A stretch of 64,000 nucleotides of DNA from Haloferax massiliensis (GTDB lineage: Archaea; Halobacteriota; Halobacteria; Halobacteriales; Haloferacaceae), in the NCBI RefSeq assembly GCF_001368915.1, contig NZ_CSTE01000001.1:571364-635363 (forward strand). The letters are read 5' to 3'. The translations under genes were made by a program, and so were the position numbers. Within the stretch, counting starts at the first letter, position 1, and every line of letters starts with the position of its first letter. The notes below the pieces were generated by a model. It was not told the origin of the DNA. It saw only the letters and a program-made list of their open reading frames with translations, and searched no databases. Below are positions 1 through 64,000 of this stretch, one piece after another.

Positions 1-657
1 GTCGTCCAACTGCGGGTAGAGGATGTCGGCCATCTGCGTGACGACCGACTGCATGTGCGAGACGTTGGTCTCGCCGTCGAAGCCGTAGATGGACTGGAAC
101 TCAGAGAAGTTGGCCTTCCCGCCGAGTTCGAACGCGAGCCGCTGGAGGCGGTCGTTGTCCGACTGTCGGTAGAGTTCGCCCTCCTCGGGGTCGAACCCGA
201 GCGCGATGAGCGACAGCAGGTAGTCGCGGCTGTGCTCGTTGATTTCGTCCCACGGGATGCCGCGGGCGGAGTGGGCCTCCATGTCGGCGATGAGGCCGTA
301 GGCGTCGCCGCCCTGCTGTTGATGCCAGATTATCTCGTCGAAGACGAGTTTGTGGCCGATGTGGGGGTCGCCCGTCGGCATGAACCCCGAGAGGACGGCG
401 AAGTCGTCGCCGTTTCGCATGGCGTCGAGGACCGGCCGGTAGTCGCGGTGGCCGAAGATGACCCCGCGGCGCATCAGGTAGTGCGGGTTCGGCACCTCGT
501 CGAGCACCTCGTCGAACTCCTCGATGCCGAACTCCTCGAACAGCTTCCGGTAGTCGGAGACGGTCGACGAGCCCCACGGGTCGAGGGCGACGTCATCTGC
601 TCCCTCTGCTGTGCCTCCATCGGTGCGGATTCGCTCCGCGGGTTCGTCGTCTGTCAT
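1..657 (-). CDS. trpS: Tryptophan--tRNA ligase, N-terminal part (runs off left edge)
   Basis: Charges tRNA-Trp with tryptophan in the cytoplasm. Only the first 219 codons lie in the window; the gene continues past base 1. The class I signature is visible as PTGDPHIGH near residues 94-102, in the context typical of archaeal and eukaryotic-type TrpRS, after an acidic N-terminal extension of about 30 residues. The KMSKS loop would be in the missing part. The ATG at 657 overlaps the TGA of endA (ATGA), so the two are co-transcribed and probably translationally coupled, endA first. The family is clear; the gene is partial only because the window ends. Confidence 0.93.
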   Translation of the reverse strand, partial: MTDDEPAERIRTDGGTAEGADDVALDPWGSSTVSDYRKLFEEFGIEEFDEVLDEVPNPHYLMRRGVIFGHRDYRPVLDAMRNGDDFAVLSGFMPTGDPHIGHKLVFDEIIWHQQQGGDAYGLIADMEAHSARGIPWDEINEHSRDYLLSLIALGFDPEEGELYRQSDNDRLQRLAFELGGKANFSEFQSIYGFDGETNVSHMQSVVTQMADILYPQLDD

Positions 658-1673
658 GGCGTGAGCCGACTGACCGAAAGCCAGTCTATCTCTCCGTTGT
701 CGTCGGTCAGCGCAAAAACCATTCGCTTGCGGACCCCGCCGGCGAGGCGCACGTCGAGCGAGAGGTCCCGCGGGACGAACGTGTGGTCGGGCGCGACCAC
801 GCGCACGAGGAACTCGGAGTGCGAGAGGTCCGACACCGACTCGAACTCCGTGTAGACGCGGAAGTCCGAGCCGAACTTGAAGCCGCTCTTGGGGACCGTC
901 TTGGCCCCCCGGAGCGCGGCGTAGACCGCGAGCCGACGGTCGAACCGGTCGCCCTCCACGTCGCGGCCGCGGGAGACCACGTCGGCCTCGTCGATGGCGA
1001 GCGCGTCGGCGCGGGCGAGGTAGGCGGCTTCGAGGAGCGACAGTTGGAGCGGGCCGCTGTCGGCGTTTCTGCCGTACAGGCGCTGGCCGAAGAAGCCGCG
1101 CTGGTAGAGGCGGTCGACGCCGTCCCAGACGAGCGCGCGGTCCGAGAGGAGTTCCGCGTCGAGGTCGGCGGGGAGGTCCTCCGCGGCCGTGCCCTCGGGG
1201 GCGTAGCCCTCGGTGTCGAAGTAGGTCAGGTCGCCGTCCTCGTCGACGATGGCGAGCACCACCTCCCCGAGCGACGAGACGGGGATGCTCTCGCGCTCGC
1301 CGACGACGCGGACGCGGTGTTCGACCTCGCCGTCCCACGGGCCTTTCCCGCGGGGGTAGACGAGGAAGTCAGCGCCCGCGGCGTCGGTGGCGCCGGGCCA
1401 GCCCTCGCGAGCCGGCGAGAGGTAGAACCCGCGGTCGCGGAGGTCTTTGTAGACGACGAAGTCGAGGGTGGTCCCGGTGCGCGCGAGGAGTTCGCGCAGG
1501 CCCATCCCGTCCACGCCGTCGATGTCGTCCCGCGAGAGCAGGTGGGCGGCTTCGACGGGCGCGACCTCCAAGTCGTCGCCGCCGGTGGGCCTCCCGTAGC
1601 CGCGGGAGTCGTGGAACCGCTGTCGAGCGTCGCCCGGGAGGTGGACGACGCCGTCTTCGAGGCGTCCTTGCAT
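654..1673 (-). CDS. endA: tRNA-splicing endonuclease
   Basis: Cuts introns out of pre-tRNA (and pre-rRNA) at bulge-helix-bulge structures. At 339 residues it has the double-length form made of two repeats, as in other haloarchaea. The catalytic triad is in the C-terminal repeat: Tyr near 274 (FRVYTEF), His near 285 (SHSEFLV) and Lys near 316 (RKRMVFA), with the usual spacing. I chose the ATG at 1673; the open frame continues upstream to 1967, but that part is low-complexity Arg/Gly and does not look like the family. Its stop overlaps the trpS start. Haloarchaeal tRNA-Trp is one of the few tRNAs with an intron, so the pairing with trpS makes biological sense. Confidence 0.93.
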   Translation of the reverse strand: MQGRLEDGVVHLPGDARQRFHDSRGYGRPTGGDDLEVAPVEAAHLLSRDDIDGVDGMGLRELLARTGTTLDFVVYKDLRDRGFYLSPAREGWPGATDAAGADFLVYPRGKGPWDGEVEHRVRVVGERESIPVSSLGEVVLAIVDEDGDLTYFDTEGYAPEGTAAEDLPADLDAELLSDRALVWDGVDRLYQRGFFGQRLYGRNADSGPLQLSLLEAAYLARADALAIDEADVVSRGRDVEGDRFDRRLAVYAALRGAKTVPKSGFKFGSDFRVYTEFESVSDLSHSEFLVRVVAPDHTFVPRDLSLDVRLAGGVRKRMVFALTDDNGEIDWLSVSRLTP

Positions 1674-1846
1674 ACCCGAATCGCGGCGCGGCGACGACAA
1701 AGGGTCTGCGATGCCGGCGGCGCGATTCGACGGCGCGTCGGGACGGCCGCCAGCGTCGACCCGTCGCGGCCGCGGTTCCGGACGCGCTCCGCGTGGCCGG
1801 CCGTGTCGCCAGCGACGGGGCCACGCCCGTCGCCCCTCGTCTCGGC

Positions 1847-2578
1847 TCATCGGCCCTCGCAGGTCGAGTCGAGACACCGCCGACCGCGACTCGTCTCGAA
1901 TATCGGCAGGCCGCAGTCGCAGTCGTCGACGACGACGCCCGCGGGGAGCGAAAACGCCGTCTCGCACTCGGGATAGGCGTCACAGCCGGCGAGCAGGCGG
2001 CCGCTCCGCCGGATGGTTCGGAGCGGCGACCCGCAGTCCGGACACGACCACTCGCCGTCGAAGCGGTCTTTCACGCGGTCGTCCAGCGGGTCGCACCGGC
2101 GGTCGATACAGACCTCGAACGGCGCGCCGCGCTCGACGCGCATCAGCGGCAGGCCGCAGTCGTCGCACGTCTCGTCGAGGACGGTCGCGCCCGCCGGCAG
2201 GCGGTACTCGGTCCCCGAGTCGAGGGCGACGACGGAGCCGTTAGTCCTGACGAGCGGGTCGCCGGTGTCGGGATGCGAGCCGACCGGGACGCCCGCGTCG
2301 CTCGCGGGGTACTCGGCGCGGCCGGTCACGTCGTTCGACTCGACGGTGAGGGTCTGGTCGCCGGCGCGGGCCACGAGGCCGAACGACCCCGGCCCGGACT
2401 CGACGGTCAGCGAGTCGGCGCGGGTCAGCCACGCGACGGGCTGGTAGCCTCCGGCGTCGTGGACGAGGACGGTTCGGTCGGGCTTGGCAACGACGACGAC
2501 CCGGCCGCGCTGGGTGCGGTCGCGGGAGCCTTCGAAATTGACGGTGCAGTCGCCGGCGAAGACGCGTATCGAATCCAT
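1847..2578 (-). CDS. NucS N-terminal-like (DUF91) protein with C4 zinc ribbons
   Basis: A 243-residue protein of unknown role. The first 60 or so residues (CTVNFEGSRD, VVVAKPDRTVLVHD, GGYQPVAWL) resemble the N-terminal DNA-binding and dimerisation half of the mismatch endonuclease NucS/EndoMS. No RecB-like nuclease domain follows. Instead there are three Cys-rich modules of the topoisomerase C4 zinc-ribbon kind: CDDCG...C...C near 140-165, CPDCG...C...C near 180-205, and a last cluster DCDCG...C...C at the C terminus. It probably binds nucleic acid. The start at 2578 begins with the NucS-like region; the longer frame adds nothing family-like. The gene stands alone, divergent from the HAD gene. 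Confidence 0.75.
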   Translation of the reverse strand: MDSIRVFAGDCTVNFEGSRDRTQRGRVVVVAKPDRTVLVHDAGGYQPVAWLTRADSLTVESGPGSFGLVARAGDQTLTVESNDVTGRAEYPASDAGVPVGSHPDTGDPLVRTNGSVVALDSGTEYRLPAGATVLDETCDDCGLPLMRVERGAPFEVCIDRRCDPLDDRVKDRFDGEWSCPDCGSPLRTIRRSGRLLAGCDAYPECETAFSLPAGVVVDDCDCGLPIFETSRGRRCLDSTCEGR

Positions 2579-2693
2579 GCGCCGGGGTGGCTCCGGGTTC
2601 GGGTTTGAACCTTTGCGCGAAGGTTCACCGGCCATGCCGCTCAGCCATGCCGCGGCACGAAGCTCTTTGGTCGGCCGCGGCCGAGGGCGAACC

Positions 2694-3344
2694 ATGGACG
2701 CGAACGTCGTGCTGTTCGACATGGACGGAGTGTTGGTCGATTCCGAGCAGTACTGGCACGCCTTCGAGGACGAGTGGGTGTTCGCCGACGCCATCGAGTC
2801 CGGCGACCCCGACCACGAGGAGATAACGGGGATGAACTTCCGCGAGATATACGACTACCTCGACGCGGAGTACGGGACGACCGTCACGAAAGACGAGTTC
2901 ATCGCGGCGTACCACGAGAACTCAGAGAGCGTCTACGGCGAGCACGTCGTCCTGATGGACGGCGCCGAGGAGCTGTTTTCGGACCTCCGCGCGGCGGGCA
3001 AGAAGGTGGCAATCGTCTCGTCGGCCCCGCGGGACTGGATTTCGACCGTCCGCGAGCGGTTCGGCCTCGACCCCCTCGACCTCGTGCTCTCGGCCGACGA
3101 CATCGACGACCCCGGTAAGCCCGAACCCCACATCTACGAGCACGCCGCCGCCGAGTTCGGCGTCGCCCCCGAGGACTGCGTCGTCGTCGAGGACTCGATA
3201 AACGGCATCGAGGCGGCCGTCCGGTCCGGCGCGTACACCATCGCCTACCGCGGCGGGCAGAACGCCGACCTCGACCTCTCGCGGGCGGACGAAATCGTGA
3301 CTGGACCGGCGGAGTTGCGGGCGGCGCTGTTGGGCGAGGAGTAA
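2694..3344 (+). CDS. HAD-superfamily hydrolase, beta-phosphoglucomutase/phosphatase-like
   Basis: A 216-residue cytoplasmic HAD hydrolase with a helical cap, probably a sugar-phosphate phosphatase. Motif I is FDMDGVLVDSE (nucleophile Asp9, general acid Asp11), motif II the Ser in IVSSAP, motif III the Lys in DPGKPEP and motif IV VEDSINGIEAA. These fit the subfamily I group of phosphoglycolate phosphatase, beta-phosphoglucomutase and similar enzymes. The substrate cannot be read from sequence. The ATG at 2694 is set directly before motif I, as in relatives. It is monocistronic and convergent with the Hel308 gene. Confidence 0.85.
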   Translation: MDANVVLFDMDGVLVDSEQYWHAFEDEWVFADAIESGDPDHEEITGMNFREIYDYLDAEYGTTVTKDEFIAAYHENSESVYGEHVVLMDGAEELFSDLRAAGKKVAIVSSAPRDWISTVRERFGLDPLDLVLSADDIDDPGKPEPHIYEHAAAEFGVAPEDCVVVEDSINGIEAAVRSGAYTIAYRGGQNADLDLSRADEIVTGPAELRAALLGEE

Positions 3345-3355
3345 GGGAAACGCGA

Positions 3356-3374
3356 CCAAAAACGACCGAAAAGC
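3356..3374 (-). terminator. T-rich terminator after the Hel308 gene
   Basis: On the minus strand, just past the Hel308 stop codon, there are two oligo-T runs (T4 and T5) in the spacer between convergent genes. Haloarchaeal transcription commonly ends at such T tracts without a strong hairpin. Confidence 0.35.
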
Positions 3375-3394
3375 GGCTGACTCCGCGGTTTCTG

Positions 3395-5734
3395 CTATTC
3401 GACCCGAACCGTCCGCGACTCCCGAATCGGGAGCAGCGGCAGGTCGGGGAACGTGACCTCCACGACGAACTCCAGTTCGTCGTCCGTCGCGCCGAAGACG
3501 CCGACGGGGACGGTCACCTCGTCCGAGAGGTAGCACGTCTTCGCCGACATCTCCACGTCGTTGACGGTGACGCGGATGCCGACCGAGCCGCCGCCGCCGT
3601 CGTTCCGCACGCGGATGTCGTGCATGTCGCTCTCGCCGCGGGCGACCGACTCGGGGAAGTCGCCCCAGTCGATTTCGGGCGCGGGGAGGTCCTTCGCGCT
3701 CTCGATGACGCGCTCGGCGACGCCCTGCGAGAGGCCCGCGCGGGTGAGTTCCTTCACGCCGGCGTCGACCACGTCGGCCGGGGTCGAGAGGCCGCCGGTG
3801 GCGAGCTTTCGCGCGCGGCCGGGTCCGATGCCGTCGACGGCCGTGAGCGCCGCGGCGTCGCTGCTGACGCCGTTGTCGACGCGGGCCTCGACGCGCCTCG
3901 CGAGGTTGGCCGCGCGGGCGTCCGCGAAGGTGTCGAGGAACTCGCGGAGCGCGGAGAGCAGTCGGAGCGCGTTCTGCTTGATGACCCACGCGTCGCTCCG
4001 GAGTTCGCTCGGCGTCGAGTTCGCCATGCTGGCGTGGAGGATGGCGAGCACCTTCTTCGGACCGTCTTCGAGCGTGGTCGAGACGCCCGTCAGCACGGAA
4101 TCGACGGCGTCCACCTCGGACTGACGCGCCGACACCTGTCGGAAGTCGGCCGCGCCCGCGACGGTTTCGAGGATGTCGTCGGCGGAGATGCGGTCGCGTT
4201 CCGCGAGGTCGGCGAAGCGGGAGGCGGTCCCGAGCCGGAGGTAGTACTTCGAGGTGAGTCGCCCGAGCGGGGTCGCGTCGATGGAGAGGTCGTCGTCCAT
4301 CTCGACGAAGCCGCGAGAGACGAGGCGGTCGAGCACGTCGCGGACGCGCGAGCGGAGGTCCTCGAAGTCGTAGGCCGCGGGGTTCGACTGCGCCCGCCGG
4401 TAGTAGAACGTCGTCTCCAGCCACGACATGACGTCGTCGAGGTCGCGGATGGTCCCCATGGCGATTTCGGCGTTGAGGTGCGAGTCGAGGTCTTCTGCGA
4501 GGCGCGACTCGATTTCCTTGCCCTCGCGGAGCAGGCGGCGGTACTTGTTCTGGTCCGAGCGGTCGCAGACGACCCAGCCGTAGCCCACGTCGTCGTAGCC
4601 GGGGCGGCCGGCGCGGCCGAGCATCTGGAGGATGTCGAGCGGCGAGATGTCCACCTCGCCTTCGAGCGGGTCGTGGTGTTTCGTGTCGCGGATGACGACG
4701 CAGCGGGCGGGGAGGTTCACGCCCCACGCGAGCGTCGAGGTCGAAAACAGGAGCTGAATCTTGCCCTCCTTGAACCACTCCTCGACCGCCTCGCGGTCGT
4801 CGCGGGCGAGGCCGGCGTGGTGGAAGCCCACGCCGTCCAAGACGCCCTTTGCGAGCGAGTCGTTGCTCAGCTCCTTGGCCTCGTTGTGGAAGTCGTAGTC
4901 GCCGCGCGCGCCGATTGGCACGTCGCGCTTTGCGAGTTCGTCGCGGGCCTTGGCGGCCGCGCGGACGGCGTCCTGCCGCGAGGAGACGAACACGAGCGAC
5001 TGGCCGCCGTCGCGGATGTGCGGCTCGGCGAGGTCGAACGCCCGGTACAGCCGGCGGTACTTGTCGGCGAAGGAGTTCTCGCCGTGGGTGTAGGTCTTGA
5101 CGCCCGCGTGGAGGTCGACGGGGCGGTAGTCGTCGCCGAACTCGAAGGTCGTCTCGGCGGGCGCGTCGAGCCACGCCGCCACGTCGTCGATGTTGGGCAT
5201 GGTCGCCGACAGCGCGACGATGCGGGGGTCGCAGATGCGGCGCATCCGCGAGACGGTGACTTCGAGGACGCCGCCGCGGGTCTCCGAATCCAGCAGGTGG
5301 ACCTCGTCGATGACGACGCAGTCCACGTCCTCGATGAAGGAGTAGCGCGCCGAGTCGTGCTTGCGGGTCGCGGAGTCGGTCTTCTCGGGCGTCATCACGA
5401 GGATGTCGGCGCGGGCGGCCCGTCGGGGGTTCAGGTCGCGCTCGCCGGTGACGACGTACACCGAGTAGCCGAGGTCCTCGAAGCGCTCCCACTCGGTCTC
5501 CTTTTCGGTGGTGAGCGCGCGGAGCGGGGCGATGAAAAGCGCCGTACCCTCGTCGCGGAGCGTGCGGCAGATGGCGAGTTCGGCGAGCGCCGTCTTCCCG
5601 CTGGCCGTCGGCGCGGAGGCGACGACGTTGTGGTCGGTGTCGAGGATGGCGGGGAGCGCCTCGCGCTGCATCCGGTTGAACTCCTCGAACCCGAAGGCGT
5701 CTGCGAACTCGGGGACCGCCTCGGCGACTTTCAC
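3395..5734 (-). CDS. Hel308-type ATP-dependent DNA helicase (second Hel308 paralogue type)
   Basis: Superfamily 2, Ski2-like 3'-5' DNA helicase acting in replication-fork repair. Motifs run in order: Q-motif region FNRMQREALPAIL, Walker A APTASGKTALAE (about 41-52), DEVH box VIDEVHLLDS, motif III SATMPN, motif VI QMLGRAGRPGYD, a Sec63/winged-helix region, and a C-terminal helix-hairpin-helix (VDGIGPGRARKLA). A trailing domain of about 110 residues after the HhH is a further extension. I prefer the GTG at 5734: it follows GGAGGTG, a full match to the anti-Shine-Dalgarno, by six bases and begins VKVAEAV like family members. An in-frame GTG at 5794 would add 20 poorly family-like residues. Confidence 0.9.
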   Translation of the reverse strand: MKVAEAVPEFADAFGFEEFNRMQREALPAILDTDHNVVASAPTASGKTALAELAICRTLRDEGTALFIAPLRALTTEKETEWERFEDLGYSVYVVTGERDLNPRRAARADILVMTPEKTDSATRKHDSARYSFIEDVDCVVIDEVHLLDSETRGGVLEVTVSRMRRICDPRIVALSATMPNIDDVAAWLDAPAETTFEFGDDYRPVDLHAGVKTYTHGENSFADKYRRLYRAFDLAEPHIRDGGQSLVFVSSRQDAVRAAAKARDELAKRDVPIGARGDYDFHNEAKELSNDSLAKGVLDGVGFHHAGLARDDREAVEEWFKEGKIQLLFSTSTLAWGVNLPARCVVIRDTKHHDPLEGEVDISPLDILQMLGRAGRPGYDDVGYGWVVCDRSDQNKYRRLLREGKEIESRLAEDLDSHLNAEIAMGTIRDLDDVMSWLETTFYYRRAQSNPAAYDFEDLRSRVRDVLDRLVSRGFVEMDDDLSIDATPLGRLTSKYYLRLGTASRFADLAERDRISADDILETVAGAADFRQVSARQSEVDAVDSVLTGVSTTLEDGPKKVLAILHASMANSTPSELRSDAWVIKQNALRLLSALREFLDTFADARAANLARRVEARVDNGVSSDAAALTAVDGIGPGRARKLATGGLSTPADVVDAGVKELTRAGLSQGVAERVIESAKDLPAPEIDWGDFPESVARGESDMHDIRVRNDGGGGSVGIRVTVNDVEMSAKTCYLSDEVTVPVGVFGATDDELEFVVEVTFPDLPLLPIRESRTVRVE

Positions 5735-5981
5735 TGGGCGCACCTCCGGGTGCGCGCTGGCGTCGGGGACGAGACGAAGACGAGCGTCATACACGAAGCC
5801 GAGTCGTCCGTGGGGAAAGGCGTTTCTCCATCCGGCGCGGCGGCTCGCGGATGTCGAACGGCCGGGAAAACGGAGGGACTGAGGTTGGTGGGTGGTGGGG
5901 CGTTCCGGCGGAACGCGGCGGAGTGTGGTGGTGGGTGGGAGGGTTGGGGAGGCGGAGTCGGAGACCGAAGCGCCGGCCCGC

Positions 5982-6089
5982 TTACGCGGCGCCGGCGAGC
6001 GCGGCGATGAACGACCAGTTCGTCCCCGCGGTCGCCTCGTGCTTCTTCGATTCGGCCTTCGTCATGTCGCGGCGGTGTTTCCAGTTCAT
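5982..6089 (-). CDS. Small conserved-looking protein, 35 residues
   Basis: The frame begins MNWKHRRDMTKAES and ends FIAALAGAA: a basic/polar N-terminal half, then a short hydrophobic helix that could insert in or lie on the membrane. A near-ideal haloarchaeal promoter (TTATAT centred about 26 bases upstream of the ATG) points straight at this start, which is the main reason for calling it. The codon pattern is ordinary for the genome. I do not recognise a function; an internal Met at residue 9 is a possible alternative start. Confidence 0.65.
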   Translation of the reverse strand: MNWKHRRDMTKAESKKHEATAGTNWSFIAALAGAA

Positions 6090-6110
6090 ACTCGATAGAA
6101 GTCTTTACTC

Positions 6111-6120
6111 GGATATAAGT
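6111..6120 (-). promoter_or_regulatory. TATA box for the 35-residue protein gene
   Basis: On the minus strand this reads ACTTATATCC, preceded by an A-rich BRE-like stretch. It lies 22-31 bases before the ATG at 6089, so transcription should start within a few bases of that ATG. Confidence 0.7.
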
Positions 6121-6130
6121 TTTTCAGTTA

Positions 6131-6251
6131 TGTGATACATCTAGCACGGTTGTACATGCTGTTTGATGGAAAGTCGTGATATATCCGGACCGGACGTTTC
6201 GAATTTCGTGATATAACTGCGTGTTTGAACGATTCTGAACAAGGCGTGATA
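6131..6251. repeat. Four GTGATA direct repeats in the AT-rich intergenic region
   Basis: GTGATA occurs at 6132, 6176, 6208 and 6246, all in the same orientation. The two middle copies share the 10-mer TCGTGATATA at 6174-6183 and 6206-6215, 32 bases or about three helical turns apart. The stretch separates the 35-residue protein gene from lipA and is much richer in A and T than its surroundings. It could hold binding sites for an activator or repressor of either gene. Confidence 0.45.
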
Positions 6252-6385
6252 GCACGGGGCGCACATGCGATGGCTAACGTCTCGGGGACGCGGTTTCGGT
6301 TGACTCGGCGGGCGATTCCATCGGCAACCCGACAGACGGCGGACCAATCCTCACGTTTTTGCCCGTCGCCTCGCAAGAACTGCCT

Positions 6386-7321
6386 ATGCGCACGCGGCGG
6401 AAGCCAGACTGGTTGAAGATGCGACCGCCATCGGGCCGGCGTTTCACCGATATCAAATCGACGCTCCGGGACCGGAACCTCAACACCGTCTGCGAGGAGG
6501 CGAACTGCCCGAACCTCGGAGAGTGTTGGAGCGGCCGCGACGGCCCCGGCACGGCCACGTTCATGCTCATGGGCGACCGGTGCTCGCGCGGGTGTAACTT
6601 CTGCGACGTGACGACCGGCGGGATGGAACCGCTGGACCCCGACGAACCGGCGAACGTCGCCGACGCGGTGACCGAAATCGGCCTCGACTACGTCGTGTTG
6701 ACCTCCGTGGACCGCGACGACCTGCCGGACCAGGGCGCGGCCCACTTCGCCGAGACCATCCGCGAAATCAAGCGCCGCGACCCCGAGGTGCTCGTCGAGG
6801 TGCTGATTCCCGACTTCCAGGGCGACCCCGAGCACGTCCGGCAGATAATCGACGCCGGCCCCGACGTCATCGCCCACAACATCGAGACCGTCGAGCGCCT
6901 CCAGTGGCCGATTCGGGACCGCCGCGCCGGCTACGAGCAGTCGCTTTCGGTGCTCCAGCAGGTGACAGACGAGTCCGACATCCACACGAAGACCTCCGTC
7001 ATGCTCGGCCTCGGCGAGCACGCCCACGAGGTCTACCAGACCCTCTCGGACCTCCGCGAGGCCGACGTGGACATCGTCACGTTCGGTCAGTACCTCCAGC
7101 CCTCGCGGAGCCACCTCGACGTGTTCGAGTACGTCCACCCCGACGCCTTCGAGACGTGGCGGCGCGTCGCGGAGGACGAACTGGGCTTTCTCTACTGCGC
7201 GTCCGGCCCGATGGTCCGGTCGTCGTACAAGGCCGGCGAACTGTTCGTGGACGCGCTCCTCCGCGAGGGGTCGAGCGTCGAGGAGGCGCGGCAGGCCGCC
7301 CGCGCGGCCGCCGGACAGTAG
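6386..7321 (+). CDS. lipA: Lipoyl synthase (radical SAM)
   Basis: Inserts two sulfurs into the protein-bound octanoyl group to make lipoate on E2 lipoyl domains. Both iron-sulfur clusters have their ligands: CX4CX5C at Cys36, 41 and 47 (auxiliary cluster) and the radical-SAM CX3CX2C at Cys66, 70 and 73. The C-terminal SSYKAGE matches the conserved serine motif that ligates the auxiliary cluster. The length of 311 residues is usual for LipA. It lies directly upstream of the 2-oxoacid dehydrogenase operon, whose E2 carries the lipoyl lysine, so enzyme and substrate are neighbours. A weak TATA-like T run sits about 28 bases before the ATG. Confidence 0.95.
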   Translation: MRTRRKPDWLKMRPPSGRRFTDIKSTLRDRNLNTVCEEANCPNLGECWSGRDGPGTATFMLMGDRCSRGCNFCDVTTGGMEPLDPDEPANVADAVTEIGLDYVVLTSVDRDDLPDQGAAHFAETIREIKRRDPEVLVEVLIPDFQGDPEHVRQIIDAGPDVIAHNIETVERLQWPIRDRRAGYEQSLSVLQQVTDESDIHTKTSVMLGLGEHAHEVYQTLSDLREADVDIVTFGQYLQPSRSHLDVFEYVHPDAFETWRRVAEDELGFLYCASGPMVRSSYKAGELFVDALLREGSSVEEARQAARAAAGQ

Positions 7322-7590
7322 GTCGCGGCCGCCGCGCCGACCGACTGCGTCGGCCGCTCCACCCCGTCCGCGCGACCCGGCAGACCGGGTCCGACCCCGC
7401 GCCCGCCGCGGACCCGATCTGCAACGCTGTCGATATTTCCGATTATTTCTCGGCGATGTGTGGGTTCACACTAATGAACGTCAGGAAGAATCGTTTAGAA
7501 GCGAAGATGTCCAATTTTTACCCCGCGTGAGTTTACATAGCACGATGTGAGGCGCAATATTCCGAGCCAAAGTAAACTATATACGAAAAC
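7322..7590. other. Intergenic region between lipA and the pdh operon
   Basis: There is no convincing gene here. The first 100 bases are GC-rich; from about 7430 the DNA becomes AT-rich. A short inverted repeat, GTGTG-GGTT-CACAC, lies at 7458-7471 and may be an operator or a weak lipA terminator. A second TATA-like string, ACTATATAC, lies near 7577-7585 just upstream of the better-placed box at 7591. Confidence 0.5.
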
Positions 7591-7598
7591 AATATAAC
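7591..7598 (+). promoter_or_regulatory. TATA box of the 2-oxoacid dehydrogenase operon
   Basis: AATATAAC preceded by an A-rich CGAAAAC BRE-like element. Its spacing predicts a transcription start at or next to the ATG at 7621, which opens a seven-codon frame rather than the E1 gene itself. Confidence 0.6.
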
Positions 7599-7620
7599 GC
7601 CGGCGGGTGTCGATTTTGGC

Positions 7621-7644
7621 ATGAACAGGAGGGTTCTCCCGTGA
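7621..7644 (+). CDS. Seven-codon leader micro-ORF ahead of E1 alpha
   Basis: ATG AAC AGG AGG GTT CTC CCG TGA encodes MNRRVLP. The stop overlaps the GTG start of the E1 alpha gene (GTGA). The predicted transcription start coincides with its ATG, so it would be translated as a leaderless frame. Its two AGG codons are rare in this genome and at the same time form the Shine-Dalgarno sequence for E1 alpha. It could tune operon translation by termination-reinitiation or by stalling at rare Arg codons. The alternative is that this is simply a 20-base 5' UTR. Confidence 0.4.
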   Translation: MNRRVLP

Positions 7645-8747
7645 GCGTGCTTCAACGCGACCCGCAGGACCAGGTACGGGTGCTCGACGAAGACGGGACC
7701 GTCGTCGGCGAGGTCCCCGACGTCGACGACGAGACGCTCGTCGAGATGTACCGATACATGCGTCTCGCCCGACACTTCGACACGCGGGCGGTGAGTCTCC
7801 AGCGCCAGGGGCGGATGGGGACGTATCCACCGCTGTCCGGACAGGAGGGCGCACAGATCGGGAGCGCAATCGCGCTCGACGAACAGGACTGGATGGTTCC
7901 GAGCTATCGCGAACACGGCGCGTCGCTGCTCCGGGGCCTCCCGCTGAAGCAGACGCTTCTGTACTGGATGGGCCACGAGAAGGGCAACGAGATGCCCGAG
8001 GGCGTGAACCTCTTTCCGCCCGCGGTCCCCATCGCCTCGCAGATTCCGCACGCGACCGGCGCGGCGTGGGCGAAGAAACTCCGCGGCGAGGAGGACACGG
8101 CCGTCATCTGCTACTTCGGCGACGGCGCGACCTCCGAGGGCGACTTCCACGAGGGGCTGAACTTCGCGGGCGTCTTCGACACCCCGAACGTCTTCTTCTG
8201 TAACAACAACCAGTGGGCCATCTCGGTGCCGCGGGAGCGACAGACCGCCGCCGAGACGCTCGCCCAGAAGGCGACCGCCTACGGCATCGACGGCGTGCAG
8301 GTCGACGGGATGGACCCGCTCGCGGTCTATTCGGTGACGAAGGCGGCGCTCGACAAGGCGAAGAACCCCGGCGAGGGCGAGGGCCGCCCGACGCTCATTG
8401 AGGCGGTCCAGTACCGCTTCGGCGCGCACACGACCGCCGACGACCCGACCGTCTACCGCGACGACGAGGAAGTCGAGAAGTGGAAGGCGAAAGACCCGAT
8501 TCCGCGGCTGGAGTCGTTCCTCCGCGAGACGGGCCGCATCGACGACGAGACCGTCGAGACCATCGAGGAAGACGTGAAACAGCGGGTCGCCGACGCCATC
8601 GAGGCGGCCGAGTCCGACCCGCGTCCGGACCCGAGCGAGATGTTCAACTACGCCTACGCCGAGCGGACCCCGGAGATTCAGGCACAGTACGAGGAGTTCG
8701 AGGCGCTCCGCGAGAAGTTCGGCGACGAAGGATTCCTCAGAGAATGA
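7641..8747 (+). CDS. pdhA: 2-oxoacid dehydrogenase E1 component, alpha subunit
   Basis: Thiamine-diphosphate-dependent decarboxylase half of a 2-oxoacid dehydrogenase complex, acting with the beta subunit encoded next. The ThDP/Mg motif is complete: GDG near 160-162, running to NNN near 188-190. The 368-residue length is normal. The GTG start at 7641 is supported by AGGAGGG eight bases upstream; the frame is closed just before it. First gene of a four-gene operon whose TGA overlaps the next ATG. Family members use pyruvate or branched-chain 2-oxoacids; haloarchaeal complexes have had elusive substrates, so pyruvate dehydrogenase is a family-based label only. Confidence 0.92.
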   Translation: MSVLQRDPQDQVRVLDEDGTVVGEVPDVDDETLVEMYRYMRLARHFDTRAVSLQRQGRMGTYPPLSGQEGAQIGSAIALDEQDWMVPSYREHGASLLRGLPLKQTLLYWMGHEKGNEMPEGVNLFPPAVPIASQIPHATGAAWAKKLRGEEDTAVICYFGDGATSEGDFHEGLNFAGVFDTPNVFFCNNNQWAISVPRERQTAAETLAQKATAYGIDGVQVDGMDPLAVYSVTKAALDKAKNPGEGEGRPTLIEAVQYRFGAHTTADDPTVYRDDEEVEKWKAKDPIPRLESFLRETGRIDDETVETIEEDVKQRVADAIEAAESDPRPDPSEMFNYAYAERTPEIQAQYEEFEALREKFGDEGFLRE

Positions 8748-9727
8748 GCAGTCAGAACCTCACCATCGTGCAGGCGGTACGGGACGGTCTCTACACCGAG
8801 ATGAACCTCGACGACGAGGTGCTCGTCATGGGCGAGGACGTCGGCAAGAACGGCGGCGTCTTCCGGGCCACGGAGGGCCTCTGGGACGAGTTCGGCGACG
8901 ACCGCGTCATCGACACGCCGCTGGCCGAATCGGGAATCGTCGGCACGGCCATCGGCATGGCCGCGATGGGGCTGAAACCGGTCCCGGAGATACAGTTCTC
9001 CGGCTTCATGTACCCCGGTTTCGACCAAATCGTGAGCCACATGGGTCGGTTCCGCAACCGCAGCCGCGGCCGCTACACGCTCCCCATGGTGCTCCGCGCG
9101 CCCTACGGCGGCGGCATCCGCGCCCCCGAGTCGCACTCGGAGTCCAAGGAGATGTTCTACGCGCACGAGGCCGGCCTGAAGGTCGTCATCCCCTCGACGC
9201 CGTACGACACGAAGGGACTGCTCATCTCCGCCATCCGCGACCCCGACCCGGTCATCTTCATGGAGCCGAAGCTCATCTACCGGGCGTTCCGCGGGGAGGT
9301 CCCCGAGGAGGACTACACGGTCCCCATCGGCGAGGCCGCGGTCCGCCGCGAGGGGACGGACGTGTCCGTGTTCACCTTCGGCGCGATGACGCGCCCGACG
9401 CTCGAAGCCGTCGAGAACCTCGAAGAGGAGGGCATCGACGCAGAGGTCGTGGACATCCGCACCATCTCGCCGCTCGACCGCGAGACCATCGTGGAGTCGT
9501 TCAAGAAGACCGGCCGCGCGGTGGTCGTCCACGAGGCTCCGAAGAACGGCGGCCTCGGGGCCGAAATCACGGCGACGGTTCAGGAGGAGGCGCTGCTCTA
9601 TCAGGAAGCGCCGGTCAAGCGCGTCGCGGGCTACGACGTGCCGTACCCGCTGTACGCGCTGGAGGACTACTACCTCCCCTCGGTCGCCCGCGTCGAAGAA
9701 GGTATTCGTGAGGCGGTGAACTTCTGA
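8744..9727 (+). CDS. pdhB: 2-oxoacid dehydrogenase E1 component, beta subunit
   Basis: Forms the alpha2beta2 E1 decarboxylase with the upstream gene product. The 327 residues carry the typical transketolase-like pyrimidine domain (MGEDVGKNGGVFRATEGL, TPLAESGIVGTAIGMA) and the C-terminal domain (VVDIRTISPLD, VVVHEAPKNGGLGAEI). The ATG at 8744 overlaps the preceding stop (ATGA). The long open frame upstream of this ATG lies inside the E1 alpha gene and is a shadow. Three bases separate its stop from the E2 gene. Confidence 0.95.
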   Translation: MSSQNLTIVQAVRDGLYTEMNLDDEVLVMGEDVGKNGGVFRATEGLWDEFGDDRVIDTPLAESGIVGTAIGMAAMGLKPVPEIQFSGFMYPGFDQIVSHMGRFRNRSRGRYTLPMVLRAPYGGGIRAPESHSESKEMFYAHEAGLKVVIPSTPYDTKGLLISAIRDPDPVIFMEPKLIYRAFRGEVPEEDYTVPIGEAAVRREGTDVSVFTFGAMTRPTLEAVENLEEEGIDAEVVDIRTISPLDRETIVESFKKTGRAVVVHEAPKNGGLGAEITATVQEEALLYQEAPVKRVAGYDVPYPLYALEDYYLPSVARVEEGIREAVNF

Positions 9728-9730
9728 ACG

Positions 9731-11320
9731 ATGGCGCTCAAGGAATTCAAACTCCCCGACGTCGGCGAAGGCGTCGCGGAAGGCGAACTCGTAACGTGGC
9801 ACGTCGCGCCGGGCGACGAGGTAACCGAAGACCAGGTGCTCGCGGAGGTCGAGACCGACAAGGCGCTCGTCGACGTGCCCTCGCCGTTCAACGGGACGGT
9901 CGAGGAACTCCTCGCCGAGGAGGGCGAGGTCGTCCCCGTCGGGGACGTCATCATCACCATCCGGGTCGGTGGCGACGAGGAGGAGGCCGCCGATGCCGCC
10001 GGTTCGGACGCCGAGGCCGCCGACGTGGACGCCGAACCGACCGATTCCGAGACGGCCGAGAGCGACGACGCCGGCGCAGGCGAGGACGACGGTTCCAGTT
10101 CCGGCGGGCGCGTGTTCGCCCCGCCGAGCGTCCGACGGCTCGCCCGCGAACTCGGCGTCAGTCTCGAATCCGTCGACGGCAGCGGCCCGAGCGGCCGCGT
10201 GACCGAGGGCGACGTTCGCGCCGCCGCGGAAGACGCCGGCGACGAGGGCGGCGACGAACCCAGCGGCCCGCGGACCGTCCAGACCAACGGGAAGTCCGCG
10301 ACCGCGAAGCGCGACGAGGGAACGTCCGGGTCGGCGACCGCGTCGGCCGAGAGCGCCGACCGCGGGCAGACGCTCGCCGCGCCCGCGACCCGCGCGCTGG
10401 CCAAGGAGGAGGGCGTGGACATCGACGCCGTCCCCGCGACCGAGATGCGCGACGGCGAGGCGTTCGTCTCGCCCGAGGCCGTCAAAGAGTACGCGCAGGC
10501 CCAGCGCGAGGCGCAGGCCGCGGACGCCGAGGCGGTGGCCGCCGAGGCCGACGCCGTCCCCGCGACCGCCGAGGCGACGGGCGAAGCGACGAGTGAATCC
10601 GCACCGCCCGAGGCCGGCCCCGGTGCCGGCGAGCGCGTCCCCTACAAGGGCGTCCGCAAGGCCATCGGCGACCAGATGCAGCGGTCGAAGTACACCGCGC
10701 CGCACGTCACCCACCACGACGAGGTGGACGTGACGGAGCTCGTCGAACTGCGCGAACAGCTCAAGCCCGTCGCCGAGGAGCGAGGGTCGCGGCTGACCTA
10801 CATGCCGTTCGTGATGAAGGCCGTCGTCGCGGCGCTGAAGGACTTCCCGTACCTCAACTCGCAACTCGACGAGGAGAACGAGGAAATCGTTCTGCGCGAC
10901 GAGTACAACATCGGCGTCGCGGCCGCGACCGACGCCGGCCTGCTCGTTCCCGTCGTCCGCGACGCGGACCGCAAGGGCATGCTCGAACTCGCCGACGAGA
11001 TGAACGAGAAGGTCGAGAAGGCCCGCAACCGCAAAATCGCGCCCGAAGAGATGCGCGGCGGCACCTTCACCATCACCAATATCGGCGGCATCGGCGGCGA
11101 GTACGCGACGCCCATCGTCAACTACCCCGAGGTGGCGATTCTCGCGCTCGGAGCCATCAAAGACAAGCCCCGGGTCGTCGACGGTGAGGTCGTGCCGCGT
11201 AAAGTCCTCACCCTCTCGCTGTCGTTCGACCACCGCATCGTCGACGGCGCGCAGGGCGCTCGATTCACGAACCGCGTCAAGGAACTGCTCGAAGACCCCA
11301 AGCTGCTGGTGTTAGAATAA
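9731..11320 (+). CDS. pdhC: Dihydrolipoamide acyltransferase, E2 component
   Basis: Core of the complex: it receives the acyl group on its lipoyl arm and passes it to CoA. Residues 1-80 form one lipoyl domain with the modified Lys44 in ETDKALVDVP. A long Ala/Glu/Asp-rich linker holds a peripheral-subunit-binding domain (about 129-165, PPSVRRLARELGV) and a second similar segment (about 215-255, APATRALAKEEGVD). The catalytic domain runs from about 303 to the end, with His501 and Asp505 in the HRIVDGA motif. At 529 residues it is long for a one-lipoyl E2 because of this linker. Its TAA overlaps the ATG of the E3 gene. Confidence 0.94.
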   Translation: MALKEFKLPDVGEGVAEGELVTWHVAPGDEVTEDQVLAEVETDKALVDVPSPFNGTVEELLAEEGEVVPVGDVIITIRVGGDEEEAADAAGSDAEAADVDAEPTDSETAESDDAGAGEDDGSSSGGRVFAPPSVRRLARELGVSLESVDGSGPSGRVTEGDVRAAAEDAGDEGGDEPSGPRTVQTNGKSATAKRDEGTSGSATASAESADRGQTLAAPATRALAKEEGVDIDAVPATEMRDGEAFVSPEAVKEYAQAQREAQAADAEAVAAEADAVPATAEATGEATSESAPPEAGPGAGERVPYKGVRKAIGDQMQRSKYTAPHVTHHDEVDVTELVELREQLKPVAEERGSRLTYMPFVMKAVVAALKDFPYLNSQLDEENEEIVLRDEYNIGVAAATDAGLLVPVVRDADRKGMLELADEMNEKVEKARNRKIAPEEMRGGTFTITNIGGIGGEYATPIVNYPEVAILALGAIKDKPRVVDGEVVPRKVLTLSLSFDHRIVDGAQGARFTNRVKELLEDPKLLVLE

Positions 11321-12747
11321 TGGTCGTCGGAGACATCGCAACCGGAACCGAACTGCTCGTCATCGGCGCGGGGCCGGGCGGCTACGTCGCCGCCATCCGC
11401 GCCGCACAGAACGGCATCGACACGACGCTCGTCGAGAAGGACGCCTACGGGGGCACCTGCCTCAACTACGGCTGTATCCCCTCGAAGGCGCTCATCACGG
11501 GCGCGAACCTCGCCCACGAGGCGGGCAACGCCGAGGAGATGGGCATCCACGCCGACCCCGTCGTCGACATGTCGCAACTGCGCGACTGGAAGAGCGGCGT
11601 CGTCGACCAACTCACCGGCGGCGTCGAGAAGCTCTGTAAGGCAAACGGCGTCAATCTCGTCGAGGGGACCGCCCGCTTCAAAGACGAGAACGCCGTCCGC
11701 ATCGCCCACGGCGGCGAAGGGCAGGGCTCGGAGACCGTCGAGTTCGAACACTGCATCATCGCCACCGGCTCGCGCGTCATCCAGATTCCCGGCTTCGACT
11801 TCGGCGACGAGCCGGTGTGGTCGTCGCGGGACGCCCTCGAAGCCGACACCGTCCCGGAGCGACTGGTCGTCGTGGGCGGCGGCTACATCGGGATGGAGCT
11901 GTCGACGACGTTCGCCAAGCTCGGCGCGGACGTGACCGTCGTGGAGATGCTCGACGACATCCTGCCGGGCTACGAGTCCGACGTGGCCCGCGTCGTCCGC
12001 AAGCGCGCCGAGGACCTCGGCATCGACATGCACTTCGGCGAGGGGGCCAGCGGCTGGCGCGACGAGGACGACGGTATCATGGTGACCACCGAGACCGAAG
12101 ACGGCGAGGAAAACGAGTACCGCGCCGACAAGGTGCTCGTCGCCGTCGGGCGCTCGCCCGTCACCGACACGATGGACATCGAGAGCGCCGGCCTCGAAGC
12201 CGACGACCGCGGGTTCCTCTCGGTCGACGAGTGCCGCCGCACCGACGTCGAGCACATCTACGCCGTCGGCGACGTGGTCGAGGACACGCCGATGCTCGCG
12301 CACGTCGCCTCGAAAGAGGGCATCGTCGCCGCCGAGCACGTCGCCGGCGAGCCGGTCGCCTTCGACAGTCAGGCCGTCCCCGCCGCCGTCTTCACCGACC
12401 CCGAAATCGGCACGGTCGGCATGACGGAAGCCGACGCCGAGGAAGCCGGCTTTTCGCCCGTCGTCGGGCAGATGCCGTTCCGGGCGTCCGGCCGCGCGCT
12501 GACGACGAACCACGCCGACGGCTTCGTCCGCGTCGTCGCCGACGAGGAGTCCGGATTCGTCCTCGGGGCGCAAATCGTCGGCCCCGAGGCCTCGGAGCTA
12601 ATCGCGGAACTCGCGTTCGCCATCGAGATGGGCGCGACGCTCGAAGACGTGGCGTCGACCATCCACACCCACCCGACGCTCGCGGAAGCGGTCATGGAGG
12701 CCGCCGAGAACGCGCTCGGACAGGCGATTCACACGCTGAATCGGTGA
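11320..12747 (+). CDS. lpdA: Dihydrolipoyl dehydrogenase, E3 component
   Basis: FAD disulfide oxidoreductase that re-oxidises dihydrolipoamide on E2 with NAD+. It shows the FAD-binding GAGPGGY, the redox-active CX4C at Cys47 and Cys52 (GGTCLNYGCIPSK), a second dinucleotide fold VVGGGYIGMEL, and the C-terminal catalytic His in HTHPTLAEA. The 475 residues are standard. It is the last gene of the operon; a T6 tract lies about 30 bases after the stop. Confidence 0.96.
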   Translation: MVVGDIATGTELLVIGAGPGGYVAAIRAAQNGIDTTLVEKDAYGGTCLNYGCIPSKALITGANLAHEAGNAEEMGIHADPVVDMSQLRDWKSGVVDQLTGGVEKLCKANGVNLVEGTARFKDENAVRIAHGGEGQGSETVEFEHCIIATGSRVIQIPGFDFGDEPVWSSRDALEADTVPERLVVVGGGYIGMELSTTFAKLGADVTVVEMLDDILPGYESDVARVVRKRAEDLGIDMHFGEGASGWRDEDDGIMVTTETEDGEENEYRADKVLVAVGRSPVTDTMDIESAGLEADDRGFLSVDECRRTDVEHIYAVGDVVEDTPMLAHVASKEGIVAAEHVAGEPVAFDSQAVPAAVFTDPEIGTVGMTEADAEEAGFSPVVGQMPFRASGRALTTNHADGFVRVVADEESGFVLGAQIVGPEASELIAELAFAIEMGATLEDVASTIHTHPTLAEAVMEAAENALGQAIHTLNR

Positions 12748-12774
12748 GGTGAGGAGCGTCGAAAAGCGGGAGGA

Positions 12775-12781
12775 CTTTTTT
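12775..12781 (+). terminator. Oligo-T terminator of the pdh operon
   Basis: A run of six T follows a GC-rich stretch shortly after the E3 stop, in the gap before the convergent XRE gene. This is the usual form of a haloarchaeal terminator. Confidence 0.5.
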
Positions 12782-12992
12782 ACGCGGTCAGGTCGCCGTC
12801 GAGCTCCGGGTCGAAGACGTCCTCGACGCGACAGTCGAAGTACGCCGCCAGCTTGAACGCCAGTTCGAGCGAGGGGTCGTACCGCTCGCGCTCGATGGCG
12901 TTGATTGTCTGTCGGGTGACGCCGACCGCTTCGGCGAGTTCGCCCTGACTGAGGTCTGCGGCCTCGCGGCGCGTGCGGACCCCGTTTTTCAT
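12780..12992 (-). CDS. XRE-family HTH transcriptional regulator
   Basis: A 70-residue, nearly bare helix-turn-helix domain: LSQGELAEAVGVTRQTINAIE matches the Cro/C1/YgzD type. Start at 12992 (MKNGVRTRRE), whose ATG overlaps the stop of the DUF2178 gene; the upstream extension of the frame belongs to that gene. Small XRE proteins of this type are commonly paired with a DUF2178 membrane protein in archaea. It probably represses its own operon through the repeats at 13411-13475. Confidence 0.9.
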   Translation of the reverse strand: MKNGVRTRREAADLSQGELAEAVGVTRQTINAIERERYDPSLELAFKLAAYFDCRVEDVFDPELDGDLTA

Positions 12993-13405
12993 GTCCGAGC
13001 GCGGACCCAGAGGTAGCACAGGGCGAAGAGACCGAACAGTCCGACGAAGCCGTACAGCGCGCCCGAGACGAACGGCGAGACCTCGAACAGCCCGAGCGTC
13101 GCGCCGAGTCGGGCGGCGGACGCGCCGAGGACGAGGATTACCGCGGCGACGGTCATGGTGAGCTGACTCGCCCGTCGTTCGAGCGACCGGTCGCGCTCGT
13201 CGAACAGCGCGACGTCGGTGCCGCGCCAGACGGCGAGCGCGGCGACGATGCCGAGCCAGTAGACGGCTTCGCCGACCACGGGGTAGTCGAGAAACCGGAG
13301 GACGAGGGAGGCGAGCACGCCGACCCCGATGGAGCCGAACAGCAGGCGTCGATACCGCCGTCGTCTGGAGAGCCGAGGCGTCGGTGAGCGTTGGACCTGT
13401 GTCAT
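12989..13405 (-). CDS. DUF2178-like integral membrane protein
   Basis: A 138-residue membrane protein with about four hydrophobic segments arranged as two pairs (GSIGVGVLASLVLRFL and YWLGIVAALAVW, then TVAAVILVLG and GFVGLFGLFALCYLW). The central cytoplasmic loop DERDRSLERRASQLT is the hallmark of DUF2178. Function unknown; it is co-transcribed with and overlaps the XRE gene downstream. The ATG at 13405 is preferred to one at 13465, because that longer frame runs through the palindromic operator. Confidence 0.78.
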   Translation of the reverse strand: MTQVQRSPTPRLSRRRRYRRLLFGSIGVGVLASLVLRFLDYPVVGEAVYWLGIVAALAVWRGTDVALFDERDRSLERRASQLTMTVAAVILVLGASAARLGATLGLFEVSPFVSGALYGFVGLFGLFALCYLWVRART

Positions 13406-13410
13406 AGTTC

Positions 13411-13475
13411 TGTGTAAAGCGCCGGGTCGGAGACCGGGTGGAAAGTTCGCTTTACAGTAAAGCATACTTTACACA
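13411..13475. promoter_or_regulatory. Operator-like nested inverted repeats upstream of the DUF2178-XRE operon
   Basis: TGTGTAAAG at 13411-13419 and its exact complement CTTTACACA at 13467-13475 flank a perfect palindrome GCTTTAC-A-GTAAAGC at 13449-13463. That makes four GTAAAG half-sites within 65 bases, spanning the likely TATA and start region of the operon. Most likely this is the binding region of the XRE protein. Confidence 0.65.
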
Positions 13476-13602
13476 CCGACTTAATCGTTGTCCCGGTTCG
13501 GTCGCGTCGCTCCGAGGTTCGCGCGGCCGCAGAGAAGGGCGTCAGCGTCGGTTCAGTTCGAGTCGGGCGGGTTCAGTCCGGGTCGGGTCGGTTCATGGTC
13601 GC

Positions 13603-13794
13603 TCACCCGTCGTCGAACCACCACAGCACCAGCATCGTCCCCACGACCGCCGCGGCCGCGGGAATCGACTCGTCGACGCCGAGCGTGCGGACGTCGAGGA
13701 GGACGACGCCCTCGAACAGGGCGGCGAGCGCGAGGGCCACGAAGACGAAGCCCGCCACCCATAGCTCGGGCGTGTTGACGTCGCTGATTGGCAT
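13603..13794 (-). CDS. Small membrane protein, 63 residues, unknown function
   Basis: Two predicted transmembrane helices: WVAGFVFVALALAALFEGVV (about 12-31) and PAAAAVVGTMLVLWWF at the C terminus, joined by a short acidic loop (LLDVRTLGVDES). The ATG at 13794 has an AT-richer stretch behind it (13810-13840), the expected promoter side. I recognise no family; it looks like one of the many two-helix haloarchaeal proteins. It stands alone between the XRE operon and serB. Confidence 0.65.
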   Translation of the reverse strand: MPISDVNTPELWVAGFVFVALALAALFEGVVLLDVRTLGVDESIPAAAAVVGTMLVLWWFDDG

Positions 13795-13845
13795 ACGCGG
13801 GGCTACGGCCCCATATGTGATAAGTGTTAGCAGACCACAAACAGT

Positions 13846-14493
13846 CTACTCGTCGGCGTCGAGAATCCCGTGGCTCTCGAAGAGCTTTCCGAGTCGGTCC
13901 ATGGAGGCGACGACGGCGTCGCAGGCCGGGCGGACCGCGTCCTTGGGGACGAAGCCGACCGAGAGGCCGGCGACTTCGAGCATCGGGAGGTCGTTCGCGC
14001 CGTCGCCGACCGCGACGGTTCGGTCCATCGGGACCTCGTGTTCGGCGGCGTGATTCTCCAGCGCCGTGTCCTTCGTGCCCTCGATGAGCGACCCCTCCAC
14101 GTCGCCGGTGAGTCGGCCGCCCTTCACGGGCAGGCGGTTCGAGACGATGTCGTCGACCTCGACGCCCTCCTTTTCGAGCGCGCGCTCGACGCCGCGTTCG
14201 AACCCCCCGGTGAAGATGGCGACGTGGTGGCCGTAGTCGCGGAGACGCCGGATGAGGTCGGCCGCGCCGGGGCGGAGTTCGACCTCGCTGTAGGCCTCCT
14301 CGGCGAGTTCCTCTTCGAGGCCTTCGAGGAGGCGGGCGCGCGAGCGCAGGCTCTCCGCGTAGCTCATCTCGTCGTTCATGGCCCGCTCGGTGATGTCGGC
14401 CATCTCGTCGGCCGTGCCGTTCTTCTTGCCGAGGAGGACCGTCATCTCGGAGTCCGAGAGCGTGCCGTCGAAGTCGAAGGCGATGATGCGCAT
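13846..14493 (-). CDS. serB: Phosphoserine phosphatase (HAD family)
   Basis: Last step of serine synthesis, phosphoserine to serine. The 215 residues have the HAD motifs in SerB arrangement: FDFDGTLSDSEM (nucleophile Asp7, Asp9), the Thr in IFTGGFERGVE, a Lys in IEGTKDTALE and VGDGANDLPML. The GDGxNDxPML form and short cap are typical of SerB. serA lies 1.4 kb away, so both ends of the serine pathway are nearby. The ATG at 14493 begins directly with the core strand; the upstream extension of the frame is low-complexity. Confidence 0.85.
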   Translation of the reverse strand: MRIIAFDFDGTLSDSEMTVLLGKKNGTADEMADITERAMNDEMSYAESLRSRARLLEGLEEELAEEAYSEVELRPGAADLIRRLRDYGHHVAIFTGGFERGVERALEKEGVEVDDIVSNRLPVKGGRLTGDVEGSLIEGTKDTALENHAAEHEVPMDRTVAVGDGANDLPMLEVAGLSVGFVPKDAVRPACDAVVASMDRLGKLFESHGILDADE

Positions 14494-14567
14494 ATCTGCC
14501 CGTCGTCGCCGCGGGGTTTCAAAGCTTCCGCGTCGGCAGTTATGCGGCGGGGGAGGGGCGCTGGCGA

Positions 14568-14596
14568 GCCGCCCCCGGCGGGAAACGGGGGGCGGC
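14568..14596. other. Strong GC hairpin between serB and the next gene
   Basis: GCCGCCCCC at 14568-14576 pairs perfectly with GGGGGCGGC at 14588-14596 around an 11-base loop. It lies upstream of both divergent genes, so it is not a terminator of either. It may be a regulatory structure or an accident of GC-rich DNA. Confidence 0.35.
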
Positions 14597-14605
14597 CGCG
14601 CACAG

Positions 14606-14613
14606 CTATTTAC
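14606..14613 (+). promoter_or_regulatory. TATA box for the gene at 14638
   Basis: CTATTTAC lies 25-32 bases before the ATG at 14638, the spacing expected for a leaderless haloarchaeal transcript. Confidence 0.55.
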
Positions 14614-14637
14614 CCGTCGTCTCCCTGACAAGCACGT

Positions 14638-15075
14638 ATGGACGACCCCCACGACGCCGAACACGAGACGCTCAGCGACGTCGAAGCCGACCTGGCCGAC
14701 GATTTCGGCGACGAGGGCGACAGCCCGCTCCGACAGTTCGTCCGAAGCCTCCGCGACCTCGACGACGCCGACGTGCGCGCGGTCGGTCAGTACGACGGCG
14801 AGGCGTTCGAACTCCTCTACCTCCGCGACGACATCGACGACGCCCTCGACGCCGACGCCCGAACAGAGCGCGTGAAGGCGCTCGTGATGAAGGCGCTCAG
14901 CGAACCCGTCAACGAACCCGGACTCGACGACTACGGCCAGTTGAACGCAGTCGTCAGGTGGTTCGACGAAGTCGTCGTCGCCATCTACCCCAACGACGAG
15001 TGGTCGGGAGCCATCGCGACGTTCGACCGGGCGAACTCGCCGCTTGTCGACCCCGCGGTGAAACACCTCTCGTGA
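14638..15075 (+). CDS. Haloarchaeal protein of unknown function, 145 residues
   Basis: A soluble acidic protein. An Asp/Glu-rich N-terminal stretch of about 30 residues is followed by a compact domain (LRQFVRSLRDLDDADVRAVG, EAFELLYLRDDI, VVAIYPNDEWSGAIATFDR) with an alternating helix/strand pattern. I know similar unnamed proteins from haloarchaeal genomes but no function. It has its own TATA box and is monocistronic, convergent with the next gene. Confidence 0.7.
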   Translation: MDDPHDAEHETLSDVEADLADDFGDEGDSPLRQFVRSLRDLDDADVRAVGQYDGEAFELLYLRDDIDDALDADARTERVKALVMKALSEPVNEPGLDDYGQLNAVVRWFDEVVVAIYPNDEWSGAIATFDRANSPLVDPAVKHLS

Positions 15076-15108
15076 GGCCGGCCGAGAGACGACGGCCGCG
15101 ACGCCCGC

Positions 15109-15774
15109 TCAGATTCGAACCGGCGTCCACGACCGCGGGCCGTCGTCGAGTCCGCGAACCCGGAACTCCGGGTCGCCGTCGGTGTCGCGCGTCTCGACGA
15201 AGCCGTCGAACGGCTGTTTGAGGAGCGCGAGTTCGCGCTCGTCGACGAAGCCGGTGTCGAGCGTGAAGACGCCGGTAAACCCCGCCGCGGAGATGCGGCC
15301 CGTGATGACGTGCAGGAACTGGAACAGCCGCTTGAGGTCGGTGTACATCACGAGCGTCGAGAGGACGTGCAGGCCGACGCGGGCCGACCGGTTCGCCTCG
15401 TGGTGCTCCCGGAGCGACTGAGTCAGGTGGATGCCGATGCCGGTCAGGTCGCCGGGGCTGGAGACGTACCGGAGGTTGCCCGCGTCGGAGCGGTCGCCGA
15501 GGAGGTCGGCGACGCTCGTCGTGTCGATGACCTCGAACTGCTCCGGGGGCGACCCACTGATGTACGATAGCTCCTGTGCGATGCTCGGGGCGGGCTTCTT
15601 CGTCGTCACGACGACCGTCCCCGCGTCGTCGCGCTCGCCGGGCGCGAGCATCGAGAGCATGAGCCGACGCTTCCGCGTCATCGTCGGGCCGGCGATGAGC
15701 ACGGACCCGGTGTCCGGAAGCGACACCTCGGGCGACCGCGTCGCCGGCGAAGCGTTCTCGGGACGGAAGACCAT
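15109..15774 (-). CDS. DUF7504-like, degenerate RecA/KaiC-fold protein
   Basis: A 221-residue soluble protein with the strand/loop layout of small RecA-like ATPases common in Halobacteria. The would-be P-loop (VLIAGPTMTRKRRLML) lacks the Lys-Thr/Ser of a true Walker A, so ATP binding is doubtful. Later segments (TVVVTTKKPAPSI, HVLSTLVMYTDLKRLFQFLH) resemble the KaiC-related core. Such proteins are often linked to signal transduction, but I cannot assign a role. A TATA box (AGTATTATC on the minus strand) lies about 30 bases before the ATG. Confidence 0.65.
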   Translation of the reverse strand: MVFRPENASPATRSPEVSLPDTGSVLIAGPTMTRKRRLMLSMLAPGERDDAGTVVVTTKKPAPSIAQELSYISGSPPEQFEVIDTTSVADLLGDRSDAGNLRYVSSPGDLTGIGIHLTQSLREHHEANRSARVGLHVLSTLVMYTDLKRLFQFLHVITGRISAAGFTGVFTLDTGFVDERELALLKQPFDGFVETRDTDGDPEFRVRGLDDGPRSWTPVRI

Positions 15775-15855
15775 CTACCGAATCTACCGGAGTCGTGCAG
15801 ATAATACTAGTGGGGCGAACGACCGCGCCGCCCGAACCGTGCGAGACAGTCTCAA

Positions 15856-15880
15856 TGTCACGATATCGGCCGTTGTGACA
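15856..15880. promoter_or_regulatory. Inverted repeat upstream of serA
   Basis: TGTCAC at 15856-15861 and GTGACA at 15875-15880 form an inverted repeat around 13 bases, 34 bases before the serA ATG and just ahead of the CCCTTAACC that may serve as TATA element. This is a plausible operator position. Confidence 0.4.
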
Positions 15881-15913
15881 ACCCTTAACCCGAATGGGTC
15901 TGACGCTACGCGC

Positions 15914-17491
15914 ATGAAGGTACTCGTCACGGACCCGATCGCCGACGCGGGTCTGGATCGGCTACGCGAGGCCGGTTACGAGGTAGAGACCGCGTACGAC
16001 GTCGAAGGTGACGCCCTGCTCGAAGCCGTCTCCGACGCGAACGGGCTCATCGTCCGCTCCGGAACGCAGGTGACCGCCGAGGTGTTCGAGGCGGCTCCCG
16101 ACCTCGTCATCGTCGGACGCGCCGGCATCGGCGTCGACAACATCGACATCGACGCCGCGACCCAACACGGCGTCATCGTCGCCAACGCGCCCGAGGGGAA
16201 CGTCCGCGCCGCCGCCGAGCACACCGTCGCGATGGGCTTCGCCGCCGCGCGCTCGATTCCGCAGGCCCACGCCCGCCTCAAGGACGGCGAGTGGGCCAAG
16301 TCCGACTACCTCGGCAACGAGGTCAACGGCAAGACCCTCGGCGTCGTCGGCCTCGGCCGCGTCGGCCAGGAGGTCGCGAAGAAGTTCTCGTCGCTCGGGA
16401 TGGACATCGTCGCCTACGACCCCTACATCGGCGAGGAGCGCGCCGACCAGCTCGGTGCCGAACTCGTCGAGTTCGACGCCTGTCTCGCCCGCGCCGACTT
16501 CCTCACCGTCCACACGCCGCTGACCCCCGAGACGGAGGGGCTCATCTCCACCGACGAACTCGAAACGATGGGGAGCGGCTACCTCATCAACTGCGCCCGC
16601 GGCGGCGTCGTCGACGAGGCCGCCCTCGCCGAGGCCGTCGACGCCGGCGTCATCGACGGGGCCGCGGTCGACGTGTTCGCCGACGAACCCGTCTCGCCCG
16701 ACAACCCGCTTCTCTCCGTCGACGACGTGGTCGTCACGCCGCACCTCGGCGCGTCCACCTCGGCCGCACAGGAGAACGTCGCCGTCTCGACGGCCGACCA
16801 AATCGTCGCCGCGTTCCGCGACGAACCCGTCATCAACGCGCTCAACGCGCCGTCGGTCGACGAGAGCGCCTTCCCGCGCATCCAGCCGTACATCGGTCTC
16901 GCCGAGACCGCCGGGAAAATCGCCGCTCAACTGCTCGACGGTCGCCTCGGCGAAGTCGAGGTCACCTACACCGGCGACATCGCCGCCGAGGACATCGAAC
17001 TCGTCACGGCCTCCGCGCTGAAGGGCGTCTTCGCGCCGCTCGAATGGCAGGTCAACGCCGTCAACGCCCCGCAGGTCGCCAAGGAGCGCGGCATCGAGGT
17101 CGTCGAGTCGAAGTCCCGCCAGTCGGACGACTTCCAGAGCCTCGTGACCGTCACCGTCCGCAACGGCGACGAGGAGATGACCGTCTCCGGGACGCTTTTC
17201 ACCGGCGAGGACCCGCGCATCGTCCGCATCAACGGCTACCGGCTGGACGCCATCCCGTACGGCCAGATGCTCGTCGCCCGCAACTACGACAAGCCGGGCG
17301 TCATCGGCTTCATCGGGACCGTCCTCGGCGAGAACGACGTGAACATCGCCGGGATGTTCAACGCCCGCCGCGCGAAGGCCGGCGGCGAGGCGCTGACCGT
17401 CTACAACCTCGACGACGACGTGCCGGACGACGTTCGGGAGAAACTCCTCGCCGACGACCGCATCATCGACGTGGACCTCATCACGCTCTGA
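15914..17491 (+). CDS. serA: D-3-phosphoglycerate dehydrogenase
   Basis: First step of serine synthesis, 3-phosphoglycerate to 3-phosphohydroxypyruvate with NAD+. At 525 residues it is the long form: substrate and NAD domains (GVVGLGRVGQEVAKK; Arg, Glu and His catalytic positions in NCARGGVVDEAAL, DVFADEP and PHLGAST), then the allosteric substrate-binding domain, then a C-terminal ACT domain (MLVARNYDKPGVIGFIGTVL) that usually senses serine. The ATG at 15914 fits the family start; the longer open frame crosses the promoter and the divergent gene. Single gene, probably controlled at the inverted repeat upstream. Confidence 0.96.
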   Translation: MKVLVTDPIADAGLDRLREAGYEVETAYDVEGDALLEAVSDANGLIVRSGTQVTAEVFEAAPDLVIVGRAGIGVDNIDIDAATQHGVIVANAPEGNVRAAAEHTVAMGFAAARSIPQAHARLKDGEWAKSDYLGNEVNGKTLGVVGLGRVGQEVAKKFSSLGMDIVAYDPYIGEERADQLGAELVEFDACLARADFLTVHTPLTPETEGLISTDELETMGSGYLINCARGGVVDEAALAEAVDAGVIDGAAVDVFADEPVSPDNPLLSVDDVVVTPHLGASTSAAQENVAVSTADQIVAAFRDEPVINALNAPSVDESAFPRIQPYIGLAETAGKIAAQLLDGRLGEVEVTYTGDIAAEDIELVTASALKGVFAPLEWQVNAVNAPQVAKERGIEVVESKSRQSDDFQSLVTVTVRNGDEEMTVSGTLFTGEDPRIVRINGYRLDAIPYGQMLVARNYDKPGVIGFIGTVLGENDVNIAGMFNARRAKAGGEALTVYNLDDDVPDDVREKLLADDRIIDVDLITL

Positions 17492-17541
17492 AGCGGGCGG
17501 CCCGCGCCTCTTTCTGAGAAACGACTACGACCGAAACGACG

Positions 17542-18168
17542 CTACCGCCGGCCGAGCGCCGACGCGACTCTCTCGACCACGCGCCCGACGGCGGCTTGCA
17601 CCGCGGCGGCCGCGTCCGACTCGTCGCCCGAGCGACGAGACAGGTCGTTCGACCGGCCCGAGCGGTCGGGCGTCCGCTGACGGCCGCGGCCGCGGCCGCG
17701 ACTCTCGGCCAGCAACTGTTCGTAGTGGTCGATTATCTCCTGTTGGTCCGCATCGGCGTTCTCAAGACGCTCGCTGAGTCGAGCGTTCGCGCGGCGAAGC
17801 GCCTCGTTCTCGCGCTGGAGCGACTCTCGGCTCCGTGCGTCGGTGGCCGACGACGGGCGGCGGCCGCGCGACTGCTGACGACCGCGCGACTGCGAGGCCG
17901 TGGACGCCTGTGCTGACGCGGTGGTTGCGCGTGAGGGGGAGGATGCTGACGCGGTGGTTGCGCGTGAGGACGAGGGCGCTGACGAGGCCGTGGATGCGCG
18001 GGTGGACGCGGCCGAAGACGCGGGGGCTGAGGCGGCCGAAGACGCGGGGGCTGAGGCGGCCGAAGACGCGGTTTCGGACGGCCCGTTCTCGATTCCGTCC
18101 GGCGGGTACGTTCTCGAACCGGCCCCGTCCCGACTGACGGTCCCGGTCGGCATGCTGCTGAGCGACAT
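17542..18168 (-). CDS. Ser/Ala-rich, coiled-coil protein of unknown function
   Basis: About 208 residues. The N-terminal half is low-complexity Ser/Ala/Thr (ASSAASAP-like and SRATTASA repeats), encoded by tandem DNA repeats. The second half has a clear heptad pattern (RESLQRENEALRRANARLSE, IDHYEQLLAES) of a coiled coil, then an Arg/Gly-rich stretch and a short amphipathic C terminus (VQAAVGRVVERVASALGRR). I see no signal peptide. The coiled coil and position suggest a real gene, but the repeats make the N terminus uncertain; MPTGTV at 18153 is another start. The opposite frame over this region is a codon-bias shadow. Confidence 0.55.
   Translation of the reverse strand: MSLSSMPTGTVSRDGAGSRTYPPDGIENGPSETASSAASAPASSAASAPASSAASTRASTASSAPSSSRATTASASSPSRATTASAQASTASQSRGRQQSRGRRPSSATDARSRESLQRENEALRRANARLSERLENADADQQEIIDHYEQLLAESRGRGRGRQRTPDRSGRSNDLSRRSGDESDAAAAVQAAVGRVVERVASALGRR
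17911..17969. repeat. 26-base direct repeat, two exact copies
   Basis: A 26-base unit occurs at 17911-17936 and again at 17944-17969, period 33, inside the Ser/Ala-rich gene. It encodes repeated SRATTASA segments. Confidence 0.8.
18008..18071. repeat. 24-base tandem repeat, about 2.7 copies
   Basis: Units at 18008-18031 and 18032-18055 are identical, and a partial copy continues to 18071. They encode ASSAASAP-type octapeptides in the Ser/Ala-rich protein. Such arrays vary in copy number by slippage. Confidence 0.8.
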
Positions 18169-18279
18169 CGTGTGGCACAACGTACCACAGAATGAAAAGG
18201 ATGCGTCAGACGCGCACCCGACGCGCGTCATCGTGCCCGGGGTGACCGCTCCGTCGGTCGCCGAGGGCGGACGGCGCGC

Positions 18280-19539
18280 CTACTCGGCGAGGTGTTCGAG
18301 CACCGCTTCGGTGTCGTTCGGGACGGGTTCGGGGTCGTCGCCCGCCTCGAACGCCGCGTCGGGGTCCTTCAGCAGGTGGCCCGTCGTGAGACAGACGACC
18401 TGTTCGTCCGCGTCGACGACGCCCTCGGCGCGGAGCTTTCGGAGGCCGGCGACGGAGGCGGCGGAGGCGGGTTCGACGCCGACGCCCTCGGCCGCGAGGT
18501 CGCGCTGTGCCTCGGTGATTTCCTCGTCGGAGACGGCGACGGCCGTGCCGTCCGTCTCGCGGATGCCGGGGAGCGCCTTCGGCGCGTTGACCGGGTTGCC
18601 GATGCGGATGGCGGTCGCGCGCGTCTCGACGTCCTCCCAGCGGCGGGTCTCGTCCCAGCCGTTCTCGACGGCCTCGACCATCGGGGCCGCGCCCTCGGCC
18701 TGTACGCCGGTCAGCTTCGGCACGTCCTCGACGTCGAGCGCGCCCGACTGAACGAGTTCGCGGAACGCCTTGTAGAGCGCCGAGGTGTTGCCCGCGTTAC
18801 CGACGGGGAGGACGATGCGGTCCGGATAGCCGCCGTAGTCCTCGTGGAACTCTTCGAGGATTTCGAGGCCGATGGTCTTCTGGCCCTCAAGCCGGAAGGG
18901 GTTCAGCGAGTTGAGGAGGTACGCCTCGCCGCGGGCGGCGAGGTCCTGGACGATGTCGAGACAGGAGTCGAAGTTGCCGTCGACTTCGAGGATTCGGGCG
19001 TCGTGAAGCGACGCCTGCGCGATTTTCCCGGCGGCGACCTTGCCGGCGGGGAGGAGCACGAGCGTCTCCATCCCGCCGCGCGCGCCGTAGGCGGCGAGCG
19101 CGGCCGAGGTGTTCCCGGTCGAGGCACAGGCGAGGCGGCCGACGCCGAGTTCCTTCGCCACGCGGACGCCGACGGTCATGCCGCGGTCCTTGAACGAGCC
19201 GGTGGGGTTCATCCCCTCGTGTTTGACGCGGAGCGTCTCGACGCCCACGTCGGCTTCGAGGCGCGGGACCTCGTGGAGGGGCGTCGCGCCCTCGGGGAGC
19301 GAAACGCCCTCCTCGAAGGGGAGCGCGGCGTTGTAGCGCCAGACGCCGCGGCCCTCGAAGTCGTCCCACGTCGGCGGGGAGGCGTAGCGGACTTCGAGGA
19401 GGCCGTCGCAGTCGTCGCAGGTGTACCGAACGTCCTCGAACGGCGCGAACTGCGCGCCGCACGCGATACATTCGAGCCAGGTGCCGTCGTCGGCGACGGA
19501 TGGCTCCTCGGGGGCGGGTGCCGTGAGTTCGAGGCTCAT
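18280..19539 (-). CDS. thrC: Threonine synthase
   Basis: PLP enzyme converting O-phosphohomoserine to threonine. The 419 residues begin with a small Cys4 ribbon (CIACG...CDDCDG, about 24-46), common in archaeal ThrC. The PLP lysine lies in NPTGSFKDRG, with the phosphate-binding loop in GNAGNTSALYKAF and the typical ASTGNTSAALAAYGARGG. The ATG at 19539 gives the family N terminus; upstream codons in frame are not conserved-looking. The next gene upstream on the same strand is an HTH regulator, with 96 bases between. Confidence 0.95.
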   Translation of the reverse strand: MSLELTAPAPEEPSVADDGTWLECIACGAQFAPFEDVRYTCDDCDGLLEVRYASPPTWDDFEGRGVWRYNAALPFEEGVSLPEGATPLHEVPRLEADVGVETLRVKHEGMNPTGSFKDRGMTVGVRVAKELGVGRLACASTGNTSAALAAYGARGGMETLVLLPAGKVAAGKIAQASLHDARILEVDGNFDSCLDIVQDLAARGEAYLLNSLNPFRLEGQKTIGLEILEEFHEDYGGYPDRIVLPVGNAGNTSALYKAFRELVQSGALDVEDVPKLTGVQAEGAAPMVEAVENGWDETRRWEDVETRATAIRIGNPVNAPKALPGIRETDGTAVAVSDEEITEAQRDLAAEGVGVEPASAASVAGLRKLRAEGVVDADEQVVCLTTGHLLKDPDAAFEAGDDPEPVPNDTEAVLEHLAE

Positions 19540-19635
19540 TGCTCGGGCGGTGGCACCAGAGGGACAAAAGCGGGCGGGTTTGGGCGGCACCTGCCGGGCG
19601 ACGGACTCGCCGGGAGCGCGGTCGACCGGGGAGAG

Positions 19636-20007
19636 CTACGACTCGCCGAAGGCGTCGATGCGGGCGTGTACGTCCTCTGCCCACTCGTCGAGCGCGGCGT
19701 GCATCATCTCTTTGGCCTCGGGGAGCGGCGTCGCCGTGTACTGGTAGACGTAACCGCCGGGGTCGAGCAGGCGGCGCTTGCGCTCGGTGAGGCCCTTGTC
19801 GAGGAGCGTCGTCAGCGAGCGGTTGACGTTGCTCCGGTCGCGGTCGAGCACCTCCGCGAGTTCGGCGACGGTGCTCCCGGGGTTGTCGAGTAGTGCGAGA
19901 TACGTCCGGCTCTCGTGGCTCTGGATGCCGAAGACGCACGCGAGGACCTGTCCGAAGTTCGGGTCCTCGGTCTCCATCAGTTCGCCCATGTCCGGTGCGT
20001 CGGCCAT
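19636..20007 (-). CDS. TrmB/MarR-like winged-helix transcriptional regulator
   Basis: A 123-residue single-domain regulator. The winged helix spans about 30-95: ESRTYLALLDNPGSTVAELA then LDRDRSNVNRSLTTLLDKGL is the helix-turn-helix, followed by a wing with LLDPGGYVYQYTATPL. The C-terminal helix (EMMHAALDEWAEDVHARID) is likely for dimerisation. No effector domain is present. The ATG at 20007 is preferred to the GTG two codons upstream. Its target could be thrC downstream on the same strand, but this is a guess from position. Confidence 0.8.
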   Translation of the reverse strand: MADAPDMGELMETEDPNFGQVLACVFGIQSHESRTYLALLDNPGSTVAELAEVLDRDRSNVNRSLTTLLDKGLTERKRRLLDPGGYVYQYTATPLPEAKEMMHAALDEWAEDVHARIDAFGES

Positions 20008-20086
20008 GCACACCTGTTCGCCGTGCGCCGGATTAAACCCTCACCTACAGGCGAGCGAGCGGTCGGGGCCGGACGGGACGCCGCGG

Positions 20087-20326
20087 CTACTCCGCCTTCG
20101 CGTAGCCCATCTTCAGCACGCACGCCCGCATCCCGTCTTCGTCTTCGTGTTTGTGGAGCGTCGTCGGCGTGTCGCAGTAAAAGACCGTGCCGTCGTGGCG
20201 GAGCGTCACCTCGTGGACGCCGCCGAGCAGCTCCGCTCGGACGACGACCCGGCGGCCCTCGCGGAGCGCGTCGAGGATTTCGTCTGCGGTCAGTTCGCCG
20301 GACTCGACTCGGAGCGGCTCGGGCAT
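20087..20326 (-). CDS. Small haloarchaeal protein, 79 residues, unknown function
   Basis: Compact mixed helix/strand sequence: an N-terminal helix (LTADEILDALREGRRVVVRA) runs into a beta-rich part (EVTLRHDGTVFYCDTPTTL) and ends GMRACVLKMGYAKAE. No metal-binding cluster or membrane segment. Homologues of this size are common in Halobacteria, to my recollection as an unnamed DUF. It stands alone, with no overlap with its neighbours. Confidence 0.7.
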   Translation of the reverse strand: MPEPLRVESGELTADEILDALREGRRVVVRAELLGGVHEVTLRHDGTVFYCDTPTTLHKHEDEDGMRACVLKMGYAKAE

Positions 20327-20432
20327 ACCGGAGGGTCGCGGGCGAGCGCTATCAGTATTGTCGATGGCGGCGAGTGCCGACAGGAACGCGTGCCGACAGC
20401 GGGCGGCGAGTCGAGCCGAAACCGGACCCGAC

Positions 20433-21125
20433 TCAGTTCGTCGTCCAGTTGGACCGGTGTTCCTCGTCCGTCGTCGGCACCTCCACGCCCTCGACGGCCT
20501 CCGCGACTTCGGTCTCCTTCGGCGTGTCGATGTGCCAGCGGTCGATTTCGTCCTCGAAGCCCCGCAGCGTCTCCGACACCTTCGACTTCAGCTCGTCGTC
20601 GTTGACGTTCACCTCGAAGACGAACCGCTCGTCGCCGGAGCCGCGGCCGACCCGCTGGATGTTCGCGCTCACGAGTTCGTTGTCGAAGTAGTACGGGGCC
20701 AACTGGGTCATCACGTTGCGGTAGACCGTGTCCTCGACCTTCCGCAGCGCCTTCCGCCCGGCGGAGTCGGCCGCGCGAGCGACGTAGTTGATGGAGTCCT
20801 GCCACGACTCGACGGCCCCCTCGTTGTCGCCCTCTTCGACCCGCTCGTAGGACCGAGAGAGCTTCTCTCCCGCCGTTTTGAGGTCGTCGTTGGGCGTCTT
20901 GCCCGCCTTCTCGCCCTCGCCCTCGCCGACGCTGGCCTGCTGGGCAGTCTTCTCGTTTACGTCCTCGCCGAGTCGCTCGTGGGACTTGGGTCGCCACTCG
21001 TCCCAGTCGTCGAAGGCGTCGCCGTCGACGTCGGCGTCGCGGAGCGCGCGGGTGATTCGCTCCCCGTGTTCGACGACCTCGTCCCAGGTGCCACGGCGTT
21101 TGAACCCGGAGATGCTCTCTTCCAT
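20433..21125 (-). CDS. DUF5828-like haloarchaeal protein
   Basis: A 230-residue acidic soluble protein. It begins MEESISGFKRRGTWDEVVEH, which I associate with the haloarchaeal DUF5828 family, and is mostly helical with a charged middle (about 60-110) and a more folded C-terminal part (RFVFEVNVNDDELKSKVSET). Function unknown. Possible roles cannot be read from the neighbours. The ATG at 21125 has an AT-richer stretch upstream (21150-21165 reads GGTATAAACTC on the plus strand) that may hold its promoter. Confidence 0.65.
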   Translation of the reverse strand: MEESISGFKRRGTWDEVVEHGERITRALRDADVDGDAFDDWDEWRPKSHERLGEDVNEKTAQQASVGEGEGEKAGKTPNDDLKTAGEKLSRSYERVEEGDNEGAVESWQDSINYVARAADSAGRKALRKVEDTVYRNVMTQLAPYYFDNELVSANIQRVGRGSGDERFVFEVNVNDDELKSKVSETLRGFEDEIDRWHIDTPKETEVAEAVEGVEVPTTDEEHRSNWTTN

Positions 21126-21198
21126 TGTCGTTGACGGGACTACGTGCCAGACGGTATAAACTCTACGAGGAGACAGGTTCGCACACGGGTGAGAACGT

Positions 21199-21408
21199 CT
21201 AGCGGTCGCCGTAGACGAACCGCTCTGCGGCCGCGTCGAGGCGGGCCGACACCCGACCGAGCCACGCCGTCGGCGACGCGGCCCGGAGCGCCGACTCGTC
21301 GAGTTCGATTCGGTCGTCGCCGAACGGGTCGCGGTCCCCGCTCGCGGCGGCGTCCACGACGGTGGTCATCGAACACCGGCCGCACGCCTCTCGGGTCGAG
21401 TCTCCCAT
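21199..21408 (-). CDS. Small protein with CxxC, 69 residues, unknown function
   Basis: Starts MGDSTREACGRCSMTTVV and continues with an acidic body (DRDPFGDDRIELDESALRAA) and a C-terminal helix (AWLGRVSARLDAAAERFVYG). A TTTATT box lies 25-30 bases before the ATG at 21408, supporting this start over the internal Met at 21369, although the CGRC motif is then unpaired (one metal site per dimer, or a redox pair). No function recognised. The gene diverges from the cupin gene and shares its promoter region. Confidence 0.6.
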   Translation of the reverse strand: MGDSTREACGRCSMTTVVDAAASGDRDPFGDDRIELDESALRAASPTAWLGRVSARLDAAAERFVYGDR

Positions 21409-21432
21409 GCGCCGGGGTTCGGAACCTTCACG

Positions 21433-21438
21433 AATAAA
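21433..21438 (-). promoter_or_regulatory. TATA box for the CxxC small protein gene
   Basis: TTTATT on the minus strand, 25-30 bases upstream of the ATG at 21408. It forms a divergent promoter pair with the box at 21467. Confidence 0.6.
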
Positions 21439-21466
21439 CCTTGGTTTCCGGGCGGGTCGCGACGGG

Positions 21467-21474
21467 CTTATACG
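21467..21474 (+). promoter_or_regulatory. TATA box for the cupin gene
   Basis: CTTATACG lies 23-30 bases before the ATG at 21497, the ideal spacing for a leaderless transcript. Confidence 0.7.
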
Positions 21475-21496
21475 GTCGAACGTGTTGCTCCGTCTC

Positions 21497-21877
21497 ATGG
21501 GATATCGCGTCGTGGACGCAACCGCCGTCGAGCCCGCCGACGACCGCCCGTGCGAACTCCGCCGCATCGGCGGCGAGGGCGGCTTAGAGACCGTCGCGCT
21601 CAACCGCTTCCGGGCCGCCCCCGGCGAGCAGGTGCCGCTTTCGTACCACTACCACACCGAACAGGAGGAGGCCTTCTACGTCCTCTCGGGCACGCTGTTC
21701 GTCGAGACGCCGGACGAGACGTTCGAAGTCGGCGCCGACGGCCTGTTCGTCGCCGACCCGGAGAGCCCGCACCGGGCGTACAACCCCGAGGACGCCGACG
21801 AGCCGGTCGAACTGCTCGCGCTCGGCTCGCCGGCCGTGTCGGGCGACGCCGTTCCCTACGACCCCGACGAGGAATGA
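21497..21877 (+). CDS. Cupin-domain protein
   Basis: A 126-residue single-domain cupin. Motif 1 is SYHYHTEQEEAFYVLSG (metal ligands His, His, Glu) and motif 2 is ADPESPHRAYNP (His ligand), so a mononuclear metal site is intact. Small cupins of this type serve as isomerases, dioxygenases or sensor domains; the substrate is unknown. The ATG at 21497 is dictated by the TATA box. The stop overlaps the ATG of the next gene (ATGA), making a two-gene operon. Confidence 0.85.
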   Translation: MGYRVVDATAVEPADDRPCELRRIGGEGGLETVALNRFRAAPGEQVPLSYHYHTEQEEAFYVLSGTLFVETPDETFEVGADGLFVADPESPHRAYNPEDADEPVELLALGSPAVSGDAVPYDPDEE

Positions 21878-22527
21878 GGAGCGTCGAACCCGAGGACGCC
21901 GAGGGAGCCGGAACGCAGGACGAGCCGAGCGGGGCGGACGCGTCGGTTTCGGGGCCGGCCCTCGACCGCCCCGAGTGGGACGACGAGTACCTCGACCGAG
22001 TCGCCGAGCGACTCATGTACAACTACGACTTGGAGCGGGAGTACGCCGTCCGCGGCGAGCGGTTCGACCTGTTCGGCTCGATGCGGATGGAGAGCCAAAA
22101 GCAGTTCCTCCACCGGTCTATCAACTACGCCAACCACCACGCGATGGAGTACATGTTCGCGCGGCGGGTCGAGTCGGCGACGGTCGCCGAACTCGAACGG
22201 CTCGTCGAACTGGGTCACGCGCTCGCCGACGAGTGGATAGAACCCGACGAGGAGCACTACGGGACGGACTTCACGTTCGTGCTCGTCGCCGACGCGGTGC
22301 CGGAGGAAGTCCGGACGTTCGTGTCCGAGTTCGCCGACCGGACGCTCCTGAAGTTCGGCTACTACGGCCACTACGAGGTGAACGTCGCCGTCGTCGCGCC
22401 GGCAGACGAGGACGCCGTCGCCAGCCGCAACGCCGACTCGGTCGCCGCGTTCACGCTCTGGACCGACGGCTCGCCGGCGGTCTCAGACGGGCTGTTAGGC
22501 CGGGTCCTCGGGAAGTTGCGTCGGTAA
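21874..22527 (+). CDS. Haloarchaeal protein of unknown function, 217 residues
   Basis: Overlaps the cupin gene by four bases and is surely co-transcribed. A 30-residue acidic, probably disordered start is followed by a conserved-looking helical core (ERLMYNYDLEREYAVRGERF, QKQFLHRSINYANHHAMEYM) and a beta-containing C-terminal part (FTFVLVADAVPEEV, GHYEVNVAVVAP). No known motif or membrane segment. Coupling with a cupin hints at a shared small-molecule process, but nothing more specific can be said. Confidence 0.75.
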   Translation: MRSVEPEDAEGAGTQDEPSGADASVSGPALDRPEWDDEYLDRVAERLMYNYDLEREYAVRGERFDLFGSMRMESQKQFLHRSINYANHHAMEYMFARRVESATVAELERLVELGHALADEWIEPDEEHYGTDFTFVLVADAVPEEVRTFVSEFADRTLLKFGYYGHYEVNVAVVAPADEDAVASRNADSVAAFTLWTDGSPAVSDGLLGRVLGKLRR

Positions 22528-22528
22528 G

Positions 22529-22534
22529 AAAAAA
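22529..22534 (-). terminator. Oligo-T terminator after cstA
   Basis: T6 on the minus strand (A6 on the plus strand), about 50 bases past the cstA stop and between two convergent genes. Confidence 0.45.
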
Positions 22535-22583
22535 CGGAGTCGAAGGGTCGGCGGTCAGAGGCCGAGCGGCGAACGACCGCGCG

Positions 22584-24407
22584 TCAGTCGTCGCCCGGTT
22601 GCGGGCGACCGCCGCTACCGCCACCGCCGCCCGAACTCCGGGCGTCTTTGATGTTGTCGTAGCCGATTTTCGCCAGCGACAGCGCCAGATAGACGAGCAC
22701 CAGCGCGAGGACGATTTGGACGACCGCCGACACCATCGCGAAGGTGCCCGCCGAGGCCATCCACTCGGGGTTCAGGAACTTCGCGTAGAGGTTGTCGTGG
22801 AACGCGAGCCACAGCAGGCCGAGCGACGTGATGGTCGTCATGAGCGCCATCGGCAGGCCCGTGCTGAGAAGCTGTTTGGAGTCGTCCCAGTTGGCCAGCC
22901 AGACGGTCGCGGTCAGGAGCGCCAGCGCGGCGAGAAGCTGGTTCGCGCCGCCGAACAACTGCCAGAGCGTCAGCCACGAGCCGCTGGTGATGAGGATGTA
23001 CGCCGGCAGCGACTGCACGAACGCGTTGCCGTAGCGGTTGGTCGCGAACTCCTCGACCGGCGTCTCGGGCGTCCCGACGATTTCCTCCATCATGTAGCGA
23101 CCGAGGCGAACCGCCGTGTCGGTCGACGTGAGGAGGAAACTGACCAGCACGAGGGCCATGAACGGCCCGCCGAAGGAGGTCGGGATGCCGAAGCTCGACA
23201 GGATGACGCCGCCGCCCGCGGCGAACGTCGGGAGCGCGAGGCCGATACCGCCGCCCACGTCGGGCGCGATGATGGCGACCGTCGCCAGCGCGACGGTTGC
23301 GAGGAGGCCCTCGCCGAGCATGCCGCCGTAGCCGATGACGCGCGCGTCGGACTCCTTGTTCAGTTGCTTCGAGGTCGTGCCCGACGAGACGAGCGAGTGG
23401 AACCCGCTGATGGTCCCGCAGGCGATGGTGATGAACAGAAGCGGGAACAGCGGCGCGCCGGAGCGGCCGATGAACCCGTAGTACGGTTCGAGGTTCGTCA
23501 CGAGCGGCTGGGTCGGAGTCGTGAAGAACGTGCCCGCGACGATGGCGACGAGCGCGCCGCCGACGCCCGCGTACAGCAGGAACGACGAGAGGTAGTCGCG
23601 CGGTTGCAAAAGCACCCAGACCGGGAGGGCGCTCGCAATCGCCCCGTAGACGAGGATGAGCGGCACCCACGCCGCGGTGTTCCCGTTGAACGAACTCGCG
23701 CCGGGGAGCCACGACCCGGAGCCGGAGAACAGGACGAACGTCTCGGCGGGCGCGCGGGCCGCGGGTTCGAACAGCGCAACCGGGTACTGAATCCCCGCGT
23801 AGACGCCGACGAACATCGCCACGACGAACACGAACGTCCCGAGCAGGAACGGGAGGTTCAGCTGGTAGAGGTAGATGCCGAACAGCACCGCGAGGACGAT
23901 GTACACCAGACTCGCCGTGGCCGCCTCCGGATAGGCGTTGAACACGATGGCCACCACGAGGGCGAACACCGCGACGACGAGGACGATGGTGAGAAACGCG
24001 AACCACAACAGCATGTTCTTGCCGCGCTCGCCGACGTACTCGCCGATGATGTAGCCGATGGACTTCCCGTCGTGTCGCAGGCTGCTCGACAGCGACACGA
24101 AGTCGTGGACGCTCCCGAGAAGCGGGTTGCCGATGGCGATCCACGCGAGCGCGGGAACCCAGCCCCACACAACGCCCGCCGTAATCGGTCCGACAATCGG
24201 CGCGCCGCCCGCGATGCTCGAATAGTGATGCCCCAGTAACACCGGCTTTTTCGCCGGAACGTATTCTTGACCGTCTTCGTACTTGTGCGCTGGCGTCTCA
24301 CGACTGTCGTCGAGTTCGACGAACTGCGCGAGATATCGGGAGTAACCGAGATACCCGACGGTAAACAACGCGAGTACCGTGACGACCAACCAAATGACTT
24401 GTACCAT
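22584..24407 (-). CDS. cstA: Carbon starvation protein CstA family transporter
   Basis: A multipass membrane protein of 607 residues. CstA-type carriers take up pyruvate or peptides in bacteria; the haloarchaeal substrate is not established. Family landmarks are present: the early KKPVLLGHHYSSIAGGAPIV and GPITAGVVWGWVPALAW region, SVHDFVSLSSSLRH, GTISGFHSLVSSGTTSKQL, and about 15 hydrophobic segments. The C terminus ends in a Gly/Ser-rich tail (SSGGGGGSGG). The ATG at 24407 is embedded in a 12-base palindrome and begins directly with the first membrane helix; the longer frame adds 15 unlikely residues. Single gene. Confidence 0.9.
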   Translation of the reverse strand: MVQVIWLVVTVLALFTVGYLGYSRYLAQFVELDDSRETPAHKYEDGQEYVPAKKPVLLGHHYSSIAGGAPIVGPITAGVVWGWVPALAWIAIGNPLLGSVHDFVSLSSSLRHDGKSIGYIIGEYVGERGKNMLLWFAFLTIVLVVAVFALVVAIVFNAYPEAATASLVYIVLAVLFGIYLYQLNLPFLLGTFVFVVAMFVGVYAGIQYPVALFEPAARAPAETFVLFSGSGSWLPGASSFNGNTAAWVPLILVYGAIASALPVWVLLQPRDYLSSFLLYAGVGGALVAIVAGTFFTTPTQPLVTNLEPYYGFIGRSGAPLFPLLFITIACGTISGFHSLVSSGTTSKQLNKESDARVIGYGGMLGEGLLATVALATVAIIAPDVGGGIGLALPTFAAGGGVILSSFGIPTSFGGPFMALVLVSFLLTSTDTAVRLGRYMMEEIVGTPETPVEEFATNRYGNAFVQSLPAYILITSGSWLTLWQLFGGANQLLAALALLTATVWLANWDDSKQLLSTGLPMALMTTITSLGLLWLAFHDNLYAKFLNPEWMASAGTFAMVSAVVQIVLALVLVYLALSLAKIGYDNIKDARSSGGGGGSGGRPQPGDD

Positions 24408-24542
24408 GGTACGCTGCCCCACTCGGTGACACGAAAATGCCCACCTTAACATTAACGATAGATAGGAATGTATCGTGTTCGAACGACAGGTTCAATCGGC
24501 GAGGGACGCCGAAAATTATCACCGCGGGGTCGGTTTACCCAC

Positions 24543-25508
24543 CTACTGAACGTCGGGCGAGGTGTCGATGTCGAGTTCGGCCGCCACCTCGCCCAAGAAG
24601 TCACCCTTGACCTCGGCGACCCGCGTCTCGACGGCGGCGACGAGCGGCGGTGAAAAATTCTCGCGGAGGTCGGCGAGTCGTTCGCGCTCTGTCTTGACTC
24701 GCCCGCGCAAGAACGTCGCGCCCCGGCCCGACTCGTCGGGGTCGGGTTCGGGCGTGAGGCGGTTGACCGCGAGACCGCGCACGTCGAGGCCGTAGGAGTC
24801 GAGTTGGTCGATGGCGCGCTCGGTCTCGCGCAGCGACAGTTCGTCGGGGTTCACGACGAGGAAGAACGCGGCGTCGTCCTGTAGCGTCGCCTTGGCGAAC
24901 GAGAAGTCGTCGCGGCGCTGTTCGAGGCGGGCGATGATGGGGTCGCCGTCCATCATGCGCCGGGGTTCGTTGTTGCCGATAGCGGCGCGTTCGAACAGTT
25001 TGACCGACTCCTTGCGCTTGTGGAGGAGCCGCTGAACCCAGCCGTCGAGGTACTCCGGCAGGGAGAGCAGTCGGAGCGTCCCGCCGGTCGGCGAGGTGTC
25101 GAAGACGACCCGGTCGTAGTCGTCCGCCGAGCGCATCACGTCGATGAAGCGGTCGAACAGCGCCGACTCGTACGCGCCGGGCGTCTGGTGAGCCATCTCT
25201 ATCTGCCGGTCTATCTCGTTGACCATCGCCGGGCTGACCTGGTCGCCCATCGCCCGCTTTGTCTCCATGAGATGTTCGCGCACCTCGGTCTCGGGGTCGA
25301 TTTCCATCGCGTCGAGGTTCGGCTCGCCGGCGACGGCCGCGGGCTCGTCGGTAAAGGACTGGTCGAACACGTCGCTCGTGCTGTGAGCCGGGTCGGTCGA
25401 GACGAGGAGCGTCCGGACGCCGTCGCGGGCGCACTTGACCGCGTAAGCGCTGGACATCGTGGTCTTGCCGACGCCGCCTTTGCCGCCGAAGAAAACGAAT
25501 TTGCGCAT
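24543..25508 (-). CDS. Get3/ArsA-family ATPase
   Basis: A single-copy ArsA-type ATPase of 321 residues: deviant Walker A FFGGKGGVGKTTMS, switch I in STDPAHSTSDVFDQ, and switch II/A-loop region FDTSPTGGTLRLLSLPEYLD. Archaeal homologues are Get3-like, shielding tail-anchored membrane proteins, or act in arsenite/metal handling. The CxxC that dimerises Get3 through zinc is not visible, so a true Get3 role is uncertain. The ATG at 25508 starts right at the P-loop strand. It follows the 98-residue gene by a single base, forming a tight two-gene operon. Confidence 0.88.
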   Translation of the reverse strand: MRKFVFFGGKGGVGKTTMSSAYAVKCARDGVRTLLVSTDPAHSTSDVFDQSFTDEPAAVAGEPNLDAMEIDPETEVREHLMETKRAMGDQVSPAMVNEIDRQIEMAHQTPGAYESALFDRFIDVMRSADDYDRVVFDTSPTGGTLRLLSLPEYLDGWVQRLLHKRKESVKLFERAAIGNNEPRRMMDGDPIIARLEQRRDDFSFAKATLQDDAAFFLVVNPDELSLRETERAIDQLDSYGLDVRGLAVNRLTPEPDPDESGRGATFLRGRVKTERERLADLRENFSPPLVAAVETRVAEVKGDFLGEVAAELDIDTSPDVQ

Positions 25509-25509
25509 G

Positions 25510-25806
25510 TTAGAAGTGATACTGGTGGCCCTTGCGTTCGAGGAGCGACCCGCGGTCCCACATCCGCCGCTCCCACGCCTCGAACTCGTCTTCGAGGTAC
25601 GGGAGCAGTTCGGCGGTGTAGTACGAGATGGGCGAGGGGATGCCGAACGCGTCGGGGAAGCACGCGAGCATGAACGCGTCCTCGTCGTCCTCGGCCTGCT
25701 TTTCTATCTTCTCGTAGGCGGGGTGCGAAATCATCCCGTGGTAGAGACCGCGGAGCCACTCTTCGACGAGTTCGCGGAAGGATTCGATGCGCGCGGCGAG
25801 CGTCAT
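25510..25806 (-). CDS. Small partner protein of the Get3/ArsA-like ATPase, 98 residues
   Basis: A helical, acidic protein: FRELVEEWLRGLYHGMISHP, then DEDAFMLACFPDAFGIPSPI, then SYYTAELLPYLEDEFEAWER and a polar end. The GIPsPISYYTxEL stretch recalls proteins annotated as cory-CC-star that also sit beside ArsA-like ATPases, but the C-terminal Cys-Cys is absent here (the chain ends HQYHF), so I keep it unnamed. The spacing of one base to the ATPase gene argues for joint function. I start at the ATG at 25806; a GTG four codons upstream is possible. Confidence 0.75.
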   Translation of the reverse strand: MTLAARIESFRELVEEWLRGLYHGMISHPAYEKIEKQAEDDEDAFMLACFPDAFGIPSPISYYTAELLPYLEDEFEAWERRMWDRGSLLERKGHQYHF

Positions 25807-25876
25807 CAGTTTACACACTCACCCGTTTTCGGACAAAAGGGTATCGTTCACGAACGTCCGCGCTGGTTACCTGCGA

Positions 25877-25885
25877 TTTCATATG
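25877..25885 (+). promoter_or_regulatory. TATA box for the COG0523 gene
   Basis: TTTCATATG lies 23-31 bases before the ATG at 25908, matching leaderless transcription. Confidence 0.6.
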
Positions 25886-25907
25886 TGCGGCCCCGGTAGG
25901 CCCGCTC

Positions 25908-27215
25908 ATGAACGCGGGGGAGACGATTCCGGTGACGGTGCTCGGCGGGAGTCTCGGGGCGGGCAAGACGACGCTTCTCAACCACCTGTTGACGAACGCC
26001 GGCGACCGCGACATCGCCGTCCTCGTCAACGACATGGGCTCCGTGAACGTCGACGCCGAACTGGTCGCCGAGGAGTCCGACCTCGCGGTCGGCGACGGCG
26101 TGACCGAACTCTCGAACGGCTGTATCTGCTGTGAGCTTCAGGACGACCTCGAAACCGCGGTCGTCCGCCTCGCGCGCGAGCGGTCGTTCGACCACCTCGT
26201 CGTGGAGGCCTCGGGCGTCTCGGAGCCCGGCCCGGTCGCCCGGCTGTTCGTCACCTCCCGGGCGGCCGCCCGCTACGACGTGGCCGGCCTCGCCACCGTC
26301 GTCGACTCGCGGCTGTTCGCCGACACCTTCGGCGACGGCGACCCCGACCGCACCGTCGCCGAGGAGGGAGACGGCTCGGTGCGCCCGCTTTCGGACCTCC
26401 TCGTCGAGCAGGTCGAGAGCGCGGACCTCGTCGTCCTCAACAAGCGCGACCTCGTCTCCGACGCGGAACTCGCGGCGGTCCGCGACGCGGTCGAGGCGCT
26501 CCGCCCCGGCGCGACCGTCGTGGAGACGACCCACGGCGACGTGGACGTGGATTTGCTCCTCTCGGACCTCCACGACCCCGACGCGCCCGTCGGCTGGCGG
26601 GCGGCGCTGGAGGGTGACGCGGAAGGGAACGAGGGCGACCGAGACGGCCACGGCCACGGCGACCACGGCGATGCAGACCACGGCGACCACGACCACGACC
26701 ACAGCCGCGACGACACCCCCCACGCCGAGGCGACCTACGGCGTCACCTCGTTCGTCTACCGTCGCCGGGCACCGCTCGACCCCGACGGCGCGGCCGAGGT
26801 TCTCGGGGACCTCCCGGATTCGGTCGTCCGCGCCAAGGGCTCGCTGTGGGTCGCCGGGGCCGAGGACGTACACTTCACCTACAGTCAGGCCGGCCCGTCG
26901 GCGTACGTCGCCGCCGCCGGCCCGTGGGTCGCCTCGCGCCCCGAGTTCGAACAGGACACCTACCGCCGCAACCACCCCGAACTCGACTGGCACGACGACC
27001 ACGGCGACAGGCGGACCGAACTGGTGTTCATCGGCCGCGGGATGGACGAAGACGCGCTCTCGGCCGCGCTCGACGCCCACCTGCTCGACCCCGGCGCGTC
27101 CGCCGACGCCGGCGACTACCCGACCGACCCCGGCGAGGAGGTCGCGCTCGCGGAACCGACTCGGGAGCGCGAGTCGACCCCGACCGCCGACGCGGCCCCG
27201 GAGGGCGGCCGATGA
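25908..27215 (+). CDS. COG0523 (CobW/ZNG1-type) metal-chaperone GTPase
   Basis: G3E-family P-loop GTPase thought to deliver zinc or another metal to client enzymes. It shows Walker [18 protein letters not shown] (about 12-28), the metal-binding CxCC in [13 protein letters not shown], the Walker B-like [23 protein letters not shown] for guanine, then a His-rich linker ([18 protein letters not shown], near 247-264) and the CobW C-terminal domain ([27 protein letters not shown]). A 45-residue acidic tail follows. The His run is a likely metal buffer or sensor. The next gene overlaps by four bases. Confidence 0.92.
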
Positions 27216-27442
27216 GCGGCGAGTCGGAGCGAGCCGGCGACGACGAGGAGCGCGGAGAGGAGATAGAGTGGGGCGAGGGCGACCCGCGGGTGCTGTTCGT
27301 CATGAACCTCGTCCTCTCGACGGCGTTCGCGGCGGTCGTCGTCTACGGCCTGTCGTACATCGACCTCGCGGCCTTCTCGGCCGTTAACGTCGCGTCGGCG
27401 GCGCTCGTGCTCACGGCGGTCACGTACCTCGTGACGAACTGA
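27212..27442 (+). CDS. Small two-helix membrane protein coupled to the COG0523 gene
   Basis: A 76-residue protein: an acidic cytoplasmic head of about 27 residues, then helices VLFVMNLVLSTAFAAVVVYG and FSAVNVASAALVLTAVTYL. Its ATG overlaps the stop of the metallochaperone gene (ATGA), so it is made from the same mRNA. It has no metal-binding Cys or His cluster of its own. It might anchor or modulate the GTPase or a transporter; this is inference from position only. Confidence 0.72.
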   Translation: MSGESERAGDDEERGEEIEWGEGDPRVLFVMNLVLSTAFAAVVVYGLSYIDLAAFSAVNVASAALVLTAVTYLVTN

Positions 27443-27514
27443 AACCGCCGGATGCGTCGCCGACCCATTCTACGCGTGAACTACCCGCAGGGCACCGCTG
27501 GCGGCCGATAGCCG

Positions 27515-27522
27515 CATTTATG
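27515..27522 (+). promoter_or_regulatory. TATA box for upp
   Basis: CATTTATG, 29-36 bases upstream of the upp ATG, predicting a very short 5' leader. Confidence 0.5.
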
Positions 27523-27550
27523 TCCTTCGGGGAACCGCCTTCTCAGTAAG

Positions 27551-28231
27551 ATGCCCATCGAAGACCGAGACGACGCGTACCTCATCACGCACGCGCTGGC
27601 GAAGGACACGCTCTCGCGCCTCCGGGACGTGGAGACGACGCAGGTCGCCTTCCGGAAAGGCCTCGTCAAACTCGGCCGCATCTGTGGCTACGAGATAATC
27701 GACGGCGCGATGGAGACCGAGTACGTCACCATCCAGACCCCGCTGGCCGAGACGACCGGCGAGCGCGTGAAGGGACTCGACAACGTCGTCATCATCAACG
27801 TGCTCCGCGCCGCGACGCCGTTCGTGGAGGGACTGCTCAAGGCGTTCCCGCGGGCGAAACAGGGCGTCATCTCCGCCGGCCGCGACGAGGAGGCGGGGAT
27901 GGACGACGACGGCGGCTTCCCCATCACCATCGACTACGTGAAGCTCCCCGAAATCACGGAGAAAGACACCGTCATCGTGGCCGACCCGATGCTCGCCACC
28001 GGCTCGACGATGTGCTCGGTCCTCGACCACATCCTCGACAACGCCGGCGTCGACCCCGAGAAGCTGTTCGTCCTCTCGGCGGTCTCCGCGCCCGACGGCC
28101 TGCTCCGCGTCGACAACGAGTTCCCCGAGGTCGACCTGCTGACGGTCGCCATCGACGACTACCTCGACGACGACGGCTACATCGTCCCCGGACTGGGCGA
28201 CGCCGGCGACCGCGCGTTCCGCACGACGTAA
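27551..28231 (+). CDS. upp: Uracil phosphoribosyltransferase
   Basis: Pyrimidine salvage: uracil plus PRPP gives UMP. The 226 residues contain the PRPP-binding motif [14 protein letters not shown] and the uracil-binding region near the C terminus ([18 protein letters not shown]), both diagnostic for [22 protein letters not shown] is the second conserved block. Length is standard. The ATG at 27551 fits both the family start and the promoter. Monocistronic. Confidence 0.96.
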
Positions 28232-28316
28232 CTCGGTCACGTCCCGTCGCGCCTCGCTTCGACGCGCGGGAGTCGCGGACGGCCGCCTCGGCCGCCGACC
28301 CGGATTCGGGTAACGA

Positions 28317-28324
28317 CTAAGTTA
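28317..28324 (+). promoter_or_regulatory. TATA box ahead of the micro-ORF and zinc-ribbon gene
   Basis: CTAAGTTA, 22-29 bases before the ATG at 28346, predicting transcription from that ATG rather than from the zinc-ribbon start at 28381. Confidence 0.5.
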
Positions 28325-28345
28325 CCGCCCGCGCACCTCCGACGC

Positions 28346-28384
28346 ATGGACGAACCTCGCGCCACCGGAGGGAGCAGACGATGA
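28346..28384 (+). CDS. Twelve-codon leader micro-ORF ahead of the zinc-ribbon gene
   Basis: Encodes MDEPRATGGSRR and stops in the ATGA that opens the zinc-ribbon gene. The TATA spacing makes its ATG the likely 5' end of the mRNA. A GGAGGG inside the frame, about eight bases before 28381, can serve as Shine-Dalgarno for the main gene. The last codons (AGA, CGA) are rare Arg codons. The arrangement copies that at 7621-7644. It may couple translation of the downstream gene; no function for the peptide itself is implied. Confidence 0.4.
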   Translation: MDEPRATGGSRR

Positions 28385-28584
28385 GCGACCCGTGCGATGG
28401 CTGTGGGCGGGCGGTCGAAGACGCCCTCGCCCGCGCGGTCCAGTTGCAGGTCGACGGCTCGACCGTCGACGACCAGCGACTCTGCCCGACCTGCTTCGCC
28501 GACTGGATAACCCGATACGAAGAACAGATGTCGCCCAAGCAGTCGTCGGACGACTCCGCGGACTCCGAGATAATCGTCGACTGA
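28381..28584 (+). CDS. Small zinc-ribbon protein, 67 residues
   Basis: Two CxxC knuckles, CDGCG at about 5-9 and CPTC near 38-41, are 30 residues apart and would bind one zinc. The C terminus is acidic and probably disordered (SSDDSADSEIIVD). Small one-zinc proteins of this sort are numerous in haloarchaea and several affect motility, biofilm or stress, but this one cannot be assigned. The start at 28381 has its own Shine-Dalgarno and is coupled to the micro-ORF upstream. Confidence 0.75.
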   Translation: MSDPCDGCGRAVEDALARAVQLQVDGSTVDDQRLCPTCFADWITRYEEQMSPKQSSDDSADSEIIVD

Positions 28585-29000
28585 CGGCATCGGGCCGGTG
28601 GCCGCGTTCCCGACGCCCGCCGTCCGAACCCCTTCTCTTCGGGTCGAAAACGAGCCTCCGGCGGTCGGTCTTCGTTCGAGTCGAACGTCCCGAACCGGAC
28701 CCCCGTAGACTACTGTGAGATGCGTTCTCATGGGGTTCCCCGGGGACGGGACCCGACTCGCCGAACCCCTTCGTTTCGAGTCGAAGTCCCGCGAACGCAC
28801 GGGACGAATTCGAAGGCGAACGCGGAGAGGCCGGCGCGTCGAGACTCGACGAATCGAACCGACAGCCCGAGACTGAAGTCCTCTTCCGACCGGCCAGTCC
28901 AGGGATGCGACTCGTTATCGAATTACTATTCAAAATTCGGTAATTATGTGGCAGTATCGGCGGGAAAATCGCGATTAGCTGGTCATTGACATGAACAACC
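28585..29000. other. 416-base intergenic region upstream of the TRAP transporter, with repeats
   Basis: I find no convincing protein gene; the frame at 28720-28989 has no family features. The left part holds degenerate copies of a 25-base element built on CCGAACCCCTTC and TTCGAGTCGAA (near 28624-28648, 28671-28690 and 28761-28785) and a TCCCCGGGGA palindrome near 28736-28745. The right part (28905-29000) is AT-rich and carries the inverted repeat at 28921-28945. A regulatory RNA is possible, but I cannot demonstrate one. Confidence 0.45.
28921..28945. promoter_or_regulatory. Inverted repeat upstream of the TAXI-TRAP operon
   Basis: AATTAC at 28921-28926 and GTAATT at 28940-28945 around 13 bases, in AT-rich DNA about 55 bases before the TATA box of the transporter operon. 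This is a suitable place for an activator site. Confidence 0.4.
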
Positions 29001-29008
29001 ATAAATAC
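29001..29008 (+). promoter_or_regulatory. TATA box of the TAXI-TRAP operon
   Basis: ATAAATAC, 23-30 bases before the ATG at 29031, the canonical spacing for a leaderless start. Confidence 0.7.
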
Positions 29009-29030
29009 GCATCGCGTCGAATAGGACTGT

Positions 29031-30065
29031 ATGACTCGGAAGCTTGACCGCCGACAGTTTATCGCAGCGACAGGTGCCGCTGGCCTCGCCGGACTCGCCG
29101 GCTGTTCCGGCGGCGGCGGCGAAGAGACGACCACGACGACGACCGAATCCGGCGGCGAAGAGACCACTACCGCCGACGAGGAGACGACGACCGAATCCGG
29201 CGGTAACGGTGGTACGGAGAGCCGACTCTCGTGGCACGCCGGCGGGACGGGCGGCACGTACTACCCCCTCTCGAACGAGTTCAAGTCGGTCGTCGAGTCG
29301 CAGACCGACTTCACGCTTCAGGTGCAGTCCACCGGCGCGTCCGTCGAGAACGTCGGTAGTCTCGCCCGCGGCGACGCGGACTTCGCGCTGATTCAGAACG
29401 ACGTCGCCTACTTCGCCCGCAACGGCGAGGGCATCGAGGCGTTCCAGGGCAGCCCCGTCGAGAACCTCCGCGGCGTCGCCACGCTCTACCCCGAGACGAT
29501 TCACATCGTCACGCTCGCGGACACGGGCATCGAGACGCCCTCTGACCTCTCCGGTGCGACCATCAACACCGGCGACCTCGGTTCGGGCACGCAGGTCAAC
29601 GCGACCCAGATTCTCGAAGCCCTCGGCATCTCCGACTACAGCGAGCAGAACACCGGCTTCTCGCAGGCCTCCGACCAGCTGAAGAACGGCGACATCGACG
29701 CCGCGTTCGTCGTCGGCGGCTGGCCGGTCGGTGCCATCGAGGAGCTCGCCGCGACCGAGGACGTCCGCATCGTCCCCATCGAGGGCGACAACCGCACGGC
29801 CGTCAAGGACGCCGCGCCGTTCTACGCCGACGACGAGGTCCCGTCGGGCACCTACGGGCTGGAGAACCCCGCCCCGACCGTCTCGGTTCAGGCCATGATC
29901 GCGACCAACGCCGAACAGCCCGAGGCGACCGTCGAAGCGGTCACCGACGCCATCTTCGACAACGTCGACCAGCTCACCATCAAGACGGAGTTCATCTCCA
30001 AGGAGAGCGCACAGGACGGTATGTCCATCGAGCTCCACCCCGGCGCGCAGGCCTACTTCGGCTAA
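29031..30065 (+). CDS. TAXI-family TRAP transporter substrate-binding lipoprotein
   Basis: Extracellular solute receptor of a TRAP transporter. The N terminus is a twin-arginine signal (DRRQFIAATGAAGLAGLAG) ending in a lipobox with Cys25, so it is Tat-exported and lipid-anchored. A 40-residue Thr/Glu/Gly spacer follows, with TTTTTT runs typical of haloarchaeal lipoproteins. The mature domain has the TAXI landmarks (SWHAGGTGGTYYPLSNEF, VQSTGASVENVGSLARGDAD, GDLGSGTQVNATQIL). Such receptors often bind glutamate-like or other carboxylates; the ligand here is unknown. First gene of a three-gene operon. Confidence 0.92.
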   Translation: MTRKLDRRQFIAATGAAGLAGLAGCSGGGGEETTTTTTESGGEETTTADEETTTESGGNGGTESRLSWHAGGTGGTYYPLSNEFKSVVESQTDFTLQVQSTGASVENVGSLARGDADFALIQNDVAYFARNGEGIEAFQGSPVENLRGVATLYPETIHIVTLADTGIETPSDLSGATINTGDLGSGTQVNATQILEALGISDYSEQNTGFSQASDQLKNGDIDAAFVVGGWPVGAIEELAATEDVRIVPIEGDNRTAVKDAAPFYADDEVPSGTYGLENPAPTVSVQAMIATNAEQPEATVEAVTDAIFDNVDQLTIKTEFISKESAQDGMSIELHPGAQAYFG

Positions 30066-30116
30066 CGCGGGACGCTTCGATTCACTTTCGAACAGCGGTT
30101 TCCTACCCACCTTTCG

Positions 30117-30602
30117 ATGCTTGATTCGACTCCCACACGTCTCCTCGTCGTAGTCGCGGTGCTGGCGCTCGCTGTCGGCGGAAGCGCCGCCGTCCCGGCC
30201 GGACAGGTGCTCGTCGTCGAAGACGCCGAGACCGGCGAGCGACTACAGACGATGCCGGTCGAAGAGAACACGACCGTCGCGCTCGAATACACCCACAGCG
30301 TCGAGAAGACGCGCGTCCTCGACGCCTACGCGGTTCGGAACGGCGAGCTCGTCATGACCAAAATGGAGTTCAAATCCTACGGCGCGGGACTCCCCGCTCG
30401 GGCGAACGTGACGACCGAGAACGGTTCGTTCGTCTTCGACCCCGAGGGGAGCTACGAGGATCTGTACGTCAAACCCGGTCGCATCGCCGGCCACAAACTA
30501 CACGTCGGTGACCGGACCTACGACCTCGTAGCGCTCTCCGACGCGCGCTCGGTCCGCCTGTACGTCACGCACCGCTCCGTCCTCGACGCCGCCCTCCACT
30601 GA
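30117..30602 (+). CDS. DUF1850 protein of the TRAP transporter operon
   Basis: A 161-residue protein with an N-terminal hydrophobic segment (TRLLVVVAVLALAVGGSAAV), likely signal or anchor, followed by a beta-rich outer domain: LEYTHSVEKTRVLDAYAV is the DUF1850 signature, then KMEFKSYGAGLPA. DUF1850 genes lie between TAXI receptors and fused TRAP permeases in many prokaryotes, probably as an accessory subunit. It sits 51 bases after the receptor gene and 6 bases before the permease gene. Confidence 0.85.
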   Translation: MLDSTPTRLLVVVAVLALAVGGSAAVPAGQVLVVEDAETGERLQTMPVEENTTVALEYTHSVEKTRVLDAYAVRNGELVMTKMEFKSYGAGLPARANVTTENGSFVFDPEGSYEDLYVKPGRIAGHKLHVGDRTYDLVALSDARSVRLYVTHRSVLDAALH

Positions 30603-30608
30603 CCAACG

Positions 30609-33488
30609 ATGAACCGAACACACGACGAGGGCCGAACCGACGGCCCCGACGACCAACGCGACTCCCGGCCCGACCCGGAGACCGACGCGGCACCGGCCGA
30701 CCCGCCGGTTCGAACCGACGGCGGCGAGTCGCCCGCGGACGACGACCGCGAGGCCGGGAGTACCGACGAAGAACTATCCGAAGAAGAGGCACAGGAGATG
30801 CTGGAGGGCATCGACCGGAAGCGGACGCTCTCGGGGTGGGCGGCGATTCTCACGTCGCTCGTCGCAATCTCGTTTTCCGTCTTCCAGTCGTGGCTGGCCG
30901 CCCGCGGCTTCGAGTTCGCCGCGACGCTGCCGCTCGTCGGCGAGGTGTCGCTGGGGGCGCTCCAACTCCTGCAGGTGAACTCGATTCACGTCGCCTTCGC
31001 GCTCGTGTTGGCGTTCGTCCTCTTCCCGCCGACGACCGGCCACGGCAGGTTCGCCACGGCGCTCGGCCGCGTGGTCCCGAGCCTCGCGTCGAGCCTCGGC
31101 GAGGACCACCCGCTCACCCGCGGTGCGGCGGGCCTCCGCCGGTTCGTCCGGTGGCTCGCGGTCGACCCCGAACGCGAGCGCGTGACGCCGCTCGACGTGT
31201 TCTGCATCGTACTCGCCGTCGCCACGGCGGCCTACATGGTGTTCGAGTGGTCCGAGATACAGCAACTTCGCGTGTTCGGACTCGAAGCCGGTCGGACGGT
31301 CGCCGAGTACCTCGGCGCACCGTTCGTCTCGCTGTCCGAGACGCTCGGCCCGCTGGGCTTCCTCGCCGACGCGGTCGTCGCGGTCATCGGCGTGCTCCCC
31401 TTCGCGGACGTGTCCTACCCGTTCTTCCTCGGCGCGGTCGGCGTCCTCCTCGTCCTGGAGGCGACCCGCCGCTCGCTCGGGTTCTACCTGATGGTCATCG
31501 TCGCCTCGTTCATCGTCTACGCGAAGTTCGGCTACCTCATCTCGCCGTCGATGCCGCTGGTCGGCGTGCTGTCCATCCCCGAGGGGTCGTGGGCGAACAT
31601 CGTCCAGAACCTCTGGTACAACACCGAAAACGGCGTCTTCGGCATCCCGGTCACCGTCTCCGTGCAGTTCATCTACATCTTCATCCTGTTCGGGGCGTTC
31701 CTGGAGATGTCGGGGGCCGGCCAGTGGTTCATCGACCTCGCGTACGCCGCGACCGGGACCCGAAAGGGCGGCCCGGCGAAGGCGTCTATCCTCGCGTCCG
31801 GCTTCATGGGAACCATCTCCGGCTCCTCCATCGCTAACACGGTGACGACCGGCGCGTTCACCATCCCGCTGATGAAGCGCTCCGGCTACCGCTCGGAGTT
31901 CGCCGGGGCCGTCGAGGCCTCCGCCTCCTCCGGCGGGCAGATTCTCCCGCCGGTGATGGGCGCGGCGGCGTTCCTCATGATTGAGTTCATCGGCGTCCCC
32001 TTCTCCGACATCATCATCGCGGCGGCCATCCCCGCCGTGGTGTTCTTCTTCGGCGTGTGGGTGATGGTCCACCTCGAAGCGACCCGGGCGGGCATCGGCG
32101 GCCTCGACCGCTCCGAGGTCGTCGACCTCGGCAAGCACCTCTCCCGCGGGTGGTTCTACCTCATCCCGCTCGTGTTGCTCATGTACTACCTGCTCGTCGA
32201 GCGCCTGACGGTCGCGCGCTCGGCGTGGTTCACGCTCATCGCCATCATGGCGCTTCTGTCCGTCGTCGCGGCGTACAGCAAGCGGACCCGCGTCCCCCTC
32301 TTGGGCGCTATCGCGGCGGCGTTCGTCGCGCAACTCGGCTCGTACGTCGCCACCGGCGTCGGCATCGTCGACGCGGTCACCGGCGGGAGCGGCGAACCGC
32401 TGGGCGCGACTGCCGCGCTGTTCGCCGCGGCCGGCGACCTCGGCATCATCGCCATCTTCATCAGCCTCGTCGTGATGCTCGTCCGGCCGGCGCTCGACTC
32501 GCCGCTGTTGGAGTTCGACGACGCGGTCGACGAAGCGGCCGACAACGTCGCCAACGCCGTCTCGCGGCCGTCGCTGTCCGACCTGAACGTCTTCCGCTAC
32601 GTGACGTTCATCGGGAAGTCGATGGACTCCGGCGCGCGCACCTCGACCGAGGTCGTCGTCGCCGTCGCCGCCGCGGGCATCATCCCCGGCGTCGTCAGCG
32701 CGACCGGCCTCGGCCCGAACCTGACCGCGCTCATCAAGGCGGTCGCCGGCGGCTCTATCGTCCTCCTGCTGCTTTTCACCGCCATCGCCTCCATCATCCT
32801 CGGGATGGGGATGCCGACGACGGTGACGTACATCATCCTCGTCTCGCTGCTCGGGCCGGCTATCGCGCAGTCGTCCGACATTCCACTGCTCGCGGCCCAC
32901 CTGTTCATCCTCTACTTCGGGGTGATAGCGGACATCACACCGCCGGTGGCGGTCGCGGCGTACGCCGCCTCCGGCATCGCCCGGTCCAACCCGTTCCGGA
33001 CCGGGACGAAGGCGTTCTCGCTGTCGCTCAACAAGGCCATCGTGCCCTTCGCGTTCGCCCTCACGCCGGGCATCCTGCTCCTCCGCGGACGGGGCGAGGC
33101 CGCGGCGGTCATCACGTTCGCCGACGTGGCCGACGTGGGCTACTTCGTCCCCGAGGTGGTCATCCCGGTGGCGGGCGTCTTCGTCGGCGTCGTCGGGCTG
33201 GGCGCGACCGTCATCGGCTACCTCTACAGCCGCGTGTCGCAGACCGAACGCGCCCTGTTCGCCCTCTCGGCGTTCCTCCTCATGGCACCGATGCTGCTTC
33301 TGAACGCCGTGTACGACCTCGGCGGCTTCCTCGGCCTCGTCGGCGAGGTCCCCAACACGGTCCCCGTCGACCTCGCTATGCGCGCGGCCGGCGGGGCGCT
33401 GTTCGGCGCGCTGGCCGTGAAGAACCGCCGCGAGGCGGGCGACAAGGCCGCGCCGACCCCCGCGGAACAGGTAGAGCCGACTGACTGA
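30609..33488 (+). CDS. TRAP transporter fused permease (DctQM), TAXI type
   Basis: A single membrane protein of 959 residues that joins the small (4-helix) and large (12-helix) TRAP subunits, the form that goes with TAXI receptors. A 75-residue acidic cytoplasmic N terminus precedes the first helix. The large-subunit motifs include GFMGTISGSSIANTVTTGAF, EASASSGGQILPPVMGAAAF and GMGMPTTVTYIILVSLLGPA. It imports the substrate bound by the TAXI lipoprotein, driven by an ion gradient (Na+ in most studied cases). The longer C-terminal part has extra helices (about 830-930) beyond the core. Confidence 0.93.
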   Translation: MNRTHDEGRTDGPDDQRDSRPDPETDAAPADPPVRTDGGESPADDDREAGSTDEELSEEEAQEMLEGIDRKRTLSGWAAILTSLVAISFSVFQSWLAARGFEFAATLPLVGEVSLGALQLLQVNSIHVAFALVLAFVLFPPTTGHGRFATALGRVVPSLASSLGEDHPLTRGAAGLRRFVRWLAVDPERERVTPLDVFCIVLAVATAAYMVFEWSEIQQLRVFGLEAGRTVAEYLGAPFVSLSETLGPLGFLADAVVAVIGVLPFADVSYPFFLGAVGVLLVLEATRRSLGFYLMVIVASFIVYAKFGYLISPSMPLVGVLSIPEGSWANIVQNLWYNTENGVFGIPVTVSVQFIYIFILFGAFLEMSGAGQWFIDLAYAATGTRKGGPAKASILASGFMGTISGSSIANTVTTGAFTIPLMKRSGYRSEFAGAVEASASSGGQILPPVMGAAAFLMIEFIGVPFSDIIIAAAIPAVVFFFGVWVMVHLEATRAGIGGLDRSEVVDLGKHLSRGWFYLIPLVLLMYYLLVERLTVARSAWFTLIAIMALLSVVAAYSKRTRVPLLGAIAAAFVAQLGSYVATGVGIVDAVTGGSGEPLGATAALFAAAGDLGIIAIFISLVVMLVRPALDSPLLEFDDAVDEAADNVANAVSRPSLSDLNVFRYVTFIGKSMDSGARTSTEVVVAVAAAGIIPGVVSATGLGPNLTALIKAVAGGSIVLLLLFTAIASIILGMGMPTTVTYIILVSLLGPAIAQSSDIPLLAAHLFILYFGVIADITPPVAVAAYAASGIARSNPFRTGTKAFSLSLNKAIVPFAFALTPGILLLRGRGEAAAVITFADVADVGYFVPEVVIPVAGVFVGVVGLGATVIGYLYSRVSQTERALFALSAFLLMAPMLLLNAVYDLGGFLGLVGEVPNTVPVDLAMRAAGGALFGALAVKNRREAGDKAAPTPAEQVEPTD

Positions 33489-33548
33489 GCGGGGACGACC
33501 GAGTCGGCTCGGGGCGACTCGGTCCCCGCCGAACGAGACGCGATCGAC

Positions 33549-34685
33549 TCAGAACCGCGTGACACCGAAGCGGTCGAGCGCCGGGTCGGCCGCCTCGTCG
33601 CGGACGGCGTCCGCGACCAGTTTTCCGCTGTACGGTCCCAACTGGAGACCCGTCGGGCCGTGACCCGTACAGAGCGAGACGCCGGCCACGCCGGGGACCG
33701 GCCCGAGGACCGGACGCCCGTCGGGAGTCAGGGGCCGGAGGCCGACCCGCGCGGTCCGAAGCGAGGCGTCCGCGAGGCCGGGCGCGACGCGGAGGACCTC
33801 CTCGAACACCTCGTTCAACCCGGCGACGGTCGTCCGCGGGACGTAGCCCGAGCCGGTCTCTCTCGTCGCGCCGGCGGCGACCCGGCCGTCGTCCCACGGC
33901 ACCATGTAGTGGCCGCGGAAGGGGCTCACGATGGGCCAGCCGTCCGTGTCGGCCTCGACGTCGAGGTGGACGATTTGGCCGCGCTGTGGTTCGACCGGGA
34001 CGTCGACGCCGAGTTGCGACCCGAACGCCGCGGACCACGCGCCGCCCGCGACGACGACGTGGTCGGCGTCGATTCGCCCGCCGGATTCGAGTTCGACGCT
34101 CTCGACGCGGTCGCCGGCGACGACGAGGCGCTCGACGCTAGCCGCCTCCTCGACGAGGCCGTGCGTCCGCGCGGCCCGGCGAAGCGCGCCCTCGAACTCC
34201 CGGCCGTCCACGCGGGCGGCGTCCTCGGAGAAGAACGCGCGTTCCACGTCGGCGAGCGGCGGGAACCGCGCGTTCGCCGCCGCGGGGTCGAGTTCGCGGA
34301 CCGTCCCCGGCTCCGGCACTCCGAATCGCTCCTGTCGGTCGCGGACGCGTTCGAGCGTCTCCTCGAAGGCCGCCACCTCCGCGTCGTCGACGGCGACACC
34401 GAGGACGCCGCGCTCGGCGTACCCGTGCGGCCCGTCTTGGTCGCGTTCGAGCGCGGCGACGAGTTCGTCGTAGTAGGCGACGGCTTCGACGGCGTACTCG
34501 ACCCACATCTCGTCGTCTCGGCTGGTCGTCCCCGGCGAGAGGATGCCCGCGCCCGCGTCTGTCGCGCGGCCCTCGTCGGCCCGGTCGACGAGGAGCGTCT
34601 CGACGCCCTCGCGGGCGAGGTGGTAGGCGACGGACGAGCCGACGATGCCGCCGCCGACCACGACCGCCTCGTATCGGTCTGTCAT
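33549..34685 (-). CDS. FAD-dependent amine/amino-acid oxidoreductase (DAO family)
   Basis: A 378-residue flavoprotein of the glycine oxidase / sarcosine oxidase / D-amino-acid dehydrogenase group. It has the N-terminal Rossmann motif VVVGGGIVGSSVAYHLAREG, an acidic ribose-binding end (LVDRADEGRAT), the central ATG-like motif VVVAGGAWSAAFG and the C-terminal RVGLRPLTPDGRPVLGPVPG with GHGPTGLQLGPYSGKLVAD. The substrate cannot be told. It is convergent with the TRAP operon and 163 bases from the IMPACT gene. Confidence 0.88.
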   Translation of the reverse strand: MTDRYEAVVVGGGIVGSSVAYHLAREGVETLLVDRADEGRATDAGAGILSPGTTSRDDEMWVEYAVEAVAYYDELVAALERDQDGPHGYAERGVLGVAVDDAEVAAFEETLERVRDRQERFGVPEPGTVRELDPAAANARFPPLADVERAFFSEDAARVDGREFEGALRRAARTHGLVEEAASVERLVVAGDRVESVELESGGRIDADHVVVAGGAWSAAFGSQLGVDVPVEPQRGQIVHLDVEADTDGWPIVSPFRGHYMVPWDDGRVAAGATRETGSGYVPRTTVAGLNEVFEEVLRVAPGLADASLRTARVGLRPLTPDGRPVLGPVPGVAGVSLCTGHGPTGLQLGPYSGKLVADAVRDEAADPALDRFGVTRF

Positions 34686-34847
34686 AGCGGTGCCACGGTG
34701 AGACCGGGCCTTAGTCTACCGCTCCCGGAAGTCGAGGCCGGCAGGCCGACTGGCCGGCGACGAGAGAGAAGAGCGAAACGAGAGAGACCAGAAGGCGGGG
34801 GGACGGTTCGACGAGCGAACCGGCGGGCGAGCGAAAACGCGGCCGCG

Positions 34848-35480
34848 TTACTCGATGTCCGCGCGGCCGCTGGTCGCGCTTCGGATGCGGTCGCGGAGGT
34901 CCGGGCCGTCCTCGACGGGGACGCGGACCGCGAAGGAGACGTCGGCCTCGTAGGCGGCCTCGAACTCGACGCCCGCGCTCTCTAAGAGCCCGCGGACGCT
35001 CCCCGAGTCGTCGTACTCGACGGTCGCGGTGAACCGCTCGTGAGGGATCTCCTCGACGACGCCCGCGGCGTCGAGCGCCTCCTTCACGGCCCGGGAGTAC
35101 GCGCGAGCGAGGCCGCCGACGCCGAGGTTGGTGCCGCCGTAGTAGCGCGTCACGACGGCGGCGACGTTGCGCACGTCTTGCTGAACGAGAACGTTGAGCG
35201 CCGGTTTGCCCGACGAGCCGCTCGGCTCGCCGTCGTCGCTCTGGTACTCGCGGAGCATGACGCTCCCCCCGCCGGGCACCGACGACGAGGCCGACCCCGC
35301 GGGCACCCGGTAGGCGGGGACGTTGTGGGTGGCGTCGGGGTGGCGCTCCTCGATTTCGGCGACGAACGCCTCCGCCTCCTCGACCGTCTCCGCGGGGGAG
35401 ACGTAGCCGATGAACTCCGAGCCGTTGACCTCGAAGCGGGCGTCGGCCCGGCCGGCGACGGTTCGATAGGCGTCGGTCAT
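34848..35480 (-). CDS. IMPACT/YigZ family protein
   Basis: A 210-residue two-domain protein. The N-terminal UPF0029 domain carries the family signature (EFIGYVSPAETVEEAEAFV, ATHNVPAYRV, DDGEPSGSSGKPALNVLVQ, VVTRYYGGTNLGVGGLARAY). The C-terminal half is the ferredoxin-like DUF1949 type. Eukaryotic IMPACT regulates Gcn2; the prokaryotic role is uncertain, perhaps on ribosomes or nucleic acids. The ATG at 35480 gives the normal family start. Confidence 0.92.
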   Translation of the reverse strand: MTDAYRTVAGRADARFEVNGSEFIGYVSPAETVEEAEAFVAEIEERHPDATHNVPAYRVPAGSASSSVPGGGSVMLREYQSDDGEPSGSSGKPALNVLVQQDVRNVAAVVTRYYGGTNLGVGGLARAYSRAVKEALDAAGVVEEIPHERFTATVEYDDSGSVRGLLESAGVEFEAAYEADVSFAVRVPVEDGPDLRDRIRSATSGRADIE

Positions 35481-35590
35481 GCCACCGAGTTGGCGGCGCG
35501 GCGTGGAAAAGCGTTCGCACCGTGTCGTCGGCGAACCGACGCGGGCGTCGGGGAGGGAGGGCGACGGGGGCGCGGACCGAACGCGACGCG

Positions 35591-35707
35591 CTACTGACCG
35601 CAGGCGTCCGCGTACGACGTACACCCGTTTTGGATGCAGACGCCGCAGAGGTGGCGCGTCTCGGAAATCGGCTCACCACAGCACATGCAACTGCGCATGG
35701 AACCCAT
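35591..35707 (-). CDS. Very small zinc-finger protein, 38 residues
   Basis: Reads MGSMRSCMCCGEPISETRHL then CGVCIQNGCTSYADACGQ. Seven cysteines fall in two knuckles (CMCCG near 7-11 and CGVC near 21-24) plus Cys29 and Cys36, enough for one or two zinc ions. This is the size and style of haloarchaeal zinc-finger micro-proteins. The start could also be the second Met at 35698. It follows an AT-rich stretch (35725-35765) that may hold the promoter (AATAAGATTC on the minus strand). Function unknown. Confidence 0.68.
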   Translation of the reverse strand: MGSMRSCMCCGEPISETRHLCGVCIQNGCTSYADACGQ

Positions 35708-35783
35708 GCGAAAACCTACCGCGGGAGGTCACAAGAATCTTATTGCAGCGTTGACAGAATATTCGCGGAGCCGACGGACCGGC

Positions 35784-36287
35784 TCAGGCGATGGTGATTC
35801 GGCGGACGAACTCAAGGTTCGACAGGTCGTTGAGCAGGTCGCCGGGAATCGGCTCGTCGGTGATGATGTAGAGCTTCGGGTCGTCGGTGAACTCGGGGTC
35901 CTCGCTTATCGTCTGTCGAATCGAGATACCCGCGTCGGCGAGTTTGGAGGTGACGGTGGCGACGATGCCGGGTTCGTCGGCGTCGGCGACCTCGACCGTG
36001 AGCACGGAGAGGTCGAGCACCGGCGCGAGGTCCATCAGGCTCGGAATCGACGAGATGTTCTGGAAGATTCGCCGAAGCTCCTCGTCGTCGAGGATGGCGT
36101 CTGTCGTCGAGTCGACGACCCGCCGGTCGACGTCGGCCTCGCGGGCGATGCCGGTGTTCGGTATCTCGATGCCGCCCGAGACGACCCGTCCCTGGTCGTT
36201 GACGGAGAAGCCCCGTTCCAAGAGGAGCCGAATGACAGCCTGCTGGCTCGGGCTGCCCTCGAACTTCTCCATAATCTCGTCGAACAT
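35784..36287 (-). CDS. ACT-domain amino-acid-binding regulator
   Basis: A 167-residue protein with an N-terminal helical or winged-helix-like part (SPSQQAVIRLLLERGFSVND) and a C-terminal ACT domain (LSVLTVEVADADEPGIVATV, TSKLADAGISIRQTISEDPE). Such proteins are annotated in haloarchaea as regulators of amino-acid metabolism, probably sensing an amino acid; direct targets are not known. The start at 36287 gives the usual family N terminus (MFDEIMEKFEGSPSQQ). Nearby his genes are possible but unproven targets. Confidence 0.88.
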   Translation of the reverse strand: MFDEIMEKFEGSPSQQAVIRLLLERGFSVNDQGRVVSGGIEIPNTGIAREADVDRRVVDSTTDAILDDEELRRIFQNISSIPSLMDLAPVLDLSVLTVEVADADEPGIVATVTSKLADAGISIRQTISEDPEFTDDPKLYIITDEPIPGDLLNDLSNLEFVRRITIA

Positions 36288-36447
36288 TCGTTGGTCGGGG
36301 GATTTGCGGGCGGGTACATTAAGTGGTCCGTCACCGGCGGCCGCGGGGCGACGGTGCCGCGGGGCCGACACCGCGGACGGGCGACCGACACCACCGGCGG
36401 GCGACCGACGCCGCGGGCAGGCCACCGGGGTCGCGGCCGGGGAGTGG

Positions 36448-36454
36448 GTTTAAC
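36448..36454 (+). promoter_or_regulatory. TATA box for the gene at 36479
   Basis: GTTTAAC, 25-31 bases before the ATG at 36479. Confidence 0.5.
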
Positions 36455-36478
36455 CGTCGGCGCGGAGACCCGTCGTGC

Positions 36479-37177
36479 ATGCGCGAACTACGCACCTGCG
36501 ACTTCTGTGGGACCGACGCCGTCGGCGTGTTCGAGGTACTGCCGCCGGCGTTGACGCCGGCCGACGACCAGCGCCGCGTCGTCCTCTGCGAGCACTGCGA
36601 GGAGACGCTCGGCGAGGTCATCGCGCCGCTTCTCTCCCGACTCGGCGTCGACGCCGACGTGGACGTGGCCGACGACGCGCGGGCCGAGACGGGCGCGTCC
36701 GCGGCACCGGAACGGACCGCGAGCGAGTCGGTCGGCGAGGCCGCCTCGGTCGACGTGAACGCGGTCGACCCCGCGCCGACGCCGCCGGAACCGGCGAACC
36801 ACGACTCGCCGGACGAGACCGGCGACTCCGACGAAGCGGAACAGACCGACGAAGCGGAACAGACCGACGAAGCGGAACAGACCGACGAAGCAGAACAGAC
36901 CGACGAAGCAGAACAGACCGGCGACGAACCCGAGTCGGCCGCCGCCGAGGAGCCACAGACGAGCGCCGAGTCGTCCGGCCGGGACGGGGAGCCGCCGAAG
37001 TTCCGGAAGGTCATCCGCATCCTCCAGAACCGGGAGTTCCCCGTCGAGCGGGCGGAGGTCGAGGCGCTGGCGTCCGGCGCGTACGACCTCGACGACGACG
37101 AGGTCGCCGACATCTTCGACTACGCTATCGAACGCGGCCTGCTCGTCGACGACGCGGGGACGCTCCGGCGGCCCTGA
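36479..37177 (+). CDS. Zinc-knuckle protein with DEAEQT repeats, unknown function
   Basis: A 232-residue protein in three parts: an N-terminal Cys4 module (CDFCG near 7-11, CEHC near 39-42) of treble-clef type; a long acidic, disordered linker (about 60-170) that contains five exact DEAEQT hexapeptides; and a C-terminal helical domain (PPKFRKVIRILQNREFPVER, VADIFDYAIERGLL) that looks like a small winged helix. This resembles a DNA- or RNA-associated protein, but I know no function. The stop codon lies inside the left arm of a terminator-like hairpin. Confidence 0.75.
   Translation: MRELRTCDFCGTDAVGVFEVLPPALTPADDQRRVVLCEHCEETLGEVIAPLLSRLGVDADVDVADDARAETGASAAPERTASESVGEAASVDVNAVDPAPTPPEPANHDSPDETGDSDEAEQTDEAEQTDEAEQTDEAEQTDEAEQTGDEPESAAAEEPQTSAESSGRDGEPPKFRKVIRILQNREFPVERAEVEALASGAYDLDDDEVADIFDYAIERGLLVDDAGTLRRP
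36830..36919 (+). repeat. Five tandem 18-base repeats (DEAEQT)
   Basis: Period 18; copies 1-3 are identical and copies 4-5 differ only by AAGCA for AAGCG in the Ala codon. The in-frame array lengthens the acidic linker and should be polymorphic by slippage. Confidence 0.9.
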
Positions 37178-37201
37178 GCGGTCGAACGCGCGGGCTCAGG
37201 G
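37172..37201. terminator. Hairpin between convergent genes
   Basis: CCCTGAGC at 37172-37179 pairs with GCTCAGGG at 37194-37201. On the minus strand, the hisB side, a T5 tract (37204-37208) comes before the stem. It probably helps to end transcription in both directions; the left arm includes the stop codon of the upstream gene. Confidence 0.4.
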
Positions 37202-37216
37202 GAGAAAAAGCGGTGA

Positions 37217-37810
37217 CTAGAGCTTCCCTTTCGTGCTCGGCGTGTCGGAGCGCCGCGGGTCCACGCGAGTCGCGTCGTCGAGCGACCGCGCCAGCGCCTT
37301 GAACAGCGCCTCGACCTCGTGGTGGGCGTTGTCGCCCTCGACGCCCGCGTGGAGCGTGAGGCCGGCGTTCATCGCGAGCGACATGGCGAAGTGCTCGGCC
37401 ATGTGGCTGGTGAACTCGCCGATAGAGGGCTGGGAGAACTCGCCCGAGAACTCGAAGAAGGGGCGCCCCGACACGTCCACGACGACGGAGGCGACGGCCT
37501 CGTCGAGCGGGACCTTGCGGTCGGCGTAGCGGACGATGCCGCGCTTGTCGCCGAGCGCCTCGGTGAACGCCTCGCCGAGGACGATAGCCACGTCCTCGAC
37601 GGTGTGGTGGTCGTCGATGTGGAGGTCGCCGTCACATTGGACGGTCAGGTCGAACAGGCCGTGTTTGGCGAAGGCCTCCAGCATGTGGTCGAAGAATCCG
37701 ATACCGGTGTCGACGACCGCGTCGCCGTCGCCGTCGATGGCCAGCGTCACGTCGATGGTCGTCTCGGCCGTCTCGCGGGAGACGGCCGCGCGTCGGTCGG
37801 CGTCGCTCAT
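37217..37810 (-). CDS. hisB: Imidazoleglycerol-phosphate dehydratase
   Basis: Histidine synthesis, sixth step, a Mn-dependent dehydration. The 197 residues are the monofunctional form and keep the paired metal motifs: [31 protein letters not shown]-type block (here [18 protein letters not shown]) and [20 protein letters not shown]. The start at 37810 is the family start. It is upstream-isolated; a 20-base palindrome lies 69 bases ahead of its ATG. hisA and hisI lie within 4 kb on the same strand but not in one operon. Confidence 0.95.
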
Positions 37811-37878
37811 GTCGCGTTCGAGGCGGGCCGCGCATATAGGGATTCTCGTCGCCGAGCGGGTGATTCACGCCACCGACG

Positions 37879-37898
37879 CGTCAGACGCGCGTCTGACG
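37879..37898. promoter_or_regulatory. Perfect 20-base palindrome upstream of hisB
   Basis: CGTCAGACGC-GCGTCTGACG, 69 bases before the hisB ATG and 34 bases before the small gene on the other strand. It is a candidate operator for the divergent pair. The half-site with its flank (GCGTCAGACGCGC) also occurs at 18203-18215, upstream of the Ser/Ala-rich gene. Confidence 0.5.
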
Positions 37899-37931
37899 GA
37901 CGTTCATGGTTTCGGACGCGTACGGTGGGGT

Positions 37932-38078
37932 ATGCAGCGAAAGGGAGCGCTGGTGGTGGGGTACACCATCTGCGTCGGGGGACTTCTGCTCACCGCGCGG
38001 TCCGGGGTCGCCGTCGCGTTCGGCGTCGCGCTGGTGACGCTCGCGGTCGGCGCGGCGGTGCTCGGCGGGGGCGTCTGA
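37932..38078 (+). CDS. Small membrane protein, 48 residues
   Basis: MQRKG followed by two short hydrophobic segments (ALVVGYTICVGGLLLT and VAVAFGVALVTLAVGAAVLG) with almost no loop, suggesting a hairpin or a single interrupted helix. A weak TATA-like string (CATGGTTT) lies about 25 bases upstream. No family recognised. It may form a unit with the similar-sized gene 57 bases downstream. Confidence 0.45.
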   Translation: MQRKGALVVGYTICVGGLLLTARSGVAVAFGVALVTLAVGAAVLGGGV

Positions 38079-38135
38079 AATGGCAGGGGGCGGCCCGACA
38101 CGGCGGGAATCGAGTCGTTCGGAGGCGACCGGTTG

Positions 38136-38324
38136 ATGCGGCGCGGAGCGACCGGCAGCCCGAAACGGGACGTCGTGACGGTCAGCATGCTCGTCCTCGC
38201 CGGGCCGTTCCTCGCGACCTCGCGCCCCGAGACCGTGATAATCGGCGCGCTGTTCGTCGCCGTCGGCGTGTACGGAACCGTCGAGAGCCTCGTCGCGGCG
38301 GTCGGCGCGTATCTCGACGCGTAG
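38136..38324 (+). CDS. Small membrane protein, 62 residues
   Basis: A basic N terminus (MRRGATGSPKRD) and two helices, VVTVSMLVLAGPFLAT and TVIIGALFVAVGVYGTVES, ending VGAYLDA. GGAGG lies ten bases before the ATG at 38136, supporting this start. Probably co-transcribed with the 48-residue gene. It is convergent with hisA. Function unknown. Confidence 0.55.
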   Translation: MRRGATGSPKRDVVTVSMLVLAGPFLATSRPETVIIGALFVAVGVYGTVESLVAAVGAYLDA

Positions 38325-38372
38325 CGCCGCGCGGCGCTTCGGCGCTGGGCGCGTGGGACGTGAGCGACGCGG

Positions 38373-39037
38373 CTACGCCTCCATCGCCTCTTCGAGCGTG
38401 AACCGGCCCTCGTAGAGCGCGGTGCCGAGGCGACGCCGCCGGAGGCGACGACCGGGATGTCGACCGCGTCGACGACCGCCGAGGTCGTTTCGAGGTGGAC
38501 GCCTTCGAGTCGCCCCTCCACGTCAACGTCGGTAAAGAGGATGGCCGCCGCGCCGAGGTCCTCGTACCGGGCGGCCGCCTCGGCGGGGTCGAGACCGGTG
38601 CCTTCGGTCCACCCGGAGACGACGACCTCCCCGTCTTTCGCGTCGAGGCTGACCATCACGCCGTCGGGGTAGTCGTCGGCGAGTTCGGCGACGATGTCGG
38701 GGTTCTCGACGGCCGCGGTGCCGAGGATGACGCGGTCGACGCCGCGGTCCAGGAGGTCGCGGGCGTCGTCGGCGGTGCGGATGCCCCCGCCGAGTTGGAG
38801 CGGCACGTCGACCGCGTCGAGGACGGCGTCGACCGCCGGGGCGTTCTTCCGCTCGCCCTCGAACGCGCCGTCGAGGTCGACGAGGTGGAGCGTCTCCGCG
38901 CCGGCGTCGACCCAGCGGCGGGCGGCCTCGACCGGGTCGCCGTAGGTCTTCTCGGTGCCGCGTTCGCCCTGCACGAGCTGGACGACCTCGCCGTCTTGCA
39001 TGTCGACCGCGGGGACGACTTCGAACTCCGGGAACAT
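38373..39037 (-). pseudogene. hisA: HisA (ProFAR isomerase), disrupted by an internal deletion and frameshift
   Basis: Would isomerise ProFAR to PRFAR in histidine synthesis. From the ATG at 39037 the frame is a normal HisA for 202 residues (EVVPAVDMQDGEVVQLVQGE, LQLGGGIRTADDARDLLDRG, AAILFTDVDVEG, PVVASGGV). At 38430-38431 the frame breaks. The authentic C terminus, LGTALYEGRFTLEEAMEA and a TAG at 38373, continues in another frame. HisA of this type has about 18 more residues (helix 7) between GGV and LGTAL. The gap is therefore best explained by a deletion of about 50-60 bases not divisible by three. As read, translation would run on to 37904 with unrelated sequence. Alternatively an assembly error. 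Confidence 0.85.
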
Positions 39038-39058
39038 ACGCCACCGTGCGCGAGCGAC

Positions 39059-39072
39059 GTGCGTAAACGCAC
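39059..39072. promoter_or_regulatory. Palindrome over the hisA promoter
   Basis: GTGCGT-AA-ACGCAC, 22-35 bases upstream of the hisA ATG. It covers the likely TATA element (TTTACG on the minus strand), so a bound protein would block the promoter. Confidence 0.45.
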
Positions 39073-39073
39073 C

Positions 39074-39148
39074 GGATACGGCGACTCGGGGTTGGTGCGG
39101 ATACGGCGACTCGGAGTCGATGCGAATACGGCGACCGGGAGTCGGTGA
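39074..39148. repeat. Three 25-base tandem repeats between hisA and the phosphohexomutase gene
   Basis: Units at 39074-39098, 39099-39123 and 39124-39148 share GATACGGCGACTCGG-like cores with a few changes and abut exactly. They lie in the divergent intergenic region beside the palindrome. They are iteron-like in form, but nothing else suggests an origin. Confidence 0.75.
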
Positions 39149-39226
39149 CCGAGACGCGGCGGGGAACGTCTCAGCGGAGCCACCAGTTCGGAACGGCTTT
39201 GTCGCGCCGGGGTTCACACACACTCA

Positions 39227-40591
39227 ATGAAACTCTTCGGTTCCAGCGGCACCCGCGGCGTGGTAGGTGAGAGCCTCACCCCGGAGTTCGTCCTCCGCGT
39301 CGCCAAGGCCGCCGGCACGGTCTGGAACGCGGACCGGGTCGCCATCGCACGGGACACCCGGACGACGGGTGAGATGTTCGTCAACGCCGCCGAGTCCGGG
39401 CTGGCGAGCGTCGGCGTCGACGTGGACGACCTCGGCGTCGTCCCCACTCCCGCCGCGGTCCGCTACTGCGAGACCGAGGCCGTTCCGGGCGTCGTCATCA
39501 CGGCCTCGCACAACCCGCCGGAGTTCAACGGCGTCAAACTCGTCGGCGACGACGGCGTCGAACTCGCCGTCGAGGAGTTAGAGCGCATCGAAGACCACAT
39601 CCTCGCCGAGGAGTTCGACGTGGCCGAGTGGGACGGCGTCGGACGCGTCCGGTCGGTCGGGACCGCGAACGACGGCTACCGCGAAGACCTCCTCGCCAAC
39701 GTCGACCGCGAGAAAATCGCCGCCGCGAACCTCACCGTCGCGCTCGACCCCGGCCACGGGGCCGGGTCGCTCGTCACGCCCGACTTCCTCCGCGAACTCG
39801 GCTGCGAGGTCCGCACCGTCAACGCCCAACCCGACGGCCATTTCCCCGGCCGCCAGTCCGAACCGGTCCCCGAGAACCTCCGCGACCTCGAACGCCTCGT
39901 CCGCGCGACCGACGCCGACGTGGGAATCGCCCACGACGGCGACGCCGACCGGGCCGTCTTCGTGAACGAGCGCGGCGAGTGCATCTCCGGCGAGGCGTCG
40001 CTTGCCGCCCTCGCGGCCGCCGCCCTCGAACCGGGCGACGCGACCGTCTCCGCCGTGAACGTCTCCCAGCGGCTCGTCGACGTCTGCGAGGAGGTCGGTG
40101 CCGACCTCGAACTCACGCCCATCGGCGCGACGAACCTCATCACCCGCGTCCGCGAACTCTGGCGCGAGGGCCGGAACGTCCCCGTCGCGGGCGAGGGCAA
40201 CGGAGGGGTGTTCTACCCCAACTACCGCCTCGTCCGCGACGGCGCGTACATCGCGGCGAAGTTCCTCGAACTCGTCGCCGAGCGCCCGCCGAGCGAACTC
40301 GTCGCCCCGTATCAGGACTACTACAACGTCCGCATCAACCTCGAATACGACGAGGAGTCCGAGTTGACCGCGATGCTCAACGCCGCCGCCGACTACGCCG
40401 AATCCGCCGACGCGACCCCGAACACGACCGACGGCTACCGCCTCGACTACGGCGACGCGTGGGTGCTCGTCCGACCCTCGGGGACCGAGCCGAAGGTCCG
40501 CGTCTACGCCGAAGGTCGCTCCGAGGAGCGCGCGAGCGAACTCGCCGAGGACGCCGCCGACGCGCTCCGACACGCGGTTGCGACGCTATAA
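39227..40591 (+). CDS. glmM: Phosphohexomutase, phosphoglucosamine/phosphomannomutase type
   Basis: Alpha-D-phosphohexomutase of 454 residues. It shows the substrate start GSSGTRGVVGE, the phosphoserine loop VVITASHNPPEFNG, the Mg loop AHDGDADRAVFV, the sugar-binding GEGNGGVFYPNY and the phosphate-binding RPSGTEPKVRVYAEG. In archaea these enzymes make glucosamine-1-P or mannose-1-P for UDP-GlcNAc or glycan synthesis; the exact sugar cannot be fixed from sequence, so the symbol is tentative. Single gene, divergent from hisA. Confidence 0.88.
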   Translation: MKLFGSSGTRGVVGESLTPEFVLRVAKAAGTVWNADRVAIARDTRTTGEMFVNAAESGLASVGVDVDDLGVVPTPAAVRYCETEAVPGVVITASHNPPEFNGVKLVGDDGVELAVEELERIEDHILAEEFDVAEWDGVGRVRSVGTANDGYREDLLANVDREKIAAANLTVALDPGHGAGSLVTPDFLRELGCEVRTVNAQPDGHFPGRQSEPVPENLRDLERLVRATDADVGIAHDGDADRAVFVNERGECISGEASLAALAAAALEPGDATVSAVNVSQRLVDVCEEVGADLELTPIGATNLITRVRELWREGRNVPVAGEGNGGVFYPNYRLVRDGAYIAAKFLELVAERPPSELVAPYQDYYNVRINLEYDEESELTAMLNAAADYAESADATPNTTDGYRLDYGDAWVLVRPSGTEPKVRVYAEGRSEERASELAEDAADALRHAVATL

Positions 40592-40610
40592 CTCGACCGC
40601 AAAACCGACC

Positions 40611-40627
40611 GAAAAGAACCTCTTTTC
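40611..40627. terminator. Bidirectional terminator hairpin
   Basis: GAAAAGA-ACC-TCTTTTC is a perfect seven-base inverted repeat with T4 on each strand, placed exactly between two convergent genes. Confidence 0.5.
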
Positions 40628-40636
40628 ACCCGCCGC

Positions 40637-40888
40637 TCACAGGCTAATCGCCGCGAACAGGAGCGCCAGCGCGCCGAACACCAGAAGCATGAAGCCGCGT
40701 TCGAGGTCGTCGCCGTCGAGTTCGTCGTCCGGCGGGTCCTCGCGGGTCGGGTCGAGGACGAACTCCGGGTCGTCGGAGCGGGCGACCCGGCGGGCGGCCG
40801 CGGCGCTCTTGAGCAGTCGGCCGCCGAGGGCGAAACAGCTCAGCCCCACGACGATGGCGACCACCGAAATCGGACTGACGTTCACCAT
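40637..40888 (-). CDS. Small membrane protein, 83 residues, unknown function
   Basis: An N-terminal helix (SPISVVAIVVGLSCFALGGR), a charged cytoplasmic-type middle (RRVARSDDPEFVLDPTREDP) and a C-terminal helix (GFMLLVFGALALLFAAISL). No metal or catalytic motif. It follows hisI on the same strand after 87 bases and may share its transcript. Start at 40888 is the only ATG giving the first helix. Confidence 0.7.
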   Translation of the reverse strand: MVNVSPISVVAIVVGLSCFALGGRLLKSAAAARRVARSDDPEFVLDPTREDPPDDELDGDDLERGFMLLVFGALALLFAAISL

Positions 40889-40975
40889 CGCCTCGGGACC
40901 GCGGTCATCGGTCGGTCGCCACGGGGGTCGCCGTGGTCACGCCGGTCGCGCCCGTCATCGGTCGGCTCGCATCGG

Positions 40976-41344
40976 TCACTCGTCGTCGTAGACCGCGTCG
41001 GGGTCGAAGACGCGCTCGCCGACGTGCTCGCCCTCGACGGTGCGGTAGAAACACGACCGGTGACCGGTGTGGCACGCGCCGCCGGTCTGGTCGACGAGGT
41101 ACAGCAGGGTGTCGGCGTCGCAGTCGACGCGGACCTCCCGAATCTCCTGTGTGTGGCCGCTCGAAGCACCCTTCTCCCAGAGTTCGTCTCGGCTCCGCGA
41201 GTAGTAGTGCGCCCGGCCCGTCTCGACGGTTCGGTCGAGCGCCTCGGGCGAGACGTACGCCAGCATGAGCACCTCTCCGGAGTCGGCGTCCTGCGCCACG
41301 GCGGGGACGAGGCCGTCCTCGCCGAAGTCGACATCGACGGTCAT
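40976..41344 (-). CDS. hisI: Phosphoribosyl-AMP cyclohydrolase
   Basis: Third step of histidine synthesis, zinc-dependent opening of the PR-AMP ring. The 122 residues include the family core [40 protein letters not shown], then [20 protein letters not shown] and [10 protein letters not shown] with the zinc cysteines. It is the monofunctional HisI without the HisE domain, as usual in archaea. I take the ATG at 41344; an ATG four codons upstream is possible. Confidence 0.95.
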
Positions 41345-41426
41345 GGTTCGGGCCACGCGGTGGCGGGGGTTATCTCTTGTGCGTCGCCGCGCGGGAGGCG
41401 CGCCCGACCCGGCTCTCCGCGAGTTC

Positions 41427-42467
41427 TCAGACGATGCCGAGCGCGCCGAGGACGCCGAAGAGGACGTCGCCGTAGACGAACGCGACGACGAGGCCGACGA
41501 ACATGGGTACGAGAAACGGGATGCCCGGCGAAATCCACACCGACTCGCGGGTCGTCACGAGTTCTAGTCCGCCGCGGAGTTTCTCGGGCGACGTGCCGTA
41601 GGCGGTGCCCTCGATGCTGTCGAGGAACCGGGCCGCGCCCCACGGGTCGTCGGACGACGCGTCCGCGTCCCCGACGCCGGGGGCGTCTCCGTCGCCGGCG
41701 TCCGCGGCCGCGTCGTCGCCGTCGAAATCGGCCGACGTGCCGCCGTCGGTCGCCGCGCGGTGGACCGCGCCGTCCGTCGGGTCGAACGTCTCGTCGATGC
41801 TGTCGGGGTCGCGGAGCGTGTCCGGGTTCGAACGCAGGTCCGAGAGCGTCAGGCCGCGCCAGCGGAGGTACATCCGGAGCGCGTCGAGGTCGAGGCCGTT
41901 CCGCGTGACGCCCTCGGGCGACTCGAACAGGCGGCCGTGGGCCGTCGAGAGCGACGCCACGGAGACGCGGCGGCCGACGAACGAGATGGGGAACTCGAAC
42001 TCGCCGTCGGCGAGGTTCCGGGCGGCGAGGAAAAGCGGGTAGGCGAGGCCGACGATGACCGTGTTCGTGAGAACCGTCATCGAGAAGACGCCGAGGCGGG
42101 TGGCGGCGAGCGGGAACTCCGTCCCGGCGAGGGTGTAGCTGGGGAACGTCGGGAGCAGGACGGCGAACACCATGAGCGCCTTCGCGTCCGCGCCGCCGAA
42201 GCCGCCGAGCCGCCAGAACAGGTACGAAAGCGGGACGACGAGACAGACGCTCACGCCGACGCGAATCAGATAGAGCCGGTCGAAGACGGTCTCGGGCGGG
42301 AGGTGGCCGACCAGTTCCCACGCGAGCAGGACGAGACCCAGCGCGGCCAGCGGATACCAGACGACGTTGGGGACGCGCCGCGTGCGAACGTCGCGTACCG
42401 CGGTCCACGCGAGAATGGGGAGCACCGCCAACCGCAGGAGGTCGGGGAGCGTGCCGATACCGAACAT
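41427..42467 (-). CDS. pibD: Prepilin/preflagellin peptidase
   Basis: Membrane aspartic protease that cleaves type III signal peptides of archaellins and pilins before assembly. Both catalytic aspartates are visible: one in [12 protein letters not shown] (about 24-26) and one in the GxGD-type motif [14 protein letters not shown] (about 88-101). About six membrane helices surround an unusually long hydrophilic loop (about 170-300) rich in Asp/Gly/Ala, which is typical of haloarchaeal PibD. At 346 residues it matches known haloarchaeal enzymes. Monocistronic as far as can be seen. Confidence 0.92.
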
Positions 42468-42540
42468 ACCCGCAGACTGGGGGCAGGGGAGTTAGGTGTT
42501 CGGGACGGGTATCAATCCTGAAACCGACCCCGCCGACGGG

Positions 42541-43533
42541 TCAGAACGCCGCGAGTTCCACGAAGCCGACGAGTCGAACCGAAATCGAGAACAGCGCCAG
42601 CGCGGCCGCGGGGACCCACACCGACTCCGCGCGGGCGTAGCCGAAGGCGGCGACGCCGAACGCGAGCGCTCGTAGGAGGTGCTCGACGCCGCCGGGGAAC
42701 TCGGCGAAGACGGTCCCGAAGGCGACGAGACCGAGCAGTCCGAAGGCGAACAGGGGGGCGAGCGCCGGCCGCGAGACGGGGCGGAGCGACCGCTCGACCG
42801 CGCTTCGGTACGTCACGCCGGCGGCGACGCAGCCGCAGACGGTAGCGACGAGGAGAAGGGAGACGGTGGCGACACGCCACGGTTTCGGGAAGACGACCAG
42901 CGTGAAGGCGGCGTCGCGGAGCACCGAGCGAAAGAACGTCACGAGCGCGGCCGTCGCGGCGACCGCGCGAGCGGGCGAGAGGCCGACCCGCGACGAGCCG
43001 AGGTCGAACACGACCGCGACGAGGAGCCCGAACCCGAGGCCCGCGAGCGCCGCGTCTTCGGCGGCCCGAACCGCCGCCGTTGCGACCGACGCCTCGGGGT
43101 GGTACGTCCACCCGACGAGCGCGGCGTACGAGGCGTCGAAGCCGACCGCGAGGAGGGCGCTCGTGGCAACGACGGCGAGTCCCGGCGCGAGGGCCGTCGC
43201 CAGCGCGTCGGCGAGTCGGGACCGCTCGGGCGGGCCGAACGGGAGCGAGACGCCGCGATAGCTCGCGTATGCGAGCGTCGGAATCGCGAGTCCGGAGACG
43301 TTCGGCGACGAGAGCGCGCCGACTATCGGGACGCCGCGGAGCCTGAGCGCGACCCAGTAGCTGACCGCGCTCGCCACCGCGAGACAGGCGAGAAACAGTC
43401 CGAGCCGTCCGACTTCGGTCGCTTCGGACGGAAGCGAGCGGTCAGAACGGAGTTCCCGGGCGACGGTCGTGAGACTCGACACGAGCGAAGCGACTGCGTC
43501 GCGGGACAAATCGCTGTCGGCCTCGCAGTTCAC
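42541..43533 (-). CDS. Multipass membrane protein of unknown function, 330 residues
   Basis: About eight to nine hydrophobic segments (for example LGLFLACLAVASAVSYWVAL, LAPGLAVVATSALLAVGF, VATVSLLLVATVCGCVAAGV, LFAFGLLGLVAFGTVF) with short polar loops and a 40-residue soluble start. No transporter or enzyme signature recognised. It lies upstream of pibD on the same strand (73 bases) and could be co-transcribed, but I would not infer a pilus role from that alone. Confidence 0.7.
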   Translation of the reverse strand: MNCEADSDLSRDAVASLVSSLTTVARELRSDRSLPSEATEVGRLGLFLACLAVASAVSYWVALRLRGVPIVGALSSPNVSGLAIPTLAYASYRGVSLPFGPPERSRLADALATALAPGLAVVATSALLAVGFDASYAALVGWTYHPEASVATAAVRAAEDAALAGLGFGLLVAVVFDLGSSRVGLSPARAVAATAALVTFFRSVLRDAAFTLVVFPKPWRVATVSLLLVATVCGCVAAGVTYRSAVERSLRPVSRPALAPLFAFGLLGLVAFGTVFAEFPGGVEHLLRALAFGVAAFGYARAESVWVPAAALALFSISVRLVGFVELAAF

Positions 43534-43601
43534 GGGGCGGACAAACGGCGCACCCGCGGGTCACGGGTCGGCGCGTCGAAAGAAATGTGCGGGTGAGCGC
43601 C

Positions 43602-43991
43602 TCAGATGACGCGGTTCTGCAGGTAGTCGAGGTGCTTCGCGTTGTAGACGATCTTGACCTCGTCCTCGATGGGCGAACCGATGCAGGTGAGACGGACGTT
43701 CTTGTCGTTGACCTCCTCGTCGGAGAGGATCTGCTGCATGTCCATCTCGATTTCGCCCTCTTTCAGGATGGCCGCACAGTTCGCGCAGGCACCTGCGCGG
43801 CAGCTGAAGGGCCAGTCGTAGCCCTGGGCCTCGGCGGCTTCAAGGATGTACTCGCCCTGGTTGACTTCCATCTCACCGTAGTCTTCGGCGTCGAGACCGG
43901 CGTCGGCCGCCTCTTCGAAGAGGTTGTCGTCGTCGAGGTCCCAGCCGTTGTCGTCGAGAACTTCGTAGTTGAGGTAGGTTACCGTGGGCAT
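43602..43991 (-). CDS. fdx: Halophilic [2Fe-2S] ferredoxin
   Basis: Plant-type ferredoxin that carries electrons from 2-oxoacid:ferredoxin oxidoreductases in haloarchaea. The cluster ligands lie in CRAGACANC (Cys63, 68 and 71) and the later Cys in VRLTCIGSP. The N-terminal insertion rich in Asp/Glu (about 15-45, [20 protein letters not shown]) is the known halophilic feature of this protein. The 129-residue length and [19 protein letters not shown] start match characterised haloarchaeal ferredoxins. The ATG at 43991 excludes the longer non-conserved frame. Confidence 0.96.
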
Positions 43992-44131
43992 CGACAGAGG
44001 ATTCGAAGGCCACCCCATTAGACTTTGCTGTTCCGTGCGCCGAATTCGATCCGCACCGGGGCGATGGCCGCCCGTTTGTTTCATTGTTGACCGTGATGGT
44101 TTCGGAACGGCCGGCGGGTCGGGCGAGCGCT

Positions 44132-45292
44132 TCAGATAATGTCAGCCGAGAACAACGCGTACGACGCGATGGCCGAAAGCGAGGGCGTGAGCATCCAGAA
44201 GAAGATGACGCGCCCGGTCGTGCCGGGGTCGAACAGGTCCTGCGCGGAGAGTTCGTCCGGCGCTTCCTCGCCCATCTTCGGTACCTCGTCCTCTCGCTCA
44301 GCGGCGAGCGCGTTGACCGACACCTTCGGGGCCTCGCCGCCGCTCAGGGCCTCGCCGATGGTGACGGTGCGGGTCGCCCGACCCCAGCCGAGACCGACGA
44401 TGCACATCGTCGCGCTCACGGCGAGGCTGGCGGGGATGCCGATGGCCGACAGGAAGGAGATGAGCGACGCGCTCACCGTCTCGACGATGAGCGCCGCGAG
44501 GATGGGCAGTTGCGTGAGGTCGTTGCCGACCGTGTCGAGCGTCCGGCGGGCGATGGTGAACGCGCCGAGGCCGATAGCGCCGCCGGCGACGAGGATGCCG
44601 GTGTTCATTTCGAGCGCGCCGTTGCCGACGAGCGGAGCGACCGCGTTGGCGACGTTCGACGCGCCCGCGGAGAACGCCATGTAACAGGCGACGACGACGA
44701 CGAGGACGGTGCTCCCGAACTCGCGGTAGGTCGTGTTCGGCCCGAGTCGCGGGCGCGGGACGCCGCCGTCGCGGTCGAGTTCGACCAGCGCGCCGGGGCT
44801 CCGGTCGAGTTTGAGCCACGCGTCGAGGTAGGGGTAGACGTACCGCCCGATGACCGCGCAGACCCAGAAGGCGATGACGGGCGCGACGATCCACCACGAG
44901 ATGATTTCGAGCATCACGCCGGCGTCGAGCGACCCGTGGGCGAGGCCGAGGCCAGCGATGGCCCCGACGGCCGTCATCGACGTGGAGGCGGGGACGCCGA
45001 AGGTGTTGGAGACCAACAGCGCGAAGCCGACGAAAAAGAGGACGGCGACGCTCGCCGCGAGGGTGAACTCGCTTTGCGGGACGATTTCGCCGCCCATCTT
45101 GGCGACGACTTCCCGGCCGAGGGTCCACCCGCCGAGGAGCGCGAACCCGGTCATCAGGGCCGCGGCGGCGAGCTTTCCGAGCACGTCGCTCCCGACCGCG
45201 GGGCCGAAGGCGACCCCCGTGGACGAGCCGCCGATGTTGAACCCGACGAACACTGCCACCAGGAGACCGACGAAGAGGAGTGCTTCTACCAC
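44132..45292 (-). CDS. Inorganic phosphate transporter, Pho4/PiT family
   Basis: A membrane carrier of 386 residues with about ten helices. The two inverted PiT signatures can be seen: [20 protein letters not shown] near the N terminus (with Gly-Gly-Ser where most members have Asp-Gly-Ala) and [20 protein letters not shown] in the second half. It probably imports phosphate with H+ or Na+. I choose the GTG at 45292 because AGGTGA lies four bases upstream and it starts directly with the first helix ([17 protein letters not shown]); an in-frame GTG at 45316 would add eight residues. Confidence 0.88.
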
Positions 45293-45407
45293 GCAGTCAC
45301 CTACTGGCGCAGGCACAAAAGGGACGGCGGTCGGTCGCCGACTCGTCCGCCGAGGCCGACCCGACGCGGCGACCGAGAGCGGTTCGTCCGAGGCGAGCCG
45401 ACTCGGT

Positions 45408-46703
45408 TCAGTTCGACGCGGCGCGAATCGCCTGGTCGAGGTCGTCGATGATGTCGTCGACGTCCTCGATACCGACCGACAGGCGGACCATGTCGGGCGT
45501 GACGCCCGCGGCGGCCTGCTCGTCTTCGGTGAGTTGCTGGTGGGTCGTCGACGACGGGTGGATGACGAGCGTCTTCGCGTCGCCGACGTTGGCGAGGAGC
45601 GACGCGAGTTCGACGTTGTTGACGGTGCCCTTGGCGGCCTCGTAGCCGTCGGTGAGGCCGAAGGTAATCATGCCGCCGTAGCCGCCGTCGAGGTACTTCG
45701 AGGCCTCCTCGTGGGTCTCGTGGGATTCGAGGCCCGGGTAGTTCACCCACGACACCTTCTCGTGGTCGTCTAAGAACTCCGCGACGGCCTGGGCGTTCTC
45801 GCAGTGCGCGCGCATCCGAAGCGGGAGCGATTCGAGCTTTTCGAGCGTCTGCCACGCGTCGAACGGCGACTGGGCGTTGCCGAGGTCGCGCAGGCCGCGG
45901 GCGATGGCGGCGTAGGTGAAGCCGGCGGGACCGAACGTCTCGTCGAAGTTGACGCCGTGGTACGCCGGGTTCGGCTTGGCGATTTCGGGGTAGTCGTCGG
46001 CGTACTCGTCCCACGGGAAGGTGCCGCCGTCGACGAGGATGCCGCCGATGGTCGTGCCGGCCCCGTGAATCCACTTCGTCGTGGACTGCCAGACGAGGTC
46101 CGCGCCGTGTTCGATGGGGTTGCAGAGGTAGGGCGTCGCGAACGTGTTGTCCACGAAAAGCGGGGTTCCGTGGTCGTGGGCGACCTCGGCGATGGCCTCG
46201 ATGTCGGGCGTCACGAGCGCCGGGTTGCCGATGGTTTCGAGGTGGACGAACGCGGTGTCGTCGTCGATGGCCTCCTCGTAGGCGTCCACGTCGAGGGTGT
46301 CGACGAACCGGGTCGTGACGCCGCGGCGCTCGACGGTGTGGGTGAGGTAGGTGTAGGTCCCGCCGTACAGCGACGACGCGGAGACGATGTTGTCGCCGGC
46401 CGAGGCGAGCAGGAAGGTGGCGAGGTCGAACGCGGCCATCCCGGACGACGTGGCGACCGCGCCCACGCCGCCTTCGAGCGAGGCGAGGCGCTCCTGCAAC
46501 ATCCCGACGGTCGGGTTCATCAGCCGCGAGTAGATGTGGCCCGGCTTTTCGAGGGCGAACTGCGCGGCCGCGTCGGCGGCGTCCTCGAAGACGTACGAGG
46601 TGGTCTGGTACAGCGGCGGGGCGCGCGCGCCCGTCGCGTCGTCGGGGCTCTGTCCGGCGTGGAGGCTCCGAGTGTGGAAGCCCGGGCTGTCGTCGTCGCT
46701 CAT
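45408..46703 (-). CDS. metY: O-acetylhomoserine sulfhydrylase-type PLP enzyme (copy 1)
   Basis: Cys/Met metabolism PLP enzyme, 431 residues. PLP lysine lies in [44 protein letters not shown] and SSGMAAFDLATFLLASAGDN are family blocks. The FNFDETFGP-like and NPAYHG insert favour the MetY (sulfhydrylase) side over cystathionine gamma-synthase. It follows metX by 126 bases, so acetylhomoserine made by MetX can be turned into homocysteine. A close paralogue lies on the other side of metX. Confidence 0.88.
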   Translation of the reverse strand: MSDDDSPGFHTRSLHAGQSPDDATGARAPPLYQTTSYVFEDAADAAAQFALEKPGHIYSRLMNPTVGMLQERLASLEGGVGAVATSSGMAAFDLATFLLASAGDNIVSASSLYGGTYTYLTHTVERRGVTTRFVDTLDVDAYEEAIDDDTAFVHLETIGNPALVTPDIEAIAEVAHDHGTPLFVDNTFATPYLCNPIEHGADLVWQSTTKWIHGAGTTIGGILVDGGTFPWDEYADDYPEIAKPNPAYHGVNFDETFGPAGFTYAAIARGLRDLGNAQSPFDAWQTLEKLESLPLRMRAHCENAQAVAEFLDDHEKVSWVNYPGLESHETHEEASKYLDGGYGGMITFGLTDGYEAAKGTVNNVELASLLANVGDAKTLVIHPSSTTHQQLTEDEQAAAGVTPDMVRLSVGIEDVDDIIDDLDQAIRAASN

Positions 46704-46829
46704 ACCTCGACCGTCGAATCGGACGGGCGTAAATCGCGGTGGCGGTCGCAATTCCCGCCGGCTTCTGCGACGCGGGACCGACGCGCAAGCCGAAGAGCGC
46801 CGGGCAGAAGCCGGGACGGCACCCGCGCC

Positions 46830-48077
46830 TCAGCGCGAAAACAGCGAGGAGTGGACCGGCGCGAAGTCCTTCTCGTCGTCGGGTTCGCCGCCGTCGGTCG
46901 CGGTGTCGGTCACCGCGCGGCCCGCGACGCCCTCGTCGACGAAGTCGCCGAGCGGCGGCCCGACTTTCTCGGGTTCGACGAGGAAGGCGTCGTGGCCGTG
47001 GTCGGACTCGACGACGTGGTGGGCGACCGGCGCGTCGACGCGGCGGAACGCGCCCGCGAGCGACTCCGACTGCTCGGTCGTGAAGTGCCAGTCGCCGGTA
47101 AAGGAGACGAGGAGCGCCTCGCCCTCGAAGGCGGCGAGCGCGGCCGCGTCGGACTCGTAGCCCTCCGAGAGGTCGAAGTCGTCCATGGCGCGCGTGAGGT
47201 ACAGATACGCGTTGGCGTCGAACCGCTCGGCGAACTTCTCGGCCTGGTAGTCGAGGTAGGACTCGACCTCGCGGTACGGGAAAAACGAGGCCGCGGGGTC
47301 CGAGGGGAAGGCGTCGCCGCGGTCGCCGCGGCCCGCCGAGCGCCGGCCGAACTTGCGCTCCATCGAGTCCTTCGAGAGGTACATCAGATGGCCGAGTTGG
47401 CGGGCGAGGCCGAGGCCCGCGTCGGGCGAGGGGCGGTCCTCCCCGTAGTAGTCGCCGCCGTTCCAGTTCGGGTCCGAGGTGATGGCGCGGCGGGCGACGG
47501 CGTCGATGCCGAGACACTGCGAGTCGAGGCGGGCCGCCGAGGCGACGACCGCGAGGCGTTCCACGTCGTCGGGGAACTGCACGGCCCAGTCGAGGGCGTT
47601 CATGCCGCCGACGGAGCCGCCGACGACGGCGTGTAAGCGACCGACTCCGAGGTGGTCGAGCAGGCGGCGCTGGGCGCGGGTCCAGTCGTGGACGGTGACC
47701 GGCGGGAAGTCCGTGCCCCACGGCTCGCCGTCGGGGCCCTCGCTCGCCGGGCCGCTCGTGCCGTAACACGACCCCGGGACGTTCACGCAGATGACGTAGT
47801 AGTCGTTCGTGTCGAGCGCCTTGCCCGGCCCGACGATGTCGCCCCACCACGCGCGGGCCTGCCCGGAGACGCCCGACTCGGTTCCGTGGCCGGCGACGTG
47901 CTGGCTCCCGGTGAGGCCGTGGCAGACCAGAACCGCGTTCTGCCCGTCGAACTCGCCGTAGGCCTCGTAGGCGACTTTCAGGTCGGGCAGTATCTCGCCC
48001 GACTCGAACTCGTGTTCGCCGACGTCGACGACGTCCGATTCGACCCGGCGACCGGGCGTGGTTCGCGTGCGGCTCAT
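46830..48077 (-). CDS. metX: Homoserine O-acetyltransferase
   Basis: Acetylates (some relatives succinylate) homoserine to enter methionine synthesis. Alpha/beta-hydrolase fold with nucleophile Ser in [14 protein letters not shown], catalytic His in [12 protein letters not shown], and [15 protein letters not shown] as oxyanion region. The 415 residues include a C-terminal acidic tail of about 30. The ATG overlaps the stop of the upstream metY-type gene by four bases, so the two are translationally coupled. Whether it uses acetyl- or succinyl-CoA cannot be fixed by eye. Confidence 0.93.
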
Positions 48078-49393
48078 GTATCCTCCGAGTCCCCGTCGGC
48101 CTGCCGACGAAGGGCGCGTTCGATTGCCTGGTCGAGGTCGGCGACGATGTCGTCGGCGTCCTCGATGCCGACCGACAGGCGGAGCATGTCCGGCGCGACG
48201 CCCGCGGCGCGCTGTTCATCCATCGAGAGTTGGGCGTGCGTGGTCGACGCGGGATGGATGAGAAGCGTCTTCGCGTCGCCGATGTTGGCGAGGAAGCTCA
48301 CGAGGTCCACCGACTCGCAGACGGTCTTTGCGGCCCCGTAGGCCGCCTCGTCGTCCTCGCCGTCGAGGCCGAACGTGACCATGCCGGCGTAGCCGCCCTG
48401 TAGGTACTCCGAGGCGAGGTCGTGGGTCTCGTGGTCCTCGAAGCCGGGGTAGGTGACCCACGCGACGCCGTCGCGGTCGCGGAGGAACTCGGCGACCCGG
48501 CGGGCGTTCTCGCAGTGGGCGCGCATCCGGAGCGCGAGCGTCTCGACGCCCTGCAAGGTCTGCCACGCGTCGAACGGCGACTGGCAACTGCCGGTGCTCC
48601 TGACGGCGCGCTGGCGGACGGCCTCGGCGAAGGCGCGCTCGCCGAACCGCTCGACGAAGTCGACGCCGAAGGCGGGGTTCTCGCCCGAAAGCTCGTCGTA
48701 GTCGGCCGCGTCCCACGGGAAGGTGCCGCCGTCGACGACGACGCCGCCGACGGTCGTGCCGGAGCCGTGGAGCCACTTGGTCGTGGACTCCCAGACGATG
48801 TCCGCGCCGTGTTCGATGGGCCGACAGAGCGCGGGCGTGGCGAACGTGTTGTCCACGACGAGCGGGACGCGGTGCTCGTGGGCGACCTCGGCGATGGCCT
48901 CGAAGTCCGGCGTCTTCAGCGAGGGGTTCGCCACCGTCTCGACGTGGACGAAGGCGGTGTCCTCGTCGATGGCCGCCTCGTAGGCGTCGACGTCGAGGGT
49001 GTCGACGGTCCGGGATTCGATGCCGCGCCTGACCGCGGTCTTCGAGAAGTACGAGGCCGTGCCGCCGTACATGTCCTCCGAGAGGACGACGTTATCGCCG
49101 ACGGACGCGAGGACGGTCGTGAGCGCGTCGAGCGCGCCCATGCCCGAGGCGGTGGCGACCGCGTCGACGCCCGCTTCGAGGGCGGCGAGGCGGCGTTCGA
49201 GGATGCGGGTCGTCGGGTTGGAGATGCGGGAGTAGACGTCGCCGTCGGCTTCGAGGGCGTACAGGTCCGCGGCGTGGTCCGCGTCGTCGAAGACGTACGA
49301 CGTGGTCTGATAGAGCGGCGGGGCGCGGGCCCCTGTCGCCGGGTCCGGGTCCTGTCCGGCGTGGAGGCCGAGCGTGCGGAAGCCTCGATTCAT
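48074..49393 (-). CDS. O-acetylhomoserine sulfhydrylase / cystathionine gamma-synthase-type PLP enzyme (copy 2)
   Basis: A 439-residue paralogue of the enzyme encoded at 45408, with the same blocks ([30 protein letters not shown]) but consistent differences ([20 protein letters not shown]; a shorter insert after GTFPWD). First gene of the metY-type/metX pair and overlapping metX. The two paralogues may differ in sulfur donor (sulfide versus cysteine) or regulation; sequence alone does not settle which is the true MetY. Promoter region is the AT-richer 49395-49430. Confidence 0.85.
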
Positions 49394-49473
49394 GTATCAG
49401 GTGCATAATCTTCGACAGAGGAATAACCGTCAGTTACGGCAAGCGTTGCCCGTGGTTAGCGGCGGAGAGCGGC

Positions 49474-49515
49474 GGGGACCGACGACCGACGGGGACCGAC
49501 GACCGACGGGGACCG
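49474..49515. repeat. 17-base tandem repeat, about 2.5 copies
   Basis: GGGGACCGACGACCGAC at 49474-49490 and 49491-49507, then a partial copy, in the spacer between the methionine operon and the HTH gene. Confidence 0.7.
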
Positions 49516-49565
49516 CGTCGGAGAGTAACTTGCATACCTCGGCGGCGCGAGAGGGGAACTAACGC

Positions 49566-50219
49566 ATGAAGTGTCTCCGGGCCCACTTCGACGCCGAGGA
49601 AAACCCGTTCGGGAGCCCGTACGACGTGTTCGCGGTCGACGGCCGCCACCCGTGCGGGGAGCTTCGCGACCTGCGGCTCCGGCCCGACGGAACCGTGGTC
49701 GAACTCTGCGTCCTCGAAGACGTGCCGCCGGACATCGAGGCGCGACTGGCCGACCACCCCGATATCGTCGACTTCGACGCCGACGAGACGGCCGACGGCG
49801 GCGTCGTCTGCCACGTCCATCTCGTCCCCGACGACGCCGTGCGGCGACTGCTCGAACTCGTCGACGAACACGACCTGCTTTTGGACATGCCGATTCGGCT
49901 CACCCGCGAGGGCGTCGTCGTCAACGTCCTCGGGAGCCACGCGCAACTCACGGGCGCGGTCACGTCGCTCCCCGACTCGCTCACAGACGCGTTCTGCGTG
50001 GACGGCCTCTCGGACTACGAGCCGGTCCGCGGCGGCGTCCGCGCGGACCTCACCGCCCGCCAGCGCGAAGTGCTCGACGCCGCCGTCGAGCGCGGCTACT
50101 ACGACATCCCGCGCCGGGTGTCGGTCGAAGAACTCGCCGCCGAACTCGACTGCTCGCAGAGCACCGTCTCGGAACACCTCCGAAAGGTTGAGTCGCGCGT
50201 GATGAACCGCCTCGGGTGA
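49566..50219 (+). CDS. Bat-type HTH-10 transcriptional regulator
   Basis: A 217-residue regulator of the bacterioopsin-activator group. The N-terminal 150 residues are a beta-rich sensor-like domain without a recognised ligand site. The C-terminal HTH_10 domain is textbook: LTARQREVLDAAVERGYYDI, PRRVSVEELAAELDCSQSTV, SEHLRKVESRVM. It lies 98 bases upstream of the cytochrome P450 gene in the same direction and is its obvious candidate regulator. A TATA-like TTGCATAC lies about 33 bases before the ATG. Confidence 0.9.
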   Translation: MKCLRAHFDAEENPFGSPYDVFAVDGRHPCGELRDLRLRPDGTVVELCVLEDVPPDIEARLADHPDIVDFDADETADGGVVCHVHLVPDDAVRRLLELVDEHDLLLDMPIRLTREGVVVNVLGSHAQLTGAVTSLPDSLTDAFCVDGLSDYEPVRGGVRADLTARQREVLDAAVERGYYDIPRRVSVEELAAELDCSQSTVSEHLRKVESRVMNRLG

Positions 50220-50253
50220 CCCCGCCGTCGTCGCGTCGCCGACTTGGTGGGCC

Positions 50254-50263
50254 ACTATATAAA
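50254..50263 (+). promoter_or_regulatory. Strong TATA box of the cytochrome P450 gene
   Basis: ACTATATAAA, about 55-64 bases before the ATG at 50318. It predicts a 5' leader of roughly 30 bases. That leader has no in-frame ATG or GTG and no Shine-Dalgarno sequence. Confidence 0.7.
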
Positions 50264-50317
50264 GGGCCGGCGGGCATCGGCAGCAGCGCCATCCCGCCTC
50301 CGCCCGTAGCTTCACCT

Positions 50318-51670
50318 ATGTCAGAAGCGACGCAACGCGGTCGAGAACGACCGCCGAGTCCCCCGTCGAAGCCCGTGGTTCACCACACCCTCCGGTACGC
50401 GGACGACCCGCTGGCGTTCGTCACCGAGGTCGCCCGCGAGTACGGTCCGGTCGCGGAGTACGACATCGGCGGCATCTCGTTTTACCAGCTGAGCGACCCC
50501 GAACTCGTCGAACACGTCCTCGTGCAGGAGAACCAGCGGTATATCAAAGGCGAGCTGTTTCAGGAATCGCTCGGGACGGTCCTCGGCGACGGCCTGCTCA
50601 CGAGCGAAGGCGAGTTCTGGCGGCGGCAGCGCCACCTGATGCAGCCGGCGTTCCTCCCGCAGATGCTCCGGCGCTACAGCGAGGTGATGGTCGACTACAC
50701 GGAGCGCATGCTGTCGTCGTGGGAGGACGGCGAGACGCGCGACATCCACGGGGACATGATGAGCCTCACCGTCGAAATCGCCGCGAAGACGCTGTTCGAC
50801 GTGGACATCCGCGAGGAGGAGTCCGCCGTCGGCGACGCCCTCGAAACCGTCATGGACTACTCGTCGACCTCGATGAAGCGCCCGGTGGACGTGCCCCGGT
50901 GGGTACCCACCCCGCGCAACCGCCGGTACCAGCGGGCGCTGGACGACCTCACCGAGGTCGTCGGCCGCATCGTGACCGAACACCGCGAGGACGGCCCCGA
51001 CCCCGAGGCCAACGACGTCGTCTCGCTCCTGTTGACGTTCCGCGACGACGACGGCGAACCCCTGCCGGACGAGCAGATACGCGACGAGCTCGTGACCATC
51101 CTCCTCGCCGGCCACGAGACGACCGCGCTGGCGCTCACCTACACGCTCCACCTCCTCGGGACGAACCCCGAGCAGGCGGCGACGCTCCGCGAGGAACTCG
51201 ACGCCGTCCTCGGCGGCGACCGGCCCGGCTTCGGCGACCTCGACGACCTGACCTACACCGAGCAGGTCGTCAAGGAGGGGATGCGCGTCTACCCGCCGGT
51301 GTGGGAACTCATCCGCGAGGCCGCCGAACCCGACACCGTCGGCGGCTACCGCGTCGAACCCGGTCAGACCGTCGCGGTCCAGCAGTGGGTGCTCCACCGC
51401 GACCCGCGGTTCTACGACGACCCCCTCGACTTCCGGCCGAGTCGGTGGACGAAGGACTTCGAACGCGACCTCCCGAAGTACGCGTACTTCCCGTTCGGCG
51501 GCGGCCCGCGGCGGTGTATCGGCGACCGCTTCGCCATGCTGGAAGCGCGCCTCGCGTTGGCGACGATTGCCCAGTCGTGGACGGTCGACCCGACCCACGA
51601 CCTCTCGTTCGACCCCTCGATTACCCTCCGGCCCGAGGGGTCGGTCGAGATGGTCGTGAACCGCCGGTAA
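50318..51670 (+). CDS. Cytochrome P450
   Basis: Soluble heme monooxygenase, 450 residues. I-helix oxygen-binding motif LAGHETTALAL, K-helix ExxR in KEGMRVYPP, the meander FRPSRWTKDF, and the heme loop FPFGGGPRRCIGDRFAMLEA with the thiolate Cys. It has the order of CYP4/CYP102-like bacterial forms; haloarchaeal members are known as CYP174, to which this may belong. The substrate (fatty acid or terpenoid/carotenoid) is unknown. No redox partner gene is adjacent; the ferredoxin at 43602 is 6 kb away. Probably controlled by the HTH gene upstream. Confidence 0.93.
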   Translation: MSEATQRGRERPPSPPSKPVVHHTLRYADDPLAFVTEVAREYGPVAEYDIGGISFYQLSDPELVEHVLVQENQRYIKGELFQESLGTVLGDGLLTSEGEFWRRQRHLMQPAFLPQMLRRYSEVMVDYTERMLSSWEDGETRDIHGDMMSLTVEIAAKTLFDVDIREEESAVGDALETVMDYSSTSMKRPVDVPRWVPTPRNRRYQRALDDLTEVVGRIVTEHREDGPDPEANDVVSLLLTFRDDDGEPLPDEQIRDELVTILLAGHETTALALTYTLHLLGTNPEQAATLREELDAVLGGDRPGFGDLDDLTYTEQVVKEGMRVYPPVWELIREAAEPDTVGGYRVEPGQTVAVQQWVLHRDPRFYDDPLDFRPSRWTKDFERDLPKYAYFPFGGGPRRCIGDRFAMLEARLALATIAQSWTVDPTHDLSFDPSITLRPEGSVEMVVNRR

Positions 51671-51736
51671 GCGCCGGTGGCAATCGCGGCGGCGCGTAGT
51701 CTCAGCCCCGGTTTCGCCCGCCGTCGTCGCCAACAC

Positions 51737-51744
51737 CCTTATTC
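51737..51744 (+). promoter_or_regulatory. TATA box for the 72-residue membrane protein gene
   Basis: CCTTATTC, 23-30 bases before the ATG at 51767. Confidence 0.5.
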
Positions 51745-51766
51745 TCCGAGGCCGTGGACCGGTTCC

Positions 51767-51985
51767 ATGGCCGGAGACTTCCTCCTCGTCGCCGCCGTCT
51801 TCCTCGCCGTCGGCCTCCCCGCGGCGGCGTTCCCCTACCGCGTGTCGAAACTCGGCGAGCGGGTCGACGCCATCGGGAGCAAAACACCCAAAGACGAGGT
51901 CGAACCCGCCGAGTGGAACGTGACGCTCACGCGGTTCGTCGGCGCCTTCATGTCCGCGCTCGGGGTCGCCTACCTGTTCGCGTGA
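51767..51985 (+). CDS. Small two-helix membrane protein, 72 residues
   Basis: Helix 1 is FLLVAAVFLAVGLPAAAF, a hydrophilic middle follows (SKLGERVDAIGSKTPKDEVE), and helix 2 is LTRFVGAFMSALGVAYLF. The central basic/acidic loop looks conserved-like and is probably cytoplasmic. The well-placed TATA box supports the ATG. I recognise similar unnamed haloarchaeal proteins but no function. Confidence 0.7.
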   Translation: MAGDFLLVAAVFLAVGLPAAAFPYRVSKLGERVDAIGSKTPKDEVEPAEWNVTLTRFVGAFMSALGVAYLFA

Positions 51986-54178
<2,193 letters not shown>

Positions 54179-54217
54179 AACAGTCGGCGTCGCCGAGGCG
54201 GTGCTGGCGCGACCGCC

Positions 54218-55141
54218 TCAGAGGTCCGTCTTCTCGAACGCCCGGTAGCCGAGCAGCGGCGGGACGACAATCCACGCGAGGAGGATGGCGAGGATGAACG
54301 GCCCGGTGAAGTAGAACGGAAGCGACTCATTGAACGTCGATTGGATCACGAGTTGCTCGCCGAGACCGGCCTTGAACAGGCGGGCGGCGACCGCGGGGCC
54401 GTACAGTTCCGCGACCAGCGTCTCGTAGGCCCGAAGCGGGTTCAGATACTTGATGAACAGTCTCATCTGGACGATTTGCGGCGCGGTCAGTGCGGTGAGA
54501 CCGAGCTGTTCGACGACCCAGTTGACGAGCCGCGGGACGCCCGTGGCGACCGTCGACCAGAGGACGGCGAAGATGAAGTACAGCCCGACGGTGCCGAACA
54601 GCGCCTGCCGCTGGGAGGCCGAGGTCGCCGAGAGCCAGACGCCGATGGAGACGAACGCCGTGGCGAGGAGTCCCGAGAGGGCCACCTGTCCCGCGTAGGA
54701 GACGAACATGACCTGCCCGCCGGTGAACAGCATCGCAAAGAGGGCGACGACGAAGCCGACGAGCATCGAGATGATGACGACGAGCGTGCGGCCGACGAGC
54801 TTTCCGAACACCACGTCGCGCCGGGAGTTCGGAAGCGACAGCAGGAGCTTGATGGTGCCCGACTCGCGCTCGTCGATGAGCGAGCCGTGGGCCGTCACGA
54901 GCGCGATGAGCGCGAGGACGAACCCGAGCATACCCGCGTACGAGAAGTTGAACAGCCCGCCCGGCGCGGTGGTGAGGCCGAACAGCGTCTCGGAGTTCGC
55001 GCCCGCGCCGGAGAGCAGGACGCCGTAGAACAGCGCCGTCGACCCGCCGATGAGGAGGGCGAAAAACAGCGTCAGGCCGAGGAGCCACCGCGACCGGAGG
55101 GCGTCGCGGAAGTCCTTGCGCGCGACGGATTCGAGCGTCAC
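54218..55141 (-). CDS. ABC-2 type transporter permease
   Basis: A 307-residue membrane subunit: a cytoplasmic start (LESVARKDFRDALRSRWLLG), about six helices, and the ABC-2 pattern DERESGTIKLLLSLPNSRRD after helix 2, which is the coupling region of NosY/YhaP-type exporters. The start overlaps the stop of the ATPase gene by four bases, giving a two-gene operon. The exported substrate is unknown. Confidence 0.88.
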   Translation of the reverse strand: MTLESVARKDFRDALRSRWLLGLTLFFALLIGGSTALFYGVLLSGAGANSETLFGLTTAPGGLFNFSYAGMLGFVLALIALVTAHGSLIDERESGTIKLLLSLPNSRRDVVFGKLVGRTLVVIISMLVGFVVALFAMLFTGGQVMFVSYAGQVALSGLLATAFVSIGVWLSATSASQRQALFGTVGLYFIFAVLWSTVATGVPRLVNWVVEQLGLTALTAPQIVQMRLFIKYLNPLRAYETLVAELYGPAVAARLFKAGLGEQLVIQSTFNESLPFYFTGPFILAILLAWIVVPPLLGYRAFEKTDL

Positions 55142-56118
55142 GCCGCCACCTCCGGTTCGTCGGCCGAGTCGTCGCCCTCGGTGTACGCGAGGAAGATGTC
55201 TTCGAGCGACGCCGAGTCGGTCTCGAAGTCGGCGACGGTCGCGCCGCCGGCCTCGACGGCCTCGATGACGCGCGTCTTCGCGTCGTCGGTACAGCCGACG
55301 ACGAGGCGGTCGCCGTCGGTCTCGACCGAGGAGACGCCGTCGAGCGCTCGGACCGCGTCGAGGTCGGCGTCGCCGTCGACGTCGATGCGGAGAGTCGCCT
55401 CGGCGTCGACGCGGTCGCGGAGGCCCTCGATGGTGTCCTCGGCGATGAGTTCGCCGTCGCGCATGATGCCGACGCGGTCACAGACCGCTTCGACCTGTCC
55501 GAGCACGTGGCTGGAGAAGAACACCGTCGCGCCGCGGTCGGCCTCGGCGCGGACGATGTCGCGCATCTCGCGCGCGCCGGCGGGGTCGAGCCCGGAGGAG
55601 GGCTCGTCGAGGACGAGGAGGTCGGGACTGCCGGCGAGCGCCATCGCGAGCGCGAGGCGCTGGGACATCCCCTTGGAGTAGCCGCCGGCGCGGCGGGCGG
55701 CCTCGTCGGCGTCTAAGCCGACGCGGGAGAGCAGTTCGTCGGGGTCGTCGTCGGCTTCCTTGGACTCGATGGCGAACTCGACGTGTTCGCGCCCGGTGAG
55801 TCGGTCGTACACCTCGTAGCCCTCGGGGAGCACGCCGGTCCGACGCCGGACGGCCACGCTCTCGGCCTGCGCGTCGTGTCCGAGCACGCGGACGGACCCG
55901 CTCGTCGGGCGGGCGAAGTCGAGAAGCATGTTGATCGTCGTCGATTTTCCGGCACCGTTGGGACCGAGGAACCCGAAGACCTCCCCCTCAGCGACGGAAA
56001 ACGAGAGGTCGTCGACGGCGGTGACGGTGTCGGGTTCGGACGACGGGAGGAGGGAATCGAACAGTCCCTCGTCGTCTTCGAACCGTTTCGTCACCCCGTT
56101 CAGTTCGATGGCGGCCAT
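55138..56118 (-). CDS. ABC transporter ATP-binding protein (ABC-2 exporter)
   Basis: The 326-residue ATPase of the exporter. Walker A FLGPNGAGKSTTINMLL, signature YSKGMSQRLALAMALAG, Walker B LLVLDEPSSGLDPAG and the switch His in FFSSHVLGQVEAV are all present. A C-terminal DUF4162-like domain (about 225-310) is typical of multidrug/daunorubicin or NosF-type ATPases. An insertion after residue 15 (DDEGLFDSLLPSSEPDTV) is slightly unusual. It is first in the operon with the permease. Confidence 0.93.
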   Translation of the reverse strand: MAAIELNGVTKRFEDDEGLFDSLLPSSEPDTVTAVDDLSFSVAEGEVFGFLGPNGAGKSTTINMLLDFARPTSGSVRVLGHDAQAESVAVRRRTGVLPEGYEVYDRLTGREHVEFAIESKEADDDPDELLSRVGLDADEAARRAGGYSKGMSQRLALAMALAGSPDLLVLDEPSSGLDPAGAREMRDIVRAEADRGATVFFSSHVLGQVEAVCDRVGIMRDGELIAEDTIEGLRDRVDAEATLRIDVDGDADLDAVRALDGVSSVETDGDRLVVGCTDDAKTRVIEAVEAGGATVADFETDSASLEDIFLAYTEGDDSADEPEVAA

Positions 56119-56250
56119 GGGCGGGCCTGCGTCGCACTGCCTTAAAGTGTTTTAGGTGCGAAAATCACGGGCGATAACATTCCGGGTCGAAATCGGCGGT
56201 CGCCGGACACTCACCTCGCCGCCGTCGGGCGGCTCGGACCCCTCGTCGGC

Positions 56251-56526
56251 TCAGACCTCGTCGTCGGGCTCGTGGGAGTCGGCCATCTTCGTCGCCTCCG
56301 TCGCGTACCGCTCGCGCAGGTCGTCGTCGGCCACGGGTTCGAGGTTCTCCGTCGGCGCGTCGATGGCGGCGGTCACGGTCATCCGGCGCTGGTGCATCAC
56401 GGCCGCGGCGAGCTCCTTCCGGAGTTCGTACTCGCCGTCCGGCGTCGCGTAGATGAGGATGATGAGGTCCCGGTCGTCGTAGGACCGCTCGACCAGCCAG
56501 AGCCGCGTCGTGTCGTCGTCGCTCAT
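56251..56526 (-). CDS. Small haloarchaeal protein, 91 residues, unknown function
   Basis: An alpha/beta sequence, TTRLWLVERSYDDRDLIILI then YATPDGEYELRKELAAAVMH, with a polar C terminus (EATKMADSHEPDDEV). No membrane segment or metal site. The start at 56526 was chosen because upstream codons become Arg/Gly-rich and overlap the divergent gene region. It stands alone. Confidence 0.68.
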   Translation of the reverse strand: MSDDDTTRLWLVERSYDDRDLIILIYATPDGEYELRKELAAAVMHQRRMTVTAAIDAPTENLEPVADDDLRERYATEATKMADSHEPDDEV

Positions 56527-56647
56527 GGGCCGTGGTTCGGTCGGGGCACCCTTACGCGTGCCGGCATCGAATCGGCGGGAGCGGCGCGACGCGACGCGGC
56601 CACGGCGCCCCCGCCGTTTATTCGCGCCGCGAGCGTACGATTCCGGC

Positions 56648-57214
56648 ATGTTGGAGACGCTGCTGGGCGACGACGTGGAGTCGTCGGGCCGATACCTCCC
56701 CGAACTCATCTACGGCGCGAACGACGGCATCGTCACGACGTTCGCCGTCGTCGCCGGCGTCGCGGGCGCGTCGCTGAGTCCGGGCATCGTCATCGTCCTC
56801 GGGTTCGCCAACCTCTTCGCCGACGGCTTCTCGATGGGGATGAGCAACTACCTCGCCGAGCGCTCGGAGGAGGACTACCACGACGCCCGCGGCGACGGCC
56901 ACGCCCGGACCGACGGGAAAACGCCCGTCAGAACCGCCGCCGCGACGTTCGCCGCCTTCATCGTCGCCGGGTGGGCCCCGCTGTTTCCGTACGTGCTCCG
57001 GGTCGAACCGCTGTTTCCGTACGTGCTCCGGGTCGAACCGCTGTTTCCCGTCTCCATCGCCGTCACCGCCGCGGCGTTCTTCGCCGTCGGCGCGAGTCGG
57101 AGCCTCGTGACGAACCGCTCGTGGCTCGCCAACGGGGTCGAGATGTTCGTCGTCGGAATGGCGGCCGCCACGGTCGCCTACGCGGTCGGGAACCTCCTCG
57201 CCGGCGTCGCCTGA
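56648..57214 (+). CDS. VIT1/CCC1-like transporter with a 10-residue duplication
   Basis: A 188-residue membrane protein of the VIT family (iron/manganese transporters). The first helix pair is typical: LPELIYGANDGIVTTFAVVA, GVAGASLSPGIVIVLGFANL, ADGFSMGMSNYLAERSEEDY. The middle metal-binding helices of full VIT proteins are shortened. The segment PLFPYVLRVE occurs twice in tandem around residues 111-130, between the second and third helix pairs, as a result of an exact 30-base duplication. Transport function is thus likely but not certain. Confidence 0.82.
   Translation: MLETLLGDDVESSGRYLPELIYGANDGIVTTFAVVAGVAGASLSPGIVIVLGFANLFADGFSMGMSNYLAERSEEDYHDARGDGHARTDGKTPVRTAAATFAAFIVAGWAPLFPYVLRVEPLFPYVLRVEPLFPVSIAVTAAAFFAVGASRSLVTNRSWLANGVEMFVVGMAAATVAYAVGNLLAGVA
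56978..57037 (+). repeat. Exact 30-base tandem duplication in the VIT-like gene
   Basis: Units at 56978-57007 and 57008-57037 are identical, and a further 11 bases of a third copy follow. The frame is kept. Perfect identity suggests a recent slippage event or strong constraint. Confidence 0.9.
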
Positions 57215-57236
57215 AACGAGCGTCGTCAGCCTCGCA

Positions 57237-58763
57237 TCAGGGAGCCGATTGGTTCCCCGTCAGTTCCTCGACCTCGGTGGCGAGCGACGACAGCGCCTGC
57301 GTGCTCTCGTCTGTCGCGGTGACGATGCTGTCGACCGCGCCCTCGGTCTCGACGGTCCGGTCGCGCACGTCCTCGATTGTCGCGGTCAGTTCCTCGACCG
57401 CCTCGGCCTGCTCGTCGGTCGCGCGGGAGACCTCGGCGACGCCGTCCGCGGCGGTGTCGATGGATGCAGCGATCTCCTCGAACGCCGCCAGCATCTCGGA
57501 GATGCGCTCGTCGGCGTGCTCGATGCGGTCGTTCGACTCCGTCGCCGCGTGGACCGCCTCGCCGGTCTGCGACTGGATGTTCTCTATCTGCGCGGTGATG
57601 TCTTCCGTGTGCTGGCGCGTCTCGTCGGCGAGCGACTTCACCTCCTCGGCGACGACGGCGAACCCGTCGCCGTCCTCGCCGGCGCGGGCGGCCTCGATGT
57701 TCGCGTTGAGCGCGAGCAGGTTCGTCTGTTCGGCCACCTCGGAGATGACCTCCACGACCGCCTCGATGTCGTCCATGCGGCCGCCGAGTTCGGTCACGCG
57801 GTCGACGAGTTCGTCGCCCATCGTGACGACGCTCTCGGTCGCCTCTCGCGCCTCGCTGTTGGCCTCGCGGCCCTCGGCGGTCGCCTGCCGCGCCTCGGTC
57901 GCCGCGGTGTCGACCTCGTCGGCGGTGGCGGCGACCTCCTCCATCGTCGCGCTGAACTGCTGCATCTGGGTCGCGCCCTCGTCGAGGAGGTCGCGCTGTT
58001 CCTCGACGTTCTCGACGATGGCGTCGGCCGCCGACGCGGCCCGCGTGACCGCCGCGGTCGCCGTCTCCGTCTCGTCTTCGACGTTCGACGCCAGCGTCGA
58101 GAGGTTCCGCGCCGTCTCGTTGACCGCGTCGACGACGAGATAGAGTTGGTCGTCGACGGTGCCGCGTTCGTCTATCGTCGCCCGCGCGTCGAGGTTGCCC
58201 CGGCTCAGTTGGGTCAGCGTCGACTCGACCTCGGAGACGAGTGCGGCGACCTCGCGGTGGCGCTCGACCTCCGTCGTCCGGTTGCGGACGGTCTGGAGGA
58301 CGCCGACGAGCTCGCCGCCCTCGTAGAGCGGCATCGCCGTGTGTCGGGCGTGGCAGTCGTCGCCGTTCGCGTCCGTGAACGTCTCTTCGGTCGCGTAGAG
58401 CAGGCGGTCGGAGTCGTCGAGCTCCACGCCGTCGAGCGACGCGGCGTCGCGGGGGTTGTCGAGGACCTGCCCCGCGAGCACGCGGGCCGCGGCGTCGCCG
58501 TAGAAGGTCTCACCGAGGTCGCGGCGACCGAGCGCGGCGTCGGCGGACGTGCCGGTCAAAGACTCGACGCCCGAGTTCCACGCCGCGATGCGACCCTGTT
58601 CGTCGAGGACGAACGCCGGAAGCCCGACGCCGTCGAGAAGTACGTCGTCGTCGACGTTCAGGTCGGGCGCGTCGGCGGCGGAGCCGGCGACGATTCCGCC
58701 GTCCGGTAACGGCGTCTTCGCACCGAACCACGAGCGGGCGCGAGATAGTATACCAAGTGACAT
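57237..58763 (-). CDS. Soluble methyl-accepting chemotaxis transducer with PAS domain
   Basis: A cytoplasmic halobacterial transducer of 508 residues without membrane helices. A PAS domain (about 45-160: GVGLPAFVLDEQGRIAAWNS, YATEETFTDANGDD) is followed by a HAMP-like linker (RGNLDARATIDERGTVDDQL) and the MCP signalling hairpin, whose tip is EVISEVAEQTNLLALNANIE. It should sense an intracellular signal or redox state and control CheA. Start ATG at 58763. The last residues (ELTGNQSAP) show no CheR/CheB pentapeptide. Confidence 0.93.
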   Translation of the reverse strand: MSLGILSRARSWFGAKTPLPDGGIVAGSAADAPDLNVDDDVLLDGVGLPAFVLDEQGRIAAWNSGVESLTGTSADAALGRRDLGETFYGDAAARVLAGQVLDNPRDAASLDGVELDDSDRLLYATEETFTDANGDDCHARHTAMPLYEGGELVGVLQTVRNRTTEVERHREVAALVSEVESTLTQLSRGNLDARATIDERGTVDDQLYLVVDAVNETARNLSTLASNVEDETETATAAVTRAASAADAIVENVEEQRDLLDEGATQMQQFSATMEEVAATADEVDTAATEARQATAEGREANSEAREATESVVTMGDELVDRVTELGGRMDDIEAVVEVISEVAEQTNLLALNANIEAARAGEDGDGFAVVAEEVKSLADETRQHTEDITAQIENIQSQTGEAVHAATESNDRIEHADERISEMLAAFEEIAASIDTAADGVAEVSRATDEQAEAVEELTATIEDVRDRTVETEGAVDSIVTATDESTQALSSLATEVEELTGNQSAP

Positions 58764-58895
58764 TAGAGGCCACGTTTCAGAGCATCACAGGAGTATCTTT
58801 CGAGCAGATTATCAAAGTGAATAATTAGAAGACCGCGAGGCGGCGCTGCGCCCGACGCGTTAGCCTCAAGCCCTTCGCGCGGTAAGCCACCCCAG

Positions 58896-60635
58896 ATGGA
58901 CCCTGCCGCGGTCAGCGAACGAGCCAGCGCGCTTCCCTCGGACCCCGGCGTCTACCAGTTCGTCGCCGGCGACGCGGTGCTGTACGTCGGGAAGGCGGTC
59001 GACATCCGCGCGCGGGTTCGGTCGTACGCGGACCCCCGGTCGGAGCGCATCTCCCGGATGGTCGCCCGCGCGGAGCACATCGACTTCGCCGTTACCGACA
59101 CTGAGACGCAGGCGCTGCTCCTCGAAGCCAACCTCGTCAAGCGCCACCAGCCGCGTTACAACGTCCGCCTGAAAGACGACAAGTCCTACCCGCTGGTCCA
59201 ACTGACGGCCCACGCGGTCCCGCGGGTCGAGGTCACGCGCGACCCCGAGGACTCGGCGACCGTCTTCGGGCCGTACACCGACAAGGGTCGCGTCGAGACG
59301 GTCGTGAAGGCGATTCGGGAGACCTACGGCCTCCGCGGCTGTTCGGACCACAAGTACGCGAACCGCTCGCGGCCGTGTCTCGACTACGAGATGGGCCTGT
59401 GTACGGCCCCCTGTACCGGCGAAATCGCAGAACGGGACTACCGCGAGGACGTGGAGTCGGCAATCCGCTTCTTCGAGGGCGAGACGGGCGTCCTCGCCGA
59501 CCCGCTCCGCCGGGAGATGGAGGCGGCCGCGCAGGACGCGGAGTTCGAGCGCGCCGCCAACCTCCGCGACCGACTGGAGGCCGTCGAGTCGTTCCACGGC
59601 GCGGGCGAGGACGCCGTCTCGTCGCAGTCCGACGAGCGCGCCATCGACGTGCTCGGCGTCTCGCTCCGCGGCGATTCGGCGACCGTCGCCCGACTCCACG
59701 CCGAGCGCGGCCAGTTGGTCGACCGGACCCGCCACCACCTCGACGCCCCGGAAGGCGAAGACCGCACGGCCGCCGTCCTCTCGGCGTTCCTCGCGCAGTT
59801 CTACGCCGAGCGCGACCTCCCCGACGCGGTCGTCCTCTCGGAGCGCCCCGACGACGAGGACGTGGTCGCGTGGCTCGAATCGGAGGGCGTGGGCGTGCGC
59901 GTCCCCGGCGCGGGCCGCGAGGCGAAACTGGTCGAACTCGCGCTGAAGAACGCCCGCCGGCGCGCCGGCCGCGACGACGGCCTCGCCACGCTCGCCCGCG
60001 AACTCGACCTCGACGTGCGTCGCGTCGCCCGCATCGAGGGCTTCGACGTGAGCCACGCGCAGGGCAAGGCCGTCGTCGGCAGCGACGTGTGTTTCGTCGA
60101 GGGGAGCGCCGAGACCGCGGACTACCGGCGGCGGCGACTCCCCGAGCGCAACGACGACTACGCGAACATGCGCGAACTCGTCCGCTGGCGGGCGACCCGC
60201 GCGCTGGAGGGCCGCGACGACCGGCCCGACCCCGACTTACTCCTCATCGACGGCGGCAAGGGACAGTTGAACGCCGCGCTCGACGCCCTCGACGAGACCG
60301 GTTGGGACGTGCCCGCCGTCGGCATCGCCAAGGACCGCGAACTGGTCGTCACGCCCGACCGGACGTTCGACTGGCCGGACGACGCGCCGCACCTGCACGT
60401 CCTCCAGCGCGTCCGCGACGAGGCCCACCGCTTCGCCGTCCAGTACCACCAGACGCTCCGCGACGAGGTGAAGACCGTCCTCGACGACGTGCCGGGCGTC
60501 GGCGAGAAGACCCGCCGAGCGCTCCTCACGCGGTTCGGGAGCGTCGAGGGGGTGCGCGAGGCGTCGGTCGAGGACTTGACCGACGTGCCCGGCGTCGGCG
60601 AGAAGACGGCCGCGGAGCTGAAACGGCGGCTCTGA
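58896..60635 (+). CDS. uvrC: Excinuclease ABC subunit C
   Basis: Makes both incisions in nucleotide excision repair with UvrA and UvrB. N-terminal GIY-YIG nuclease ([27 protein letters not shown]), a Cys cluster region ([15 protein letters not shown]), UVR domain ([20 protein letters not shown]), RNase H-like endonuclease domain ([39 protein letters not shown]) and tandem helix-hairpin-helix ([20 protein letters not shown]). At 579 residues it is slightly short but has every domain. Bacterial-type repair found in haloarchaea. Confidence 0.97.
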
Positions 60636-60641
60636 ACGGGG

Positions 60642-61568
60642 CTACGCCTCGAACGCCGGTGAGCGAACCACGAGCACCCCGGCGACGACCACCCACGGAA
60701 CGACGACGACCGCGCCGACGGCGGTCGGGCCGAGTAACGACGGCGCGCCGGCCGCCGCGAAGATGCTCCCGAGGCCCGCGAAGGCGTTAAACATCCCGTG
60801 GCCGAGCGCCGCGGGCCACACCGAGTCGGCGCGGAGCGCGACCCACGCGAGGAAGACCCCGACGGCCGTCGTCATCCAGACCATCGCCAGGAAGCCGGTC
60901 CACGGCGCGCCGGGGTAGCCGAAGCCGTAGTTGTAGCCGAGCGCGATGAGCGGCCAGTGCCACGCGCCCCAGACGACGCCCAGAAGGAGGACCGCCCGGC
61001 GAGGTCCGAGCGGGAGGAACTTCTGCAGGAGGTACCCCCGCCAGCCGAACTCCTCGCCGAAGGCGAAGACGGTGTTCACCGTCGCGCCGAGGACGAGCCC
61101 CTGTGCGACCTGTGCCACCAAGACGAGTTCGAGCGACGCGCCCGGCGGGAGCACCCCGCGGAGCGCCGTCGCGTCGGGGTCGAAGTACGCCGGAAGGAGC
61201 GCGAAGAACAGCGCCGCGCCGACGGCGACGACGAGACCGGGGACGAGCCACGCGAGGAGGTAGGTGCCGAGGTTCGACCGAAACGCGGGGCGAATCCGCA
61301 GGTTCGCCCATCCCTCCCCGGTGACGAGTCGCGTGACGACGTTCGCGACCGACGGCGAGAACATGTAGCACGTGCTGACGAGCACGAGCCAAAGCGGGAG
61401 GCCGAACGCGACCGGCGGCGAGTCCGTCAGGCCGCCGGTGAGAGACACGGCCAGCGCGGTCGCCGCCGCGAGACCGAAGGCGACGAGGAGAAAGACGACG
61501 ACGCGGCGAGACTCGAACGGCTCGGCGCGCGCGTTCGGTTCCGCCGGACCGTCCCCAACCGTAGACAT
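60642..61568 (-). CDS. CPBP family intramembrane glutamic protease
   Basis: A 308-residue membrane protein with about eight helices. The Abi/CPBP motifs are complete: EEFGWRGYLLQKFL (motif 1, EExxxR), a His in WGAWHWPLIALGYN (motif 2) and HGMFNAFAG (motif 3). Relatives are Rce1-type CAAX proteases or bacteriocin-immunity proteins; the substrate here is unknown. Convergent with uvrC with only six bases between stops. A soluble acidic N terminus of about 25 residues precedes helix 1. Confidence 0.92.
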   Translation of the reverse strand: MSTVGDGPAEPNARAEPFESRRVVVFLLVAFGLAAATALAVSLTGGLTDSPPVAFGLPLWLVLVSTCYMFSPSVANVVTRLVTGEGWANLRIRPAFRSNLGTYLLAWLVPGLVVAVGAALFFALLPAYFDPDATALRGVLPPGASLELVLVAQVAQGLVLGATVNTVFAFGEEFGWRGYLLQKFLPLGPRRAVLLLGVVWGAWHWPLIALGYNYGFGYPGAPWTGFLAMVWMTTAVGVFLAWVALRADSVWPAALGHGMFNAFAGLGSIFAAAGAPSLLGPTAVGAVVVVPWVVVAGVLVVRSPAFEA

Positions 61569-61679
61569 ACGAGAACTATCGGTCGGCGAGGAGATAACGG
61601 TTGACGCCGCGGAGACACGCGTGTCGGCGGACGGTGACGCGGATCCGGAAAAAGTCGGTACGCCGCGAATCGGACCGAG

Positions 61680-62594
61680 TTACGCGATTTTGTCGTACTG
61701 GTCGCGGAGCTTCTCGGCCGCGTCGTCCATGAGGTCGGCCTCGTAGTCGTCGAGGTCCCACTCGACGACCTCCTCGATGCCGTTCGAGCCGAGCTTGACG
61801 GGGACGCCGAAGGCGGTGTCCTCGTAGCCGAACTCGCCGTCGAGGACGAGCGAGCCGGGAAGCACTTCGCCGGTGTCGTGCAGGACGGCCTCGACCATGT
61901 GGGCGACGCCGGTCGCCGGGCCCCACTGGGTCGCGCCCTTGCGCTCGATGACGTCCATGGCGGACTCCTGGAGGTCGCCGAGAATCTCCTCTTTCTCGTC
62001 GGCGGAGAAGGCGGGGTCGTTGCCGTCGACGCGGACCTTCGAGAAGACCGGAACCTGCGCGTCGCCGTGCTCGCCGAGGATGGTCGCGTCGACGTTCTTG
62101 ACGGGCACGTCGAAGCGCTGGCTCAGCACGTAGCGGAAGCGCGCGGAGTCGAGGCGGCCGCCGAAGCCGATGACCTTGTGGCGGTCGCGCTCGCCCGTCT
62201 CGTAGAGGTGGCGGTTGAGCAGGTCGACGGGGTTCGACGTGGTGATAGAGACGAAGTCGTCGTTGTACTCGGCGAGCGAGGAGCCGATGTCGTCCATGAT
62301 GGGGGCGTTGTCGCCCGCGAGGTCGATACGGGTCTGACCCGGCTGGCGCGGGATGCCCGCCGTGATGACGACCACGTCGGAGCCGGCGGTGTCCTCGTAG
62401 CCGCCCTGCGTCACGACCGTGTTGGAGTCGTAGGCGATGCCGTGGTTCGTGTCCGCCGCCTGTCCGACCGTCTTGTCTTCCATCTTCGGGATGTCCACGA
62501 ACACGAGTTCGTCACAGACATCGCGAAGCGCGAGGTTGTACCCAGCCGCGGCGCCGACCGTGCCGGCCGCACCGATCACGCTAACTTTCGTCAT
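61680..62594 (-). CDS. mdh: Malate dehydrogenase (LDH-like, halophilic type)
   Basis: Citric-acid-cycle enzyme oxidising malate to oxaloacetate with NAD+. The 304 residues match the tetrameric halophilic enzyme: NAD motif [16 protein letters not shown], substrate loop [17 protein letters not shown], where the second Arg fixes malate over lactate, [15 protein letters not shown], and catalytic His in [16 protein letters not shown]. The ATG at 62594 starts directly with the first strand, and a TTTACTC box lies about 30 bases upstream. Confidence 0.96.
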
Positions 62595-62800
62595 GCCACA
62601 TTAACGACGCTGTGGATTCCGAGTAAACGTTTCGGAACGGTCACCGTAGCGCAGTCTGTCGATTTCGTGTACGTCAGTCGTCGAATTTCGGGTGACAGCG
62701 GCGGGGTGTCGTCGGGTGCGAGAGCCGGTGAGACCGCCGGTCCCGAAACCGGTCGAGCGACGCCGTGGGGTTTTTCGACGCACGTCGCGTCCACACGCAC

Positions 62801-63505
62801 ATGAGCGACTTCGACAAGGAAGCAGAGCGCCAGCGACTTCGGGAGAAGTACGAGCGAGACGAGACGAAGCGGCAGTCGACCCAACGGATGAGCGAGTTGC
62901 TCCTCAAGGGCGCGACGATGACGAACAAGCACTGCGACAACTGCGGCGACCCGCTGTTCCGCTACGAGGGACAGGTGTTCTGTCCGACCTGTCAGGCCGG
63001 GGGAGGGGCCGCGGCGAACGCCGACCAAGACGCCGAGCGGGCCGCCGAGGCGGCCGTCGAAGCCGACGCGGGCGAAGGTGGAGTCGACGCCGGGGCCGAG
63101 ACTGCACCGAGCGGGGTTGCCGAGGCCGCAGAGAGCGCCGACGCGGACGCTTCGGCGGGCGTCACCGCCGAGGCATCGGAAGCCGAGCGACCGCAGGTCG
63201 GAGCCCGGCAGTCGGAACCGGCCCGAGGAACCCGCGTCGCGGACGAGGCGCGCCGCGACGCGGCCGGGACGAACGGGCGGACCGCGTCGCCGACGCCGGC
63301 GCGAACCGCGAGCGAGCGGGGGTCGACCGAGCGTCGTGCGCCCCGCGGGGTCGGAGGCGACGTCACCGACGCGCGCGCGTCGCTCGTGCGGACGCTGACG
63401 TGGGCCGCCGAGCGCGCCGAGTCGACCGACGACCCGCGGCGGGCGACCGAGTACCTGACCGCCGCGCGCGAGGCCGCCGAGGCCATCTCGGCGCTCGACC
63501 GCTAA
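62801..63505 (+). CDS. Sjogren/scleroderma autoantigen 1 (p27)-like zinc-ribbon protein
   Basis: A 234-residue protein whose N terminus (RMSELLLKGATMTNKHCDNC, GDPLFRYEGQVFCPTC) is the characteristic archaeal p27 module: a helix followed by a Cys4 zinc ribbon at about 44-67. A long Ala/Glu/Asp-rich disordered region (about 70-185) and a C-terminal helical segment (ARASLVRTLTWAAERAESTD, EYLTAAREAAEAISALD) follow. The role is unknown; the ribbon suggests nucleic-acid or ribosome contact. Start ATG at 62801 begins MSDFDKEAERQRLREKY as in homologues. Confidence 0.85.
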   Translation: MSDFDKEAERQRLREKYERDETKRQSTQRMSELLLKGATMTNKHCDNCGDPLFRYEGQVFCPTCQAGGGAAANADQDAERAAEAAVEADAGEGGVDAGAETAPSGVAEAAESADADASAGVTAEASEAERPQVGARQSEPARGTRVADEARRDAAGTNGRTASPTPARTASERGSTERRAPRGVGGDVTDARASLVRTLTWAAERAESTDDPRRATEYLTAAREAAEAISALDR

Positions 63506-63586
63506 CCGACTGGCTGCCGTCGCGTCCTCGCGCCGACTGTCGCTCCGGGCGGTAGAACTTACCGCCCCGCGGGCCCTCTGTTTCGT

Positions 63587-63976
63587 ATGGACGTTCTCAT
63601 CCCCATCGACGGCACCGACGCCAGCAAGCGCGCGCTCGACTTCGCTATCGAGATGATAGGCGGGATGGGCGGGAGCCTCCACGTCGTCCACTACACGAAC
63701 AGCCAGACCGACGCGACGACGGCGATTCTCGACGACGCGCGCGGCAGGCTCGAAGCGGGCGAAATCAGCGGCGAGCCGGAGCTCTCGACCATCACGGTCG
63801 ACGTGTGGACCGCCGACCGCGTCGGCGAGGAGATTCTCGACACCGTCGAGCGCGGCGGCTTCGACCACGTCGTCATGGGCCACCACGAGGACGGCATCGT
63901 CGAGCGAACCGTCTTCGGGAGCGCCGCCGAGACGGTGCTTCGGGCCGAGGCCGTTCCGGTGACTATCGTTCCCTGA
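63587..63976 (+). CDS. Universal stress protein family (UspA-like)
   Basis: A 129-residue single USP domain: MDVLIPIDGTDASKRALDFA at the start, the central nucleotide-binding core (ILDTVERGGFDHVVMGHHED) and the end GSAAETVLRAEAVPVTIVP. The ATP-binding GX2GX9G(S/T) run is only partly kept (MGHHEDG...VFGS), so it may or may not bind ATP. Haloarchaea carry many such single-domain copies. Start ATG at 63587, 81 bases after the previous gene; complete within the window. Confidence 0.92.
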   Translation: MDVLIPIDGTDASKRALDFAIEMIGGMGGSLHVVHYTNSQTDATTAILDDARGRLEAGEISGEPELSTITVDVWTADRVGEEILDTVERGGFDHVVMGHHEDGIVERTVFGSAAETVLRAEAVPVTIVP

Positions 63977-64000
63977 CGCGCTCCGGGCGGTGAACGCGGC

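Follow-up and report, generated by a model that had tools for sequence, protein, structure and literature searches.

A tandem dyad array as the predicted operator of an XRE regulator encoded with a DUF2178 membrane protein in Haloferax massiliensis

The 33-bp array upstream of a two-gene operon in Haloferax massiliensis is, in our judgment, very likely the operator for the XRE regulator that the operon itself encodes, a site where two adjacent dimers would repress this operon, with a DUF2178 membrane protein as partner. Both genes are on the minus strand; the first encodes the DUF2178 membrane protein (12989 to 13405; 138 aa, four predicted helices), and the second encodes the CylR2-like XRE regulator (xre, 12780 to 12992; 70 aa) and overlaps the DUF2178 stop codon by ATGA. 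Judging from its sequence and its position, the array is probably an autorepression site. The original prediction of cooperative autorepression by the XRE protein stands insofar as the array is a conserved cis-element of this operon that is tied genome by genome to the XRE protein and lies over the predicted transcription start, but the nested-palindrome anatomy on which it was built is not supported.

The array runs on the minus strand from 13472 to 13440 of the window (the whole 64,000-nucleotide stretch of DNA that was analyzed) and consists of two 16-bp dyads, GTAAAG-N4-CTTTAC, with a single T between them; read on the gene strand, it is GTGTAAAG-TATG-CTTTAC-T-GTAAAG-CGAA-CTTTCC. Dyad 1 (GTAAAG-TATG-CTTTAC, 13457 to 13472, minus strand) matches at 12/12 positions and is the genome's only perfect single dyad. 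Dyad 2 (GTAAAG-CGAA-CTTTCC, 13440 to 13455, minus strand) matches at 11/12, its outer half being degenerate, and the second dyad is kept in orthologues. The one-base junction at 13456 (minus strand), which lay outside the template used to pick arrays, is 99% T in 54 representative arrays (pseudocounts included). All four of the GTAAAG half-sites originally described are present where they had been placed (on the plus strand, GTAAAG at 13414-13419, CTTTAC at 13450-13455, GTAAAG at 13457-13462, and CTTTAC at 13467-13472), and a fifth had been overlooked: the degenerate GGAAAG at 13440-13445 (plus strand), which is the outer half of dyad 2 and the partner of 13450-13455. The exact 15-base palindrome GCTTTAC-A-GTAAAGC (13449 to 13463) spans the point where dyads 1 and 2 meet, and an outer inverted repeat is formed by TGTGTAAAG (13411-13419) and CTTTACACA (13467-13475), which are 100% complementary over 9 bases.

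Odd palindromes of 15 bases number 28 in the window, versus a mean of 14.75 (range, 9 to 20) in 20 first-order Markov resamplings of the window; window-wide, they are about twice as frequent as in the resamplings. The palindrome alone is ordinary, and the combined array is beyond chance. Measured against the template GTAAAGN4CTTTAC-N-GTAAAGN4CTTTAC, the array matches 23/24 defined bases; the runner-up in the window reaches 14 and the best resampling 16. Across the 4.0-Mb genome, CTTTACNGTAAAG occurs once (reversed control, 0), and a single dyad with one mismatch is found only at dyad 2 and at one other site (C1:195227), which was inspected as raw sequence. With up to two mismatches, a single dyad is found at 13 places versus 50 for the reversed control. 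No further regulon sites were found in the focal 4.0-Mb genome, where the array is present once, which suggests that the operator probably controls its own operon only.

Orthologous promoters were drawn from the best 80 of 485 confirmed XRE relatives in named genomes and the best 30 from the family's other genomes, and removal of 8 duplicates left 102 distinct loci, a nonrandom sample of the best-scoring relatives. The same half-sites, sought upstream of the orthologous xre-DUF2178 pairs, were found as an array of at least 20/24 bases within 700 bp upstream of xre at 72 of these loci. The other 30 have no array in those 700 bp. In eight of them, with longer operons, the array or a weakened form stands farther from xre, at -800 to -1350. 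L020 has a pair of dyads spaced at 19 bp. A single dyad of at least 10/12 bases is present at 14 others, methanogens included, and two of these are doubtful because they lie more than 1 kb away. The last seven have no standard dyad, two of the seven having the GGAAAG variant. Clustering of the 72 array loci on their flanks gave 54 representatives, in which the half-site columns reach 1.0 to 1.9 bits; this conservation is partly built in, since the loci were picked by array score. The count of 72/102 and the co-occurrence across genomes described below are independent of the score-selected alignment, and the unselected junction base reaches 1.87 bits in the representatives. Seven of their eight spacer columns are under 1 bit, with G26 reaching 1.30, and the flanks of the 72 array loci have a mean pairwise identity of 34%. 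A haloarchaeal-type xre with a 23/24 array was also seen on a contig labeled as a Gemmatimonadetes MAG (L030), which would reflect either mis-binning or transfer.

The spacing of the dyads was compared in 130 distinct loci, with a dyad taken as at least 10/12 bases. Among 97 dyad-to-dyad spacings of up to 80 bp, 77 are of 17 bp, nine each are of 16 and 33 bp, and one each is of 19 and 36 bp; the 33-bp spacings represent a third dyad. This spacing is nearly fixed, as is characteristic of a cooperative tandem operator, and fits two dimers in contact, which makes their cooperative binding plausible. At 35 of the 130 loci, a dyad has no second one passing the cutoff within 80 bp, and in four of these 35 (L005, L019, L039, and L062) there is a weak second dyad in register. 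A further 16 loci lack a standard dyad, some of them having the GG variant and others nothing recognized, and the junction CTTTAC-N-GTAAAG was found without a dyad in none of these 16. Because lone dyads are common and the junction occurs alone at none of these 16 loci, GTAAAG-N4-CTTTAC is most likely the site that one dimer would occupy. The repeated unit is thus this dyad and not the nested palindromes of the original prediction. The 15-base palindrome is exact but ordinary by chance and is not the unit that is repeated; it appears to be the seam between two dyads, with no role as a binding unit on its own. As a bound unit it was rejected both for its chance frequency and for the absence of the junction at the loci without a dyad.

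The additional half-site CTTTAC in the leader (13414 to 13419, minus strand) lies 20 bp beyond the array and is looser and facultative. Half-sites of this class are real, with variable spacing: an extra CTTTAC is found beyond 20 of the 72 arrays, versus 11 of 6,069 other 50-bp windows and 0 of 72 upstream, and its distance from the array among these 20 varies from 8 to 37 bp. Seven of the 20 sit 10 bp past the array, where each would complete a degenerate third dyad abutting the array as that dyad's right half, a pattern that the focal extra half-site does not fit at its 20 bp. The outer inverted repeat, although perfectly complementary, is not a fixed unit, and a fixed cooperative role for it is not supported by this presence and spacing.

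The original placement of the repeats over the promoter agrees with the predicted transcription start. A BRE/TATA-like element, GACAACGATTAAGT (13479 to 13492, minus strand), corresponds to positions -20 to -7 of the alignment ahead of the array, which are conserved among the 54 representatives (A-16, 91%; T-11, 91%; A-10, 79%), so that a TATA-like element is found at a fixed distance, 7 to 20 bp before the array, and the array is directly downstream of it. The focal TATA-like box, ATTAAGT, is weak. The usual archaeal spacing from the center of the TATA box to the start is about 26 bp, which, with the box just upstream, puts the predicted start near the junction base at 13456, and the array would cover it.

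The array is also linked to the regulator across genomes. In a sample of 292 genomes of the same class, a search with the L069 protein as the query (E up to 0.001) found an XRE relative in 172, and the array was found at up to three mismatches in 124 (reversed control, 0/292). All 124 genomes with the array encode an XRE relative, and the array is present in 0 of the 120 genomes without one (Fisher P of about 1e-42, without correction for shared ancestry); in 48 genomes, an XRE relative is encoded and the three-mismatch search found no array. A DNA pattern search was used to retrieve 30 arrays, taking the genomes as they were listed (30 of the 124) and one array from each. In 24 of these, an XRE recognition-helix motif follows on the same strand at a distance of 504 to 989 bp. 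Of the remaining six, three precede an ABC ATPase motif and three a DUF3887/alpha-beta-hydrolase-type lipoprotein. Pfam confirmed the hydrolase type for the L185 and L188 proteins and ABC_tran for that of L013; the best NCBIfam models (DrrA for the ABC ATPases of L188 and L195, EstD for the L185 hydrolase) all scored below their cutoffs.

Several arrays at other genes were observed individually. A weaker array in Halobacterium salinarum (L013:2762-2794, 21/24) lies downstream of xre, and an ABC transporter ATPase gene begins about 65 bp beyond it, which suggests that this gene is a second target. Arrays of 24/24 precede lipoprotein-like hydrolases with DUF3887 at L185, L187, L188, and L189 (by Pfam for L185 and L188 only), and at L188 and L189 a nearby ABC ATPase gene has its own array. 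At L194 (G313:C42:94500-101500), there are two divergent arrays, each directly preceding a gene whose product resembles, as judged by eye, a DUF2178 membrane protein.

The XRE protein belongs to Pfam family HTH_3 (PF01381; E = 8.2e-17, 61.4 bits against a cutoff of 23). Its nearest PDB match is 9k3w (E = 1.9e-15, 51% identity), with CylR2 second (E = 1.5e-14 for 2xiu and 4.2e-13; 45 to 47% identity), and fold comparison gave TM scores of 0.85 to 0.88 to 9k3w and 0.80 to 0.82 to CylR2. The AF2 model (mean pLDDT, 91) has helices at residues 5-11, 16-23, 27-34, 42-51, and 56-59 and two-residue strands at 2-3 and 60-61. CylR2-type proteins have about 66 to 70 aa, five helices, and terminal strands, and by its close sequence and fold, its size, and its five helices the focal protein is of this type. 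Identity to the focal protein among 33 aligned relatives is 60 to 84%.

Variation in the half-sites follows the regulator in part, at residue 35, which sits after the recognition helix. Both half-sites are of the GGAAAG type in 5/6 rows with A at this residue, 1/3 with G, and 1/1 with N (L053, L069, L079 and its repeat L126, L125, L127, and L150), versus 0/112 rows with R, of which 15 have one half changed. The exceptions are G35 at L131 and L153 and V35 at L132, with GTAA-type or partly degenerate sites, and A35 at L152, with a weak site; the four T35 loci comprise one with a mixed site and three with none. The K35 locus L078, scored GG inside the upstream coding region, was set aside. On the XRE tree, which was built from 129 rows and 64 columns and leaves many forks open, the covariation needs about three changes. 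We regard it as supporting, but not decisive, evidence for a link between the XRE protein and the array. A one-residue specificity code at position 35 was considered as well and holds only partly, given these exceptions and the poorly resolved tree.

The DUF2178 protein matches its Pfam family marginally (PF09946; E = 4.6e-5, 23.9 bits against a cutoff of 22.8). Its AF2 model (mean pLDDT, 82; pTM, 0.53) has four long helices, with a conserved DER loop (D69-E70-R71) between helices 2 and 3. An ATG-started open reading frame of 95 to 170 codons ends near the xre start at 94 of the 102 loci, picked as the most hydrophobic without a hydrophobicity cutoff (L055 is doubtful), and 91 of these 94 have a DE(R/L) motif. 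The partner diverges far more than the XRE protein, with 14 to 62% identity to the focal DUF2178 protein among 34 aligned; with an E threshold of 0.01, Pfam DUF2178 is recognized in 22 of the 34. A second membrane protein at L191 scores 21.8, just below the PF09946 cutoff. The gene cylR1 lies upstream of cylR2, and, as in that pair, the membrane partner here is encoded directly upstream of the regulator in the same operon. The word DUF2178 appears in no paper of the open-access literature searched.

Alignment of 15 Haloferax genomes outlines a module of xre, the DUF2178 gene, and the operator (12746 to 13602, boundaries approximate). Besides the focal genome, G028, G117, and G091 carry it at this locus; the site lacks it in 10 of the 15 genomes, and one more has a decayed copy. 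The flanking genes are only about 25 to 41 bp apart in G112, G097, G121, G107, G085, G130, and G127, and in G102, G065, and G124 the gap holds about 0.6 to 1.6 kb that does not match the module; junctions were read directly for G130, G127, and G049 and taken from alignment coordinates for the others. In the decayed copy (L223, G049:C11:535300-536000, same locus), only the C-terminal half of xre is left, and the operator and the DUF2178 gene are gone. This pattern of presence and absence suggests that operator and genes come and go together. The gap after the dihydrolipoamide dehydrogenase gene varies in content (about 12746 to 13602 in the focal genome; also G102, G091, G065, and G124), and this site may be an insertion hotspot.

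Other explanations of the repeats have to be weighed against these data. That they are chance palindromes of a GC-rich genome can practically be discounted: 15-base odd palindromes are indeed common here, with 28 in the window, but the array is kept at 72 of 102 orthologous loci and co-occurs with the XRE protein by genome. We also consider it improbable that some other trans-acting regulator (e.g., a metal or redox regulator) uses the array as its operator and has xre-DUF2178 as just one of its targets. Arrays before ABC ATPase or hydrolase genes in some genomes would fit such a regulator; however, the array is in none of the 120 genomes without an XRE relative, 24 of the 30 arrays examined precede xre itself, the half-site variants partly follow XRE residue 35, and the focal genome has only one other one-mismatch site. 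Inverted repeats close to a start codon might instead act as RNA structure in the leader, which appears very improbable, because with the predicted start inside the array dyad 2 alone would be transcribed, the half-sites recur as identical sequence and not as changed-but-matching pairs (judged by conservation, not by a covariation test), and no Rfam family matches at the gathering score in 12700-13650.

How the XRE protein would act on transcription is the remaining choice. Archaeal activators are unusual downstream of the TATA box and over the start. The array is downstream of the TATA-like box and over the predicted start, and it is quite unlikely that the XRE protein activates, or activates and represses in turn like the controller (C) proteins of restriction-modification systems, although the third, degenerate dyad at L038, L060, and L070 would favor this. 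Such a role would also agree with two adjacent dimer sites and the TA-rich spacer in dyad 1, features of C-protein operators in the accessible part of one description (PMC3758141).

We prefer autorepression, for which the following mechanism is proposed. The half-site centers of each dyad are 10 bp apart, which suggests that each dyad would bind one XRE dimer in the manner of 434-type dimers, where the half-site centers are likewise 10 bp apart. With the predicted start near 13456, two XRE dimers side by side over it would block the loading of RNA polymerase, and blocked loading would result in autorepression, probably cooperative. Less certain is the step in which the four-helix DUF2178 protein would relieve repression upon sensing a signal from the envelope or from a compound; the analogy is with CylR1/CylR2, and the DUF2178 protein may be the sensor of the XRE protein, with its DER loop as a candidate contact. 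This sensor role and the CylR1/CylR2-like design are additions beyond the original prediction. A broader reading, which we put forward tentatively and think rather doubtful, is that XRE-DUF2178 is a widespread archaeal phosphorylation-free relay from membrane to DNA, a counterpart of CylR1/CylR2 whose stimulus would be a membrane-active compound or a peptide (perhaps a halocin or a signaling peptide) and whose response would be to lift repression of its own operon and, in certain species, of genes for an ABC exporter and a lipoprotein hydrolase with the same tandem operator. If true, this would be the first function for the DUF2178 family.

The system is of a known kind, in which a CylR2-type repressor is paired with a membrane protein; in the open-access literature searched, no report was found of such a system in this setting or of this operator. 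The analysis provides a base-precise predicted operator for a regulator whose relatives occur in 172 of the 292 genomes searched from the class, and it connects the uncharacterized DUF2178 membrane family with a regulator that has a bacterial relative relaying a signal from outside the cell. Since exporter and lipoprotein genes are possibly coregulated, the signal can be sought.

The protein with the nearest solved structure, Deinococcus radiodurans DR_2454 (PDB 9k3w), is bacterial and was compared as a protein only. Among the controller proteins, C.AhdI and C.BclI are found among the XRE fold matches, and C.Esp1396I, as described in the accessible text, forms small HTH dimers that bind two adjacent dyads (35-bp OL+OR) as a cooperative tetramer at its own promoter (PMC3758141), an arrangement that the XRE protein would share on its predicted dyads. 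These proteins differ in having a GAC/GACT half-site, restriction-modification genes, and a bacterial promoter, and the accessible part of that source mentions no membrane partner (PMC3758141); the half-site here is GTAAAG, and the focal operon holds only DUF2178 and xre. A different, long-spaced arrangement appears in the available text on C.Csp231I (PMC4321490). For archaeal MBF1, CylR2 serves only as a structural template in what is accessible of that study (PMC3062615). CylR2 (PDB 1utx and 2xiu; 66 aa) is a small HTH repressor with 45 to 47% identity to the XRE protein and the same fold, and both regulators are encoded with a small membrane protein. In Enterococcus faecalis, according to the accessible portions of the reports, induction requires CylR1, which is suspected to be a membrane protein, and the repressor CylR2 is thought to leave its promoter (PMC3709268, PMC5454873), the small membrane protein being thought to signal without a phosphorelay (PMC3709268, PMC5454873, PMC11343131). 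CylR1 is described there with three predicted transmembrane helices (PMC5454873), versus four predicted helices in the DUF2178-type partner; the likeness drawn here is one of design. The xre-DUF2178 system differs from CylR1/CylR2 in being haloarchaeal, in its predicted tandem operator over its own promoter, and in a focal operon of two genes only.
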